From assembly GCA_017399035.1 (NCBI GenBank), contig JAFQEM010000025.1:1-52064 (forward strand): a stretch of 52,064 nt of DNA. The letters are read 5' to 3'. Below the pieces are notes generated by a model that did no database searches, was not told where the DNA came from, and saw nothing but the letters and a program-made list of their open reading frames with translations. Made by a program: the position numbers and the translations under genes. Shown here one piece after another: positions 1 through 52,064 of this stretch. Numbering within the stretch: position 1 is the stretch's first letter; every line of letters starts with the position of its first letter. Source of the stretch: Clostridia bacterium. GTDB taxonomy: Bacteria > Bacillota > Clostridia > Christensenellales > Borkfalkiaceae.

Positions 1-1198
1 GTTGAAGAGAGATGTAACAACAATTGCAAAAGAAATTAAAAGACATTTGGTGATAAGAGAAACAGGACGAGGTGGACGTAAGTACAATCCTTGTAGTAAA
101 GTAGATACTTGCAAAATACAGAATCTATGCAATCCAAGGCCATGCTTCAAATTTTGGTGTAAAGAGTGTGGTAAGTGTTTTTTGTATTGTAAAGAATTTG
201 AAGAAAAAGTATGCGAGAGATTACTAAAAGCTCCATATTGTTGTAATGGCTGCCCAAAGAAGTCTACTTGCATACACAGGAAGAAATATTACTACGCAGA
301 ACATGCACATAGCCAATATCGATCCAAGATGTCAGATAGCCGTAAAGGAATATTGTTATCAGAAGAAGAAACAGTGAATTTAGAAAGGCTCATTACAACA
401 CCCATAATATGTGGACAGTCAATACATCACGTCTGTTCCGTGTACAAAGACGAAATTCCCGTATGTGAGAAAACAATATATAACTATATAGAAAATAGTG
501 TGTTTGAACTGAAGAATATAGACTTGGTAAGGAAAGTTCGTTACAAAGCTAGAAAACGTCCAGTAGAACATAAGATTGATACTCGTTGTAGAGAAAATAG
601 AACGTATCAAGAGTATTTGACTTACATACAAGAAAATGACGTTCCAACAGTACAAATGGATACTGTAAAAGGTGGAAAAACGGGAAAAGTATTACTTACG
701 TTATTGTTTGTTCAATGCGGGTTTATGTTGGCATATTTAAGGGATAACAATACGTCATTGTCCGTAGTTAGCGTATTCAATCTTCTTTACGAAAAACTAG
801 GTGATGAAAATTTTAGAAGACTATTCCCAGTAATACTGACGGATAATGGAACGGAGTTTTCAAACCCTTTACGAATAGAAACAAACTGTTGGGGAGAAAT
901 ACGAACAAGAGTGTTTTACTGTGATATTAATCGCTCAGACCAAAAAGGCAGCATAGAAGTAAACCATGAGTTTATTCGAAGAATATTACCAAAGGGAAAG
1001 ACTTTTGAAAAATTAACGCAAGAACAAGTGAATTTGATGATGAGTCATATTAACTCGTATAGGCGCAAGAAGTTTAATGACTTAAGCCCATATACTCTAT
1101 TTAAGACGGTCTATGGGCAAGAACTATTAGACCTGTTAGATATAGATGAAATAGCACCAAACGAGATAAATTTGACACCAAATTTATTGAAAAACTAG
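1..1198 (+). CDS. IS30-family transposase, 5' end outside the window
   Basis: DDE transposase that would cut and join the ends of an IS30-type insertion sequence. The reading frame is open to the left edge. The visible protein begins with the end of a helix-turn-helix (ending AKEIKRH, as in IS30 N-termini), followed by a cysteine-rich stretch at about residues 30-95 and an integrase core. Catalytic acids are visible as D in QMDTV (about residue 219), D in TDNGTEF (about 280) and E in GSIEVNHE (about 319), followed by the IS30-typical IRRILPKG. About 398 residues are visible, so only the extreme N-terminus is missing. The TTG near position 2 is probably internal rather than the true start. Confidence 0.9.
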   Translation, partial: LKRDVTTIAKEIKRHLVIRETGRGGRKYNPCSKVDTCKIQNLCNPRPCFKFWCKECGKCFLYCKEFEEKVCERLLKAPYCCNGCPKKSTCIHRKKYYYAEHAHSQYRSKMSDSRKGILLSEEETVNLERLITTPIICGQSIHHVCSVYKDEIPVCEKTIYNYIENSVFELKNIDLVRKVRYKARKRPVEHKIDTRCRENRTYQEYLTYIQENDVPTVQMDTVKGGKTGKVLLTLLFVQCGFMLAYLRDNNTSLSVVSVFNLLYEKLGDENFRRLFPVILTDNGTEFSNPLRIETNCWGEIRTRVFYCDINRSDQKGSIEVNHEFIRRILPKGKTFEKLTQEQVNLMMSHINSYRRKKFNDLSPYTLFKTVYGQELLDLLDIDEIAPNEINLTPNLLKN

Positions 1199-1513
1199 AG
1201 AAAAAAGGGCAACTTGGGGACAAAAGTAGTGGAAGTTAATTTTACAAGAAAAAGAGGTAGTCGAAGTTAGTCTTACAAAAACGGGCTATCTTTGGTAGTT
1301 TTGCGCCTTTTTTAGGATTGAAAGCAACCGTCTAGGAAGTTTGCATTACAAACATCCACTATTTTGCCTGTTTTGCCTGTTTTTTGAAAAAGTGTGGATT
1401 TTACTCCTACATTCGAGTTCGCATAAAATTGGTTAAAAAAATTTATGAAAACGCTTGACTTTAGATGTGTGATTTTGGTATTGTTCGTGTTAATACAAAA
1501 ATGGAGGTTAGTT
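1199..1513. other. Non-coding gap with a degenerate direct repeat at a possible IS end
   Basis: AT-rich gap between the transposase and the TnpV-like gene. A 21-bp motif occurs twice in the same orientation at 1227-1247 and 1258-1278 (TAGTGGAAGTTAATTTTACAA-like, 18 of 21 matches, 31-bp period). It could mark the transposase-bound right end of the IS. A short tandem TTTTGCCTG pair lies near 1360-1382. No RNA gene or convincing long ORF is visible. Confidence 0.4.
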
Positions 1514-1879
1514 ATGAATAAAAGAGAACTATTAAAAAAAGTCAAGGCGGACGAAGGGCTAACAGTTGAGGAAATAATAGAATACCAAAAGATTGTTAAA
1601 CCAGAAAAACACGTTTATGGTAAGTACGGGAATTTAGCATTAGAATACTTAAAGGAATATAACGTAGGAAAGTATTGGTCTTTGGCAGGACAATTGCCAG
1701 AGTATTTACATAACGTGGACAAGCAAGCGGATAGGCTATATATGACAATGTATAACAAACTATCAAAATCAGAGCGTTTTAAGAAAACGGGTGATTTTAT
1801 AAAAGACCTTCAAATGGAAACAGAGAAACAAAAACTAATTGAAGAAGAAATACTAAATGAATTAGTTTACATTGATTAA
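1514..1879 (+). CDS. TnpV-like transposon-encoded protein
   Basis: A 121-residue protein of unknown biochemical function. The pattern GKYGNLALEYLKEY, then PEYLHNVDKQA, and the terminal EEEILNELVYID resembles the TnpV family encoded in Tn4555-like and other Firmicute or Bacteroidetes mobile elements. The start is the ATG at 1514, preceded by GGAGG at 1503-1507; the upstream in-frame ATG at 1445 lacks a ribosome binding site. The protein is mostly helical and charged, with no membrane segment. It stands upstream of the membrane peptide and integrase, the usual place of accessory genes in such elements. Assignment rests on pattern recognition only. Confidence 0.6.
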   Translation: MNKRELLKKVKADEGLTVEEIIEYQKIVKPEKHVYGKYGNLALEYLKEYNVGKYWSLAGQLPEYLHNVDKQADRLYMTMYNKLSKSERFKKTGDFIKDLQMETEKQKLIEEEILNELVYID

Positions 1880-1890
1880 GGAGGTAACAA

Positions 1891-2016
1891 ATGAAAAAAG
1901 TTTTAGGATTAGCGATAGGAATATTAAAGATATTATTTGTATGTATTATATTCTTGTGGACAATAGTGATGAATTTTATAGGGTTTATGGTTTGCGCTAT
2001 AAGTTCGCAAGGATAA
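1891..2016 (+). CDS. 41-residue hydrophobic peptide
   Basis: Small ORF with a strong Shine-Dalgarno (AAGGAGG at 1878-1884) placed 11 bp after the TnpV-like gene. The product has a Lys-Lys N-terminus and one long hydrophobic stretch (about residues 5-36), so it would be a single-span membrane peptide. It ends in ISSQG. The strong ribosome binding site and the operon-like spacing are the reasons to call it real. It could be a small holin- or toxin-like peptide, but nothing in the sequence proves this. Confidence 0.5.
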   Translation: MKKVLGLAIGILKILFVCIIFLWTIVMNFIGFMVCAISSQG

Positions 2017-2027
2017 AAAATTCAAAT

Positions 2028-2141
2028 CCGTAAGATGGTGCCGACGTGCCAGAAGAATAAGACGAGCCGAGCCCCTCCACTTACGGAAATAAAAACAGGG
2101 GCAGGGTGGTTGTGTAAAAACACGTTCAAACGAATATTCGT
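2028..2141 (+). ncRNA. Candidate structured RNA with H-type pseudoknot ahead of the integrase
   Basis: A GC-rich island in otherwise AT-rich DNA. CCGTAAG (2028-2034) pairs with CTTACGG (2080-2086), and the stem extends inward by TGG (2036-2038) with CCA (2077-2079) across a bulged A. GCCCCT (2071-2076), inside that loop, can pair with AGGGGC (2097-2102) beyond the stem, which is the geometry of an H-type pseudoknot. A small hairpin GTGT-N4-ACAC (2112-2123) and a perfect 12-bp palindrome ACGAATATTCGT (2130-2141) follow, then the integrase start. It may be a cis-regulatory leader of the integrase or a DNA-level recombination site. No known family is recognised. Confidence 0.35.
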
Positions 2142-2167
2142 CCACACGAGAAAGAAAATAAGGAGAT

Positions 2168-3343
2168 TTGGATTATAAGGAATTAAAAGAGCAAAAAGTA
2201 TTATTAGAACAAATAAACAGTTTAAGAAAAATAATGGAGCAATTAAAATTAAATCCATTATTAAATAGGGGTAGTGAAGAAAATTTTGAAATCGTTAGGG
2301 ATTTACAATTTTCAGAAAAGGAGATTAGAAAAATGCCGAGATTGAAAGATTTTAAGATAAGATTAAAAGATAATAAGTATTATGAAATACGGTTTAGAAG
2401 ATACGGATATAATATGAGTTTTTCAAGCAAGAATCTAGAAGAAGCAAAGAGAAAAGCATTTGCGTGGCTGAATTTATTTGAGCAAGAAATAATGATGAAT
2501 AAAAACTTTGCAGTTGTAAGAGAAGTGGCAAAAACGACGAGAAAGAAAAATGCAATTTTTGGTCCGTTTGCAGTTTCTTATATGGAAAACGTTAAAAAGC
2601 GAATGGTTAAGCCAAATACTTATCAGAATATTTACAATGCGTTTAAGTTGCATATATTATCAAACTTTAAGAACGTGCCAATAAAAGAAATAACGCCGAT
2701 TGTACTGCAAAACTATTTATCAAAACTTCACGATGAAAAGCCAAGACTTTGTGAAACTATAAAAACGCTACTTAATAATATTTTTGATTACGCCGTAAAT
2801 AACGAAATAATAACAAAGAACCCGATAAAAGCGGTTTATATACCTAAACATTATAGAACTACGGGGCAGGCTTTAACAAGGCAAGAAGAAAAGGCTTTTA
2901 TTGAAAAGATAAAAGGGCATAGGTTTGAAGAAACGTATTTGAAAATGTTGTATTCTGGCGTTAGACCGTGTGAAGTGAACACTATACAAGAAAATATTGA
3001 TGATGAAACGATAAAGATTGAAAACGGCAAATTAAAGAATTATCAAAAGAATAAATATAGAGTTTTGCCAATATTTCCTATGTATAAGCCGTATGCTACA
3101 GGAAAGCCTATAAAGATAAGCCAACAAAAATTAGGCGATGAGTTTGGCGAGTTATGTCCAAATCATACGTTAAAGGATTTACGACATACTTTTACTACAA
3201 GAGCAAGAGAGTGTGGTGTGGATAATGAATTAGTCGCTGTTTGGACGGGGCATTCACTTGGAAATATCACAAGTAGCGTCTATACTCACTTTTCAATGGA
3301 GTTTCAAAAAGAGCAAGCAAAAAAGCTTATATATACATTATAG
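2168..3343 (+). CDS. Tyrosine recombinase / integrase
   Basis: Site-specific recombinase expected to integrate and excise the element at the neighbouring tRNA-Ser. The 391-residue protein has an N-terminal arm-binding-like region (to about 120), a SAM-like core-binding domain (about 130-235, IFGPFAVSYMENV to NPIKAVYIPKH) and a catalytic domain. Visible catalytic residues are R in YSGVRPCEV, R in KDLRHTF, H in WTGHSLG and the nucleophile Y in SVYTHFS. The usual first His of HxxR is Lys here (KDLR). The start is uncertain: TTG at 2168 has AGGAG only 2 nt away, and the first in-frame ATG (2234) has no ribosome binding site. An in-frame stop at 2159 rules out earlier starts. Confidence 0.9.
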   Translation: MDYKELKEQKVLLEQINSLRKIMEQLKLNPLLNRGSEENFEIVRDLQFSEKEIRKMPRLKDFKIRLKDNKYYEIRFRRYGYNMSFSSKNLEEAKRKAFAWLNLFEQEIMMNKNFAVVREVAKTTRKKNAIFGPFAVSYMENVKKRMVKPNTYQNIYNAFKLHILSNFKNVPIKEITPIVLQNYLSKLHDEKPRLCETIKTLLNNIFDYAVNNEIITKNPIKAVYIPKHYRTTGQALTRQEEKAFIEKIKGHRFEETYLKMLYSGVRPCEVNTIQENIDDETIKIENGKLKNYQKNKYRVLPIFPMYKPYATGKPIKISQQKLGDEFGELCPNHTLKDLRHTFTTRARECGVDNELVAVWTGHSLGNITSSVYTHFSMEFQKEQAKKLIYTL

Positions 3344-3371
3344 TATATAAAAAAGGGGATTTGAAATATAA

Positions 3372-3412
3372 TCCCCAAAAGAATACTTGATTTTCCCCAA
3401 ATTTTCCCCAAA
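3372..3412. repeat. Helically phased TCCCCAAA repeats beside the integrase
   Basis: TCCCCAAA occurs at 3372-3379, 3394-3401 and 3405-3412, that is at 22 and 11 bp offsets. The last two are parts of a perfect 11-bp tandem repeat TTTTCCCCAAA (3391-3412). The sites lie between int and the tRNA, where arm-type integrase or excisionase binding sites normally sit. A hairpin GGGGATT/AATCCCC (3355-3376) overlaps the first copy and is followed by a T-run when read on the minus strand. Confidence 0.45.
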
Positions 3413-3465
3413 AAGTCGGTTTTTATGATTTTAAAAAAGTGTTAAAGTGGTCAATGGGGTATAAA

Positions 3466-3504
3466 AACAAAGGTGTTTTAGTCAGTTTTACTGTCTAAAA
3501 CACC
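3466..3504 (-). terminator. Rho-independent terminator of tRNA-Ser
   Basis: GGTGTTTTAG (3472-3481) pairs with CTAAAACACC (3495-3504), with a further inner CAG/CTG pair. Read on the minus strand the hairpin follows the tRNA 3' end by 27 bp and is followed by TTTGTTTTTAT. If the element integrated at the tRNA 3' end, this terminator would belong to the element rather than to the original chromosome. Confidence 0.7.
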
Positions 3505-3531
3505 ATGTAAAGTGGGCAAATGCCCTAATTT

Positions 3532-3619
3532 TGGCGGAGAGGAGAGGATTCGAACCTCCGATACGTTTCCGTATACACGCTTTCCAAGCGTGCACATTCG
3601 ACCACTCTGACATCTCTCC
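3532..3619 (-). tRNA. tRNA-Ser, anticodon GGA
   Basis: An 88-nt tRNA with the long variable arm of serine tRNAs. On the minus strand it begins GGAGAGATGTCAGAGTGG, carries the anticodon stem-loop CGCTTGGAAAGCG (anticodon GGA, reads UCC and UCU), a variable-arm hairpin CGTTTCC-type segment, the T-loop GGTTCGAATCC, and ends GCC with CCA encoded in the DNA (last base at 3532). The acceptor stem pairs except position 7. Its 3' end faces the integrase, which fits its use as attachment site. Confidence 0.95.
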
Positions 3620-3635
3620 GTTTGGTCTGCAACAT

Positions 3636-3664
3636 ATTGTAATACATTTTGAAAATAAAATCAA
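3636..3664 (-). promoter_or_regulatory. Sigma-A promoter of tRNA-Ser
   Basis: On the minus strand TTGATT (3664-3659), 17-bp spacer, TACAAT (3641-3636). The predicted start is about 10 nt before the mature tRNA. Confidence 0.75.
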
Positions 3665-3836
3665 GTTAAATATAATTAAAATTTAAAAAATAATTTTTTA
3701 AAAAATTTACAAAAAAGAATATACAAAATTTAAATCTTATAGTATAATATATTTAAATAACGGTTTATAGTTACAATGGTTATCTTAAATTACTTTTGTG
3801 CGCTAAACATTATTATATATAATAGGAGGATATAAT

Positions 3837-4061
3837 ATGGCAAAGAGTAGAGATTATTTCGGTTTAAGTTGGTTGGTTTCGCTTATTTTAGCAATAATTC
3901 CCGTAACGGCTTGGATATGTGGTGCGCTTACTAGACTTAAAGAAGGTCAAATTATTGCGTTTATAGTTCGTTTAATCGGTGGCTTTACCATTATTTGGAT
4001 ACTTGACCTTGTATGTATGGTTCTTAACCAAAAGATATGCCGTTTCCTTTTTATTATCTAG
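3837..4061 (+). CDS. Small membrane protein of unknown function
   Basis: A 74-residue protein with two predicted membrane spans (about residues 11-32 and 39-65) joined by a short positively charged loop (TRLKEG). Start ATG at 3837 follows GGAGG at 3825-3829. It is monocistronic: a strong bidirectional terminator follows, and a weak candidate promoter (TATACA at 3720, TATAAT at 3743) precedes. It resembles short hypothetical membrane proteins common in Firmicutes. I do not recognise a function. Confidence 0.7.
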   Translation: MAKSRDYFGLSWLVSLILAIIPVTAWICGALTRLKEGQIIAFIVRLIGGFTIIWILDLVCMVLNQKICRFLFII

Positions 4062-4083
4062 ATAGATTATAAATGAATAGGTA

Positions 4084-4122
4084 AAAAACCCTTGCGCATA
4101 AATTTTATGTGTAAGGGTTTTT
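4084..4122 (+). terminator. Long bidirectional rho-independent terminator
   Basis: AAAAACCCTTGCGCATAAA-type arm (4084-4102) pairs with 4104-4122 across nearly its full length with two G-T pairs. An A-run precedes and a T-run ends the hairpin, so it can stop transcription from either side. It separates the small membrane gene from the nrdD promoter. Confidence 0.85.
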
Positions 4123-4131
4123 CTTTGTGTA

Positions 4132-4179
4132 CCACAATATATTGTGTTTATTTTAAAATATTTTAACAAAATATAGTGA
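4132..4179 (+). promoter_or_regulatory. Tandem NrdR boxes
   Basis: Box 1 (4132-4147) matches the NrdR consensus ACACWATATWTWGTGT at 15 of 16 positions and has the perfect core CACAATATATTGTG. Box 2 (4164-4179) matches 12 of 16. Their centres are 32 bp apart, three helical turns, which is the spacing known for cooperative NrdR binding. They sit just upstream of the nrdD -35. NrdR is an ATP/dATP-sensing repressor of ribonucleotide reductase genes; its own gene is not in this window. Confidence 0.85.
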
Positions 4180-4186
4180 TAAACCG

Positions 4187-4216
4187 TTGACAAAATACTA
4201 TTAGTTGTGGTATATT
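4187..4216 (+). promoter_or_regulatory. nrdD promoter
   Basis: TTGACA (4187-4192), 18-bp spacer, TATATT (4211-4216). It lies immediately 3' of the NrdR boxes and about 50 bp before the nrdD start. Confidence 0.8.
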
Positions 4217-4268
4217 AGTTACACTCACAAAAAAAGGTAATTAAAAGATATAGTACGGAGGAATAAAA

Positions 4269-6638
4269 ATGTTTCAGGTTAAGAAGAGAGATGGAAAGAT
4301 AGTTGATTTCGACATGTCGAAAATAACTACGGCGCTTTCCAAAGCGTTCAACGCAAAACAAATCAACTACACCGCTGATATATTAAATATGTTGGCATTG
4401 CGTGTATCTGCAGATTTTGCAAAGAAAATTCAAAACAATATTATCAACGTAGAAGACGTTCAAGACAGTGTAGAAGTTGTGCTTATTCAAGCAGGCTACG
4501 TTGAAGTTGCAAAGAGTTATATACTTTACAGAAAGCAACGTGAAAAAGTTCGTAACATAAAATCTACAATCGTAGACTACAAAAAGGTTGTTGACGATTA
4601 TCTTAAAGTTGCGGACTGGCGTGTAAAAGAAAACTCTACTGTAACTTATTCTGTTGGTGGACTTATTCTTTCTAACAGTGGTGCTGTAACTGCAAACTAC
4701 TGGCTCTCTGAAGTTTATGACGACGAAATCGGCGAAGCTCACAGAAACGCAGATATTCATATTCACGACCTTTCAATGCTTACCGGCTACTGTGCAGGTT
4801 GGTCTCTCCGTCAACTTATAAAAGAAGGTCTTGGTGGTGTTCCTGGAAAGATTACGTCTTCTCCCGCAGGGCATTTGTCAACTCTTTGTAATCAAATGGT
4901 AAACTTCCTTGGAATAATGCAAAACGAGTGGGCAGGGGCTCAAGCGTTCTCGTCTTTCGATACCTATCTTGCACCTTTCGTAAAGGTTGACAAACTCACT
5001 TATAAAGAAGTTAAACAATGCATTCAATCGTTTATCTACGGCGTAAATACTCCCTCTAGATGGGGTACTCAATCTCCGTTTACTAACATAACCCTTGACT
5101 GGGTAGTTCCTAACGACCTTGCGGAAATGAACGCTATCGTTGGCGGAAAGGAAATGGACTTTAAGTATAAAGATTGCGTTAAAGAAATGGAAATGGTAAA
5201 CAAAGCGTTTATCGAAATAATGATTGAAGGCGACGCAAACGGAAGAGGTTTCCAATATCCTATTCCAACCTATTCAATTACTCGTGATTTTGACTGGTCA
5301 GAAACAGAAAACAATAAATTACTTTTTGAGATGACTGCAAAATACGGCACGCCTTACTTTTCTAACTACATCAACAGCGATATGGAACCGAGCGACGTTC
5401 GTTCAATGTGCTGTCGTCTTCGTCTTGACCTTCGTGAACTCCGCAAAAAATCCGGTGGTTTCTTCGGTAGTGGTGAAAGCACTGGTTCTATCGGTGTAGT
5501 AACCATCAATATGCCAAGAATTGCATATCTTTCTAATACGGAAGAGGAATTCTATGACAGATTGAAGAAAATGATGGACATATCTGCTCGTTCACTCAAA
5601 GTTAAGAGAGATACCGTTACCAAACTTTTAGAAGCAGGGCTTTATCCGTACACCAAGAGATATTTGGGAACGTTTAGCAACCACTTCTCAACAATCGGTC
5701 TTGTTGGTATGAACGAGGCATGCCTCAATGCAAAGTGGATTAAGAAAGACCTTACTACTGCAGAGGCGCAAAACTTCACAAAAGACGTTCTCAACTTTAT
5801 GAGAAATAAACTTTCAGATTATCAAGAACTTTATGGCGACCTTTACAACCTAGAGGCAACCCCTGCAGAGTCAACTTCTTTCCGTCTTGCTAAACACGAC
5901 AGAAAGCGTTATCCTGATATTATCACGGCGTCTGATAACGACCAAACGCCTTACTACACCAACAGTTCACACTTACCAGTTGGTTACACCGAAGATATTT
6001 TCTCTGCGCTTGATATTCAAGACGAACTTCAAACGCTCTATACTTCGGGTACTGTATTCCACGCATTCTTGGGTCAAAAACTTCCCGACTGGAAGTCTGC
6101 TGCAAACCTCGTAAGAAAGATTGCAGAAAACTATAAACTTCCCTATTACACAATGTCGCCAACCTATTCGGTATGTGCAGACCACGGATATATTGCAGGC
6201 GAAGTTTACGAATGTCCTACTTGCGGAAAGACCACGGAAGTTTATAGCCGTATAACCGGTTACTATCGTCCTATTCAAAACTGGAACGACGGAAAGAGAA
6301 AAGAATTTGAAGACAGAAAAGAATATAACATTGCAAATTCAAAGTTCTCTGCAAAAGCCGTTGAATGTTGCGAATGCAAGAAAGAAGAAGAGGTTAAACC
6401 CGAACTTGACGGACCCGTTCTCTTCACGAGAAACGGTTGCCCCAACTGCAAAACCAGTAAAATGATGCTTGATAAAGCAGGAGTAAAATACAGCGTAATC
6501 AATGCGGAAGAAAATAAAGAATTGACCGTTAAGATGGGTGTTAAAAAAGCCCCCACGTTGTTAGTTCCTAACGGAAACGGTTACGACGCTTACGACAATG
6601 CAAGCGAAATAAGAAAATATATTGAGAGTAACAAATAA
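4269..6638 (+). CDS. nrdD: Anaerobic ribonucleoside-triphosphate reductase with C-terminal redoxin domain
   Basis: Oxygen-sensitive class III enzyme that makes dNTPs for DNA synthesis. An ATP-cone (about residues 1-95) for allosteric control precedes the glycyl-radical barrel. The thiyl-radical cysteine is probably in SMCCRLR (381/382). A zinc-site region has CADH and CPTC (636-652), and the glycyl radical is probably G664 in RITGY. After a Cys/Glu-rich linker (VECCECKKEEE, 698-708) comes a glutaredoxin/thioredoxin-like domain (about 716-789) with CPNC at 724-727, absent from the classical formate-using enzyme. The redoxin fusion and the adjacent reductase gene point to thiol-based electron supply. 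The activase gene nrdG is not nearby. AGGAG precedes the start. Family call is certain; the electron route is inferred. Confidence 0.95.
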   Translation: MFQVKKRDGKIVDFDMSKITTALSKAFNAKQINYTADILNMLALRVSADFAKKIQNNIINVEDVQDSVEVVLIQAGYVEVAKSYILYRKQREKVRNIKSTIVDYKKVVDDYLKVADWRVKENSTVTYSVGGLILSNSGAVTANYWLSEVYDDEIGEAHRNADIHIHDLSMLTGYCAGWSLRQLIKEGLGGVPGKITSSPAGHLSTLCNQMVNFLGIMQNEWAGAQAFSSFDTYLAPFVKVDKLTYKEVKQCIQSFIYGVNTPSRWGTQSPFTNITLDWVVPNDLAEMNAIVGGKEMDFKYKDCVKEMEMVNKAFIEIMIEGDANGRGFQYPIPTYSITRDFDWSETENNKLLFEMTAKYGTPYFSNYINSDMEPSDVRSMCCRLRLDLRELRKKSGGFFGSGESTGSIGVVTINMPRIAYLSNTEEEFYDRLKKMMDISARSLKVKRDTVTKLLEAGLYPYTKRYLGTFSNHFSTIGLVGMNEACLNAKWIKKDLTTAEAQNFTKDVLNFMRNKLSDYQELYGDLYNLEATPAESTSFRLAKHDRKRYPDIITASDNDQTPYYTNSSHLPVGYTEDIFSALDIQDELQTLYTSGTVFHAFLGQKLPDWKSAANLVRKIAENYKLPYYTMSPTYSVCADHGYIAGEVYECPTCGKTTEVYSRITGYYRPIQNWNDGKRKEFEDRKEYNIANSKFSAKAVECCECKKEEEVKPELDGPVLFTRNGCPNCKTSKMMLDKAGVKYSVINAEENKELTVKMGVKKAPTLLVPNGNGYDAYDNASEIRKYIESNK

Positions 6639-6640
6639 TT

Positions 6641-7552
6641 ATGTATGACTTAATAGTTATAGGCGCAGGCGCGGCAGGGATGACCTCCGCGCTATACGCT
6701 TTAAGAAATAGTAAAACGGTTTTAGTGTTAGAGAGTGAAAGTTTAGGCGGGCAGATAGCAAACTCGCCAAGACTTGAAAATTATCCGTCAATCAAAGAGA
6801 TTAGTGGCGAACAGTTTGCAGAAAATCTTTACGACCAAATAACTGCACACGGCGCAGACCTTGAAATTGAAAAAGTTGTAGCCATAGAAAAACTTGGCGA
6901 AGGTAATTTTAAGGTTAAAACTGAATATAACGAATATTTTTCAAAGAGCGTAGTTATAGCGTCAGGTGTTAAACATAAACATTTGCGCACCAAATCCGAT
7001 AGAGAAGATTTGGTTGGTAAAGGCGTTTACTATTGCGCTATATGCGACGGCGCATTTTATAAGGGGCAAGAAGTAGCGGTTATAGGTGATGCAAACACCG
7101 CCCTTCAATATAGCCTTCTTTTAGCAAGTTATTGCAAAAAAGTATATATTTATACGCTTTTTGACAAGTTTTTTGGGGATAAAGCGCACGTCAAGGCGCT
7201 TATGGCAAAAGACAATATAGAATGGCGACCAAACACAAGTGTAACCGATTTTATCGGTGAAGACGAACTTAAAGCAATAGAATATAAAGATGCAGACGGC
7301 AATATAAAAACACACGAATTGCCCGCCGTTTTCGTTGCTATAGGGCAAGTTCCCGATAACAAGGCGTTTGAAAATCTTGTAGATATAGACAAGATGGGTT
7401 ACATTATTGCAGACGAAAGTTGTAAAACTAAAACTGAAGGTCTTTACGTTGCGGGCGACTGCAGAACCAAAGCGGTTAGACAGGTTGCAACCGCCGTTTC
7501 TGACGGTGCAATAGCGGCAACCAACGCTTGCCTTTACATTGAGAGTTTATAA
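6641..7552 (+). CDS. Thioredoxin-reductase-like flavoprotein lacking NADPH motifs
   Basis: 303-residue low-molecular-weight thioredoxin-reductase fold. FAD site GAGAAG at 8-13, redox-active CAICDG at 132-137 and the C-terminal FAD motif GLYVAGDCR (267-275). In the pyridine-nucleotide domain the usual GGGxxA is replaced by GDANTA (149-154), and the HRRxxxR motif is absent (YIYTLFDKFFGD instead). These losses are known from ferredoxin-dependent flavin thioredoxin reductases of clostridia, so the donor may be ferredoxin rather than NADPH. It starts 2 bp after nrdD with no clear ribosome binding site, so translation is probably coupled. It plausibly reduces the NrdD redoxin domain. Confidence 0.9.
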   Translation: MYDLIVIGAGAAGMTSALYALRNSKTVLVLESESLGGQIANSPRLENYPSIKEISGEQFAENLYDQITAHGADLEIEKVVAIEKLGEGNFKVKTEYNEYFSKSVVIASGVKHKHLRTKSDREDLVGKGVYYCAICDGAFYKGQEVAVIGDANTALQYSLLLASYCKKVYIYTLFDKFFGDKAHVKALMAKDNIEWRPNTSVTDFIGEDELKAIEYKDADGNIKTHELPAVFVAIGQVPDNKAFENLVDIDKMGYIIADESCKTKTEGLYVAGDCRTKAVRQVATAVSDGAIAATNACLYIESL

Positions 7553-7559
7553 AAAAATT

Positions 7560-7597
7560 ACAGTCATTTTCACAAAAAAGTGGAAGTGACTGTTTTT
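7560..7597 (+). terminator. Terminator of the nrdD operon
   Basis: A 14-bp fully paired stem (7560-7573 with 7580-7593, including two T-G pairs), loop of six A, then TTTT. Confidence 0.9.
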
Positions 7598-7655
7598 AGT
7601 TTTATAATTAAATTAAAATTTAGATTTTTAAAATGCTTAAAGTTCTATAAATAAA

Positions 7656-7684
7656 TTGACAATAAATTTTATCCGTGTTATACT
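7656..7684 (+). promoter_or_regulatory. Promoter of the SIS-isomerase gene
   Basis: TTGACA (7656-7661), 17-bp spacer, TATACT (7679-7684); about 60 bp before the start codon. Confidence 0.85.
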
Positions 7685-7750
7685 TTTGATGTCTGTGATT
7701 GTGTTGCGATATTTTTAAGCACTAAAATAAGAAAAATACAGGTGGTTATT

Positions 7751-8347
7751 ATGCAGAAAGAAACTATAAAAGCAGTAAAAGAGGCTTATAAAATAGAGGC
7801 GGAATGTATTACTACAATGCTCGATTATCTTGATGAACAACAGTTTGAAAAAGCGGTTGAACTTCTCAAAAATGCAACAAGAATAGGTACTTGCGGTTGT
7901 GGGCACTCTGGCATAATTTGTCAACATTTGGCGCATCTTTTGTGCTGTATTGAACAACCTGCAAGATTTATTTCACCTGCAGAGGCTGTTCACGGCGCAA
8001 CTGGTTTTTTACAAGAAGGCGACGTTATGGTTTTTGCATCACGCGGTGGCAAAACCAAAGAACTTCTTCCTATAATTGACATATGCAAAGCAAAGGGCGT
8101 TAAAATTATTTCTATAACAGAAAATATGGAAAGCCCCTTGGCGCTAAACGCAGATGCGGTTATTAAACAATACGTTAATAGAGAAACCGATAAATATAAT
8201 TCACAAGGCACAACTTCTACCACTGCGCTCTGTATGATTTGTCACGCACTTCAAACTGCGCTTATAGAAGAAACTGGCTTTAAGAACGAACAATTTGCGC
8301 TCATTCACCCAGGTGGGGCTGTGGGCGAAAGGTTAAATAAAAAATAA
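7751..8347 (+). CDS. SIS-domain phosphosugar isomerase (KdsD/GutQ-like, no CBS domains)
   Basis: 198 residues forming one SIS domain. Characteristic stretches are GTCGCGHSGIICQHLAHLL (sugar-phosphate loop), FISPAEAVHGATGFLQEGDV and FASRGGKTKELL, and the terminal HPGGAVGERL closely follows the arabinose-5-phosphate isomerase pattern HPGGxLGRRL. The two CBS domains of KdsD are absent, so it is a free-standing isomerase domain. Expected reaction: aldose/ketose phosphate interconversion; the substrate is unknown. Start ATG 7751 follows AGGTGG (7740-7745); the upstream GTG at 7742 overlaps that site and is rejected. It heads the 7.7-10.7 kb sugar genes. Confidence 0.8.
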   Translation: MQKETIKAVKEAYKIEAECITTMLDYLDEQQFEKAVELLKNATRIGTCGCGHSGIICQHLAHLLCCIEQPARFISPAEAVHGATGFLQEGDVMVFASRGGKTKELLPIIDICKAKGVKIISITENMESPLALNADAVIKQYVNRETDKYNSQGTTSTTALCMICHALQTALIEETGFKNEQFALIHPGGAVGERLNKK

Positions 8348-8474
8348 TTAAAAGGTTGAAGTGTTTTTAGGTTTTGCTAAAAACTGGGGTAAAAGTATTT
8401 ATGTGTTTTAATAAGAAGGAAACTCTTTTCCGAAGTCGTTTCCCTCTTAACTCCCTTCACAAACTCCTCAAAAC

Positions 8475-8500
8475 CCCTTAATCCCCTTATTCTTTAAGGG
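8475..8500. repeat. Dispersed intergenic repeat, copy 1
   Basis: 22 bp (8475-8496, from CCCTTAATCCCC to TTCTTTA) are identical to 34155-34176, about 25.7 kb away. The 3' half folds as CCCTT/AAGGG here. Both copies are in gene-free DNA and are followed by G-run then AAAATTAAA-like sequence. Confidence 0.7.
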
Positions 8501-8522
8501 AAAATTAAATTTGGTAATGTTT

Positions 8523-9341
8523 ATGGAAAGATATTTAAGATTTCCTGACGGAAAGGCAAAAGCGCTTACTTTAAGTTATGACGACGGCGTTATATACGAC
8601 CAACGTCTAATTGAAATAATGCAAAAGAACGGCGTGAAAGGTACTTTTAACATAAATAGCGGGCTAGTCGGCGGTGGCCGTAGGCTTACGAAAGAGCAAT
8701 GCATTGACCTATATTCAAATTCGGGTATGGAAGTTGCAATTCACGGTTATAAACACCTTTGGCCAAACGCAATTCACGGTATTGATATTTATAAAGAGAT
8801 TGCCGTTGATAAAGAAAACCTTGAAGAGTGGTTTGGTGGCGTTATCCGTGGTATGGCGTACGCACAGGGCAGATATTCTGACGAACTTATCGACGCGCTA
8901 AAAATTATGGACGTTGCTTATTCAAGAACGGTGGAAAGCACTTATACTTTTGCAATTCCTACCGACTGGTTAAGGTTAAACCCCACTTGCCATCATAAAA
9001 GTGAAAGGTTAAAAGAACTTGTAAATCAGTTTAACGATGCAAACCCAAATCAAACAAGAAACAAACAACCTTTGCTTTTCTATCTTTGGGGTCATAGTTA
9101 CGAATTTGAAGATAATAACAACTGGCATATTATAGAAAGGTTTTGTGAAAGCGTTGGTAATCGTGAAGACGTTTGGTACGCTACCAACATACAAATTTAC
9201 GATTACGTAAAAGCGTATGAAAATTTGCATTTTTCCGCAAACGGAAAGTGCGTTCAAAATAATTCGGCAATAGACGTTTACTTTTTTGCTAAAGGCAAAA
9301 CTCAAGTTGCAAAAGCCGGCACCACTACTGAAATATTTTAA
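8523..9341 (+). CDS. Polysaccharide deacetylase family (NodB/CE4-like) protein
   Basis: About 272 residues with a NodB homology fold: LTLSYDDG near the N-terminus (metal-binding DD), GVKGTFNINSG, the motif EVAIHGYKH (metal-binding His pair) and LFYLWGHSYEFE. CE4 enzymes are metal-dependent de-N- or de-O-acetylases. No signal peptide or membrane span is visible, so it would act in the cytoplasm on a soluble acetylated sugar rather than on peptidoglycan. The start is uncertain: ATG 8523 gives the usual MERYLRFPDGK N-terminus but has no good ribosome binding site; TTG 8511 is 10 nt from AAGGG. It lies 11 bp before the TIM-like gene. Confidence 0.75.
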   Translation: MERYLRFPDGKAKALTLSYDDGVIYDQRLIEIMQKNGVKGTFNINSGLVGGGRRLTKEQCIDLYSNSGMEVAIHGYKHLWPNAIHGIDIYKEIAVDKENLEEWFGGVIRGMAYAQGRYSDELIDALKIMDVAYSRTVESTYTFAIPTDWLRLNPTCHHKSERLKELVNQFNDANPNQTRNKQPLLFYLWGHSYEFEDNNNWHIIERFCESVGNREDVWYATNIQIYDYVKAYENLHFSANGKCVQNNSAIDVYFFAKGKTQVAKAGTTTEIF

Positions 9342-9352
9342 GGAGAAAACTT

Positions 9353-10057
9353 ATGTATAAAGATTATAAGATTAGCGAACCGTTTTTTGAATACGGCCCA
9401 AAATGCTATATGTATGGCGAAACGCTTGTAGAAATGGCAAAAGGGCTAGACAAACTTGCCGAAAAATACGGCGTAGACGTTATTTTAGATATTCCCGATA
9501 CGGAAATTTATAACGTTGCTAAAAACGTAAAAAGAGTTCACGTTTATTCACAACATATGGACTCAATTCCCGTAGGTCGTGGAATGGGCAGAACACTTCC
9601 CGAGGCGGTTAAGGCAGCAGGTGCAGTTGGCGTTATGCTAAATCACGCTGAAAGAAAACTTACTTTAGAAGAAATTGAAAAGGCTATCAAGCGTGCAGAC
9701 GAACTTGGTCTTGCAACTATGGTATGCGCAGATTCTATTGAAGAAGTTAAAGCCATTGCAAAACTAGGGCCTAACATCTTGGTTGCTGAACCCACCGAAC
9801 TTATCGGAACGGGCAAACCTGCAGATAAAGAATACGTTGACGAAGTAATTAGGGTTATTAGAGAAATCAACCCCGCAATCAAACCTTTCCCGTCGGCAGG
9901 TATTACAAAGGGGCAAGATTGCTATAACATAATCAAAGCAGGCGCGTCAGCATCTGGTTGTTCATCTGCAATCGCAAAGGCAGAAAACCCCTTGGCTCTT
10001 GCTGAAGAAATGATAGCAGCAGTTAGAAAGGCTTACGACGAAACTCATAACAAATAA
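9353..10057 (+). CDS. Archaeal-type triose-phosphate isomerase homologue
   Basis: 234-residue TIM barrel that resembles the short archaeal triose-phosphate isomerases rather than the ~250-residue bacterial enzyme. Expected catalytic residues are present: K17 (GPKCYMYGE), H98 (MLNHAER) and E146 (LVAEPTELIGTGKP), and the phosphate loop around SAGITKG. In a sugar cluster it is more likely a specialised isomerase of a C3 or C4 phosphate (compare the TIM-like erythrulose-phosphate isomerases) than the glycolytic enzyme; this is inference. Start ATG follows AAGGAG (9341-9346), 11 bp after the deacetylase gene. Confidence 0.85.
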   Translation: MYKDYKISEPFFEYGPKCYMYGETLVEMAKGLDKLAEKYGVDVILDIPDTEIYNVAKNVKRVHVYSQHMDSIPVGRGMGRTLPEAVKAAGAVGVMLNHAERKLTLEEIEKAIKRADELGLATMVCADSIEEVKAIAKLGPNILVAEPTELIGTGKPADKEYVDEVIRVIREINPAIKPFPSAGITKGQDCYNIIKAGASASGCSSAIAKAENPLALAEEMIAAVRKAYDETHNK

Positions 10058-10095
10058 AAATAAAAAAATTTAACATATAAAGGAGAAAACGCACT

Positions 10096-10716
10096 ATGGA
10101 ATACAAAATTTTCCAAAAAGAAATCGAACTTCAATCAAGAGGCTGGATTCCCACTTTCCACGACATCAGAAAGGAAATCCTTGAAATCGTAGAGGCATCT
10201 GGAGTTAAGAACGGCACCGTTGCAATCGTATCACACCACACAACTTGTTCTGTAATGGTTCAAGAATGTTCACACGATATCGATTCTTTCGACCTCGAAT
10301 ATCTTCAACACGACCTTCTTGACATAATGAGAAAGATGATTCCTGACTTTGCAGAAGAACATCAATATCGTCACCCTGGTCCTATCCACGTTCAATACGG
10401 CAGACACGTTAACGAACCTGGCGACTATTCTTCAATGAACACCGACGGACACCTTCGTTCAGTTTTCTTTGGCAGAAGTGAAACTTTAACCATTAAAGAT
10501 GGTAAACTCGATTTAGGTTTGTTTGCACACATCTACTTCATTGACTGGGACCACGTTATTGCTCGTCGTAGACAAGTTAACGTTACCGTTATGGGTACTA
10601 CTGAAGACGTAGGTGATAGAAAGTGGAACGACGGAAAGGTTATTGATACCAAACGTAAATTCACTGAAGAAGAAAAGGCTTACGATATCCACTACGACCT
10701 TCAACAACAAAGATAA
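10096..10716 (+). CDS. YjbQ-family (UPF0047) protein, extended
   Basis: 206 residues. The core has the family signatures ILEIVEASGVKNGTVAIVSHHTTCSVMVQE, a His/Gly/Asn-rich NTDGHLRSVFFG and LGLFAHIYFIDWD...RQVNVTVMG. YjbQ proteins are small trimers; E. coli YjbQ has weak thiamine-phosphate synthase activity but the true role is unsettled. Typical members have ~130-140 residues; this one has an insertion around the central RHPGPIHVQYGRHVN region and a ~35-residue charged C-terminal tail. The start follows AAGGAG (10080-10085). It is co-directional with the TIM-like gene and probably co-transcribed. Confidence 0.85.
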   Translation: MEYKIFQKEIELQSRGWIPTFHDIRKEILEIVEASGVKNGTVAIVSHHTTCSVMVQECSHDIDSFDLEYLQHDLLDIMRKMIPDFAEEHQYRHPGPIHVQYGRHVNEPGDYSSMNTDGHLRSVFFGRSETLTIKDGKLDLGLFAHIYFIDWDHVIARRRQVNVTVMGTTEDVGDRKWNDGKVIDTKRKFTEEEKAYDIHYDLQQQR

Positions 10717-10734
10717 TTTATCAACCGAAACAAA

Positions 10735-10772
10735 ATTTACCCGTCGGAATTTTCGGCGGGTAAATTGTTTGC
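10735..10772 (+). terminator. Terminator after yjbQ-like gene
   Basis: ATTTACCCG (10735-10743) pairs with CGGGTAAAT (10757-10765) with an inner CGGAA/TTCG helix; TGTTTGC follows. The T-run is weak, so partial read-through into the permease gene is possible. Confidence 0.7.
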
Positions 10773-10792
10773 ATTTTTAAGGAAAAAATAAA

Positions 10793-11824
10793 ATGGTTTT
10801 TACAACTACTCTGCAACAGGTAGCAATACTTTTAATATTCATATTTATAGGCTACTTTTTTAGAAAAATCAATATAATAACTGACGACGGAAGAAAGGTT
10901 TTAGCAAAACTTTTAGTTAACCTTTTTGCACCTTGTTATTCGGTAATAAGTTTATCCACCGTCGTAAACGTACAAGATATAACTAAATATCTTTTGATGC
11001 TGTTGGTGGGTATAGGCGTTGCCATAATAAGCGCAATTTTAGCAATTCCATTTGCAAAACTTTTTGCAAAAGATAAGTTTAACAGAAACATTTTATCTTA
11101 CGCATTTGCTTTTGGTAATATCGGCTATTTTGGATATCCGTTGATTTACGGCGTATTTGGCGCAGTTGCAAGGGCGCAAATGATGCTGTTTTGCGTTCCT
11201 ATGACCGTTTTAATTTATTCTTACGGTTATTATATTTTAACTCAACCGCCTGAAAAAGTTGATGAAAACGGCAATCCCGTAACTCGTGCGCCACGCACGT
11301 TGAAACAAAAACTTTCTTTTCTTTATTCAATGCCTATGATAGGTCTTTACGTAGGTATTACGCTTGGGCTTTTAAGTAGTGGGCTAAACTTTGAAATTCC
11401 AAAATTTTTCACCGATTTAATTAAAAAGGCGGGGGATTGTCAAAGCGCGCCTGCAATGTTAATAACTGGCGCAGTTTTAGCAAAGTTGAGTTTTAAAGAA
11501 CTGTTTACGTCGCTTAAACCATATCTGATAGGTTTAGTTAGATTAGTTGTGTTCCCGTTAGTGTTCGCAGGTATATTTGCAATAATTTATCTTTGCGGTT
11601 GGCAAGATGCAAACTTTGCAAGAATAGCGTTCATAGCCATAATTTCCGTTTCAATGCCTGTGGGTATGAACACCGTTGTTTATCCTGAATCGGTAGGAAT
11701 GGACAGTACGGAAGGCGCAAAAACTTGCTTTATATCTTACGTTATGGCGTTAATCACGTTGCCCGTAATTTATATGGTGGCAATGAACGTTCTAAATTTA
11801 ACCATAGCCACGTTCGGCGCATAA
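10793..11824 (+). CDS. AEC (auxin efflux carrier) family permease
   Basis: 343-residue integral membrane protein with about ten hydrophobic spans in two bundles separated by a hydrophilic loop (about residues 155-178, PEKVDENGNPVTRAPRTLKQK). The N-terminal AILLIFIFIGYFFRK and the late motif SVSMPVGMNTVVYPE are typical of AEC carriers, which usually move organic acids, amino acids or similar anions. Here it may export or import an intermediate of the neighbouring sugar genes; the substrate is unknown. AAGGA precedes the ATG. A bidirectional terminator ends it against the convergent AraC gene. Confidence 0.88.
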   Translation: MVFTTTLQQVAILLIFIFIGYFFRKINIITDDGRKVLAKLLVNLFAPCYSVISLSTVVNVQDITKYLLMLLVGIGVAIISAILAIPFAKLFAKDKFNRNILSYAFAFGNIGYFGYPLIYGVFGAVARAQMMLFCVPMTVLIYSYGYYILTQPPEKVDENGNPVTRAPRTLKQKLSFLYSMPMIGLYVGITLGLLSSGLNFEIPKFFTDLIKKAGDCQSAPAMLITGAVLAKLSFKELFTSLKPYLIGLVRLVVFPLVFAGIFAIIYLCGWQDANFARIAFIAIISVSMPVGMNTVVYPESVGMDSTEGAKTCFISYVMALITLPVIYMVAMNVLNLTIATFGA

Positions 11825-11839
11825 ACGTTAAAACAACTT

Positions 11840-11873
11840 AAAACGCGTTGCGGTTTATTCCGCAACGCGTTTT
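11840..11873. terminator. Bidirectional terminator between convergent genes
   Basis: A perfect 14-bp stem AAAACGCGTTGCGG (11840-11853) with CCGCAACGCGTTTT (11860-11873), A-run on one side and T-run on the other. The stop codon of the AraC-type gene (11855-11857) lies in the loop, so its last codons form one arm. Confidence 0.9.
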
Positions 11874-12733
11874 TTATATTCGGTTGGTGCAATTCCAGTT
11901 ATTTTCTTAAACGTCTTTGAAAAATAATTTGGGGTGTCAAAACATAATTTTTCAGCAATTTCTTTTATAGTTAAACTTTCTTTCCTAATCATTTCTTTGG
12001 CTTTTTTAATTTTAAGTTCGCTATAAAATGCCATAACGCTTTTATTAGTTGCCCACTTAAACTGTTTAAAAACGTAAGCCTTGCTATAATTTATTTTACG
12101 ACTAATATCGTCAATGCTTACTCTACCAAAAATATTTTCTTTCAATATTTTAATAATATCTTCTGCAAGTTTATTGTTAATTTCCGTCTCTTGTAAAAAA
12201 ACGTCGTTTCCGTCTTGGGTTTCAGTCATTGACCGCATAACGTCAATAAGCAAAGTTTCAACGTAATTTTTTATAAGTTGTTCACCACCCAAGGTTGGTT
12301 GGGGCAAAAGGTTCATAATATCCGTCGCTAGGTCATAAAAAGTTATATCGTAAGTTCTTTTTGCAATCTCAATGATTTCTTTAATATATTTTAATTGTCT
12401 ATTGTTTAATTTAACTTTTCTATCCGAAAAAAACCTCATAGACTCTGACAAGCACTCAAAAGATAAAACAAAAACCCCCGCGTTTTCGTTTCCGTCTACC
12501 GTAAGCGAGTGCAGTTCGTTTGGCTTATGAAAATAAATATCCCCATCGTTTAAGTTTACTTCTTTTCCGTCAGCCGTGCAAGTAACTTTGCCTTTAACTG
12601 CGCAAACTATTTCCCAAAAGTCGTGCTTTTCTTCTTCGTGAAAAAATTTTCCGTTTAGTTCTAAATAATGTATAACTACAATTTTGTTTACTAATAGTAA
12701 ACTTTTAATTTTATGCTTAAAATATTTTTTCAT
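11855..12733 (-). CDS. AraC-family transcriptional regulator
   Basis: About 292 residues. An N-terminal cupin-like sensor (HDFWEIVCAVKGKV... DGDIYFHKPNELHSL) precedes a C-terminal AraC double helix-turn-helix (ISRKINYSKAYVFKQFKWATN ... TIKEIAEKLCFDTPNYFSKTFKKITGIAPTEY). AraC regulators of this architecture bind small sugars or their derivatives. It is divergent from the PIG-L/NagB/kinase operon and probably controls it. I place the start at ATG 12733: an ATG six codons upstream (12751) overlaps the gene's own -10 and would lie before the transcription start. The chosen ATG then sits at the predicted +1, so the mRNA may be leaderless. Confidence 0.9.
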   Translation of the reverse strand: MKKYFKHKIKSLLLVNKIVVIHYLELNGKFFHEEEKHDFWEIVCAVKGKVTCTADGKEVNLNDGDIYFHKPNELHSLTVDGNENAGVFVLSFECLSESMRFFSDRKVKLNNRQLKYIKEIIEIAKRTYDITFYDLATDIMNLLPQPTLGGEQLIKNYVETLLIDVMRSMTETQDGNDVFLQETEINNKLAEDIIKILKENIFGRVSIDDISRKINYSKAYVFKQFKWATNKSVMAFYSELKIKKAKEMIRKESLTIKEIAEKLCFDTPNYFSKTFKKITGIAPTEYKKRVAE

Positions 12734-12739
12734 AAATAG

Positions 12740-12768
12740 AGTATAATGCAATATAATTTTTTTGTCAA
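12740..12768 (-). promoter_or_regulatory. Promoter of the AraC-type gene
   Basis: On the minus strand TTGACA (12768-12763), 17-bp spacer, TATACT (12745-12740), both consensus or near consensus. Predicted +1 is at about 12733, the chosen start codon. Confidence 0.85.
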
Positions 12769-12799
12769 GTATATTATTTTACTCTTTTTGTATATTATT
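12769..12799. promoter_or_regulatory. Direct repeat resembling AraC half-sites
   Basis: GTATATTATT occurs at 12769-12778 and 12790-12799, 21 bp apart and in the same orientation, between the two divergent promoters. Direct repeats two helical turns apart are the normal binding geometry of AraC-family dimers. The second copy lies just upstream of the -35 of the PIG-L operon. Confidence 0.6.
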
Positions 12800-12804
12800 A
12801 GACA

Positions 12805-12833
12805 TTGTTTTTTTTGTTAAATTATGGTACAAT
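12805..12833 (+). promoter_or_regulatory. Promoter of the PIG-L/NagB/kinase operon
   Basis: TTGTTT (12805-12810), 17-bp spacer, TACAAT (12828-12833), 29 bp before the start codon of the deacetylase. The weak -35 fits an activator-dependent promoter. Confidence 0.7.
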
Positions 12834-12862
12834 AATTAAAAAGTTAAAAGGAGAAAAGGAAA

Positions 12863-13585
12863 ATGAGAATTCTTGCAATAGGCGCTCATCCCGACGATAT
12901 AGAAATTGCTTGTTCGGGAACTTTGGCAAAATGCGTTCAAAGGGGCGATACAGTTATCGTTTGCCACGTTTCAAGCGGTGATTTAGGGCACGTTATTATT
13001 CCACCTGAAGAACTTAAAGTAATGCGTGCAAACGAGGCTAAAAAGGCAGGTTCACTAGCAGGCATTGAAGTTATTTGGGGTGGCTTTAACGACCTTGATA
13101 TATATGATAACAATAAAGAGGCTCGTGATAAGATGGTTGACGTAATTCGTTATGCAAACCCAGACCTTATAATTACTCACGACCCAGACGACTATATGCC
13201 CGACCACACTGCAGTTTCTAAACTTGTGTTTGATGCGTCGTTTACAGCAACGCTTCCTAACTATAAATGTAGCGTTCATAAGTATACTACGGACGACACG
13301 CCTGCAAAACTCGTTCCTATTTATTATATGGACACGCTTGCAGGGGTAAACTTCAATCCGACTATGTTCGTTGACGTTAGCGAAACTATTGATTTGAAGA
13401 TACAAATGCTTTCTTGTCACGAAAGTCAAATAGTATGGATGAGAGACCACGACCATATAGATTTTTGCGATATGGTAAAAACTTGTTCAAGATATCGTGG
13501 ATATCAATGTGGCGCAGAATACGCTGAAGGCTTTAAGCAATGCCAAGTTTATTTAAAAGGCACAACAAAGCGTTTGTTGCCGTAA
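12863..13585 (+). CDS. PIG-L/LmbE-family deacetylase
   Basis: 240-residue zinc-dependent de-N-acetylase fold. The signature AHPDDIE is at residues 8-14 (metal ligands H9, D12), and DHTAVS (114-119) supplies the third ligand H115. Relatives (BshB, MshB, diacetylchitobiose deacetylase) remove acetyl groups from N-acetylglucosamine-type sugars. First gene of a tight five-gene operon that includes a NagB-like protein, which makes an amino-sugar substrate likely. AAGGAG (12849-12854) precedes the ATG. No signal peptide, so cytoplasmic. Confidence 0.9.
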   Translation: MRILAIGAHPDDIEIACSGTLAKCVQRGDTVIVCHVSSGDLGHVIIPPEELKVMRANEAKKAGSLAGIEVIWGGFNDLDIYDNNKEARDKMVDVIRYANPDLIITHDPDDYMPDHTAVSKLVFDASFTATLPNYKCSVHKYTTDDTPAKLVPIYYMDTLAGVNFNPTMFVDVSETIDLKIQMLSCHESQIVWMRDHDHIDFCDMVKTCSRYRGYQCGAEYAEGFKQCQVYLKGTTKRLLP

Positions 13586-13639
13586 ATAAACGTCAATAAA
13601 TTGAAAAATAATAGTTTTATATATAAGGAGAAAATAAAA

Positions 13640-14584
13640 ATGGATTTTAATTCAACCGTAAAAGGCAGTTTATTAGAAGGTTTTTATCCCGAAGGTTGGG
13701 ATTTTGAAAAGATTGATGCTTGTTGCAGTAACGCACCCGAATCAATTACAGAAAGACAAAGTTTTTGGAACAAAGATTTTACGCCCGTTCAATGCAACGA
13801 ACTTGCTGAATTTGAAGTAAAGATGGGGCACGAAATCGCAAACGAAATCAAAAAAGCAAACGAAAGAAATCAAAAAATTGCATTTATTCTTCCCGTTGGA
13901 CCTATGGGTATGTATAAGTGGGCAGTTTATTTTCTTAAAGAGTGGAACGTAAGTTGCAAAAACGTTTGGTGCTTTAATATGGACGAATGGGCAGATGCTG
14001 AAGGCAACACCATCACGGGCGAAGCGTCTTTCCAAAACGCAATGGAAACGGCTTTCTATAATCCTTTAGGCGAACTCACCGTTCCCAAGGACCACAGAAA
14101 TTTTGCAACCAAAGATAATCTTCCCACCTATCCTGAAAAGATTAGCGCATTAAAGAAAGAAGGCGCAAAACTCGTTCTCGTTTACGGTATCGGCAGAATG
14201 TGCCACATTGCTTTCTGGGAACCTCAATTCGGTTCTGAATTTGCATCAGACGAAGAATGGATTAAACAACCTTATAGAATCGGCGCAAAACTTCATCCGC
14301 TAACTATTGAACAAAACGCGCTCACTTCTTTCCGTTCAAGAACGTCGCTAGTTCCTTGTAGGGCAAACACTATAGGACCAGGACTTATGTTCCAAGCAGA
14401 CTACGCTATCGGTGGTGCAGACGGTGCGTTTAACCGTGGTATGCAATGGCAGGGAATGAGCCTTTGGATGACTCTTCGTTATACCCCCACAAGGTTTATA
14501 ACTTCTTCATATATACCCACAATCCCCGGTAGACTATTCTTTGTTAAAGAACTTGCAGGTCCGTTAGTTCCCGACGTAAACTAA
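13640..14584 (+). CDS. Divergent glucosamine-6-phosphate deaminase/isomerase (NagB-like)
   Basis: 314 residues, longer than NagB (~260). NagB-like motifs are visible: [12 protein letters not shown] for phosphate binding, WCFNMDEW (D115, like the NagB general-base Asp), and [13 protein letters not shown] (H189, E194). In that last motif the NagB sequence GxGxDGHIAFNEP has Asp where this protein has Met (187), so the catalysis or substrate may differ. Probably acts on an amino-sugar or ketose phosphate after deacetylation. Start ATG 13640 follows AAGGAG (13625-13630); an upstream in-frame ATG at 13601 lacks a site. Two bp separate it from the acetyltransferase gene. Confidence 0.8.
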
Positions 14585-14585
14585 T

Positions 14586-15140
14586 ATGACTGAAAGAGAA
14601 AAAGCGCTTGCGGGCGAATTATATTCAGCAAAAGACCCTGAACTTCGCACAATGCATTTAAGGGCGAAAAAACTTTTTGGCAAATATAATTCAATAAATC
14701 CGTCAAAAGAGAAAAAATTAGATAAAATCATACGCCAACTTCTTGGAAAAACTGGCGAAAAAGTTCATATTCAACCACCGTTTTATTGTGATTACGGCGC
14801 AAATATCACGGTGGGCGAAAACTTTTTTGCAAATTACGGTTGTGTAATTTTAGACGTAAACAAGGTTGTTATAGGTAAAAATTGTATGCTTGCGCCTTGC
14901 GTTAAAATATTCTCTGCAACACACCCCGTAGACGCTAACCAACGTAACAGCGGTTTAGAATTAGGGCTTCCCGTAACGATAGGCGACAACTGTTGGATAG
15001 GCGGTGGGGCAATAATAAACCCAGGCGTAAGCCTAGGTAATAACGTAGTCGTTGCGTCCGGCGCAGTGGTTACTAAAAGTTTTGGTGATGACGTTTTGAT
15101 AGGCGGTTGCCCTGCAAAAGTAATAAAAAAATTAAAATAG
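14586..15140 (+). CDS. Hexapeptide-repeat O-acetyltransferase (maltose/galactoside acetyltransferase type)
   Basis: 184 residues. An N-terminal Mac-type helical segment (MTEREKALAGELYSAKDPEL) is followed by a left-handed beta-helix with hexapeptide repeats (about 65-180: VHIQPP, ITVGEN, VVIGKN, VTIGDN, CWIGGG, NNVVVASGAVV). The catalytic His is in SATHPVD. The family transfers acetyl from acetyl-CoA to a sugar hydroxyl. It stands between a deaminase-like and a dehydrogenase gene, with almost no ribosome binding site, so probably translated by coupling. Why a catabolic operon carries both deacetylases and an acetyltransferase is unclear; detoxification of non-metabolised sugar is one option. 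Confidence 0.9.
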   Translation: MTEREKALAGELYSAKDPELRTMHLRAKKLFGKYNSINPSKEKKLDKIIRQLLGKTGEKVHIQPPFYCDYGANITVGENFFANYGCVILDVNKVVIGKNCMLAPCVKIFSATHPVDANQRNSGLELGLPVTIGDNCWIGGGAIINPGVSLGNNVVVASGAVVTKSFGDDVLIGGCPAKVIKKLK

Positions 15141-15147
15141 GTGAAAT

Positions 15148-16365
15148 ATGAAAAAATTCGTAATGTACGGAGCGGGTAATATCGGGCGTGGCTTTATAGG
15201 CCAATTATTTTCCGAAAGTGGTTATTCAGTAGGTTTCGTAGACATAAATAAAGAAGTAATTGCAAGGCTCAATAATGACCGCTCTTATCCTGTAGATATA
15301 GTTTCAAACGACGGCATTGAAGAAAAAATCGTTGAAAACGCATACGGAATTGACGGAACAGACGTTGAACTTGTTTCCGAAGAGATTGCAAACGCTGATA
15401 TAATGGCAACTGCAATAGGCGTAAACGTGTTGAAGTTTATTGCAAAACCTATTGCACAAGGTCTAAAAAAGCGTTTTGAGAGAAATGCAAAGCCCTTTAA
15501 TATTATAATTTGTGAAAATCTTATCGGGGCAGACGCTTTTCTTAAAGGTTTAATAAAAGAACAAATTCCCGAATACGCTCAAAGGATAGATAATGAAATA
15601 GGCTTTGTTGAGGCAAGTATCGGCAGAATGGTTCCCGTCGTTCCCGAAGAGAAAAAGCAAGGCAATCCGTTGCGTGTATACGTTGAACCTTATAACATTT
15701 TACCTGTGGATAAAGATGCTTTTAAGGGTGAAATCCCTGAAGTTAAAAACCTTTATCCTTTTGCGCCATTTAATTTATTTATCGAACGCAAGTTGTTTAT
15801 GCACAATATGAGCCACGCAACGTGCGCTTATCTTGGTGCGCTTCGCGGTTATAAATATATTTACGAGGCGGTTGGCGATTTTGATATTAAATTCGTTGCG
15901 TTTAAGGCTCTTTGTCAATCTGCAACGGCAGTTGCAAAAGAAAACGGCGTGCAGATGGATTTTTTATTGTCGCACGCAGAAAATTTGATATATCGTTTCA
16001 AGAATAAAGAACTTGGCGACACGGTTGAAAGGGTAGGTAGAGATACTATAAGAAAACTCGGCTCAAACGATAGACTTATCGGCGCAATCAACCTTGCAGA
16101 AAAACATAATCTTCCCTGTGAATATTTGTGTTTAGGGGTTGCCGCAGGTCTATGCTTTGCCCCAGAATCTGATGAAAGCAGTAAAGAAGTTTGCGCTTTT
16201 GCAAGAGAGTTTGGCGCAAAATCCGCTTTAGAAAAATATAGCAAATATACGGGCAAAATGTCAGATTTTATATGTGAACTTTATAAAATGTTATCTAACG
16301 GCGTTTGCCTAACTGAAGTTATTGAATATTGTGAAGAAAAAAGCGGAAAGGCTATAAGGGTGTAA
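15148..16365 (+). CDS. Mannitol-1-phosphate 5-dehydrogenase family oxidoreductase
   Basis: 405 residues. N-terminal Rossmann motif GAGNIGRGFIGQLF at 8-21, then the family signatures VEASIGRMVP and KLFMHNMSHATCAYLGALRG with the polyol-dehydrogenase Lys/Asn/His cluster. NAD-dependent interconversion of a polyol phosphate and a ketose phosphate is expected. MtlD proteins have ~380 residues; this one is slightly longer with a C-terminal helical extension. No mannitol PTS genes are nearby, so the substrate may be another hexitol or aminohexitol phosphate. GTG-AAAT spacer of 7 bp to the previous gene; weak ribosome binding site AGGTGA. Confidence 0.85.
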   Translation: MKKFVMYGAGNIGRGFIGQLFSESGYSVGFVDINKEVIARLNNDRSYPVDIVSNDGIEEKIVENAYGIDGTDVELVSEEIANADIMATAIGVNVLKFIAKPIAQGLKKRFERNAKPFNIIICENLIGADAFLKGLIKEQIPEYAQRIDNEIGFVEASIGRMVPVVPEEKKQGNPLRVYVEPYNILPVDKDAFKGEIPEVKNLYPFAPFNLFIERKLFMHNMSHATCAYLGALRGYKYIYEAVGDFDIKFVAFKALCQSATAVAKENGVQMDFLLSHAENLIYRFKNKELGDTVERVGRDTIRKLGSNDRLIGAINLAEKHNLPCEYLCLGVAAGLCFAPESDESSKEVCAFAREFGAKSALEKYSKYTGKMSDFICELYKMLSNGVCLTEVIEYCEEKSGKAIRV

Positions 16366-16367
16366 TT

Positions 16368-17369
16368 ATGGAAAGACGCGGTATTGCACTTGCAGGCAAT
16401 ATTTTAACTGACAACGTAAAAATAGTTGGGGCTTATCCTGAAAAAGGTATGCTAGCAACCATAACTGCAGAAACGCTTGCGGTTGGTGGTTGCGTTCCTA
16501 ACACTGCCATTGATATCAAAAAAGTTGATACGTCTATGGAAATTTCAGTTTTTGGTAGGGTTGGCAGTGATTATAAAGGTGATTACGTTGTTGGTAAAAT
16601 GCAAGAAGTGGGCATAGATTGTAGCGGAATTAAAGTTTCCAAAACAGCCCCCACAAGTTATTCAGACGTTATTACCGTCAGCGGGACGGGTGAACGCACG
16701 TTCTTCCATAACCGTGGCGCAAATGCAGAGTTTTGCCCCGAAGACGTAGACCTTGAAAATTTAAACTGCAAAATTTTGCACGCAGGCTATTTGATGCTAC
16801 TTGATTCTTTTGATAAACTTAATGCAGACGGCAGTACGCCTATGTCAAAGTTTTTGAAAAAAGCGCAATCTTTAGGTATAAAAACTTCAATCGACTTGGT
16901 CAGCGAAACAAGTGGCAATTTTCATAAGGTAGCAACGGCATCTTTACCATATTGTGATTACGTTATAATAAACGAAATAGAGGCGGGCGAAATAGTAGGC
17001 GTTAGCCCTCGTGATAAAGACGGTAATTTGCTTGATGATGCTGTAAAAGAGATAATGCAAAAACTTATCGCTTACGGCGTTAAAGAAAAAGTAATAGTGC
17101 ATTGCCCTGAAAAGGGTTTTGCGTTAGATAAAAGCGGAGAGTTTACTTGCGTGCCGTCCGTAAAACTTCCAAAAGGTTTTATTAAGGGTAGCGTTGGCGC
17201 AGGCGACGCATTTTGCGCAGGTTCACTATACGCACTATATAAAGGTTATTCAGATAAAGAAATATTGCGCTTTGCAAATTTGGTTGCTGTAAGTTGTCTT
17301 TCAGCGCCCGATTCGGTAAGTGGAATATTACCTAAAGAGCAGTTAGAAAATCTTCTAAATAAAATTTAA
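16368..17369 (+). CDS. PfkB-family carbohydrate kinase
   Basis: 333-residue ribokinase/fructokinase-fold kinase. The PfkB signature 2 GSVGAGDAFCAGSLYAL (catalytic D in GAGDAF) is near residue 284, and the N-terminal glycine motif is AVGGCVPNTAIDIKKV. It would phosphorylate a sugar, sugar phosphate or nucleoside at the expense of ATP. It starts 2 bp after the dehydrogenase stop and is the last gene of the operon, followed by a large terminator. A role as ketose-1- or 6-phosphate kinase in the same pathway is likely. Confidence 0.9.
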   Translation: MERRGIALAGNILTDNVKIVGAYPEKGMLATITAETLAVGGCVPNTAIDIKKVDTSMEISVFGRVGSDYKGDYVVGKMQEVGIDCSGIKVSKTAPTSYSDVITVSGTGERTFFHNRGANAEFCPEDVDLENLNCKILHAGYLMLLDSFDKLNADGSTPMSKFLKKAQSLGIKTSIDLVSETSGNFHKVATASLPYCDYVIINEIEAGEIVGVSPRDKDGNLLDDAVKEIMQKLIAYGVKEKVIVHCPEKGFALDKSGEFTCVPSVKLPKGFIKGSVGAGDAFCAGSLYALYKGYSDKEILRFANLVAVSCLSAPDSVSGILPKEQLENLLNKI

Positions 17370-17411
17370 TAACGCTAACTTTCTTCTTTATAGAAGTGTT
17401 GAAAAATTGAA

Positions 17412-17477
17412 AAAGCAGTTCTCGATTATAAAATATACTATATATAGTATATAAAATTTTCGGGAACTACTTTTTTT
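17412..17477 (+). terminator. Large terminator after the kinase gene
   Basis: The outer 14-bp stem 17412-17425 with 17460-17473 (one A-C mismatch, one T-G pair) encloses a perfect 20-bp palindrome (17433-17452, ATATACTATA-TATAGTATAT). A run of seven T follows. The nested AT-rich palindrome is unusually long for a terminator loop. Confidence 0.85.
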
Positions 17478-17590
17478 GTTAAAAAGATTGCAAAATAAAA
17501 TATTTTGTTATAGAATATAAAAGATAGTTAAAGTTGTTTTTAGTGAAAAAAACCGTTAATTTTTGTTTAATTAAAAAAATAATTATTTAT

Positions 17591-17624
17591 TGCAATAAAA
17601 CAACGCGTTGCTTCGTTTAATAAA
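17591..17624 (+). promoter_or_regulatory. Putative ECF-sigma promoter of the sigma-factor gene
   Basis: TGCAATAAA (17591-17599), 13 bp, TCGTTTAATAAA (17613-17624). The same two boxes with the same 13-bp gap recur upstream of the lipoprotein gene (19194-19227). The arrangement fits an ECF-type -35 and a CGT-containing -10, and positive autoregulation. Only this copy holds the palindrome CAACGCGTTG (17601-17610) in the spacer. The boxes lie 35 bp before the start codon. Confidence 0.65.
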
Positions 17625-17658
17625 CAAATGGAAGCACGGCAGAAGAGCGGAGAAGTAA

Positions 17659-18180
17659 ATGAATAAAAATGAAATCGGAAAACTTATAACAAAAGTTTCC
17701 GAAGGCGACAATAATGCATTTCTTACGTTATATAAAGCGACTGTCCGTGGAGTGTATGCATATTTATATACTTATTTTAAGAACTCGGCAGACACTCAAG
17801 ATGCAACGCAAACCGTTTATTTGAAGGTAAAAACTAAAAGCAATCAATTTAAATATGGAACTAACGGTTTGGCGTGGTTATTGCAAATTGCAAAAAATCA
17901 CGCGATTGACGTTTTGAGAAAGCAAGATAAAACTGTCCCACTAGAAAACGCTTACGGTGTGTGTGCAAACCAAGTGTGCGAACATAAAAATTCCGTAACC
18001 GAAGTTATGCAAAAAGTTTTATCTGAAGACGAGCAAAGAATAGTGGTTATGCACGTTCTCTGGGGATATAAACATAAAGAAATTGCACTCTTAAACAAAA
18101 CTCCGCTCGGCACGGTAACTTCCAAATATAAACGCGCAATAGCAAAACTTAAAAACGCGTTAAAGGAGGAACGTCAATGA
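17659..18180 (+). CDS. ECF-type RNA polymerase sigma factor
   Basis: 173 residues. Sigma region 2 spans about 10-80 (AFLTLYKATVRGVYAYLYTYFKNSADTQDATQTVYLKV ... GLAWLLQIAKNHAIDVLRK), and sigma region 4 about 118-168 (EDEQRIVVMHVLWGYKHKEIALLNKTPLGTVTSKYKRAIAKLK, a helix-turn-helix). There is no region 1 or 3, as expected for group IV. The stop overlaps the ATG of the next gene by 4 bp (ATGA), the typical sigma/anti-sigma coupling. GGAGAAG precedes the start. It probably transcribes its own operon and the lipoprotein gene. Confidence 0.92.
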   Translation: MNKNEIGKLITKVSEGDNNAFLTLYKATVRGVYAYLYTYFKNSADTQDATQTVYLKVKTKSNQFKYGTNGLAWLLQIAKNHAIDVLRKQDKTVPLENAYGVCANQVCEHKNSVTEVMQKVLSEDEQRIVVMHVLWGYKHKEIALLNKTPLGTVTSKYKRAIAKLKNALKEERQ

Positions 18181-19172
18181 ACTGGAAAAAAAGATGGAAA
18201 AGCGAATTAGATAGCGAAATTTCTAAATTTTCAGATAACGTTTTTTCTGCGCCCGTTACTTCTCAAGTTGGTCAAAATTCGGTTGGCGCATTAAAAATTA
18301 ACAAAAAAAGCATCATTTCAATATCTACCATTGCGCTTGCGTTATTGCTCTCGGTTATTTTAATGTGTTCGTGGTTTATCAAAAAGCCACAACCGCTTAA
18401 TGAAAACGTGTTTGTAATTCAAATAAACCCGTCTGCAGCGTTCGTAGTTGACGGTAACGATAAAGTTAAGTCCGTTTCATCACTTAACTTTGATGCCGAC
18501 GTAATTTTGTCCGACCAGCAAAATAAATCTAACATTATAGGCAAATCGGTACAAGAGGCAACTAATTTTTTTGTTGAAAGCGCAGCCAAATATGGTTATA
18601 TAGACATTGCAGATATAACACTGCATCAAAATGCAGCAGCAATAAAAATCACTTCTTACGGTCAAAAAGATTTTGAATTTTTGCGTTCTTCTATTGAGAG
18701 TGAATTGTCTAAAAACGGAATTCCGTCAGTTGTTTTGTGGAACAAAAGTGAAAGTAAGTCTGATTTTAACAATCTTTTAGGTATTGACGAGACTAAAGAA
18801 GATATTATAGGCGAACTAAAGAATATGTCTAACACCTACGCTGAAAGGGTTGTGGGCGATATAGATAAAATCACGGCGTATTTTCAAAATCTTCTTGACG
18901 GGCTAGAACAGTTAAATCCAGGTTCTGCAATATTTATTCGTAACGTTATAGAACAATATTTAAATGGCGAACAAAACGCTGAAGAATTTATTAGCGAAGT
19001 GATGAACGGCTTGTCTTCACTTAAGGAATTTAGAAAATTTCAATTTGAGCATCTTTACGAGATACCTCGTCAACCTATAGGTAAAGAACAGTTAGAAGAA
19101 ATCCACGGCAAAATCGTAGACGACAACGGCAGTTTAGAAGATTTCTTTAATAATCGTGGACAAAAAAAATAA
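18177..19172 (+). CDS. Membrane anti-sigma factor candidate with RsgI-like Asn-Pro domain
   Basis: 331 residues. A short cytoplasmic N-terminus (1-45, WKKRWKSELDSEISKF) is followed by one membrane span (about 46-68), then an extracytoplasmic domain beginning VFVIQINPSAAFVVDGNDKVKSVSSLNFD. This matches the juxtamembrane domain of RsgI-type anti-sigma factors, in which the Asn-Pro bond is cleaved autocatalytically; here it is N84-P85. The rest (about 195-331) is helical with no recognised carbohydrate-binding domain. Coupled translation with the sigma gene supports the role. The cytoplasmic segment is not a canonical anti-sigma domain, so the assignment is inferred from context and topology. 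Confidence 0.75.
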   Translation: MNWKKRWKSELDSEISKFSDNVFSAPVTSQVGQNSVGALKINKKSIISISTIALALLLSVILMCSWFIKKPQPLNENVFVIQINPSAAFVVDGNDKVKSVSSLNFDADVILSDQQNKSNIIGKSVQEATNFFVESAAKYGYIDIADITLHQNAAAIKITSYGQKDFEFLRSSIESELSKNGIPSVVLWNKSESKSDFNNLLGIDETKEDIIGELKNMSNTYAERVVGDIDKITAYFQNLLDGLEQLNPGSAIFIRNVIEQYLNGEQNAEEFISEVMNGLSSLKEFRKFQFEHLYEIPRQPIGKEQLEEIHGKIVDDNGSLEDFFNNRGQKK

Positions 19173-19193
19173 TTTTAAAAAAATTTAAACCCG

Positions 19194-19227
19194 TGCAATA
19201 AACGGCAAATTTAAATCGTTTAATAAA
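19194..19227 (+). promoter_or_regulatory. Putative ECF-sigma promoter of the lipoprotein gene
   Basis: TGCAATAAA (19194-19202), 13 bp, TCGTTTAATAAA (19216-19227), 25 bp before the lipoprotein start. Both boxes and the gap are identical to those before the sigma gene while the spacer sequence differs, which argues for a functional promoter rather than a recent duplication. Confidence 0.65.
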
Positions 19228-19251
19228 TGAAAAAATAAAGGAGAAAATAAT

Positions 19252-20763
19252 ATGAAAAAATTTATCTCAATTTTGTTAAGTTTAGCATTAACGCTATCAA
19301 TCGGCTTATCAATGGTCGGTTGTACCCCTGCACCCGAAGCAAAATCTGAAGCGTCGTCTTTCGTAAGCATTGATATAAACCCATATCTTGAACTTACGCT
19401 TGACCAAAACGATAAAGTTATGAGCGTTCGTGGGGCAAATGAAGATGGTAACGTTTTACTTTTTGACGTTGAACTTGAAGGTATGAGCGTAGAAAACGCA
19501 GTTGCAGTTATAACTGACCTTGCTCGTAATCTTGGATACGTTGAAGACAATGCGGTTATCAATACCATAGTTACTTCTATCGACCAAGAAAAGTCTGATA
19601 AAATCCGTAACAAAATTAACAACAAAATAACACTTACTCTTGGCGATTGCAACGTTCAAATAGGTGAAGAAGAGGCATATTCATTGCTTAGAAAGTGGGA
19701 AAAATATACTGATGAATATCCCGACCTTAAAGACATTATACCTGCTGAAAAAATAAGACTTGCAGTTTCTGCAAGTGAAACGGGCGTTATAACCATTGAA
19801 GAGGCTCTTACTCTTGACGAAAAAGAACTTATAAAGATAGTTTCTAACGCGCATAAAGAAATGAAAGATATAGTTAGCAAAGAGGCTGAAAAAGAATACG
19901 TTAAGGCAAAGGCAGAAATTGAACAGTTAAAAACTTTACTTCTTGACACGGCTTACACCAAATTCTTTATTGAAAAAGCAGACAGCACTATGTGGTACGG
20001 CGCAACCTATCAACTTTATAATACGCTTGCTATAGGTCTTGAAAGTGCGTCAAAAATTCTCAACGCTAAAAAAGACGTAAGTGATAAAATTATATCTTTA
20101 GTAGATTATCGCACTGAACTTCAAAACATTGCAACTGCTCTCGGTGTTAGTGAGGCAGAATTGATGCAAAACATTATCGGTGGAAAAGGTATCAATATTA
20201 GAGAGATTGAAACTTACGCAAACAAAGTTATTAAAAATAACAAAGAAAATGCAGAAACCATTAAACAAGAACTCAAAGTTGCTTTAGCCGACCTTGAAAC
20301 AAAACTTGGTGGTGGCAATCAGTTTGACATTGACGACGCTGGTATTCTTGACGATATTATTGAAAATGCAAATAAACTTATTAACGGTGGCGATGGTTTT
20401 ATAGGTGTTAAAAATATTAGAACCTACTTCCCATTGATAACCTTTGAACAAGAGTTTGACACTTGGATTAGCGAGTTTGAAACTTATATTCAAGATTTGC
20501 AAAACGCTTTTGCTGACGGACTTCCTACTTCTAAAGAATTCCACGAACTTGCAAAAACGGCAAAAGAACGCGCTAAAGATATGAAACGTAAGATTGACCA
20601 AGTTCTTACCAAAGAAGACAAAGCGGAAATTGAAGAGCAAATGGAACTTTTTGATGCTATGTTCCAAATGCAAAAAGGCGTTTTAGAGACGGCAATCAAT
20701 AACGCAATAGGCAATGCGCAAGATTTTATAGGCGGATTAAGAGGCGAAAAGAACCCTAAATAA
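19252..20763 (+). CDS. Lipoprotein with RsgI-like Asn-Pro domain
   Basis: 503 residues. A signal peptide with lipobox SMVGC (lipidated C24) is followed by SSFVSIDINPYLELTLDQNDKVMSVRGANEDG, the same domain as in the preceding anti-sigma candidate, with N43-P44 at the equivalent site. About 130-503 is predominantly helical and charged, with long amphipathic stretches, and has no family I recognise. It would sit on the outer face of the membrane. Own promoter (see 19194-19227) plus AAGGAG (19240-19245). It may act as decoy, co-sensor or regulator of the anti-sigma factor; that is inference. Confidence 0.8.
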   Translation: MKKFISILLSLALTLSIGLSMVGCTPAPEAKSEASSFVSIDINPYLELTLDQNDKVMSVRGANEDGNVLLFDVELEGMSVENAVAVITDLARNLGYVEDNAVINTIVTSIDQEKSDKIRNKINNKITLTLGDCNVQIGEEEAYSLLRKWEKYTDEYPDLKDIIPAEKIRLAVSASETGVITIEEALTLDEKELIKIVSNAHKEMKDIVSKEAEKEYVKAKAEIEQLKTLLLDTAYTKFFIEKADSTMWYGATYQLYNTLAIGLESASKILNAKKDVSDKIISLVDYRTELQNIATALGVSEAELMQNIIGGKGINIREIETYANKVIKNNKENAETIKQELKVALADLETKLGGGNQFDIDDAGILDDIIENANKLINGGDGFIGVKNIRTYFPLITFEQEFDTWISEFETYIQDLQNAFADGLPTSKEFHELAKTAKERAKDMKRKIDQVLTKEDKAEIEEQMELFDAMFQMQKGVLETAINNAIGNAQDFIGGLRGEKNPK

Positions 20764-20778
20764 ATAAACTCAAAAAAA

Positions 20779-20812
20779 GAAACCGACGTTGTAAAAAAGC
20801 GTCGGTTTCTTT
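20779..20812 (+). terminator. Terminator after the lipoprotein gene
   Basis: GAAACCGACG (20779-20788) pairs with CGTCGGTTTC (20800-20809), A-run before, TTT after. Confidence 0.9.
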
Positions 20813-20862
20813 ATGTGTAAAAATGCAACTAATTAAAGCAAAAGCCTTTTTTTGTTTAATAC

Positions 20863-20891
20863 TTTACAATTATATAAATTTATGATAAAAT
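20863..20891 (+). promoter_or_regulatory. ispG promoter
   Basis: TTTACA (20863-20868), 17-bp spacer, TAAAAT (20886-20891). The predicted +1 falls at 20898-20899, the first base of the ispG start codon. Confidence 0.6.
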
Positions 20892-20898
20892 TAACGAT

Positions 20899-21939
20899 AT
20901 GAGTAGAAAAGTTAAAATAGGTAACGTTGTTATCGGTGGCGGTGAAAAGATAGCCGTTCAATCAATGTCAACATTTAAGATTGCAGATATAGGCAGGTCT
21001 GTTGAAGAGTGTCAACGCTTAAAGGCGGAGGGGCTTGATATAATGCGCTTTTCAGTTACAGACGAGCAAGATGCAAAAGCCTTTACCGAGGTCAAAAAAC
21101 GCGCAGGCGTACCGCTTGTTGCGGATATTCACTTTGATTATAAACTTGCGTTAAAAGCCATTGACGGCGGGGCGGATAAAATTCGCATAAACCCTGGCAA
21201 TATAGGTGGCGAAAGTAACGTTAAAGCGGTTGCAGATGCTCTTCGTTCGGCAAAAATACCCGTGCGCGTAGGCTCAAACACTGGCAGTGTAGAAAAAGAG
21301 TTTCTTGCAAAATATGGCAAAAATGAAATTTCTCTTGGCGAAAGTGCGCTCAAAAACGTAGCCATTTTAGAAAAATACGGCGTTCAAGATATTGTTATAT
21401 CCGTTAAAGCGTCAGACGTTCCTTTGGCAGTAAAGGCTTATGAATACGTTGCTAAAAAAACCGATTATCCTTTGCACTTGGGCGTAACCGAGGCAGGCAC
21501 GGAATATCGTGGGGTAATAAAAAATTCAATAGGGATAGGTTCTCTTTTATTAAGGGGTATAGGCGATACGTTAAGGGTTAGCCTATCTGCCGACCCTTTG
21601 CGTGAGGTTATTGCAGGGCGTGCTATTTTATCTTCGCTAAACCTTATTGACGACGACGTTAAAATTATTGCTTGCCCAACCTGTGGCAGATGCGGTTGGG
21701 ATTGCATGGAATTTGCAAAGAAAGTAGAAGATTACGTTAAGGGGGTAAGAAAACCCTTAAAAATTGCCGTTATGGGTTGCGTGGTCAACGGACCGGGCGA
21801 GGCTGCCGACGCTGATTTAGGCGTTGCTGGTGGTAAAGATTGTTGCGTAATTTTCGTTAAAGGCGAAATAGTTCGCAAAGTAAATAAAGAAGATATAGAA
21901 AGAGAGTTTTTTGGGGAAATTGATAAATGTATACGGTAA
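20899..21939 (+). CDS. ispG: 4-hydroxy-3-methylbut-2-enyl diphosphate synthase (IspG)
   Basis: 346-residue [4Fe-4S] enzyme that converts MEcPP to HMBPP in the MEP isoprenoid pathway, using ferredoxin or flavodoxin. The TIM-barrel N-terminus includes KIAVQSMSTF and RFSVTDEQD; iron-sulfur ligands are the cysteines of CPTCGRCGWDC, and GCVVNGPGEAADADLG is the conserved C-terminal signature. No ribosome binding site precedes the ATG and the promoter places +1 at the ATG, so the mRNA may be leaderless. It is normal for clostridia to have ispG directly upstream of polC and rimP. Confidence 0.96.
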   Translation: MSRKVKIGNVVIGGGEKIAVQSMSTFKIADIGRSVEECQRLKAEGLDIMRFSVTDEQDAKAFTEVKKRAGVPLVADIHFDYKLALKAIDGGADKIRINPGNIGGESNVKAVADALRSAKIPVRVGSNTGSVEKEFLAKYGKNEISLGESALKNVAILEKYGVQDIVISVKASDVPLAVKAYEYVAKKTDYPLHLGVTEAGTEYRGVIKNSIGIGSLLLRGIGDTLRVSLSADPLREVIAGRAILSSLNLIDDDVKIIACPTCGRCGWDCMEFAKKVEDYVKGVRKPLKIAVMGCVVNGPGEAADADLGVAGGKDCCVIFVKGEIVRKVNKEDIEREFFGEIDKCIR

Positions 21940-23456
21940 AAAGCAGTTCGGAATTTATAGCAGACGTGCGCGCGCTTGACGAAAGGCTTAAAAACATAAG
22001 AATAAATTCAATAGAGATTGAGCGAGATAAGTGCAAAATTCGTTATAACTTTATTTGCGACGTTGCTATTGACCAACAATTACAAGATAAAATTTTAACT
22101 GAAACGGAAAAAATAACCTTACCTGCGTTTAAGACAGTGGAAATAACCGTAAAAAAGATTGTCAGCAACGACGAACTTATAAATAACGAAATTTTTAGGT
22201 TTTTGAACGAAAAATATCCATCCGTTTCTATATTTTTAAAGCCAACTGACGTAATATCTACGGTGCTAGGTAACGTGGTTAAATACGTTTTGCGCCTAAC
22301 TAAAGACGGTGCGGAATACGTTATTAAAAACGGGGCAATAAATAAACTTAACGAACACTTGTCAAAAACCTTTTGTTCAGACTTTGCAGGTAGTACGGAT
22401 ATAAAAGAGGCGGAAGAGAGCGTAAATTTACTTTCTGACGAAGTTTTTGAAAGCGAGTTGCAAAGAATTGAACACCGCACTATTCGTGTTAAAGACGTAA
22501 TAGTTATTGACGACTTTAATATGGGCGACCTTGCTTTATATATTGAAGACGCTACCACAGGCGACGTTACCGTATGCGGAAAGATAACTGAAATAACAGA
22601 GAGAGAAACCAAAAACGGCAAACCCTTTCTCATTATTCATTTAGACGACACTACTGGCAAAACTAGTGGCGTATATTTTTCAAAGAAAAGCACTTATCAC
22701 AAGATAAAAGAGTTGGTGGTTGGTGACGCAATTATAGCGCGCGGTAACATAGGTGAATATAACGGACGCCGTTCGTTTACTTTTGACAAAATAAACCGTT
22801 GTACTTTCCCTGATGATTTTGTAAAAAAAGATAAATTTAAAAAATCCGTTCCCAAAGAATATAAACTTATATTCCCCGAACCCGCAAGCACGATAAAGGT
22901 TAAGTCTGTTTTTGACGGTGAAGAAATTTTGCCCGAACAATTAACTTCTAAAGAATACGTGGTGTTTGATATTGAAACCACGGGGCTTGATTTTATGAGT
23001 AACGGTATAACTGAAATAGGTGCGGTTAAAATAGTAAACGGCAAAATAACCGAACAGTTTACAACGCTTATCAAACCAGATTATCATATATCTGAAGAAA
23101 ATTTTAAGATTACGGGTATATCTGAAGAAATGGTTAAAGACGCGCCTAAAATTAGCGCGGTTATACCAGATTTTATGAAGTTTATAGACGGAACGACACT
23201 AGTTGGTCATAACGCTATAGACTTTGATATGAAATTTATTAAGAGATTTGCGTCTGCTGAAGAATACGACGTTAAAAACGAAGTGGTTGATACTCTATAT
23301 TTAGCGCGTGAAGTTTTACCTCAATTAAGAAAGCACGACTTGCAGACCATTGCAGACCGTTTTGGCATAACTTTTCACCACCATCGCGCGCTTGCCGACG
23401 CTTATTGTACGGCAGAGGCGTTTATAGAAATGATGAAATTGAAAAATCGTGCATAA
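21927..23456 (+). CDS. PolC-related protein: N-terminal and OB domains plus DEDDh exonuclease, no polymerase
   Basis: 509 residues at the place where clostridia encode the ~1,430-residue replicative polymerase PolC. The N-terminus (1-190) is PolC-NTD-like, residues ~195-300 form an OB fold (VCGKITEITERETKNGKPFLIIHLDD ... FDKINRC), and ~343-505 a DnaQ-type 3'-5' exonuclease with FDIETTGLD (D348, E350), GHNAIDFD (D434) and HHRALADA (H486, D491). The PHP domain that normally flanks the exonuclease, and the palm, fingers and thumb, are all absent. The ATG overlaps ispG by 13 bp. The exonuclease looks intact, so this is probably a working proofreading or repair nuclease rather than a pseudogene. 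Confidence 0.85.
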   Translation: MYTVKSSSEFIADVRALDERLKNIRINSIEIERDKCKIRYNFICDVAIDQQLQDKILTETEKITLPAFKTVEITVKKIVSNDELINNEIFRFLNEKYPSVSIFLKPTDVISTVLGNVVKYVLRLTKDGAEYVIKNGAINKLNEHLSKTFCSDFAGSTDIKEAEESVNLLSDEVFESELQRIEHRTIRVKDVIVIDDFNMGDLALYIEDATTGDVTVCGKITEITERETKNGKPFLIIHLDDTTGKTSGVYFSKKSTYHKIKELVVGDAIIARGNIGEYNGRRSFTFDKINRCTFPDDFVKKDKFKKSVPKEYKLIFPEPASTIKVKSVFDGEEILPEQLTSKEYVVFDIETTGLDFMSNGITEIGAVKIVNGKITEQFTTLIKPDYHISEENFKITGISEEMVKDAPKISAVIPDFMKFIDGTTLVGHNAIDFDMKFIKRFASAEEYDVKNEVVDTLYLAREVLPQLRKHDLQTIADRFGITFHHHRALADAYCTAEAFIEMMKLKNRA

Positions 23457-23461
23457 AACGC

Positions 23462-23490
23462 TTGCAAAACGTTTAATATTATGTTAGAAT
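23462..23490 (+). promoter_or_regulatory. Promoter of the rimP-nusA-infB operon
   Basis: TTGCAA (23462-23467), 17-bp spacer, TAGAAT (23485-23490). It gives a leader of about 90 nt before rimP that contains the hairpin at 23517-23547. Confidence 0.65.
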
Positions 23491-23516
23491 ATTTATGCTT
23501 GAATAGGATATGCTTG

Positions 23517-23547
23517 AAGGTGAGAATGGATTTTCCGTTCTCACCTT
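23517..23547 (+). promoter_or_regulatory. Leader hairpin before rimP
   Basis: A 14-bp uninterrupted stem (23517-23530 with 23534-23547, one T-G pair) with a TTT loop, followed by ACTTTATAAAG rather than a pure T-run. A second short helix TTTACCAT/ATGGTAAA (23560-23577) ends at the ribosome binding site of rimP. It could be the polC-side terminator or an attenuator of the nusA operon. Confidence 0.6.
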
Positions 23548-23586
23548 ACTTTATAAAGTTTACCATCTATGGTAAAAGGAGTTTTG

Positions 23587-24051
23587 ATGAAAGTTAAAAG
23601 CAACGCTGAAATAAAAGAATTTTGTCAAGAAATAGCAAACGGGCTAAACCTAATCGTTGCAGACGTAGAATTTAAGCAAGGTAAAAACCCTTCTCTCACT
23701 ATTTTTATTGATAAAGAGGGTGGCGTAGATTTAGACACTTGTGAACTTTTTCACCGCGCTATTGACGAGCCTATTGACCAACTTGACCCAACTTTCGGCG
23801 CGCCTTATACTCTCAACGTTTCAAGTTTGGGTATAGATAGACCGTTTAAGTCTGATGCGGATTTTAATTCTCATATAGGCGAACGTGTTGAAGTTAAACT
23901 TGTCAACTCTATTAAAGGTAAAAAGTTTTACGACGGCATTTTAACTTCTTACGACGGAAAAGTTATAACCTTAAAGGTTGACGAAAAAACTACCTTTACC
24001 ATAGACTTAAAAAACGTGGTTAAAGTAAACGAGTATATTGACTTTATTTAA
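23587..24051 (+). CDS. rimP: Ribosome maturation factor RimP
   Basis: 154 residues. Two-domain RimP fold: N-terminal alpha/beta domain with the SPGxxRPL-like motif VSSLGIDRPFKSDADF, and a C-terminal SH3-like domain (GERVEVKL ... KVITLKVDEKTTFTIDLKNVVKVN). It assists maturation of the 30S subunit. The start is ATG 23587, 6 bp after AAAGGAG; the ATG 18 bp upstream lies within the leader helix and lacks a site. First gene of the nusA-infB operon, the normal order. Confidence 0.93.
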   Translation: MKVKSNAEIKEFCQEIANGLNLIVADVEFKQGKNPSLTIFIDKEGGVDLDTCELFHRAIDEPIDQLDPTFGAPYTLNVSSLGIDRPFKSDADFNSHIGERVEVKLVNSIKGKKFYDGILTSYDGKVITLKVDEKTTFTIDLKNVVKVNEYIDFI

Positions 24052-24146
24052 TAGGGATAATATTAAAAAACGGATTTTTGCGTGAAAACGCATAAACATA
24101 AACACAGAAAAATTTAATCGTAAGCAACGCTTACAAGGAGAAAAAT

Positions 24147-25238
24147 ATGATTAACCAAGATTTCTTTTTAGCACTCGAAGATTTAGAGAGAGAAAAGGGC
24201 ATTTCACAGGCAGAATTTCTTACCGCACTTGAAAATGCGCTCGTAATCGCTTATAAAAAAAGCACGGGTACTGCAGGTGGTGTAGAAGTTAGAATTAACC
24301 CTGAAAAAAAATCTATCAAGATTTACAGCACAAGGTCGGTTGTTGCTGAAGTTGTTGACCCTGAAAAGGAAATTAGCGTTGAAGAAGCGCAAGAAATTAA
24401 AAAGAGCAGTAAGGCTGGCGACGTTTTAAGTACCGAAATTCAAACCAAAAACTTCGGTAGAATAGCCGCTCAAACCGCAAAGCAAATTTTGATGCAAAAA
24501 CTTCGTGAAATTGAACGTGAAAACACGGTAAGCGAGTTTGAAGATAAAGAAGGCGAACTTATGGCTTGTACCGTAAGGCGCATTGAAGACGGTAACGTTT
24601 ACGTTGAAATCGGCGGAAATCAAATCGAAGGCGTGCTTATGCCTAAAGACCAAGTTCCCGGCGAAAAATACGAACTTAACCAAAAACTCAACGTTTACGT
24701 TAAGAGAGTTAAAAATAGTGGAAAAACTGCTCAAATAGTCGTTTCTAGAACGGCAACCGGTTTGGTTAAACGTCTTTTTGAAAACGAAGTTCCTGAAATT
24801 AAACAAGGCGTAGTGCTTGTTAAAGGTATTGCTCGTGATGCAGGTCAAAGAACCAAAATTGCAATCGTTTCAGAAGATGCTATGGTTGATGCAGTTGGCG
24901 CTTGCGTTGGTAACAAGGGCGCAAGAGTAAACGCAATCGTTTCAGAACTCGGTGGCGAAAAGATTGACATAATTCAATGGAGTGAAAATCCTTTAGAATA
25001 TATATCTAGAGCGTTGTCGCCTGCGCGTGTAATTAAAGTAATTCAAACGGGTGATGAAAGCGCAATGGCAATCGTTCCCGACGACAAACTTTCACTTGCT
25101 ATCGGTAGAAGTGGTCAAAACGCAAGGCTTGCAGTTCGCCTTACCGGTTGGAAGATAGACGTTAAGAGCGAAAGCAATGCAATCGCTGAACTTGGTGAAA
25201 CGGCTCAACAAGAACAAAACGAACAGACCGCCGAATAA
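24147..25238 (+). CDS. nusA: Transcription elongation/termination factor NusA
   Basis: 363 residues: N-terminal RNA-polymerase-binding domain (1-125), S1 domain (about 135-200, GELMACTVRRIEDGNVYVEIG), two KH domains (GIARDAGQRTKIAIVS ... VGACVGNKGARVNAIVSELGGEKIDIIQW and IVPDDKLSLAIGRSGQNARLAVRLTGWKIDV). It lacks the C-terminal acidic repeats of E. coli, as is usual in Firmicutes. AAGGAG precedes, with a small hairpin GTAAGC/GCTTAC (24120-24134) directly before it. Confidence 0.96.
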   Translation: MINQDFFLALEDLEREKGISQAEFLTALENALVIAYKKSTGTAGGVEVRINPEKKSIKIYSTRSVVAEVVDPEKEISVEEAQEIKKSSKAGDVLSTEIQTKNFGRIAAQTAKQILMQKLREIERENTVSEFEDKEGELMACTVRRIEDGNVYVEIGGNQIEGVLMPKDQVPGEKYELNQKLNVYVKRVKNSGKTAQIVVSRTATGLVKRLFENEVPEIKQGVVLVKGIARDAGQRTKIAIVSEDAMVDAVGACVGNKGARVNAIVSELGGEKIDIIQWSENPLEYISRALSPARVIKVIQTGDESAMAIVPDDKLSLAIGRSGQNARLAVRLTGWKIDVKSESNAIAELGETAQQEQNEQTAE

Positions 25239-25254
25239 TTTTTCGGAGATAAAT

Positions 25255-25515
25255 ATGGAAAAGAAAGTTCCTATGCGCACTTGTATTGCGTGCAGAACGT
25301 CAAAGCCAAAGCGTGAACTTATTCGCGTAGTTAAGTTTGGTGAAGATATAAAACTTGATTTAACGGGTAAGGCAAACGGCAGAGGCGCGTACGTTTGCAA
25401 CGATATAGAGTGCATCAAAAAACTCAAAAAAGGCAAGATGCTAAATCGTGCGTTTTCCTGTCAGGTACCTGATGAAACTTACGACTTGATAACGGAGGAG
25501 TTCCTTGGAAAATAA
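25255..25515 (+). CDS. ylxR: YlxR-family (DUF448) RNA-binding protein
   Basis: 86 residues. The family motif RTCIACRTSKPKRELIRVV is at 8-26, and GRGAYVC at about 43-49. Small nucleic-acid-binding protein encoded between nusA and infB in Firmicutes; reported to act as a nucleoid or transcription modulator. Start ATG 25255 with CGGAGA upstream; the longer frame from 25177 overlaps nusA and is rejected. It overlaps the next gene by 11 bp. Confidence 0.93.
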   Translation: MEKKVPMRTCIACRTSKPKRELIRVVKFGEDIKLDLTGKANGRGAYVCNDIECIKKLKKGKMLNRAFSCQVPDETYDLITEEFLGK

Positions 25516-25819
25516 AAGCAAAGCGGAAACTTTTATCGGGTTTGCAATGCGAACGGGTAAGTTTAGAATAGGCGCAAACGCAGCCGCAACGCTAAAGAGG
25601 GCAGAATTGATAATAGTCTGTTCGTCTGCAAGTGAAAACACAAAAAAAGATGCAGATAAGTTGGCGCGCAAATTCCATTGTCCTATAATAGAACCTGTTG
25701 GCAAAACTTTAGAAGAAATAACACATAGAGAAAACGCAAAAGTTATGGCGATAGCGGATAGGTCGCTATCGAAAGCTATTTTAAGTAATTCAGATAAGGA
25801 TTTTATTGCGAGAAATTAG
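25505..25819 (+). CDS. ylxQ: L7Ae-family ribosomal protein YlxQ
   Basis: 104 residues from a TTG start preceded by GGAGGAG (25494-25500). L7Ae/L30e fold: [34 protein letters not shown] ... CPIIEP. These proteins bind kink-turn RNA. Position between ylxR and infB is typical. The lysine-rich, AT-rich C-terminus is normal for the family. Confidence 0.9.
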
Positions 25820-25829
25820 GAGAATTCAA

Positions 25830-28475
25830 ATGGCAGAAAAGAAAGAAATGCATAATGAAAATATCAAAAAGATTACCGAACTTTTTAAGGACGGTAAACT
25901 TGACGTACTTATAAAAGGCACGGGCAGTTTTGCTAACGAAGTAAAGGGCGTTAAAGCAAAAATAGAAGAAAAACTTAAAGCCCTTGAAACAGCCAAAAAA
26001 GAAAGGGAAATATTAGAGGCTAAAAAGCAGGCGGAAGAAGTTAAGCCTGAAGTTAAACCTGAAATCAAACCTGAAATAAAGGTTGAAGAGCCTGCCCCTG
26101 TAAAGAGCAAAAAATCCCAAGAAAAAGAGGAAAAGGTTGATAAGCCCATTGAAAAGGTAATTAAACCTGCGGTTGAAGAAAAAGCCGTTCCTGAAAAAGA
26201 GCCTGAAAAGAAAGAGGCTAAAGAAGTTAAAGAAAATAAAGAAGATACTGCTAAACGCCAAGAATTCGTTCCTGAAAGGCCGTCGTTTATCGTTCGCCGT
26301 GAAGGTCCAATTCAACGCCCTGAAAAAACGTTTACGCCGAGAGAAGACCGTCGTCCTCGTCAAGACTTCCGTTCTCAACAAGGTGAAAGACGTGAAGGTT
26401 TTAAACCGCAAGGTCAAGGTGGATTTAACCGTGGACCTAAACCCGAGTTTAACAAAGCGGGCGCACTAGGTTCAAGAAAACCTCAAGCGGGAACTTACGT
26501 TGCACCGCCAGTTATTCCAACCGTAAACGACAAGAGGAATTTTAACAAGAAAAAACAGGGTGGCGAAAAGCAATACGAAGATAAACACGCAATAAATAAG
26601 CGCGCACTTATTAGAAATCAAGTTGATATTGACGACTTTGATGAAAACAAGAGCGGTTACAGAAAATTCCGCCCTGCTAAAAAGGCTAAAGAGCGCGTTG
26701 AAAATACCGTTATAAAAATTGAAAGATCAGTTATTAACACCGAAATTATTCCCCTTAAAGTTTTAAGTGAAAAAATCGGTATAACCGCTGCTGAAATAAC
26801 TAAACGCTTATTTAAAGAAGGCATAATGAAAACTATAAACGACTCGGTTGATTTTGACACCGCTGCGTTTATTGCTGCAGATATAGGCGTAGAACTTGAA
26901 CTTAAACTTGATAAAACGGCAGAAGACGTTTTGAGCGAGGGCTTTGACGCTGAAGAAGAAGACGTTGCACTTCTTAAAAAACGTTCGCCCGTAGTTACCG
27001 TTATGGGGCACGTTGACCACGGTAAAACTTCACTTTTAGATAGAATAAGAAAAACTAACGTTACCGCTGGCGAGGCTGGTGGAATAACCCAACATATAGG
27101 TGCATATCAAGTGTCTGTTGCGGGCGAAACAATCACTTTCCTAGATACCCCAGGGCACGCTGCGTTTACTGCAATGCGTGCGCGTGGTGCTCAAGCAACC
27201 GATATTGCAATTTTGGTTGTTGCGGCTGACGACGGAATTATGCCCCAAACCATAGAGGCGATTAACCACGCAAAGGCGGCGGACGTACCTATCCTTGTTG
27301 CAGTCAATAAAATTGATAAACCTGAGGCAAACGTAGAGAGAATTAAAACTCAACTTACCGAGCACGGATTGTTGCCTGAAGAATGGGGTGGCGATACGAT
27401 ACTTTGTCCCGTATCTGCAAAGACGGGTGAAGGTTTTGATAACCTTTTAGAAAACGTAAACTTGCTTGCAGAAATTAAAGACCTTAAAGCAAATCCCGAT
27501 AGAAAGGCAAAGGGTGTGGTTATAGAGGCAAAACTTGACCAAAGCAAAGGACCTATCGCAACAATCCTAGTTCAAAACGGAACGTTGCGCGTTTCAGATA
27601 GCGTCGTAGTAGGTACTGTTATCGGTAAAATAAGAGCAATGGTAGACGATAAGGGTAGACGCGTTACCCAAGCAGGTCCGTCTATGCCCGTATCAATTAT
27701 GGGTCTTGACGAAGTTCCTAATTCAGGCGATATCTTATTTGCCGTTGATGAAAAACTTACCAAGATGGTAGCCGAAGAAAGAAAGAACAAAGAGAAAGAA
27801 AATATGCTTAAAGCGTCGCAAAAAGTTACGCTTGACGACGTATTTAATAAAATTGCCGAAGGCGAAATGAAAGTTCTACCTATTATAGTTAAAGCAGACG
27901 TTCAAGGCTCTGTTGAGGCTGTAAAAGCGTCGCTAGAAAAACTTTCAAACGAAGAGGTTAGGGTAAACGTAATTCACGCAGCGGCAGGCGCAATTAAAGA
28001 ATCTGATATAATGCTTGCAGAATCTTCAAACGCAATTATAATCGGGTTCAACGTTCGTCCTGATTCAAACGCAAAACAAATTGCAGAAAGAAGTGGCGTA
28101 GATATCAAACTTTACCGCGTAATTTACGAGGCCATTGAAGACGTTGAGCGCGCGCTTAAAGGTATGCTTGCACCTAAATTTACTGAAGTTTATATGGGTA
28201 AAGCAGAAGTTCGTGAAGTATTTAAGATATCTGGCGTAGGTCAAGTTGCAGGTTGTTACGTAACTGAAGGTAAAATTATTAGAAGTGGTAAACTTCGTAT
28301 TTACCGTGATGACGTTATGATTTGTGAAGGTAACGTATTGCAACTAAAACGTTTCAAAGACGACGTTAAAGAAGTGGCTCAAGGTTTTGAGTGCGGTATG
28401 TCTATTGAAAAGTTTAACGATATTAAAGTCGGCGACTTTATTGAAAGTTATCAAGTAGAAGAGAATAAAGAATAA
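25830..28475 (+). CDS. infB: Translation initiation factor IF-2
   Basis: 881 residues. A long charged, low-complexity N-terminal region (Lys/Glu/Pro repeats to about 155, then Arg/Gly/Gln-rich 155-240) precedes the IF2-N helix ([24 protein letters not shown]), the G domain with [16 protein letters not shown] and NKID, and domains II-IV to the C-terminus. GTPase that places initiator tRNA on the 30S subunit. ATG 25830 follows AGGAG (25819-25823); the frame from 25806 overlaps ylxQ and is rejected. Its stop shares a base with the rbfA start. Confidence 0.96.
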
Positions 28476-28849
28476 TGAGAAGAACCGGTAAAATCAGCAG
28501 AAACGACAGATTAAACGGCGAATTTCAAAAAGAAATTTACGAAATTATATCAAGAAGGCTAAAAAATCCACTCGTAACCGAAATGTTTTCGGTGGTAAGA
28601 GTGGATGCAAGCCGTGATTTGTCTCACGCAAAAGTTTATATAAGCGTATATTCAACTAACCAAGAAAAAAAAGACGCAACGTTTAACGCCATTGCGTCTG
28701 ACGCTAAAAAAATACGTTATGAACTTGCAAAAGTTATTCGCGCGCACACCGTTCCAGAACTTCATTTTATTTTAGATGATTCAATGGAATACGGTGATAA
28801 AATGGAAAAACTTTTTAAATCTATCAGCGAAGGAGAAAAACGTGATTAG
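28475..28849 (+). CDS. rbfA: Ribosome-binding factor A
   Basis: 124 residues, KH-like fold. Family signatures: RRTGKISRNDRLNGEFQKEIYEIIS at the N-terminus, FSVVRVDASRDLSHAKVYISVY and IRYELAKVIRAHTVPELHFILDDSMEYGDKMEKL. Helps 16S rRNA 5'-end maturation in the cold. Overlaps infB by 1 bp and nrnA by 8 bp. Confidence 0.95.
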   Translation: MRRTGKISRNDRLNGEFQKEIYEIISRRLKNPLVTEMFSVVRVDASRDLSHAKVYISVYSTNQEKKDATFNAIASDAKKIRYELAKVIRAHTVPELHFILDDSMEYGDKMEKLFKSISEGEKRD

Positions 28850-29798
28850 TATAAGCGAACTTTCAAAAAAATTGCTCGCTGAAAAGAGCGTTGCGCTTTT
28901 TTGCCACGTGCGTCCCGATGGGGATAGTATAGGCTCTGCGCTCGCTTTAAGCCTTGCGCTTGAAACTCTCGGCATAAGAGCGGAAGTCTTTTGCGACGAC
29001 CAAATCCCGTCGAGATTTTTCTTTTTAAATGCGCCTAAAAAAATCAAAAAAGAATTTTGTGGCGATTATTCTGCGCTTGTTGCAATCGATTGCGCAGACG
29101 TTACTAGATTAGGTTCGTTTACAAATATTTTTTCACAGCACAAAAACACTTATAATATAGACCATCATATATCAAACGATAGATACGCAAAATATAGTTA
29201 CGTTGTAAATTCTGCAAGTAATTGCGAAAACGTTTACGATTTAATTTGCCAAATGAACGTTGATGTAACCCAAGAGATTGCTAACCTTTTGGCAATGGGC
29301 GTTATGACGGACACTGGCAATTTTAGGCATAAAAACGTTACCGCCCAAACGTTGTTTACGGCAGGTAAACTTTTAGAAAAGGGCGCGGATTTAAATAATA
29401 TTTATTACCATATGTTCTCTGCGCAAACCAAACAACGTGCAAAACTTTTCGGTGTGGTAATGAGCAAGTTGCGCTATTTTATCGACGGGCGTTTTGCCGT
29501 TGCAACCGTAACTAAACAAGATTTGCAAAATTGTGAAGCACAGCCTGACGAAACGGAAGGTTTTATTGATTTCGTTATGGGCGTTATCGGTGTTGAAGTT
29601 GGTGCGTGCGTGTTAGAAATGCAAAAGAATAAATATAAAGTTAGCCTTCGCTCAAAATCTGCTGACGTAAACGCTGTCGCAAGTACGTTTGGTGGTGGCG
29701 GTCATACTCTTGCAAGCGGTTGCCAAATTGCAGGCGAATATGAAGAAGTTATTGACCGCATAAGAGAGGCTGTTAATAGAGAATTACCCGTTTTATGA
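28842..29798 (+). CDS. nrnA: DHH-family oligoribonuclease / PAP phosphatase (NrnA)
   Basis: 318 residues from GTG 28842, with AAGGAG (28829-28834) upstream. DHH domain with HVRPDGDSIGSAL, VAIDCADVTRLG and NIDHHISND; DHHA1 domain with GGGGHTLASGC near the C-terminus. Degrades short RNA oligomers and dephosphorylates pAp. Its place between rbfA and truB is standard in Firmicutes. A longer frame beginning inside rbfA is rejected because it has no ribosome binding site. Confidence 0.92.
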   Translation: MISISELSKKLLAEKSVALFCHVRPDGDSIGSALALSLALETLGIRAEVFCDDQIPSRFFFLNAPKKIKKEFCGDYSALVAIDCADVTRLGSFTNIFSQHKNTYNIDHHISNDRYAKYSYVVNSASNCENVYDLICQMNVDVTQEIANLLAMGVMTDTGNFRHKNVTAQTLFTAGKLLEKGADLNNIYYHMFSAQTKQRAKLFGVVMSKLRYFIDGRFAVATVTKQDLQNCEAQPDETEGFIDFVMGVIGVEVGACVLEMQKNKYKVSLRSKSADVNAVASTFGGGGHTLASGCQIAGEYEEVIDRIREAVNRELPVL

Positions 29799-30643
29799 AA
29801 GGATTTATAAATTTAATTAAACCTAGCGGAATGAGTTCTGCTTACGCCGTTGGCGCAGTAAAGAAAAAATTTAATACGCCTTGCGGACATATGGGAACGC
29901 TTGACCCTATGGCGTCAGGGGTTTTGCCCGTCGGGGTGGGAAAATCGTCAAGACTATTTCAATATTTACTAGATAAAGAAAAAGTTTACGTTGCTCGCTT
30001 TAAGTTTGGCTATACTACGGACACGCTTGACGTAACGGGGCAAGAAACTTCTCGCACTAATTTAATTCCCACTATTGAAGAAATCAACAAGGTTTTACCG
30101 TCTTTCGTTGGCGAAATTGACCAAGTTCCACCTAACTATTCTGCTAAGTGTATTGACGGAAAAAGGGGTTATCAACTTGCTCGCCGTGGCGTTGAGTTTC
30201 AGTTACCCCCTAAAAAAGTTGTTATTTTGGGCGCAAAATGTTTAGGTCAAACACAAGAAAACGAATTTAGTTTTGAGTTTCGTTGTAAGGGCGGAACGTA
30301 TATTCGTTCGCTTGCTAGAGATATTGCCCAAAAGTGCGCAACGCTTGGGGTTATGAGTGCGTTAGATAGAACGGTTTGCGGTATTTTTAATTATTCAAAC
30401 GGCGTTACGGTTGAAGATTTTAAAAATAGTGATAATCCCGAAAAATATATAATTCCTGCTGAAAAAGCAGTAAACTTTGAAAAAATTATTTTAACGTCTA
30501 AACAAGCCGAAAAAATATTAAACGGTGTGTTTGAAAATTACGGTTTTGCCGACGGCACATATAGAGTTTATAATGGCGAAGAATTTTGGGGTGTTGGCGA
30601 GGCGCTTGGAGGCGTATTAAAAATAAAGGCTTATGTCAGATAA
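29795..30643 (+). CDS. truB: tRNA pseudouridine-55 synthase
   Basis: 282 residues. N-terminal GFINLIKPSGMSSAYAV and the catalytic motif HMGTLDPMASGVLPVGVG with the nucleophilic Asp; KGTYIRSLARDI motif appears as KGGTYIRSLARDIAQK. Modifies U55 in the T-loop of tRNAs. Overlaps nrnA by 4 bp (ATGA) and ribF by 11 bp. Confidence 0.95.
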   Translation: MKGFINLIKPSGMSSAYAVGAVKKKFNTPCGHMGTLDPMASGVLPVGVGKSSRLFQYLLDKEKVYVARFKFGYTTDTLDVTGQETSRTNLIPTIEEINKVLPSFVGEIDQVPPNYSAKCIDGKRGYQLARRGVEFQLPPKKVVILGAKCLGQTQENEFSFEFRCKGGTYIRSLARDIAQKCATLGVMSALDRTVCGIFNYSNGVTVEDFKNSDNPEKYIIPAEKAVNFEKIILTSKQAEKILNGVFENYGFADGTYRVYNGEEFWGVGEALGGVLKIKAYVR

Positions 30644-31526
30644 CAAAAAGAAAGGTACTGTTATCGCTTTAGGATATTTTGACAGCGTGCATTGTGGTCA
30701 TCAAGCGGTAATAGGCAAGGCTAAAGAGATAGCCCAAAAACTTAATGCAAAAACCGTAGTTTTTACTTTTGGCGGAAATCTAAAAGCAGTTTTAACCGAC
30801 GGCGTAGATAAATCTGTTTATACCACGGAAGAGAGAGAAGAGTTTATAAAGGCTTTAGGCGTAGATGAAATTTATTTTGCGCCCGTGGATATTGATTTTT
30901 TGTCAATGGCAAAACTTGCTTTCTTAAATTATTTAAATAGGCTTTACGACATAGTTTGCTACGTGAGTGGAAACGATTATACCTTTGGAAAGTTTGGAAA
31001 GGGAACGGTTAAAGACATTGAAAGATACGCAACGGAAAAAGGTCAAAAGGTTTTTACCGTAGATACGGTAGATTACGTTGGTGGTAAAATTTCTACTACG
31101 GCTATAAAAGGACTTTTGACAAAAGGCGATATTGAAAGCGTAAACAAACTTTTAGGTCGTGAGTATTCTATAACGGGTACGGTTTTTGAAGACAGAAAAG
31201 TCGGTTCTGCATTAGGTTTTCCCACGCTAAACTTAAAAATTGAAAAAGATAAGCACCTATTAAAAGACGGTGTTTATAAAGGATTTTCTATAATTGACGG
31301 GGTAAAATATCCTGCGGTAATAAATTATGGGGCGCGTCCAACGTTTAATCTAAAAGAAAAACTTGTTGAGGCTCACTTGATAGGTTTTAGCGGTTTACTT
31401 TACGGCAAGAAAGTTAAACTCAATTTTGAAAAATATTTGCGTGATATAGTTAAATTTGAAAATGAAGAGCAATTAAAAGAACAACTTGCAAAAGACGTAA
31501 AAAGTGTTAATGGAGAAAACGTATGA
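30633..31526 (+). CDS. ribF: Bifunctional riboflavin kinase / FAD synthetase
   Basis: 297 residues. N-terminal nucleotidyltransferase domain with GYFDSVHCGHQAVI (HxGH-type) and YVSGNDYTFGKFGKG; C-terminal riboflavin kinase domain with GSALGFPTLNLKI and GVYKGFSII. Converts riboflavin to FMN and FAD. The usual GxFDGVHxGH has Ser for Gly. Start overlaps truB; TAAAGG lies 5 bp before the ATG. Confidence 0.94.
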   Translation: MSDNKKKGTVIALGYFDSVHCGHQAVIGKAKEIAQKLNAKTVVFTFGGNLKAVLTDGVDKSVYTTEEREEFIKALGVDEIYFAPVDIDFLSMAKLAFLNYLNRLYDIVCYVSGNDYTFGKFGKGTVKDIERYATEKGQKVFTVDTVDYVGGKISTTAIKGLLTKGDIESVNKLLGREYSITGTVFEDRKVGSALGFPTLNLKIEKDKHLLKDGVYKGFSIIDGVKYPAVINYGARPTFNLKEKLVEAHLIGFSGLLYGKKVKLNFEKYLRDIVKFENEEQLKEQLAKDVKSVNGENV

Positions 31527-32368
31527 TAAAATTCGGACCTAGCGGAAATTCCGTTGCGTTTGCTACGGCTGGAAAGACTAAAAGTGAAGAGTCTGCCGTT
31601 TGGGTAAAAGATATGGGGCTTAACTGCTTTGAATATTCTTTTGGTAGGGGCGTGAGTTTAACTGACGAGCGCGCAATATCTATCGGTAATGCGTTTAGAG
31701 ATGCAGGCGTGGAAATAAGCGTTCACGCACCCTATTATATAAACTTTGCAAACCCTGACGACGAAATGGCAGAAAAGTCTTATATGTACGTTTTGCAGTC
31801 GGCGCAGAAAGTTAAACTTATGGGTGGGAAAAGAGTTGTTTTTCATCCCGCAAGCCAAGGCAAAATGAAGAGAGAACAGGCAGTAGATTTAACCGTAAAA
31901 CGCCTTGAAATTTTGCGTGATAAAATTTATGAAAACGGTTTTGAAGATTTAATTTTTTGCCCTGAAACTATGGGTAAAATAGGGCAAATAGGCACTATTG
32001 AAGAAGTAACAAGGTTTTGTAAAATAGATAAAATCTACGTTCCCGCAGTCGATTTTGGGCATATAAACGCTAGAGAGTGCGGAAGTCTTAAAACTGAAAA
32101 CGATTATTTTGAGCGTTTAAGTTATATGGTGTCTGAACTAGGGCTTGAGAAAATGAAAAATTTTCATATTCACTTTTCAAAGATAGAATATTCCGCAAAG
32201 GGTGAAGTTAGGCATCTTACGTTTGAAGATACTCATTACGGTCCAGAGTTCGAGCCACTTTCAGTTGCGCTTAAAAAATTAGGTTTAGAACCGTTCGTTA
32301 TATGTGAATCTGCAGGCACTCAAGATATTGACGCGCTAAAAATGCAAAAAATATATTACGGTAATTGA
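31523..32368 (+). CDS. nfo: Endonuclease IV (AP endonuclease) family protein
   Basis: 281-residue TIM barrel. Metal-binding stretches of the Nfo family are visible: SVHAPYYINF, VFHPAS, CPETMGKIGQIG, DFGHINARE, HIHFSKIEY and ICESAG. Three-zinc AP endonuclease for abasic-site repair is the expected role. The central motif differs from the common LENTAGQG, so a related TIM-barrel function cannot be excluded. Coupled to ribF by an ATGA overlap. Confidence 0.82.
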   Translation: MIKFGPSGNSVAFATAGKTKSEESAVWVKDMGLNCFEYSFGRGVSLTDERAISIGNAFRDAGVEISVHAPYYINFANPDDEMAEKSYMYVLQSAQKVKLMGGKRVVFHPASQGKMKREQAVDLTVKRLEILRDKIYENGFEDLIFCPETMGKIGQIGTIEEVTRFCKIDKIYVPAVDFGHINARECGSLKTENDYFERLSYMVSELGLEKMKNFHIHFSKIEYSAKGEVRHLTFEDTHYGPEFEPLSVALKKLGLEPFVICESAGTQDIDALKMQKIYYGN

Positions 32369-32393
32369 CTTATATATAAAATTTTGATACAAT
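32365..32393 (+). promoter_or_regulatory. Promoter of the M24 peptidase gene
   Basis: TTGACT (32365-32370), 17-bp spacer, TACAAT (32388-32393). Predicted +1 near 32400, only about 5 nt before the start codon. Confidence 0.75.
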
Positions 32394-32404
32394 ATTAGAG
32401 TTAA

Positions 32405-33442
32405 ATGAAAAAGTTATCCATAGAAAATAATGCAATTTTTATTTTAACGGACAGATTGACCCGCAAATATTTGTGTGGCGTTGACGTTGCAGAAGGCATT
32501 TTGTGCGCAGGGCAAAAACTAACGCTGTTTACTGATGCAAGATATTTTTACGGCGCTAAACAAAAACTCGAAAAAGTTGGTGTTGACTGCAAGTTATATA
32601 AAGAGCAAAACGATTTGTTTTCTTTTATAAAACAATCGGGCGCGCAAGTCTTGTATATTGACTACGAAAAATGTTCGGTGAAAGAATATTTTGATTATTT
32701 GCGTTTGGGTTGCGAAATTAAAGACGGTTGTGAAATACTTTGTAAATTGCGCTCGATTAAAAGTCAAACGGAAATAGAAAACATAAAAAAAGCGTGTGAA
32801 ATAATGCAAAAGGCTTATTATTCAACGCTAGAATATATAAAAGTTGGCGTAAGCGAAGTTCAGGTAAAAGAAATACTTGAAGATTTTATGATAAAATACG
32901 GGGCGGAAGGGTCTTCGTTTGAAACAATAGTTGCGTTTGGCAAAAATTCTGCAGTTCCACATCACGAAACGGGGGATACCGTATTGACGGAAAATTCCGT
33001 TGTTTTAATAGATGCGGGTTGTTTGTATAAAGGTTATTGCTCTGACCTAACTAGAACTTGTTTTTTTGGTGTTCCCGATAAAAAGTTTATAGATTATTAT
33101 AATGCAGTGCTAAAGGCAAATCTTTTGGCTCAAGAGAATATTAAAAACCTTACTACTGCTAAAGAGGCCGACGGTTTTGCAAGAGATTATCTTAAAACTA
33201 AAGGCTTAAGTGAATATTTTACTCACTCGCTAGGGCACGGCGTAGGGCTTGAAATTCACGAATATCCTCGTTTGTCATTTAAAAGCGACGCAGTTTTGCA
33301 AAACGATATGGTGTTTACCATAGAGCCAGGGGTATATTTAGACGGTGAATTCGGTATAAGAATAGAAGATACCGTTTTATTAAATGACGGAAAGGTTGAA
33401 AGACTTTTTTCCGACGACAAAAATTTGTTAATTATTAAATAA
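32405..33442 (+). CDS. M24-family Xaa-Pro aminopeptidase
   Basis: 345 residues. N-terminal creatinase-like domain (1-120) and pita-bread catalytic domain with the two-metal ligands in LIDAGCLYKGYCSDLTRT (D, D), LGHGVGLEIHE (H), TIEPGVYLDG (E) and IRIEDTVLL (E). Removes N-terminal residues before proline. Located directly before efp, the common Firmicute pair. It has no Shine-Dalgarno sequence and an extremely short predicted leader. Confidence 0.93.
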   Translation: MKKLSIENNAIFILTDRLTRKYLCGVDVAEGILCAGQKLTLFTDARYFYGAKQKLEKVGVDCKLYKEQNDLFSFIKQSGAQVLYIDYEKCSVKEYFDYLRLGCEIKDGCEILCKLRSIKSQTEIENIKKACEIMQKAYYSTLEYIKVGVSEVQVKEILEDFMIKYGAEGSSFETIVAFGKNSAVPHHETGDTVLTENSVVLIDAGCLYKGYCSDLTRTCFFGVPDKKFIDYYNAVLKANLLAQENIKNLTTAKEADGFARDYLKTKGLSEYFTHSLGHGVGLEIHEYPRLSFKSDAVLQNDMVFTIEPGVYLDGEFGIRIEDTVLLNDGKVERLFSDDKNLLIIK

Positions 33443-33471
33443 TTATAGATACAATTTAAGGAGAAACAATT

Positions 33472-34032
33472 ATGATATCAGCAGGCGATTTTAGAAAAGG
33501 CGTAACTTTCGAATTTGAAAGCGGAATTTGGACGATAGTAGACTTCCAACACGTTAAACCTGGTAAGGGTGCAGCGTTCGTTAGAACTACTATGAAAAAC
33601 GTTGTTACAGGCAAAGTGCTTGAAAAAACGTGGAACCCCACCGAAAAAATTCAAGAAGCGCAAATCGAAACCAGAAATATGACTTATTCTTATACCGACG
33701 GTGAACTTTATTATTTTATGGACCAAGAATTTAACCTTACACCGCTCAATTACGAACAAGTTGAAGACGCTCTTAAATACATTAAAGAAAACGACCCCGT
33801 TATCGTTAGGTCTTATAAGGGTGTTGCGTTCAGCGTAGAATGTGAAAACTTCGTAACTCTTCGCGTAACTCAAGCAGACCCCTCTGTTAAGGGTAACACC
33901 GCAACCAACGCAACCAAAGAAGCAATTCTTGAAACTGGCGTAAGCATTCAAGTTCCTATGTTCGTTGAAGAAGGCGAACTCATCAGGGTTGATACTAGAA
34001 CTGGTGAATATATGGAACGTGTAAAAGGATAA
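33472..34032 (+). CDS. efp: Elongation factor P
   Basis: 186 residues, three beta-barrel domains. [38 protein letters not shown] carries the loop Lys (PGKG) that contacts the peptidyl transferase centre; C-terminal [16 protein letters not shown]-like ending. Relieves ribosome stalling at polyproline. AAGGAG precedes the ATG. Same frame start is fixed by a stop just upstream. Confidence 0.96.
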
Positions 34033-34154
34033 TTAAACGCGCTATACGCTTCGCAATACTTCGTCGATTAAAATTTTATTTGTTTATGTACAAAAAGTAC
34101 ACGCACTTCATAAAATTTTTCTTTTCTTGTCTTGCTTGCGTCTAACACGTTTAA

Positions 34155-34180
34155 CCCTTAATCCCCTTATTCTTTAGGGG
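34155..34180. repeat. Dispersed intergenic repeat, copy 2
   Basis: 34155-34176 is identical to 8475-8496 (22 bp). Here the 3' half folds as CCCCT/AGGGG, against CCCTT/AAGGG in copy 1, so the hairpin is kept while the flank differs. It lies in the 228-bp gap between efp and the SDR gene. Confidence 0.7.
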
Positions 34181-34207
34181 GAAAGAAAATTAAAAATAAT
34201 ATAACTT

Positions 34208-34242
34208 AAATTAACCCGCAAAAGTATTTTGCGGGTTAATTT
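34208..34242 (+). terminator. Terminator between efp and the SDR gene
   Basis: A perfect 16-bp stem AAATTAACCCGCAAAA (34208-34223) with TTTTGCGGGTTAATTT (34227-34242), loop GTA. It is symmetric, so it can work in both directions. Confidence 0.85.
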
Positions 34243-34260
34243 AAAATAAAAGGTGAACTT

Positions 34261-34998
34261 TTGAAAACTGTTTTTATAAGTGGCGCAAGTGGTGGAATAG
34301 GTAACGCTATCGCTCGCAAATTTTTACAAGAAGGCTATTTTGTGGTTGCGCAATATAATTCAAATTACAATGGAATTAAAGCGTTGATTGATTATTCTGA
34401 AAGTATAGGCCGTGGTGGATACGTTTTTGCAGTAAAAGCAGACCTTCGTTCTTCTGCGCAAATAGAAGAGATGTTATCACTTGTAAAAAAGAACTTTAAA
34501 TATATTGACGTTGTGGTTAACAACGCAGGGGCGGGGCTATATAAACTTATAACTCAAACTACAGATAAAGAGTGGGACGACCTTTTTGCAGTAAACGCAA
34601 AAAGTGCGTTTTTAATAAATAATGCCTTTATAGGTGGAATGATTGATAAAAAATGCGGTAGAATCATAAACGTTTCGTCAATGTGGGGTAACGTTGGCGC
34701 AAGTATGGAAGTTGCTTATTCTGCAAGCAAAGCCTCGCTTATAGGCTATACAAAAGCGTTAGCAAAAGAACTTGCCCCAAGCGGAATAACCGTAAACTGC
34801 GTTTGCCCAGGCGTTATTGATACGCCTATGAATTCAAGGTTTAACGAAAGTGAAATTTTAGAACTTATTGAACAAACCCCCTTGGGTAGGTTAGGCACGC
34901 CTGAAGACGTGGCGCAATTAGTTTACTATTTATCTTCAAACGGCGCAAGTTTTATAACTGGGCAAGTTATTTCTTGCGACGGTGGTTTTACCGTATAA
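34261..34998 (+). CDS. SDR-family oxidoreductase (FabG-like)
   Basis: 245 residues from a TTG start preceded by AAAGGTGA. Rossmann motif SGASGGIGNAIA at 7-18, NNAGAG at about 88-93, and catalytic S in NVSSMWG, Y and K in YSASK. C-terminal PGVIDTPMN and ITGQVISCDGGFTV are FabG-like. NAD(P)-dependent ketoreductase; whether it serves fatty-acid synthesis is unclear because no other fab genes are here. It lies 18 bp after a strong terminator, and I see no clear promoter of its own. Confidence 0.9.
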   Translation: MKTVFISGASGGIGNAIARKFLQEGYFVVAQYNSNYNGIKALIDYSESIGRGGYVFAVKADLRSSAQIEEMLSLVKKNFKYIDVVVNNAGAGLYKLITQTTDKEWDDLFAVNAKSAFLINNAFIGGMIDKKCGRIINVSSMWGNVGASMEVAYSASKASLIGYTKALAKELAPSGITVNCVCPGVIDTPMNSRFNESEILELIEQTPLGRLGTPEDVAQLVYYLSSNGASFITGQVISCDGGFTV

Positions 34999-35025
34999 TA
35001 CGCTAAAGGAAAGGTTTTTAAAATT

Positions 35026-36525
35026 ATGCAAAGACAAAGTGGCGTTTTGATGCCTATATTTTCACTACCTAACGATTATGGAATAGGCAGTTTTGGTAAA
35101 GAGAGTTATAAGTTTGTGGATTTTTTAGCCGACGCAGGTCAAAAAATTTGGCAAATTTTACCGCTAGTTCAAACGGGTTATGGAAACTCACCATATTCGT
35201 CAGTATCATCAGAATCCTTTAACCCTTATTTTATAAGCGTTGACTATTTAAAAGAGTTAGGGCTTATCACAAATTCCGAGGCAAAGTTTGCCGTTATGAA
35301 AACTGACGGCATTGATTACGGCAATTTATACGCCGTAAGATATCCGCTTTTAAGAAAAGCGTTTGCTCGTTTTGATAAAGAAGATAAAAGTTTTAAGCGT
35401 TGTCTAAAAAGTAAAAAATTTTACGACTACGCGCTCTTTATGTCTATAAAATATGCGTCGGGTCAAAAACACTTTTACGAGTGGGAAGAGGGGCTTCGCC
35501 GTAGAGAAGAAAAAAGTATAAAGAAATTTGCAAAAGACTATTCAGAAGAGATTATCTTTTGGCAATTCGTACAGTTTATTGCCGAAAAAGAGTGGCTTTT
35601 GCTTAAAAAATATGCTAACGGTAAAGGAATTTCTATACTTGGGGATATGCCGTATTACGTTGCGCTAGATAGTGTAGACGTTTGGCTTAACCCTAATTTA
35701 TTTAAACTTGACGAGAATTTTACGCCTAAAAAGATTGCAGGCGTCCCACCAGATTATTTTTCACAGACTGGTCAACTTTGGGGTAACCCCGTATACGACT
35801 ATGTTGAACACGAGAAAAACGGTTTTTCTTGGTGGGTAAATAGAATTAAAAAGGCGCTTTCCGTTTACGATTACGTTAGAATAGACCATTTTAGAGCGTT
35901 TGACCGTTATTATGAAGTTGATTACGGAAGAGAGAACGCAATAGTTGGCGAGTGGAAAGACGTGCCGTCTGAAAATCTTTTCAATACTTTGCACTCTGCG
36001 GTTGACAAAACTCGCATAATAGCCGAAGATTTGGGCATTATTGACGACGGCGTGCGCAATTTGTTAGAGCGCGTGGGTTATCCAGGTATGAAAATTTTGT
36101 CCTTTGCTTTTAACGGCGAAGAAAATAACTTATATCTACCTCAAAACGTGTGCGAAAATTCTATATGCTATACGGGTACTCACGATAACGACACTTTACT
36201 AGGCTTAATAAAAAATGCAAGTGAGTGGGATAAGAAAAACCTAAAAGACGGCGTTAGCAAAAGTTTAGAACTTTTAGGTATTGAGGGTTGTGTAGAAGAC
36301 GACGTTTCACTTGCTAAATCCATAATAAGTTTGGGCTTTAACTGTAAGTCTAAAACGTTTATAATTCCCTTGCAAGACGTACTGTTCAAAGATACCGATT
36401 TTAGAATAAACGAACCAGGAACTGTCAAGGCTCAAAACTGGGCGGTAAGATTTGCAAAAAAAGATTTTAAAAAACAAACTGCAAACCAGTTAAAAATGCT
36501 TGCAATAACAAGTGATAGGTATTAA
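35026..36525 (+). CDS. malQ: 4-alpha-glucanotransferase (amylomaltase)
   Basis: 499-residue GH77 enzyme that disproportionates maltodextrins or glycogen breakdown products. Motifs: QILPLVQTGYGNSPYSSVSS at the N-terminus, RIDHFRAFDRYYEV (nucleophile Asp region), IIAEDLG (acid/base Glu region) and TGTHDNDTLLG. Cytoplasmic, no signal peptide. AAGGAAAGG precedes the ATG. Length is normal for the family. Confidence 0.95.
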   Translation: MQRQSGVLMPIFSLPNDYGIGSFGKESYKFVDFLADAGQKIWQILPLVQTGYGNSPYSSVSSESFNPYFISVDYLKELGLITNSEAKFAVMKTDGIDYGNLYAVRYPLLRKAFARFDKEDKSFKRCLKSKKFYDYALFMSIKYASGQKHFYEWEEGLRRREEKSIKKFAKDYSEEIIFWQFVQFIAEKEWLLLKKYANGKGISILGDMPYYVALDSVDVWLNPNLFKLDENFTPKKIAGVPPDYFSQTGQLWGNPVYDYVEHEKNGFSWWVNRIKKALSVYDYVRIDHFRAFDRYYEVDYGRENAIVGEWKDVPSENLFNTLHSAVDKTRIIAEDLGIIDDGVRNLLERVGYPGMKILSFAFNGEENNLYLPQNVCENSICYTGTHDNDTLLGLIKNASEWDKKNLKDGVSKSLELLGIEGCVEDDVSLAKSIISLGFNCKSKTFIIPLQDVLFKDTDFRINEPGTVKAQNWAVRFAKKDFKKQTANQLKMLAITSDRY

Positions 36526-36564
36526 AATAATAAGCAATATCTAATCTTTCAAGGGGTGATACTT

Positions 36565-37845
36565 ATGTCGCTGTCTAAAACTAACGTTGATTATGAACAA
36601 GTAAAAAAAGATAGAATATCTAAAACGTTTATTTGGGCGTGTTTTTTTCTATACATACTTATGATGGGCTCAAAAAACTCGTATACTGCAGAAATAGTAG
36701 AAATAATGACCGTTTTTGACACAACTAAAGCGCGCGCAAGTTTGGCAATGACTTACTATTTTGTAACTTACGCAGTCGCTCAAATAATATTGACCTTTAT
36801 TATGGGCAAAATCAATCTGCGGATATATTTGGGTGTTACCGCAGGTGTGTCTGCTATCCTTACCATTTTAATAGGCTATATGAACACCATTGAACCCGTA
36901 TACGCATTGTGCGCGGTAAACGGCATAATGCAAGCGGGCATATATTCAGGGTGTATGCAAGCGTTATCTAGGCGTTTAGAAAAAAGATTGCTACCTCTTG
37001 CAAACAAGATTATGGGGCTAGGAACGTCGGTTGCAAGTTTAATTTCTTACGCAGTTCCTGCGCTTTTCGTAGGTTTAGGTAGATGGGATTTACCATTCAA
37101 AGTACTAGGCATTTTATTTTTGCTTTCAGCAATATTCTTTATTTGGGCTTATACAAAAATAAAAAAATATCCACCCGTTATAAGCACGGAAAATGGAAAG
37201 ACCAAGATGCTTACTAACGAAAAAGCCTTTATAGAATTGCCAAGCAACGGCAAAAAGGTTATGTTTTTTATCTTTATGGCTTGTTTAACGTTAATCGGTA
37301 ATACAACGTATTATTCAACGTTTAACTGGATACCTAATCTTTTATATGAAGAATTTAGTATGCCCAAAAGTTTTTCAATATTCTTAACGCTTTTATTCCC
37401 CGTGGTAAACGCTTTTGTTAGTATAGGTGTTGTGAATTTGTGTGAAAAATTTGTCAACATACTTGCCGTAAGTTTTTCTTTAATGATAATATCGTTGTGC
37501 TTTTTCTTGCCTATGACGTTTGTTCACAACGTAAACATAGTTTTAACACTCGTTTGTATGGTTGTGTTTATCGCTCTTGGTTCTGGCGCAAGGCAAGTGT
37601 TTAGCAGTATACTTGCTTTTAAGATGAGAACGCAAATAAGTTCTGGTGGTTACCTTGCATTTACAAACGCATTTGCAGCGCTTGCCGCAGGCGTAATGCC
37701 AACCTTGTCTGCAACGATTATAGATAGTTTAGGTTATCAAGTTCTCTTTATAATTGTGTTTGCCGTTGGTCTGCTTTACGCAACGATAGTTGGCGTGTGG
37801 TCGCTTATGCATACGGGCAAGATAGCAAGGCACAAAAACAAATAA
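36565..37845 (+). CDS. MFS transporter
   Basis: About 426 residues with twelve predicted membrane spans and a central cytoplasmic loop (about 200-235, KKYPPVISTENGKTKML). The first loop region YFVTYAVAQIILTFIMGKINLR resembles the MFS loop 2-3 signature. It looks like the glycerol-phosphate/organophosphate-like or oxalate-formate branch of MFS, but the substrate cannot be fixed. The start is ATG 36565, 8 bp after AAGGGG; the GTG at 36556 overlaps that site. Confidence 0.85.
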   Translation: MSLSKTNVDYEQVKKDRISKTFIWACFFLYILMMGSKNSYTAEIVEIMTVFDTTKARASLAMTYYFVTYAVAQIILTFIMGKINLRIYLGVTAGVSAILTILIGYMNTIEPVYALCAVNGIMQAGIYSGCMQALSRRLEKRLLPLANKIMGLGTSVASLISYAVPALFVGLGRWDLPFKVLGILFLLSAIFFIWAYTKIKKYPPVISTENGKTKMLTNEKAFIELPSNGKKVMFFIFMACLTLIGNTTYYSTFNWIPNLLYEEFSMPKSFSIFLTLLFPVVNAFVSIGVVNLCEKFVNILAVSFSLMIISLCFFLPMTFVHNVNIVLTLVCMVVFIALGSGARQVFSSILAFKMRTQISSGGYLAFTNAFAALAAGVMPTLSATIIDSLGYQVLFIIVFAVGLLYATIVGVWSLMHTGKIARHKNK

Positions 37846-37859
37846 TTCATTTAACTTCT

Positions 37860-37888
37860 AAACGCTTTTCTTTTGAAAGGCGTTTTTT
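37860..37888 (+). terminator. Terminator after the MFS gene
   Basis: AACGCTTTTC (37861-37870) pairs with GAAAGGCGTT (37875-37884), loop TTTT, then TTTT. Confidence 0.8.
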
Positions 37889-37895
37889 CTTTTTG

Positions 37896-37924
37896 TTGTA
37901 TAATTTTTACACGTGGGGTAATAC
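37896..37924 (+). promoter_or_regulatory. Promoter of the ferritin-like gene
   Basis: TTGTAT (37896-37901), 17-bp spacer, TAATAC (37919-37924), about 33 bp before the start codon. Confidence 0.6.
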
Positions 37925-37956
37925 TCTCTTTGAAAATATTATTTAAGGAGATTATT

Positions 37957-39204
37957 ATGAACCCATTTAAAGAACTACCAAAAGACGGAAAACTTGTATA
38001 TGCAAACTGGAGTGCGCTTGCGTCAAAACCATACGACAAAAATACTACCGACCCCTATACTAAAACGCGCGTAATTTTAATGAACGGCACGGAATTTGAA
38101 AGCAACTGGTTTTTGCACCAGTTTAACAGACACTGCTTAAATAATGACGTTAGACGCGTACTTGCGCAAGTGAGAAGACAAGAACAACAACAGCAAAAGC
38201 GAATATCTTCACTAAAACCTATTGACGAAACTATTTTAGAAACTACGATAGGTTACGAACAACTTGCCGTAGATTTAACTGCGGAAATGGCACAAAAAGA
38301 ACCAAACCCTATAGTAAAAGAACAACTTGATTTTGCCTTACTTGAAGATTTTGACCACCTTTATAGATATGCAAATCTTTTAGATATGGATGAAGGAGTG
38401 CACGCAGAAAGATTAGTTGGTGGATATACTGAAATAACGCCTGCTCGCCCAACTATATCCGAACACCGCCACCCAAACGACGATATTAGAAGATATATTA
38501 ACTGCTGGCAAGACTCGTTGATTACTCGTTTGCATACGGGCATAATCACAGGCGCAGAACAACAAACAATGAACTATTATATGAACGTTGGCGGATTTTA
38601 TCATAATGATTTAGGTAGAAAATTATACGCTGAAATAGCAATGATAGAAGAACAGCACGTTTCAGGCTACGGTTCGTTGATGGACCCTTCTTCAACTTGG
38701 TTTGAAAGTTGGGTAATGCACGAGTATACAGAGTGTTATTTATATTATTCTTGTTATCAAGACGAAACGCACCCGTATATAAAGAAAATATGGTTGCAAC
38801 ATTTTGAAGAAGAATTAAAACACTTAAAAATAGCGTCCGAAATGCTTTATAAATACGAGGGTAGAGAGTGGCAACAACTGTTCGTTGGTGGTGCAGAGTT
38901 TCCGTCCCTTTTGAAATTAAAATCAAACGTTTCTTATATTAGAGAAGTAATAAATACGGTTAGACTTTCCGCATACAAAGAGACAACCGTAAAGATAGAC
39001 GACTTGCCGGATAGCGCAGACTTTTTCAAGTATCAAAGACAGGTTAATTCTTCTGTATCACAAGTTGCGTCGCACGCTGTAATTGATAAATATATCAAAC
39101 GCAACGGTGAAGATTATCGATTTGAAGAAAAAGCGAACCCAGAAAAAACATTAAGAGATAGAAAGATAGATAATACTGACCTAGGTAGAAAAAAAGGTGT
39201 ATAA
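37957..39204 (+). CDS. Uncharacterised ferritin-like (putative di-iron) protein
   Basis: 415 residues, helical. Four segments have carboxylate/His patterns of di-iron four-helix bundles: E130-DFD-H134, E231-EQ-H234 in AEIAMIEEQHVSGY, HEYTE (255-259) and E286-LK-H289 in FEEELKHLKIASEM. The ~80-residue N-terminus and ~100-residue C-terminus have no recognised domain. I do not recognise a named family. It is monocistronic with its own promoter and terminator, beside a transporter and a capsule operon that give no functional hint. An oxygen- or peroxide-defence role would fit an anaerobe but is a guess. ATG 37957 follows AAGGAG. Confidence 0.6.
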   Translation: MNPFKELPKDGKLVYANWSALASKPYDKNTTDPYTKTRVILMNGTEFESNWFLHQFNRHCLNNDVRRVLAQVRRQEQQQQKRISSLKPIDETILETTIGYEQLAVDLTAEMAQKEPNPIVKEQLDFALLEDFDHLYRYANLLDMDEGVHAERLVGGYTEITPARPTISEHRHPNDDIRRYINCWQDSLITRLHTGIITGAEQQTMNYYMNVGGFYHNDLGRKLYAEIAMIEEQHVSGYGSLMDPSSTWFESWVMHEYTECYLYYSCYQDETHPYIKKIWLQHFEEELKHLKIASEMLYKYEGREWQQLFVGGAEFPSLLKLKSNVSYIREVINTVRLSAYKETTVKIDDLPDSADFFKYQRQVNSSVSQVASHAVIDKYIKRNGEDYRFEEKANPEKTLRDRKIDNTDLGRKKGV

Positions 39205-39212
39205 ATAAAAAC

Positions 39213-39255
39213 TAAATTAAAGGCAAACGCAATCTTGTTTGCCTTTAATTTTTTC
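39213..39255 (+). terminator. Terminator after the ferritin-like gene
   Basis: AAATTAAAGGCAAAC (39213-39227) pairs with the downstream arm ending TTTAATT (39236-39250) with one bulged G; TTTTTT follows. Confidence 0.75.
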
Positions 39256-39282
39256 TTTTAATCTTTAATTTTAAGTTTATAA

Positions 39283-39311
39283 TTGACATAAAAGACAATA
39301 TGTAGTATACT
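39283..39311 (+). promoter_or_regulatory. Promoter of the surface-polysaccharide operon
   Basis: TTGACA (39283-39288), 17-bp spacer, TATACT (39306-39311). Near-consensus and about 70 bp before the first gene. Confidence 0.85.
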
Positions 39312-39318
39312 TAATTAG

Positions 39319-39336
39319 GTACATAGTGTATTGTAC
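39319..39336. promoter_or_regulatory. Operator-like dyad at the polysaccharide promoter start site
   Basis: GTACA, 8 bp, TGTAC (39319-39336), starting at about +1 of the promoter. The position would let a bound repressor block initiation. A further small hairpin ATCAG/CTGAT (39342-39357) with a T-run lies in the leader. Confidence 0.4.
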
Positions 39337-39379
39337 TAAAATCAGTGCAGGCTGATAAAAGTTTTTTGGGATTTAATTT

Positions 39380-40126
39380 ATGAACAATTTGGCAAATGAA
39401 AAAAACTTGGAATCCACCCTTAAAGAAGGTTATTTGGAATCCAAAAACACAGGAAGTGAGGCTTGCGAAAAAGTAAACCTACCTTTTGAAGTTAAAGAGG
39501 GCGAAGAGTATTTTATAGAAGACGTTGGCAAGATAAAACGTAAACCTTTATATTCGTTTTTTAAAAGGTTTTTTGATATCTTAATATCGTTGTTGTTTAT
39601 AATACTTCTTTCGCCATTATTTTTAGTTGTTGCAATAATAATCAAATGTTCTTCAAAAGGCCCTGTTTTTTACACGCAAGAAAGGTTAGGGCTTAACGGC
39701 AAAAAATTTAAGGTCATTAAATTTAGAACTATGATTGTTGACGCTGAAAAAAACGGCGCGCAATGGTCTGGCGGAGATAATGATAACCGTATTTATAAAT
39801 TTGGTCATTTTTTAAGAAAAAGCCGTTTAGACGAACTACCTCAACTTTATTGTTGTTTTATCGGAACAATGACTTTTATAGGTCCACGCCCCGAAAGAGA
39901 GTGCTTTTATAACGAGTTTGAAAAATATATTCACGGCTTTAGCCAAAGGTTAAAGGTAAAGCCAGGCATAACTGGGCTTGCTCAAGTCAACGGTGGATAC
40001 GACCTTAAACCGCAAGAAAAAGTTTTGATAGATATTGAATATATTCACAAACGTTCAATTTGGTTAGATATTAAAATTCTTTTCAAAACGGTAGCCGTGG
40101 TGTTTAATCATAAAGGAGCAAAATAA
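39380..40126 (+). CDS. Undecaprenyl-phosphate sugar-1-phosphate transferase
   Basis: 248 residues. After a hydrophilic ~50-residue N-terminus, one membrane segment (about 60-85) precedes the bacterial sugar transferase domain (PF02397 type): KGPVFYTQERLGLNGKKFKVIKFRTM, RKSRLDELPQL, TFIGPRPERE, and VKPGITGLAQVNG. It starts lipid-linked oligosaccharide synthesis on the inner face of the membrane. First gene of a six-gene capsule or teichoic-type operon. No strong ribosome binding site (GGGA). Confidence 0.93.
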   Translation: MNNLANEKNLESTLKEGYLESKNTGSEACEKVNLPFEVKEGEEYFIEDVGKIKRKPLYSFFKRFFDILISLLFIILLSPLFLVVAIIIKCSSKGPVFYTQERLGLNGKKFKVIKFRTMIVDAEKNGAQWSGGDNDNRIYKFGHFLRKSRLDELPQLYCCFIGTMTFIGPRPERECFYNEFEKYIHGFSQRLKVKPGITGLAQVNGGYDLKPQEKVLIDIEYIHKRSIWLDIKILFKTVAVVFNHKGAK

Positions 40127-41236
40127 ATGCAAAGCCCTTTAAATAAGAAAGTTTTGCTGGCGGTAAACACGTCAAAAATGGTGCTTTCTTTCAGAAAAGA
40201 TTTAATAAAAAAATTTCAAATCGAAGGGTTTTCAGTTGGCGTTGTTGCGCTTGATAGCGTCTACGAGCAACAAATTCGTCAGTTAGACGTAGAGTTTTTT
40301 TGCGTAAACGACGATAACAGAAGTTTAAGCCCTTTCAAAATTTTGTCGCTTAAAAAGAAATATTGCAAAATTATTGAACAGTTTAACCCTTCAATCGTTA
40401 TGACCTTTATGTTAAAGCCTAACGTTTTTTGCACTCGCGCGGCAAAAAAGTGTGGTGTTGAAAGAATTTTTTCTATGGTAGAGGGCGCAGGGCAAGCCTT
40501 TTTACATCAAACGCTTAAATGGAAGATTATAAGGCAAGTTATATGCTCTCTTTATAAAAAGTCATTTAAACACGTAAACAAGGTTTTCTTCTTAAACACT
40601 GACGATAGGGCAGAATTTATAAAAAGAAAGTTAGTTAAAGAAGATAAGGTGGAAATTGTTCGCGGCATAGGCGTTAATCTTGAAAGATTTGCTTTTAAGC
40701 CTATAACAAACTTTAAAACGTTTATAATGGTCGCTCGCTTAACCAAAGAAAAGGGCGTGTTTGAATATTGTGAAACTGCAAGGGCGGTTAAGAAAAAATA
40801 TCCTGATGCAATTTTTAATTATCTTGGCGGTGAAGGCGCAGTTAAAATTGCGGATATTAAAGAATATATTGACGATAAAAGTATCAACTATCTTGGCGAA
40901 ACTGATAACGTTATTCCCTATTTAGAACAATCAACCGCTTTCGTTTTACCCTCATATAGAGAGGGGCTACCTATGTCTGTTATGGAAGCGCAAAGCATAG
41001 GAAGATTAGTTATAACGTCAAATTGTATAGGTTGTAGAGATACTGTCGTCGAGGGGTATAACGGATTTTTAGTAAAAACGAAAGACGTTAACGCGCTTGC
41101 TGAAAAAATTATTTATATCATTGAAAATAAAGAAAAAGCAATTCAGTTAGGTGAAAATGCAAGAGCGTTTGCCCAAGAAAATTTTGACCAAAATAAAATC
41201 AATCAAACGCTGTTTGATTTTGCGGTAAAACAATAG
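40127..41236 (+). CDS. Family 4 glycosyltransferase
   Basis: 369-residue GT-B fold enzyme. The C-terminal half has MVARLTKEKGVFEYCETA and the donor-binding EGLPMSVMEAQSIGRLVITSN (ExxxxxxxE motif). The N-terminal half has FMLKPNVFCTRAAKKCG. Adds the second sugar to the lipid-linked unit, probably. ATG follows directly on the previous stop; AAAGGAG is inside the preceding gene end. Confidence 0.92.
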   Translation: MQSPLNKKVLLAVNTSKMVLSFRKDLIKKFQIEGFSVGVVALDSVYEQQIRQLDVEFFCVNDDNRSLSPFKILSLKKKYCKIIEQFNPSIVMTFMLKPNVFCTRAAKKCGVERIFSMVEGAGQAFLHQTLKWKIIRQVICSLYKKSFKHVNKVFFLNTDDRAEFIKRKLVKEDKVEIVRGIGVNLERFAFKPITNFKTFIMVARLTKEKGVFEYCETARAVKKKYPDAIFNYLGGEGAVKIADIKEYIDDKSINYLGETDNVIPYLEQSTAFVLPSYREGLPMSVMEAQSIGRLVITSNCIGCRDTVVEGYNGFLVKTKDVNALAEKIIYIIENKEKAIQLGENARAFAQENFDQNKINQTLFDFAVKQ

Positions 41237-41249
41237 TTTTAGGTAGGTT

Positions 41250-42236
41250 ATGTTGTTTTCAATAATCGTTCCCGTATATAACGTGGAAAAATATCTTAAT
41301 CAATGCGTAAATAGCATTTTAAACCAAAGTTGCATAGATTTTGAACTAATTTTGGTTGACGATGGTTCAACCGACGGTTCATCTGCAATTTGTGATGACT
41401 ATGCTAAAAAAGATAACCGTGTTAAAGTTATCCATAAAGAAAACGGTGGTCAAACTAGTGCAAGAAACGCAGGGGTAGATATTGCCGTAAGTCAATATTT
41501 GGTTTTTATAGATAGTGATGACTGGGTTGATTTAGATTATTTGCAAAACTTTGAAATAGCAATAAAGCAATATAACGCAGACGTTGTTTGTTGCGGTATG
41601 GTTGAAACAACCGTAGATAGTAAAAAAAACACACCTTTTGATTATGATGCTGGTTTTTATGAAAAACGAGATATAAAAAATAAAATTTTTCCTAGTTTAA
41701 TTTACGGATTTGAAGGAAAAAGTTTTTCCCCAACATTATGGGCAAAAGCAATTAAAAAAGAACTTTATCAAAGTTTTGCTAAACAAGTAGACCATAGAAT
41801 AAAAATAGGTGAAGATAGCGCAATAATTAAGCCTTGTATTTACAATGCGAATAGTATATACGTTTTAGAACAATGTTCATATTTTTATCGCACTAATTTT
41901 AATTCGGTTACTAAAAATAGAAAAGCCTTTTTTTGGCAAGGTCCTAAATTAAGGGGGCAACTGTTAGAAGAGCAATTTAAAACTTCTGATTTTGATTTTC
42001 AATCGCAAATATATAGAATGGTTACGCATTCTTTGTTTAACGTTGTATGCTCTCAATTTAACAGGAAAGAAAAATATTCCGTGATTGTGAAAGACGTTAA
42101 AAAAAATCTTAAAGACCCTTATTACGTAAATGCAATAAAAAATTGTAAAACCAAAAGTAAAAAATTGAAGTTTGCACGTTTTGCATTAAAGAATAAAGCC
42201 TTTTGGCTTATAAAAGTTTACAATAAAACAAAGTAA
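41250..42236 (+). CDS. Family 2 glycosyltransferase
   Basis: 328-residue GT-A enzyme. FSIIVPVYNVEKYLNQCV at the N-terminus, VDDGSTDGS, the DxD region FIDSDDWVD, and a C-terminal basic tail. Adds a sugar to the repeat unit. AGGTAGG precedes the ATG. Spacing to neighbours is short, so operon. Confidence 0.92.
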   Translation: MLFSIIVPVYNVEKYLNQCVNSILNQSCIDFELILVDDGSTDGSSAICDDYAKKDNRVKVIHKENGGQTSARNAGVDIAVSQYLVFIDSDDWVDLDYLQNFEIAIKQYNADVVCCGMVETTVDSKKNTPFDYDAGFYEKRDIKNKIFPSLIYGFEGKSFSPTLWAKAIKKELYQSFAKQVDHRIKIGEDSAIIKPCIYNANSIYVLEQCSYFYRTNFNSVTKNRKAFFWQGPKLRGQLLEEQFKTSDFDFQSQIYRMVTHSLFNVVCSQFNRKEKYSVIVKDVKKNLKDPYYVNAIKNCKTKSKKLKFARFALKNKAFWLIKVYNKTK

Positions 42237-42239
42237 GTT

Positions 42240-43547
42240 ATGCAGTTAAAAGTTTTGAAAAATGCAGGTTGGATAGTGGGGTGTAAGGTGGTTAAAGCAC
42301 TTTTAACCCTTATCGTTACTGCAATAACAACAAGATATTTAGGCGTTGAAAACTATGGGCTCATAAGTTACGCTGCTGGTTTAGTTGCCTTTGTTGTGCC
42401 TATAATGCAACTTGGTCTTAATTTTACAATCGTTCACGAAATTATAGAAAGACCTAAAGAAGAGGGAAAGGTTGTGGGCACGGTAATGGCTATGTCTGCA
42501 ATGTCTTCTCTTTTATGTATCGTTGGCGTAATTGCTTTTTCTATGATTGTCAACGCTGGCGAAAAAGATACTATAATAGTTTGTGCAGTCTATAGTTTGA
42601 TGCTTTGTTTTCAAGCCTTTGAAATGGTTCATTATTGGTTTCAAGCAAAACTGATGTCAAAATATTCTGCAATAACAATGCTATTTTCTTACGTTGCAGT
42701 AACCGTTTTTCAAGTTTTGTTGGTTGTATTTAGGGCAAGCGTTTATTTTTTTGCAATATCTTATTCTTTAGATTATTTAATTATAGCGGTGGTTCTAACC
42801 GTACTATTTACAAAGAAAAGCGGGCAAAAATTGAGTTTTTCATTTGCTCTCGCAAAGCAAATGTTTTCGGTAAGTAAATTTTATATCGTTTCAAACTTAA
42901 TGGTTACAATATTTGCGCAAACGGATAAAGTTATGCTTAAACTTATGCTCGGTAATGCTGAAACGGGTATATATTCTGCCGCTTATAACTGCGCAATAAT
43001 GGCAAACTTTGTTTTTGCCGCAATAATAGATTCAATGCGCCCAGACATTTTTAATGCTAAAAAAGATAGTCAAGAAAAGTTTGAAGAAAAAATGAGTGAA
43101 CTTTATTCCGTTTTATTTTACTTCTCTCTTATAATGTGCGTTGCAATCACATTGTTGTCGCCTTTAGTAATAAAAATTATGTGTGGCGATGGTTACGCCC
43201 CGTCAGTAGACGTTTTAAGAATTGCCGTTTGGATGACGATTTTTTCTTATTTAGGAACGGCAAGAAGTATTTGGATTTTAGCAGAAAATAAACAGAAATA
43301 TTTGTGGATTTTGAATTTAGTTGGTGCGGTGTTGAACGTTGGGTTGAATTTTGTGTTAATACCCATGTTGGGTGCGCTCGGCGCGGCTATAACTACGGTA
43401 GCAACTCAATTTTTTGCAAACGTAATTTTAGGCTTTATAATGAAACCTATAAGACGAAACAATAAGTTGTTGTTAAGGGGGTTAAACCCTAAATACGTTA
43501 AAAATATATTTACTGCGTTTAAGAAAAACGGTGGAGACGTTGAGTAA
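42240..43547 (+). CDS. Oligosaccharide flippase (Wzx-like)
   Basis: 435 residues with about twelve membrane spans. Typical MOP/polysaccharide-exporter features: LKNAGWIVGCKVVKALLTLIVTAITTRYLG at the N-terminus and QTDKVMLKLMLGNAETGIYSAAYN in the middle. Moves the lipid-linked repeat unit to the outer face. A polymerase (Wzy) gene is not seen in this operon. The stop overlaps the LicD start by 1 bp. Confidence 0.92.
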   Translation: MQLKVLKNAGWIVGCKVVKALLTLIVTAITTRYLGVENYGLISYAAGLVAFVVPIMQLGLNFTIVHEIIERPKEEGKVVGTVMAMSAMSSLLCIVGVIAFSMIVNAGEKDTIIVCAVYSLMLCFQAFEMVHYWFQAKLMSKYSAITMLFSYVAVTVFQVLLVVFRASVYFFAISYSLDYLIIAVVLTVLFTKKSGQKLSFSFALAKQMFSVSKFYIVSNLMVTIFAQTDKVMLKLMLGNAETGIYSAAYNCAIMANFVFAAIIDSMRPDIFNAKKDSQEKFEEKMSELYSVLFYFSLIMCVAITLLSPLVIKIMCGDGYAPSVDVLRIAVWMTIFSYLGTARSIWILAENKQKYLWILNLVGAVLNVGLNFVLIPMLGALGAAITTVATQFFANVILGFIMKPIRRNNKLLLRGLNPKYVKNIFTAFKKNGGDVE

Positions 43548-44353
43548 TGGATGAAAAAACTTTAAAAAAATTGCAATCTGTAGAAACTGAAATGTTAAAA
43601 GTTGTTGCAGATTTTTGCAAAAAACACAATATAAAATATTCGCTTTATGCAGGCACGTTGCTAGGCGCTGTTCGGCACGGCGGTTTTATCCCGTGGGATG
43701 ATGATATTGATATCTGTATGGAGCGTTCAGAATATAACCGTTTTTTAAAACTTTGGAGAGAAAATGGTGTTGAAGGATATTATTTACAAGGAACCGACAA
43801 TCCTAATTATCAATATATAAATTTTTCAAAAATACGCAAAAATGGAACTCGTTTTGGAACTGAACAAGATGTAAAATTACTTGAAAATTTAGGTATATTT
43901 TTGGATATCTTTCCTTTTGATAAAGTTCCCAAAGACAAAAAATTGCGTAAAAAGTTTATGAGAAACGTAAAGTTGTGGATGGTATATACTCGTGGATATC
44001 CATATACTAAAGGTAGTAAAATTTTAGAATTAGCATCAAGAATTTTGCTTTTAAAATCAAGAAAAAAACAACTAGAAATCCGCAATAAACTTGAAAATAA
44101 AATATTGTCTTATCAAAAAATGGAAAAAGATTATGACCTAATGTGTTTTGCTTGTCCTAACGACTTAAAATTCATATATCCCGCTAACATTTTAGATGAA
44201 CTTATAGATGTTGATTTTAATGGACATACAGTAAAAATGCATAAAGATTATGACACCGCATTAAAAATCAAATTTGGTGATTATATGCAACTTCCGCCTG
44301 AAGAAGAAAGAGTATGCAAGCATGAGCCTGCTGTTTTAGATTTTGGAGAATAA
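43547..44353 (+). CDS. LicD-family phosphotransferase
   Basis: 268 residues. Nucleotidyltransferase-like LicD core YSLYAGTLLGAVRHGGFIPWDDDIDICMERSEY at about 30-62 with the catalytic DDDID. LicD proteins transfer phosphocholine or other phospho-groups, here probably glycerol phosphate, to surface glycans. The next gene supplies CDP-glycerol, which supports glycerol phosphate as donor. Base composition is more AT-rich than the pyr genes. Confidence 0.92.
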   Translation: MDEKTLKKLQSVETEMLKVVADFCKKHNIKYSLYAGTLLGAVRHGGFIPWDDDIDICMERSEYNRFLKLWRENGVEGYYLQGTDNPNYQYINFSKIRKNGTRFGTEQDVKLLENLGIFLDIFPFDKVPKDKKLRKKFMRNVKLWMVYTRGYPYTKGSKILELASRILLLKSRKKQLEIRNKLENKILSYQKMEKDYDLMCFACPNDLKFIYPANILDELIDVDFNGHTVKMHKDYDTALKIKFGDYMQLPPEEERVCKHEPAVLDFGE

Positions 44354-44358
44354 TAAAA

Positions 44359-44751
44359 ATGAAAAGAGTTATTACGTATGGAACTTTTGATTTGTTACAC
44401 TACGGACACGTAAATTTATTGCGTAGAGCAAAAGAGTTAGGTGACTATTTGGTAGTGGTGTTATCTACTGACGAATTTAACTGGAATGAGAAAAGAAAGA
44501 AATGCTATTTTCCTTATGAAAAAAGAAAACAACTTTTAGAGGCTATTAGATATGTTGATTTAGTTGTTCCAGAAGAGAACTGGGAACAAAAAAGAACAGA
44601 TATTCACAAGTATGATATTGATGTTTTTGTTATGGGTGATGACTGGAAAGGTAAATTTGACTTTCTTAAAGAAGAAGGTTGCGAAGTAGTATATTTACCA
44701 AGAACACCTGAAATATCTACAACTCAAATTAAAAAAGATTTAAACAAGTAA
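44359..44751 (+). CDS. tagD: Glycerol-3-phosphate cytidylyltransferase
   Basis: 130 residues, the normal length. GTFDLLHYGHVNLL (HxGH motif) at 8-21 and RTPEISTTQIKKD (RTxxxSTT signature) near the C-terminus. Makes CDP-glycerol from glycerol 3-phosphate and CTP. With LicD next to it, the operon probably decorates a surface polymer with glycerol phosphate. A link to CTP supply from the following pyr operon is only positional. Confidence 0.93.
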   Translation: MKRVITYGTFDLLHYGHVNLLRRAKELGDYLVVVLSTDEFNWNEKRKKCYFPYEKRKQLLEAIRYVDLVVPEENWEQKRTDIHKYDIDVFVMGDDWKGKFDFLKEEGCEVVYLPRTPEISTTQIKKDLNK

Positions 44752-44785
44752 ATTCCACTTATTTGTAAATTGCTAATTTAATTTC

Positions 44786-44814
44786 TTGACATATTTATAT
44801 TTAAATGTTATCCT
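44786..44814 (+). promoter_or_regulatory. pyr operon promoter
   Basis: TTGACA (44786-44791), 17-bp spacer, TATCCT (44809-44814), about 20 bp before the PyrR-binding sequence. Confidence 0.8.
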
Positions 44815-44835
44815 ATATAAGATAAATCTTTAATT

Positions 44836-44928
44836 CGGTACAGAGAGACCGGCAAGGTTTTAGTTTATAGGCGGGGCTTCCCGTGATTTACGCTACTTAA
44901 AGCCTTGCTTTTGCACGGCTTTTTTTCT
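44836..44928 (+). promoter_or_regulatory. PyrR-type transcription attenuator
   Basis: The PyrR-binding hairpin CGGT-ACAGAGAG-ACCG is at 44837-44852 (conserved GAGAG in the loop). GCAAGGTTTTA (44852-44862) can pair over 11 bp with TAAAGCCTTGC (44898-44908) as antiterminator. The latter is also the 5' arm of the terminator AAAGCC-TGC/GCA-GGCTTT (44899-44921) with a run of seven T. PyrR with UMP would favour the terminator. The pyrR gene is not in this window. Confidence 0.9.
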
Positions 44929-44945
44929 ACTTTTAAGGAGAAACT

Positions 44946-46208
44946 ATGAACTTTTTATTCAAAAATGGTACAGTTTATACGGGTGGTAAGTTGGTTAAAT
45001 GCGACTTTACGGTTTCAGGGGGTAAAGTTTCCTTTTTAAAGCCTCAAAGTCTTTCTTCTTATACCGTTATTGATTGTGATAATTTGTTTATTTTTCCCGG
45101 TTTCGTTGATGCGCACGTTCATCTTCGCGAGCCGGGTTTTTCTTATAAAGAAACTGTTAAAACAGGGACGGAGGCGGCGGCAAGCGCAGGTTATAGCGCA
45201 GTGTTTACAATGCCCAACTTAAACCCTGTACCCGACAGTTTACAAACGCTTAAAATTCAACAAGATATTATAGATAAAGACGCAGTTATTTCCGTTTATC
45301 CTTTAGCCTCGATAACCAAGGGTGAAAAGGGGCAAGAACTTTCTGATATGGAAGAACTTTCTTCTAAAGTTATAGGTTTTTCGGACGACGGCAGAGGTGT
45401 TCAAAACTCTGAAATGATGCAAAGAGCAATGCAAATTGCCAAAAAAAACAATAGGTTTATTGTTGCGCATTGTGAAGACGATAGTTTACTTAACGGCGGT
45501 TATATTCACGACGGCGAATATGCGCGTATTCACGGGCATAAAGGTATAAGTTCCGCAAGCGAATATAAGCAAGTGGAAAGAGATTTAGAGATTGTTGAAA
45601 AAATAGGCGTAAAATATCACGTTTGCCACGTTTCCGCAAAAGAGAGCGTTGATGCTATAAGAAAGGCAAAGGCTCGTGGTGTTGACGTTACGGCAGAAAC
45701 AGGTCCTCACTATATAGCGTATAACGATATGATGCTTAAAGAGAGCGGAAACTTCAAAATGAATCCGCCTATTAGGGCAGAACAAGACAGGCTTGCGTTA
45801 ATTGAGGGTATAAAAGACGGAACTATTGATATGATTGCAACCGACCACGCACCGCACTCTAAAGAAGAAAAGAGCAAAGGTTTGTTGAGCCTTAACGGTG
45901 TGGTTGGGTTAGAAACCGCTTTCCCCGTAATTTATACAAAACTTGTTAAAACTGGGGAAATCACCCTAGAAAAAGCAATACAAATAATGAGTGAAAACCC
46001 TGCAAAACGTTTCAGTTTAGATATTGAAATAGCAGAGGGTAAAGATGCAAACTTGTGCGTATACGACCTTAATAAAGAATACGTAGTGAATGCGCAAGAC
46101 TTTATATCAATGGGTAAAAGTTCACCGTTTGACGGTGTTAAATTGAGTGGTAAATGCTTAATGAATATTCATATGGGCAAACTCGTTTACAATAAATTAG
46201 CAAAATAA
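44946..46208 (+). CDS. pyrC: Dihydroorotase
   Basis: 420-residue amidohydrolase. Metal ligands in DAHVHLREPG (H57, H59), HCEDDSLL, HVCHVSA and ATDHAPHSKEEK (Asp). Converts carbamoyl-aspartate to dihydroorotate. Class I length. AAGGAG precedes the ATG. First gene behind the attenuator. Confidence 0.96.
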   Translation: MNFLFKNGTVYTGGKLVKCDFTVSGGKVSFLKPQSLSSYTVIDCDNLFIFPGFVDAHVHLREPGFSYKETVKTGTEAAASAGYSAVFTMPNLNPVPDSLQTLKIQQDIIDKDAVISVYPLASITKGEKGQELSDMEELSSKVIGFSDDGRGVQNSEMMQRAMQIAKKNNRFIVAHCEDDSLLNGGYIHDGEYARIHGHKGISSASEYKQVERDLEIVEKIGVKYHVCHVSAKESVDAIRKAKARGVDVTAETGPHYIAYNDMMLKESGNFKMNPPIRAEQDRLALIEGIKDGTIDMIATDHAPHSKEEKSKGLLSLNGVVGLETAFPVIYTKLVKTGEITLEKAIQIMSENPAKRFSLDIEIAEGKDANLCVYDLNKEYVVNAQDFISMGKSSPFDGVKLSGKCLMNIHMGKLVYNKLAK

Positions 46209-46242
46209 TCTTATTTAGATATTACATAAGGAGAATTTTTAT

Positions 46243-49200
46243 ATGCCTAAAAGAACAGATATTAAAAAAGTATTAGTAATCGGTAGCGGTCCTATCGTTA
46301 TAGGTCAAGCGGCTGAATTTGACTACGCAGGCACGCAAGCTTGTCTTGCGCTCAAAGAAGAGGGATACGAAGTAATTTTGGTTAACAGCAACCCTGCAAC
46401 CATTATGACGGATACTACTATTGCCGATAAGGTTTATATGGAACCTTTAACACTTGAATACGTGGCAAAGATTCTCCGTTACGAGCGTCCTGATGCAATA
46501 ATTCCCGGTTTAGGTGGACAAACTGGTCTTAACCTTGCAATGCAACTTGCAAAGAAAGGCGTACTTGACGAATGTCAAGTTAAACTTTTAGGCACAAACG
46601 CTAAAAGTATAGAGCGCGCTGAAGATAGAGAACTGTTTAAAGAAATGTGCGAATCAATCGGTCAACCCGTAATTCAATCGGAAATCACTTATAGTATAGA
46701 AGAGGCTAAAGTGGCGGCGGAAAAAATAGGCTATCCAGTAGTTTTGCGCCCTGCATTTACTCTTGGTGGTACTGGTGGTGGTTTTGCCGATAATGAACAA
46801 GAATTAGAAGAGATTATGAAAAACGCTCTCAAACTTTCACCCGTGCATCAAGTTTTGGTTGAAAAGAGCGTTAAAGGTTATAAAGAAATAGAGTTTGAAG
46901 TAATGCGCGACTCTGCTGATAACGCTATAACCATTTGCGGTATGGAAAACGTAGACCCAGTTGGCGTACACACTGGCGACTCTATAGTCGTTGCGCCTAT
47001 TCTTTCACTTAACGACCACGATTTAAAAATGCTTAACGACGCGGCAATTAAAATTATTCGTGAACTTAAAATAGAAGGTGGTTGTAACGTTCAGTTTGCA
47101 TTGCATCCCACAACCAGTGAATATTATTTGATAGAAGTAAATCCCAGAGTTTCACGTTCATCTGCGCTTGCTAGTAAGGCTAGCGGATATCCTATTGCAA
47201 AGGTAACGGCAAAAGTAGCGCTTGGTATGAACCTTGATGAAATTCACGTTTCGGGAACTACCGCAATAAACGAACCTAAACTTGATTATATAGTAGCAAA
47301 ATTCCCACGTTTCCCGTTTGACAAATTCACTTCAGCGTCAAACGTTCTTGGAACGCAAATGAAGGCAACGGGCGAAGTTATGGGTATAGGTTCAACCCTT
47401 GACGAATGTATGTTAAAGTCCGTTCGTTCTTTAGAAATAGGCGTAAATCACTTCTATCTTTCAAAATTTGATAATATGAGTAAAGAACAACTCATTGATT
47501 ATCTTAAAGAGTTTAAGTCTGACAATATATTTGCAATAGCGCAACTTTTCCGTTTGGGTGTTAGCGTTGCAGAACTTCACAAGGTAACAAAAATTACAGA
47601 ATTGTTCCTTGAATGTATTGAAAGAATAGTTAAAATGGAAGTTATCCTTAAAGACAAGAAAGGCGACGTTAAGGCTCTTGGCGCAGCAAAAATAATGGGC
47701 TTTTCAGATGCGTTTATTGCAAAACTTTGGGGATTGAAAGAAGTTGAAGTAAATGCCCTTCGTAAAGAAAACGGAATTAAGCCCGTGTTTAAAATGGTTG
47801 ACACTTTGCATAGCGGTGCTTATATACCATATTTTTATTCAACTTATATCGGAAAAGGCGATTCAATAGTTACCGATAAAGAAAAGGCAATAGTTTTGGG
47901 TAGTGGACCTATAAGAATAGGTCAGGGCGTTGAGTTTGACTATTCAACCGTGCACGCAGTTAAAACTATAAAAGAAAGTGGTTACGAGGCAATTATCATC
48001 AACAATAACCCCGAAACCGTTTCAACCGACTATACGGTAAGTGATAAACTTTATTTTGAACCACTTACGGCTGAAGACGTTATGAACGTTATTGAGTTTG
48101 AAAACCCTATGGGCGTAGTTGCATCACTTGGCGGACAAACTGCAATAAACTTGGCAGAACCTATTAGGGCGCGTGGCGCAAAGATTATCGGAACGGATTG
48201 TGAGGCTATAAACAACGCAGAAGACAGAGATGCGTTTGAAAAAATTATGGAAAGGTTGCAAATCCCTCAACCAAAAGGTCAAGCGGTGTTCAGCGTAGAA
48301 GACGGCGTTAAGGTTGCAGAAGAAATCGGTTATCCAGTTCTTGTTCGTCCCTCATACGTTTTGGGCGGTAGAGCAATGCAAATAGTAGGTAATGAAAGAG
48401 CGCTTCGTGAATATCTTAAAAATGCAGTTGACATAAGCGAAGACCATCCTATTTTGGTTGATAAATATATCGTAGGTAAAGAACTTGAAATCGACGCAGT
48501 TTGCGACGGAAAAGACGTATTTATTCCAGGAATAATGGAACTTATTGAAAGAACGGGCGTACACTCTGGCGACTCAATAAGCGTTTATCCAACCTTCTCT
48601 GTGAGCGAAAAAGCAAAACAAACTATCATAGAATATGGCAAAAAGTTAGGTCTTGGTATAGGTATAGTAGGGCTTTATAATATTCAGTTTATTGTCGATA
48701 AAAACGAAGACGTATACGTAATTGAAGTAAATCCACGTTCGTCAAGAACAGTACCTTTCCTTTCAAAATCTACTGGATATTCTCTTGCGGATATAGGTAC
48801 TAGGGTAATTTTGGGCAAGAGTCTTAAAGAACAAGGTTTAACCGAACTTTATCCAGCAGAAAAGAAACGTTGGTACGTTAAAGCGCCTGCATTCTCTTTC
48901 AGTAAACTTCGCGGAATAGACGCATATCTTTCACCTGAAATGAAATCTACTGGTGAGGCAATCGGTTACGACGATAAACTTAACCGTGCATTATTTAAGG
49001 CTTTGCAAGCATCTGGAATGAACGTTATGAATTACGGAACGCTTTTCGTTTCGGTTGCAGATTGTGATAAAGAAGAGGCTCTACCTTTAGTAAGAAGATT
49101 TTATAATCTCGGCTTTAACATAGAGGCAACTGCAGGAACTGCAAAATTCCTTAAACAAAACGGCATAAAGACAAGGGTTAAGGCAAAAATAAGTGAGGGA

Positions 49201-49416
49201 AGTGAAGAAATTCTTAACGCAATACGTCGTGGATACGTTACTTACGTTATCAGCACTCGTGATATCAATTCTTTGGGCGAGGCAAGCGACGGTTTCCAAA
49301 TTCGTCGTGCTGCAGTTGAAAATAACGTAACTATGTTTACTGCGCTTGATACCGTTAAAGTTCTTTTAGACGTATTAGAAGAAATTACGTTGAGCATATC
49401 AACTATAGACGCTTAA
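46243..49416 (+). CDS. carB: Carbamoyl-phosphate synthase large subunit
   Basis: 1057 residues. Two homologous ATP-grasp halves: [21 protein letters not shown] at the N-terminus and [21 protein letters not shown] at about 546, each followed by [11 protein letters not shown] / [11 protein letters not shown], and a C-terminal MGS-type allosteric domain (about 930-1057). Makes carbamoyl phosphate. The glutaminase subunit gene carA is not between pyrC and carB, where many Firmicutes have it. AAGGAG precedes the ATG. Confidence 0.96.
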   Translation: [1057 protein letters not shown]

Positions 49417-49433
49417 TATAAAGGAGAGTAGTT

Positions 49434-50168
49434 TTGAAACAGTCTTATTTGAAAGTTTTAACAAACGAAAAACTTACGGCAAACGTATGCAAAATGACCT
49501 TGATGGGCGACGTTAGCGCAATCGAACGCCCCGGTCAATTCGTCAACATTGCAATAGACGGATTGTTTTTGCGTCGTCCTATATCTGTTTGCGACGTTGA
49601 AGATAACGTACTTACCATAATTTATAAAGTAGTTGGCAAGGGAACGGAAAAAATGTCTTATATGAAAGGCGGAGAAATCCTTGATATACTCACGGGCTTG
49701 GGTAACGGATATTTTACCGACCTTTCGGGCGAAAAACCCCTTTTGGTAGGCGGTGGCGTTGGCGTTCCCCCTATGTATAAACTTTGTAAGGAACTTATCA
49801 AAGAAGGAAAAGAGCCTACCGTTATTTTAGGTTTTAACACTAAAAGCGAAGTGTTTTATGAAAACGAATTTAAGGCGCTTGGCGTTACCGTTTTCGTAAC
49901 TACGGTAGACGGCAGTTACGGTATAAAAGGTTTCGTAACCGACGCTATTAAAGAAGTTGGCGAATATACTTATCTTTACACTTGTGGTCCAGAACCTATG
50001 CTAAAAGCACTCTATAATGCAGTTACCACTAGCGGTCAATTCTCTTTTGAAGAAAGAATGGGTTGTGGTTTTGGTGCTTGTATGGGTTGCTCTTGCAAAA
50101 CTAAATACGGAAACAAGCGTATTTGTAAAGACGGTCCCGTTTTAGTTAAGGAGGAAATTATATGGTAA
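49434..50168 (+). CDS. pyrK: Dihydroorotate dehydrogenase electron-transfer subunit
   Basis: 244 residues from a TTG start with AAGGAGAG upstream. FAD domain (RRPISVCDV), NAD domain (VGGGVGVPPMYKL) and a C-terminal 2Fe-2S site with the cysteines of MGCGFGACMGCSC and RICKDG. Passes electrons from dihydroorotate via FMN of PyrD to NAD+. Overlaps pyrD by 7 bp. Confidence 0.96.
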   Translation: MKQSYLKVLTNEKLTANVCKMTLMGDVSAIERPGQFVNIAIDGLFLRRPISVCDVEDNVLTIIYKVVGKGTEKMSYMKGGEILDILTGLGNGYFTDLSGEKPLLVGGGVGVPPMYKLCKELIKEGKEPTVILGFNTKSEVFYENEFKALGVTVFVTTVDGSYGIKGFVTDAIKEVGEYTYLYTCGPEPMLKALYNAVTTSGQFSFEERMGCGFGACMGCSCKTKYGNKRICKDGPVLVKEEIIW

Positions 50169-51076
50169 ACACTTCTGTTAGTCTTTGTGGCGTTAAGTTG
50201 AAAAACCCCGTAGTTCCTGCAAGCGGAACGTTCGGTTTTGGCTATGAATTTAGCGATATATACGATATAAATATTCTTGGCGCAATATCTATTAAGGGAA
50301 CTACTAAAGAACCCCGTTTTGGAAATCCCACGCCAAGAATTGCAGAATGTACGTCAGGTTTAATCAATTCAGTTGGTTTACAAAACCCGGGCATACACGC
50401 AGTTATAGAAAAAGAGATTCCTAGACTTCGTGAAGTTTATTCAAATCCAATAATATCAAATATAAGCGGATTTTCTATTGACGAATACGTTTATTGTTGT
50501 GAAAAAATTAACGAAGTTAAAGACGTAGATATTATAGAAGTAAACGTAAGTTGCCCAAACGTTCATAACGGCGGTATGAGTTTTGGAACTTTGCCAGAAA
50601 ACGTTGAGGCTGTTACAAAAGCAGTAAAGAAAGTAACAACAAAACCCGTCTTCATAAAATTAACACCTAACGTTACTGATATAACGTCAATAGCAAAGGC
50701 GTGCGAACAAGGCGGAGCAGACGGAATAAGTTTGATAAATACTTGTCAAGGTTTAAGATTAGACCTTAACAAAAGAAAACCCATAATAGCAAATAAAATA
50801 GGCGGATTTTCTGGTAGGGCAGTTTTCCCTATTGCGTTAAGAATGGTTTGGCAGGTTTACGAGGCGGTTAAGTTACCTATAATGGGTATAGGCGGAGTGG
50901 CAACAGCAGAAGACGTTGTTGAAATGATGATGGCAGGCGCAACCGCCGTTCAAGTGGGCGCAGAGAATTTGGTTAATCCTTACGCTTGTAGCGACATAAT
51001 AAATTCTTTGCCGTCAGTTATGGAAAAATATAAAATTAAAGATTTAAATGAAATTATAGGAGTGGCACATCAATGA
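50162..51076 (+). CDS. pyrD: Dihydroorotate dehydrogenase, type 1B
   Basis: 304-residue FMN TIM barrel. [13 protein letters not shown] at the N-terminus, catalytic Cys in [13 protein letters not shown], and [28 protein letters not shown] near the C-terminus. Partner of PyrK. Ends in an ATGA overlap with pyrF. Strong AAGGAGG site lies inside pyrK. Confidence 0.96.
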
Positions 51077-51771
51077 AAAAAGACGTAATTATAGCGTGTG
51101 ATTTTAATTCAAAAGAGCAACTTTTTGATTTTCTTGATAAATTTCAAGATGAAAAGCCTTACCTTAAAGTAGGTATGGAACTTTTTTACGCAGGCGGTGT
51201 AGAAATCGTTAAAGAGATTAAACGTCGTGGACATAAAATATTCCTTGACCTTAAACTTCACGATATTCCAAATACCGTAAAAAAATCAATGGCGGTGCTT
51301 TCCGCTTATGACGTTGATATGGTAAACCTTCACGCAAGCGGTGGTTCAAGTATGATGAAAGGCGCGCTTGAAGGGTTGACCAGGGCAGATGGCACTCGTC
51401 CCTTACTTATAGCAGTTACTCAACTTACGTCAACTAATCAAGAAATGATGACCAACGAACTTCTTATAGATAAACCTTTAGACCAAGTTGTTATGAGTTA
51501 TGCTCAAAACGCTAAAAACTGTGGGTTAGATGGTGTTGTATGCTCTCCGTTAGAGGCAGGTAAAGTTCACCAAGTATGCGGAGAAAAGTTCTTAACTATA
51601 ACCCCAGGTATAAGACTTGCAGGTGATGCCGTTGGCGACCAAAAACGCGTAACAACCCCCGCTTTGGCAAAAGAAATAGGCTCTGACTATATAGTTGTAG
51701 GTAGGTCAATAACTGGTGCTGAAGACCCAGTTAAGGCTTATAGAAAATGTGTTGAAGAATTTTTAGGATAA
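51073..51771 (+). CDS. pyrF: Orotidine 5'-phosphate decarboxylase
   Basis: 232-residue TIM barrel. Catalytic KxxxxK/D array in [16 protein letters not shown], and [19 protein letters not shown] for the phosphate loop; [13 protein letters not shown] at the C-terminus. Makes UMP from OMP. Subfamily 1. Confidence 0.95.
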
Positions 51772-51790
51772 TATATAAAGGAGAAAAATT

Positions 51791-52064
51791 ATGGATACGG
51801 CAAAGAAAGTTGCAGAAAATTTACTTAAAATAAAAGCGGTTTTTTTAAGACCAGACGAACCTTTTACGTGGGCAAGTGGAATTAAAAGTCCTATTTATTG
51901 TGATAATAGACTTATTCTCACTTCTCCCGAAGCAAGAAACGTTGTTGAAAACGCTATTGCAGAAACTGTAAAGAGAGAATATCCCGAGGCAGAGGCTCTT
52001 TTTGGAACTAGCACTGCAGGTATTGCTCACGCAGCAATCGCAGGTCAGATATTAGAGATGCCTA
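51791..52064 (+). CDS. pyrE: Orotate phosphoribosyltransferase, 3' end outside the window
   Basis: The first 91 codons are visible from ATG 51791 (AAGGAG at 51778-51783) and run off the right edge. The N-terminal FLRPDEPFTWASGIKSPIYCDNR is the OPRTase signature, and EALFGTSTAGIAHAAIAG begins the PRPP-binding fold. Makes OMP from orotate and PRPP. It completes the pyrC-carB-pyrK-pyrD-pyrF-pyrE order. Confidence 0.95.
   Translation, partial: MDTAKKVAENLLKIKAVFLRPDEPFTWASGIKSPIYCDNRLILTSPEARNVVENAIAETVKREYPEAEALFGTSTAGIAHAAIAGQILEMP

What the first reader, a model, noticed from the sequence alone, without database searches (positions are those of the whole stretch)
17659..20763. Sigma / Asn-Pro anti-sigma / Asn-Pro lipoprotein: a three-part envelope signalling module
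A membrane anti-sigma candidate and an adjacent lipoprotein share the same extracytoplasmic RsgI-like domain, but the lipoprotein has no cytoplasmic part and thus cannot hold the sigma factor. Having the sensor domain duplicated on a lipid-anchored partner suggests competition, titration or ligand presentation. I know of no described system with this layout.
Basis: partly seen in the sequence, partly recalled or inferred. Interest (0 to 1): 0.85.

Follow-up and report, generated by a model that had tools for sequence, protein, structure and literature searches.

The report
Sigma switch with self-cutting lipoprotein partner
Relatives of gut Clostridia carry a three-gene circuit in which a gene switch's membrane lock and a surface lipoprotein share a domain that probably cuts itself, and the switch seems to act mainly on its own genes and that lipoprotein, which makes the lipoprotein the likely output.

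Summary
Window 17659-20763 encodes an ECF sigma factor, a single-pass anti-sigma and a lipoprotein; the last two carry an RsgI-type self-cleaving (SEAL, Pfam RsgI_M) domain with Asn-Pro at the beta1-beta2 junction. The layout recurs: 48 of 91 SEAL loci read; of 74 SEAL-bearing genomes in the family, 62 have the anti-sigma, 60 a SEAL lipoprotein, 49 both. New here: sigma operon and lipoprotein gene carry the same promoter-like motif (CAAYAAAA-N13-YGTTTAAT), with no clear excess elsewhere (7 off-module hits against 10 control hits in 18 genomes). So the lipoprotein is probably a main target of the sigma factor, not merely a spare sensor. Asn-Pro is kept in 71 of 71 lipoproteins, which lack the membrane helix that intramembrane proteolysis needs, but is lost from 3 of 75 anti-sigmas. 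In one species the lipoprotein ectodomain is fused onto the anti-sigma; in another genus a SEAL-less lipoprotein stands beside sigma under a variant motif. Most likely: a small sense-and-respond loop whose output is a releasable surface lipoprotein acting on the cue that the anti-sigma senses. Titration, presentation and feedback remain possible, unproven. Known parts, new arrangement.

The parts
17591..17624 (+). putative ECF-sigma promoter of the sigma/anti-sigma operon (TGCAATAAA-N14-CGTTTAATAAA)
   Evidence: exact two-box match shared with 19194-19227; same motif at relatives' sigma genes
17659..18180 (+). ECF sigma factor, 173 aa
   Evidence: Sigma70_r2 and Sigma70_r4_2 above cut-off
18177..19172 (+). 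membrane anti-sigma candidate, 331 aa; start overlaps the sigma stop by 4 bases
   Evidence: model pLDDT 86.9
18306..18386 (+). transmembrane segment of the anti-sigma (residues 44-70)
   Evidence: hydropathy; helix 43-68 in the model
18417..18716 (+). SEAL/RsgI_M domain of the anti-sigma (residues 81-180)
18426..18431 (+). Asn84-Pro85, predicted self-cleavage site
   Evidence: invariant in the 23 anti-sigmas of A2 and the 26 of A5, sets that leave out the three that lost it; between strands 77-82 and 86-91
19194..19227 (+). putative ECF-sigma promoter of the lipoprotein gene, same boxes and spacing
19252..20763 (+). SEAL lipoprotein, 503 aa
   Evidence: lipobox Cys24 invariant in 27 of 27 (A1) and 38 of 38 (A4)
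19357..19659 (+). SEAL/RsgI_M domain of the lipoprotein (residues 36-136; the RsgI match runs 44-198)
19378..19383 (+). Asn43-Pro44, predicted self-cleavage site
   Evidence: Pro44 aligns with residue 1 of solved RsgI chains; NP in 71 of 71 lipoproteins
19852..20760 (+). helical C-terminal body of the lipoprotein (from about residue 201)
   Evidence: helices in the model; no homology to the anti-sigma C-terminus detected
20776..20812 (+). strong RNA hairpin after the lipoprotein, probable terminator
   Evidence: -22.1 kcal/mol, z -7.9; the consensus terminator scan did not list it

Best explanation
A small sense-and-respond loop. Inferred by analogy with RsgI: the anti-sigma holds the ECF sigma factor through its short cytoplasmic segment; its SEAL ectodomain cuts itself at Asn-Pro but stays assembled; a surface cue pulls it apart, a site-2 protease cuts the membrane stump, and sigma is freed. 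Supported by sequence: sigma then acts at two near-identical promoters, its own operon and the lipoprotein gene, and no further targets stand out. The lipoprotein is the output. Inferred: it also self-cleaves, leaving a lipid-anchored stump of about 17 residues that grips a releasable body, and it acts on the same surface cue as the anti-sigma, so that making it relieves the cue and quiets the circuit. What the cue is, and what the helical body binds, is unknown.
For: Shared two-box motif with fixed spacing before both genes in the window and in relatives. Scored at 14 of 17 or more: sigma genes 38 of 67, lipoprotein genes 44 of 69, anti-sigma genes 1 of 69, other ORFs 21 of 420. In 17 further sigma-bearing loci from a second collection: lipoprotein 17 of 17, sigma 14 of 17, other ORFs 4 of 73. 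Exact hits: 31 of 33 at modules, none in 12 genomes without an RsgI_M match; with one mismatch, 7 off-module hits in 18 genomes against 10 for the reversed pattern. Two of five lipoproteins unlinked from their sigma keep the motif (G183, G173), as does a second copy in G149. Genus g41: a SEAL-less lipoprotein upstream of sigma bears a variant motif in four loci. Fusion in G156: anti-sigma N-terminus on a lipoprotein ectodomain. NP in 71 of 71 lipoproteins. Site-2 protease homologues in 6 of 6 genomes searched.
Against: No transcription, cleavage or binding data. That this sigma reads the motif is inferred from autoregulation. The motif was derived from the window and close relatives, so module hits are partly by construction. 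Three of five unlinked lipoproteins (G090, G091, G118) score below 14. Of 11 genomes with the lipoprotein only, 9 score below 14. In the second collection 6 of 12 lipoproteins without a sigma nearby reach 14, 6 do not; in L236-L238 lipoproteins score 15, 14, 13 and sigmas 12, 14, 12. Targets with weaker boxes would be missed; L213 has a third motif before a small membrane protein. Outside the family the trio was not clearly seen in 7 order-level loci: five had sigma and anti-sigma only, one a lipoprotein only, one an uncertain pair with sigma. The own genome is 69% complete and showed no LspA hit.
Confidence: 0.5

Rival explanations
1. Feedback decoy: the lipoprotein's main job is to compete with the anti-sigma for the same ligand or surface attachment and shut the response off; it has no effector role.
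For: Same domain on both proteins; sigma-type promoter at the lipoprotein; in G156 the lipoprotein ectodomain serves as anti-sigma ectodomain.
Against: No homology between the C-terminal bodies was detected (hhalign probability 3.5), so a shared ligand would have to bind the SEAL domain. If the lipoprotein were only feedback the circuit would have no visible output. Lipoproteins occur in genomes where no SEAL anti-sigma was found (11 of 74).
Confidence: 0.2
2. Accessory sensor: the lipoprotein presents a ligand to the anti-sigma or binds its ectodomain, as RseB does with RseA, and sets its sensitivity.
For: Gene adjacency in 48 of 91 loci; anti-sigmas of genus g6 lost Asn-Pro while their lipoproteins kept it; CseA is a lipoprotein in a sigma operon whose loss raises sigE promoter activity (PMC6767563, passages).
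Against: Tree agreement beyond shared history is weak; lipoprotein subfamilies differ beside related anti-sigmas, e.g. L114 and L108 against L095.
Confidence: 0.2
3. Plain target: the lipoprotein is an envelope protein whose SEAL domain is only a stalk or anchor module, with no link to sensing.
For: SEAL lipoproteins without a SEAL anti-sigma found in 11 of 74 genomes; a SEAL-less lipoprotein takes the place in genus g41.
Against: The G156 fusion and the repeated linkage.
Confidence: 0.1

Closest known systems
SigI/RsgI with SEAL autoproteolysis (B. subtilis, C. thermocellum)
   Same: Single-pass anti-sigma with the same domain fold and an Asn-Pro at the position where solved RsgI chains begin; same expected release route (PMC12203970 abstract, introduction and passages; PMC10202637 passages).
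   Different: Sigma is ECF type, not SigI; no RsgI_N domain found; a second SEAL protein on a lipid anchor that is itself a likely sigma target.
sigE-rseA-rseB (E. coli) and mucA-mucB
   Same: Sigma, membrane anti-sigma and an extracytoplasmic third protein (RseB in passages of PMC10202637; gene order and mucA-mucB recalled).
   Different: RseB is not lipid-anchored and does not share a domain with RseA (recalled); here both extracytoplasmic proteins share one, and the third gene has its own promoter-like motif.
sigE-cseA (Streptomyces)
   Same: Lipoprotein encoded in a sigma operon; its loss raises sigE promoter activity (PMC6767563, passages).
   Different: There a two-component system and no anti-sigma; the sigE promoter is not a sigmaE target (same passages).

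Membership tests
RsgI anti-sigma-I factor | extracytoplasmic SEAL/RsgI_M domain with Asn-Pro | tested here: met
RsgI anti-sigma-I factor | single transmembrane helix between cytoplasmic part and SEAL domain | tested here: met
RsgI anti-sigma-I factor | cytoplasmic RsgI_N domain | tested here: not met
   no such hit at E up to 1 in Pfam
RsgI anti-sigma-I factor | SigI-type partner | tested here: not met
   partner matches ECF-type region 2 and region 4 models
RsgI anti-sigma-I factor | autoproteolysis and release by site-2 protease | not testable with these tools
   only the site, the fold and a protease homologue were checked
ECF sigma factor | sigma regions 2 and 4, adjacent membrane anti-sigma | tested here: met
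ECF sigma factor | transcribes its own operon | tested here: inconclusive
   inferred from the shared motif only
bacterial lipoprotein | n-region, hydrophobic stretch, lipobox Cys | tested here: met
   MVGC, C24 invariant in 27 of 27
bacterial lipoprotein | signal peptidase II in the organism | tested here: inconclusive
   5 of 6 genomes; none in the 69%-complete own genome
RseB-type third component | RseB fold or family | tested here: inconclusive
   no such hit in the Pfam scan; the fold lists exclude nothing

The most novel reading that the evidence does not exclude
Strand exchange closes the loop: self-cleaved lipoprotein bodies released from their lipid stumps re-cap exposed anti-sigma stumps (or the reverse), so two proteins that share one split fold regulate each other by trading a beta strand at the membrane surface.
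Probability: 0.07. Interest if true: 0.88.

Novelty: new variant of a known kind. Interest (0 to 1): 0.62.

Why it matters
RsgI-type SEAL domains are explained as the self-made first cut in intramembrane proteolysis of anti-sigma factors. Here the cut site is kept in every lipoprotein examined (71 of 71), on a lipid-anchored protein without the membrane helix which that pathway needs, and that protein looks like a main product of the sigma factor. The case makes testable whether such domains also serve as releasable anchors, and offers a compact model of a sigma circuit whose regulon may be little more than itself.

Tried and rejected

Rows dropped or relabelled: L176 was called TM by my rule but has an LNGC lipobox and counts as LIPO (genome census), yet as anti-sigma in the tree and as TM in the gene-order tally. 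Anti-sigma genes of L095, L205 and L210 were called LIPO through a chance Cys and are counted as TM; L167 likewise. L105's 5'-truncated first ORF counts as anti-sigma in the genome census. G027 (L184, truncated) stays unclassified. The tree used 142 of 148 SEAL ORFs. A4 used 37 of 43 related lipoproteins and A5 25 of 32 anti-sigmas (short, near-duplicate, Bacilli-type or atypical rows left out). The 17 further loci are those of 31 with sigma that remain after 11 whose contig lengths equal earlier ones and after L236-L238; L217's lipoprotein was skipped by a filter and scored. L096's motif lies inside an over-extended ORF, so it scored low although the exact hit falls before the likely start. 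In one search, other ORFs starting within 400 bases of a module gene start were left out.

Full report
What is there. The three ORFs stand at the stated coordinates with a 4-base overlap between sigma and anti-sigma and 79 bases between anti-sigma and lipoprotein. Pfam gives an ECF-type sigma factor and the RsgI_M domain in both other proteins. No other RsgI_M match was found in the 69%-complete genome. The anti-sigma has about 43 cytoplasmic residues, one membrane helix and the SEAL domain; no RsgI_N domain was found. The lipoprotein has a lipobox at Cys24, the SEAL domain from residue 36 and a helical body to residue 503. A strong hairpin follows.

How common. In 201 genomes of the family, 74 have SEAL matches. 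In these, by my own N-terminal classification: 62 with an anti-sigma, 60 with a lipoprotein, 49 with both (44 in one locus, 5 unlinked), 13 anti-sigma only, 11 lipoprotein only, 1 unclassified; some genomes are incomplete and some contigs short, so the single-partner counts are soft. Gene order in the 91 loci read: sigma, anti-sigma, lipoprotein in 39; lipoprotein, sigma, anti-sigma in 9; sigma and anti-sigma only in 19; lipoprotein only in 20; the other 4 partial (loci chosen for SEAL hits, a few from genomes outside the 74). Seven order-level loci outside the family (L188-L194) gave sigma and anti-sigma only in five, a lipoprotein only in one, and in L188 two SEAL proteins with sigma, the first of uncertain type. 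No other gene is consistently nearby.

History. In a tree of 142 SEAL domains, lipoprotein and anti-sigma labels need 4 changes against 47.5 in shuffles; the domain is short and many forks are weak. One row placed among the lipoproteins, L176, is in fact a lipoprotein. The true exception is L119 (G156): its first 90 residues match only anti-sigmas (7 at 1e-3, no lipoprotein); its ectodomain matches 60 lipoproteins and 43 anti-sigmas, as the shared domain implies, best a lipoprotein at 1.8e-89; its C-terminus matches 24 lipoproteins and 1 anti-sigma. It follows the sigma gene, and G156 (94% complete) shows no other SEAL match. So the lipoprotein ectodomain can stand in for the anti-sigma ectodomain. 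Over 48 modules distances correlate for sigma and anti-sigma (0.82), sigma and lipoprotein (0.52) and anti-sigma and lipoprotein (0.48), each above 2000 of 2000 permutations, but the last falls to 0.11 once sigma is accounted for.

The promoter. The window's sigma and lipoprotein genes are preceded by TGCAATAAA-N14-CGTTTAATAAA with identical spacing (the pattern came from these sites, so the shuffle test there is circular). Many relatives show the same pair. Scoring 17 positions, 14 or more were reached by 38 of 67 sigma genes, 44 of 69 lipoprotein genes, 1 of 69 anti-sigma genes and 21 of 420 other ORFs; of 48 complete modules, 37 lipoproteins, 34 sigmas and 31 both. Of the 17 modules that miss, nine carry variants such as TTGCGATAAAA or CAACGAAA with TTGTATATA. 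Genome-wide, exact matches occurred in 21 of 38 genomes: 31 of 33 hits at modules, none in 12 genomes without RsgI_M, 1 hit for the reversed control. With one mismatch in 18 genomes, 25 hits were at modules and 7 elsewhere, against 10 control hits. Of five lipoproteins unlinked from their anti-sigma, those of G183 and G173 bear the motif and those of G090, G091 and G118 do not; the sigma genes of G090 and G091 also miss, while that of G118 scores 15 with a 14-base spacer. A second lipoprotein in G149 bears it. Of 12 genus g41 loci without a SEAL lipoprotein, five bear a variant (CAACAAAA with YGTTATATR), in four (L122, L168, L175, L181) before a SEAL-less lipoprotein upstream of sigma; these four are among the 21 other ORFs above. 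L213 has a third motif before a small membrane protein.

Reading. The simplest account is that the sigma factor drives its own operon and a lipoprotein, and little else that a strict motif can show. A lipoprotein has no transmembrane helix for a site-2 protease to cut, so strict retention of Asn-Pro suggests that the cut itself, giving a body held only by a short lipid-anchored strand, is useful. I take the lipoprotein as the output, acting on the cue that the anti-sigma reads. Shown: anatomy, predicted fold, linkage, motif pairing, the fusion. Inferred: cleavage, sigma specificity, feedback, the cue.

Known ground. RsgI self-cleavage, RseP and ClpXP steps: PMC12203970 (abstract, introduction and passages seen). 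RsgI cleaved constitutively and held together until a wall defect: PMC10202637 (passages). CseA: PMC6767563 (passages). Brogan et al. 2023 on SEAL domains is known to me from its citation and by recall; it is not held. I noticed no description of a SEAL lipoprotein in the listings; most subscription papers are not held.

Noticed in passing
L122, L168, L175, L181 (also L123, L173, L121, where the motif pattern was not found): In genus g41 the gene before sigma is a lipoprotein of another family with no Pfam match above cut-off; in four of these loci it is preceded by a variant of the same motif.
   Followed up: partly
L119:3809-5203: Natural fusion of an anti-sigma N-terminus and membrane helix with a lipoprotein-type ectodomain (G156).
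   Followed up: yes
L072, L087, L091: Anti-sigmas of genus g6 have lost Asn-Pro while the neighbouring lipoproteins keep it.
   Followed up: partly
L157, L159, L160, L163-L166, L174: SEAL lipoproteins of about 380-400 aa with no sigma found nearby, in genomes where no SEAL anti-sigma was found.
   Followed up: partly
L213:4211-4240: Third copy of the motif before a 179-aa membrane protein between anti-sigma and lipoprotein.
   Followed up: partly
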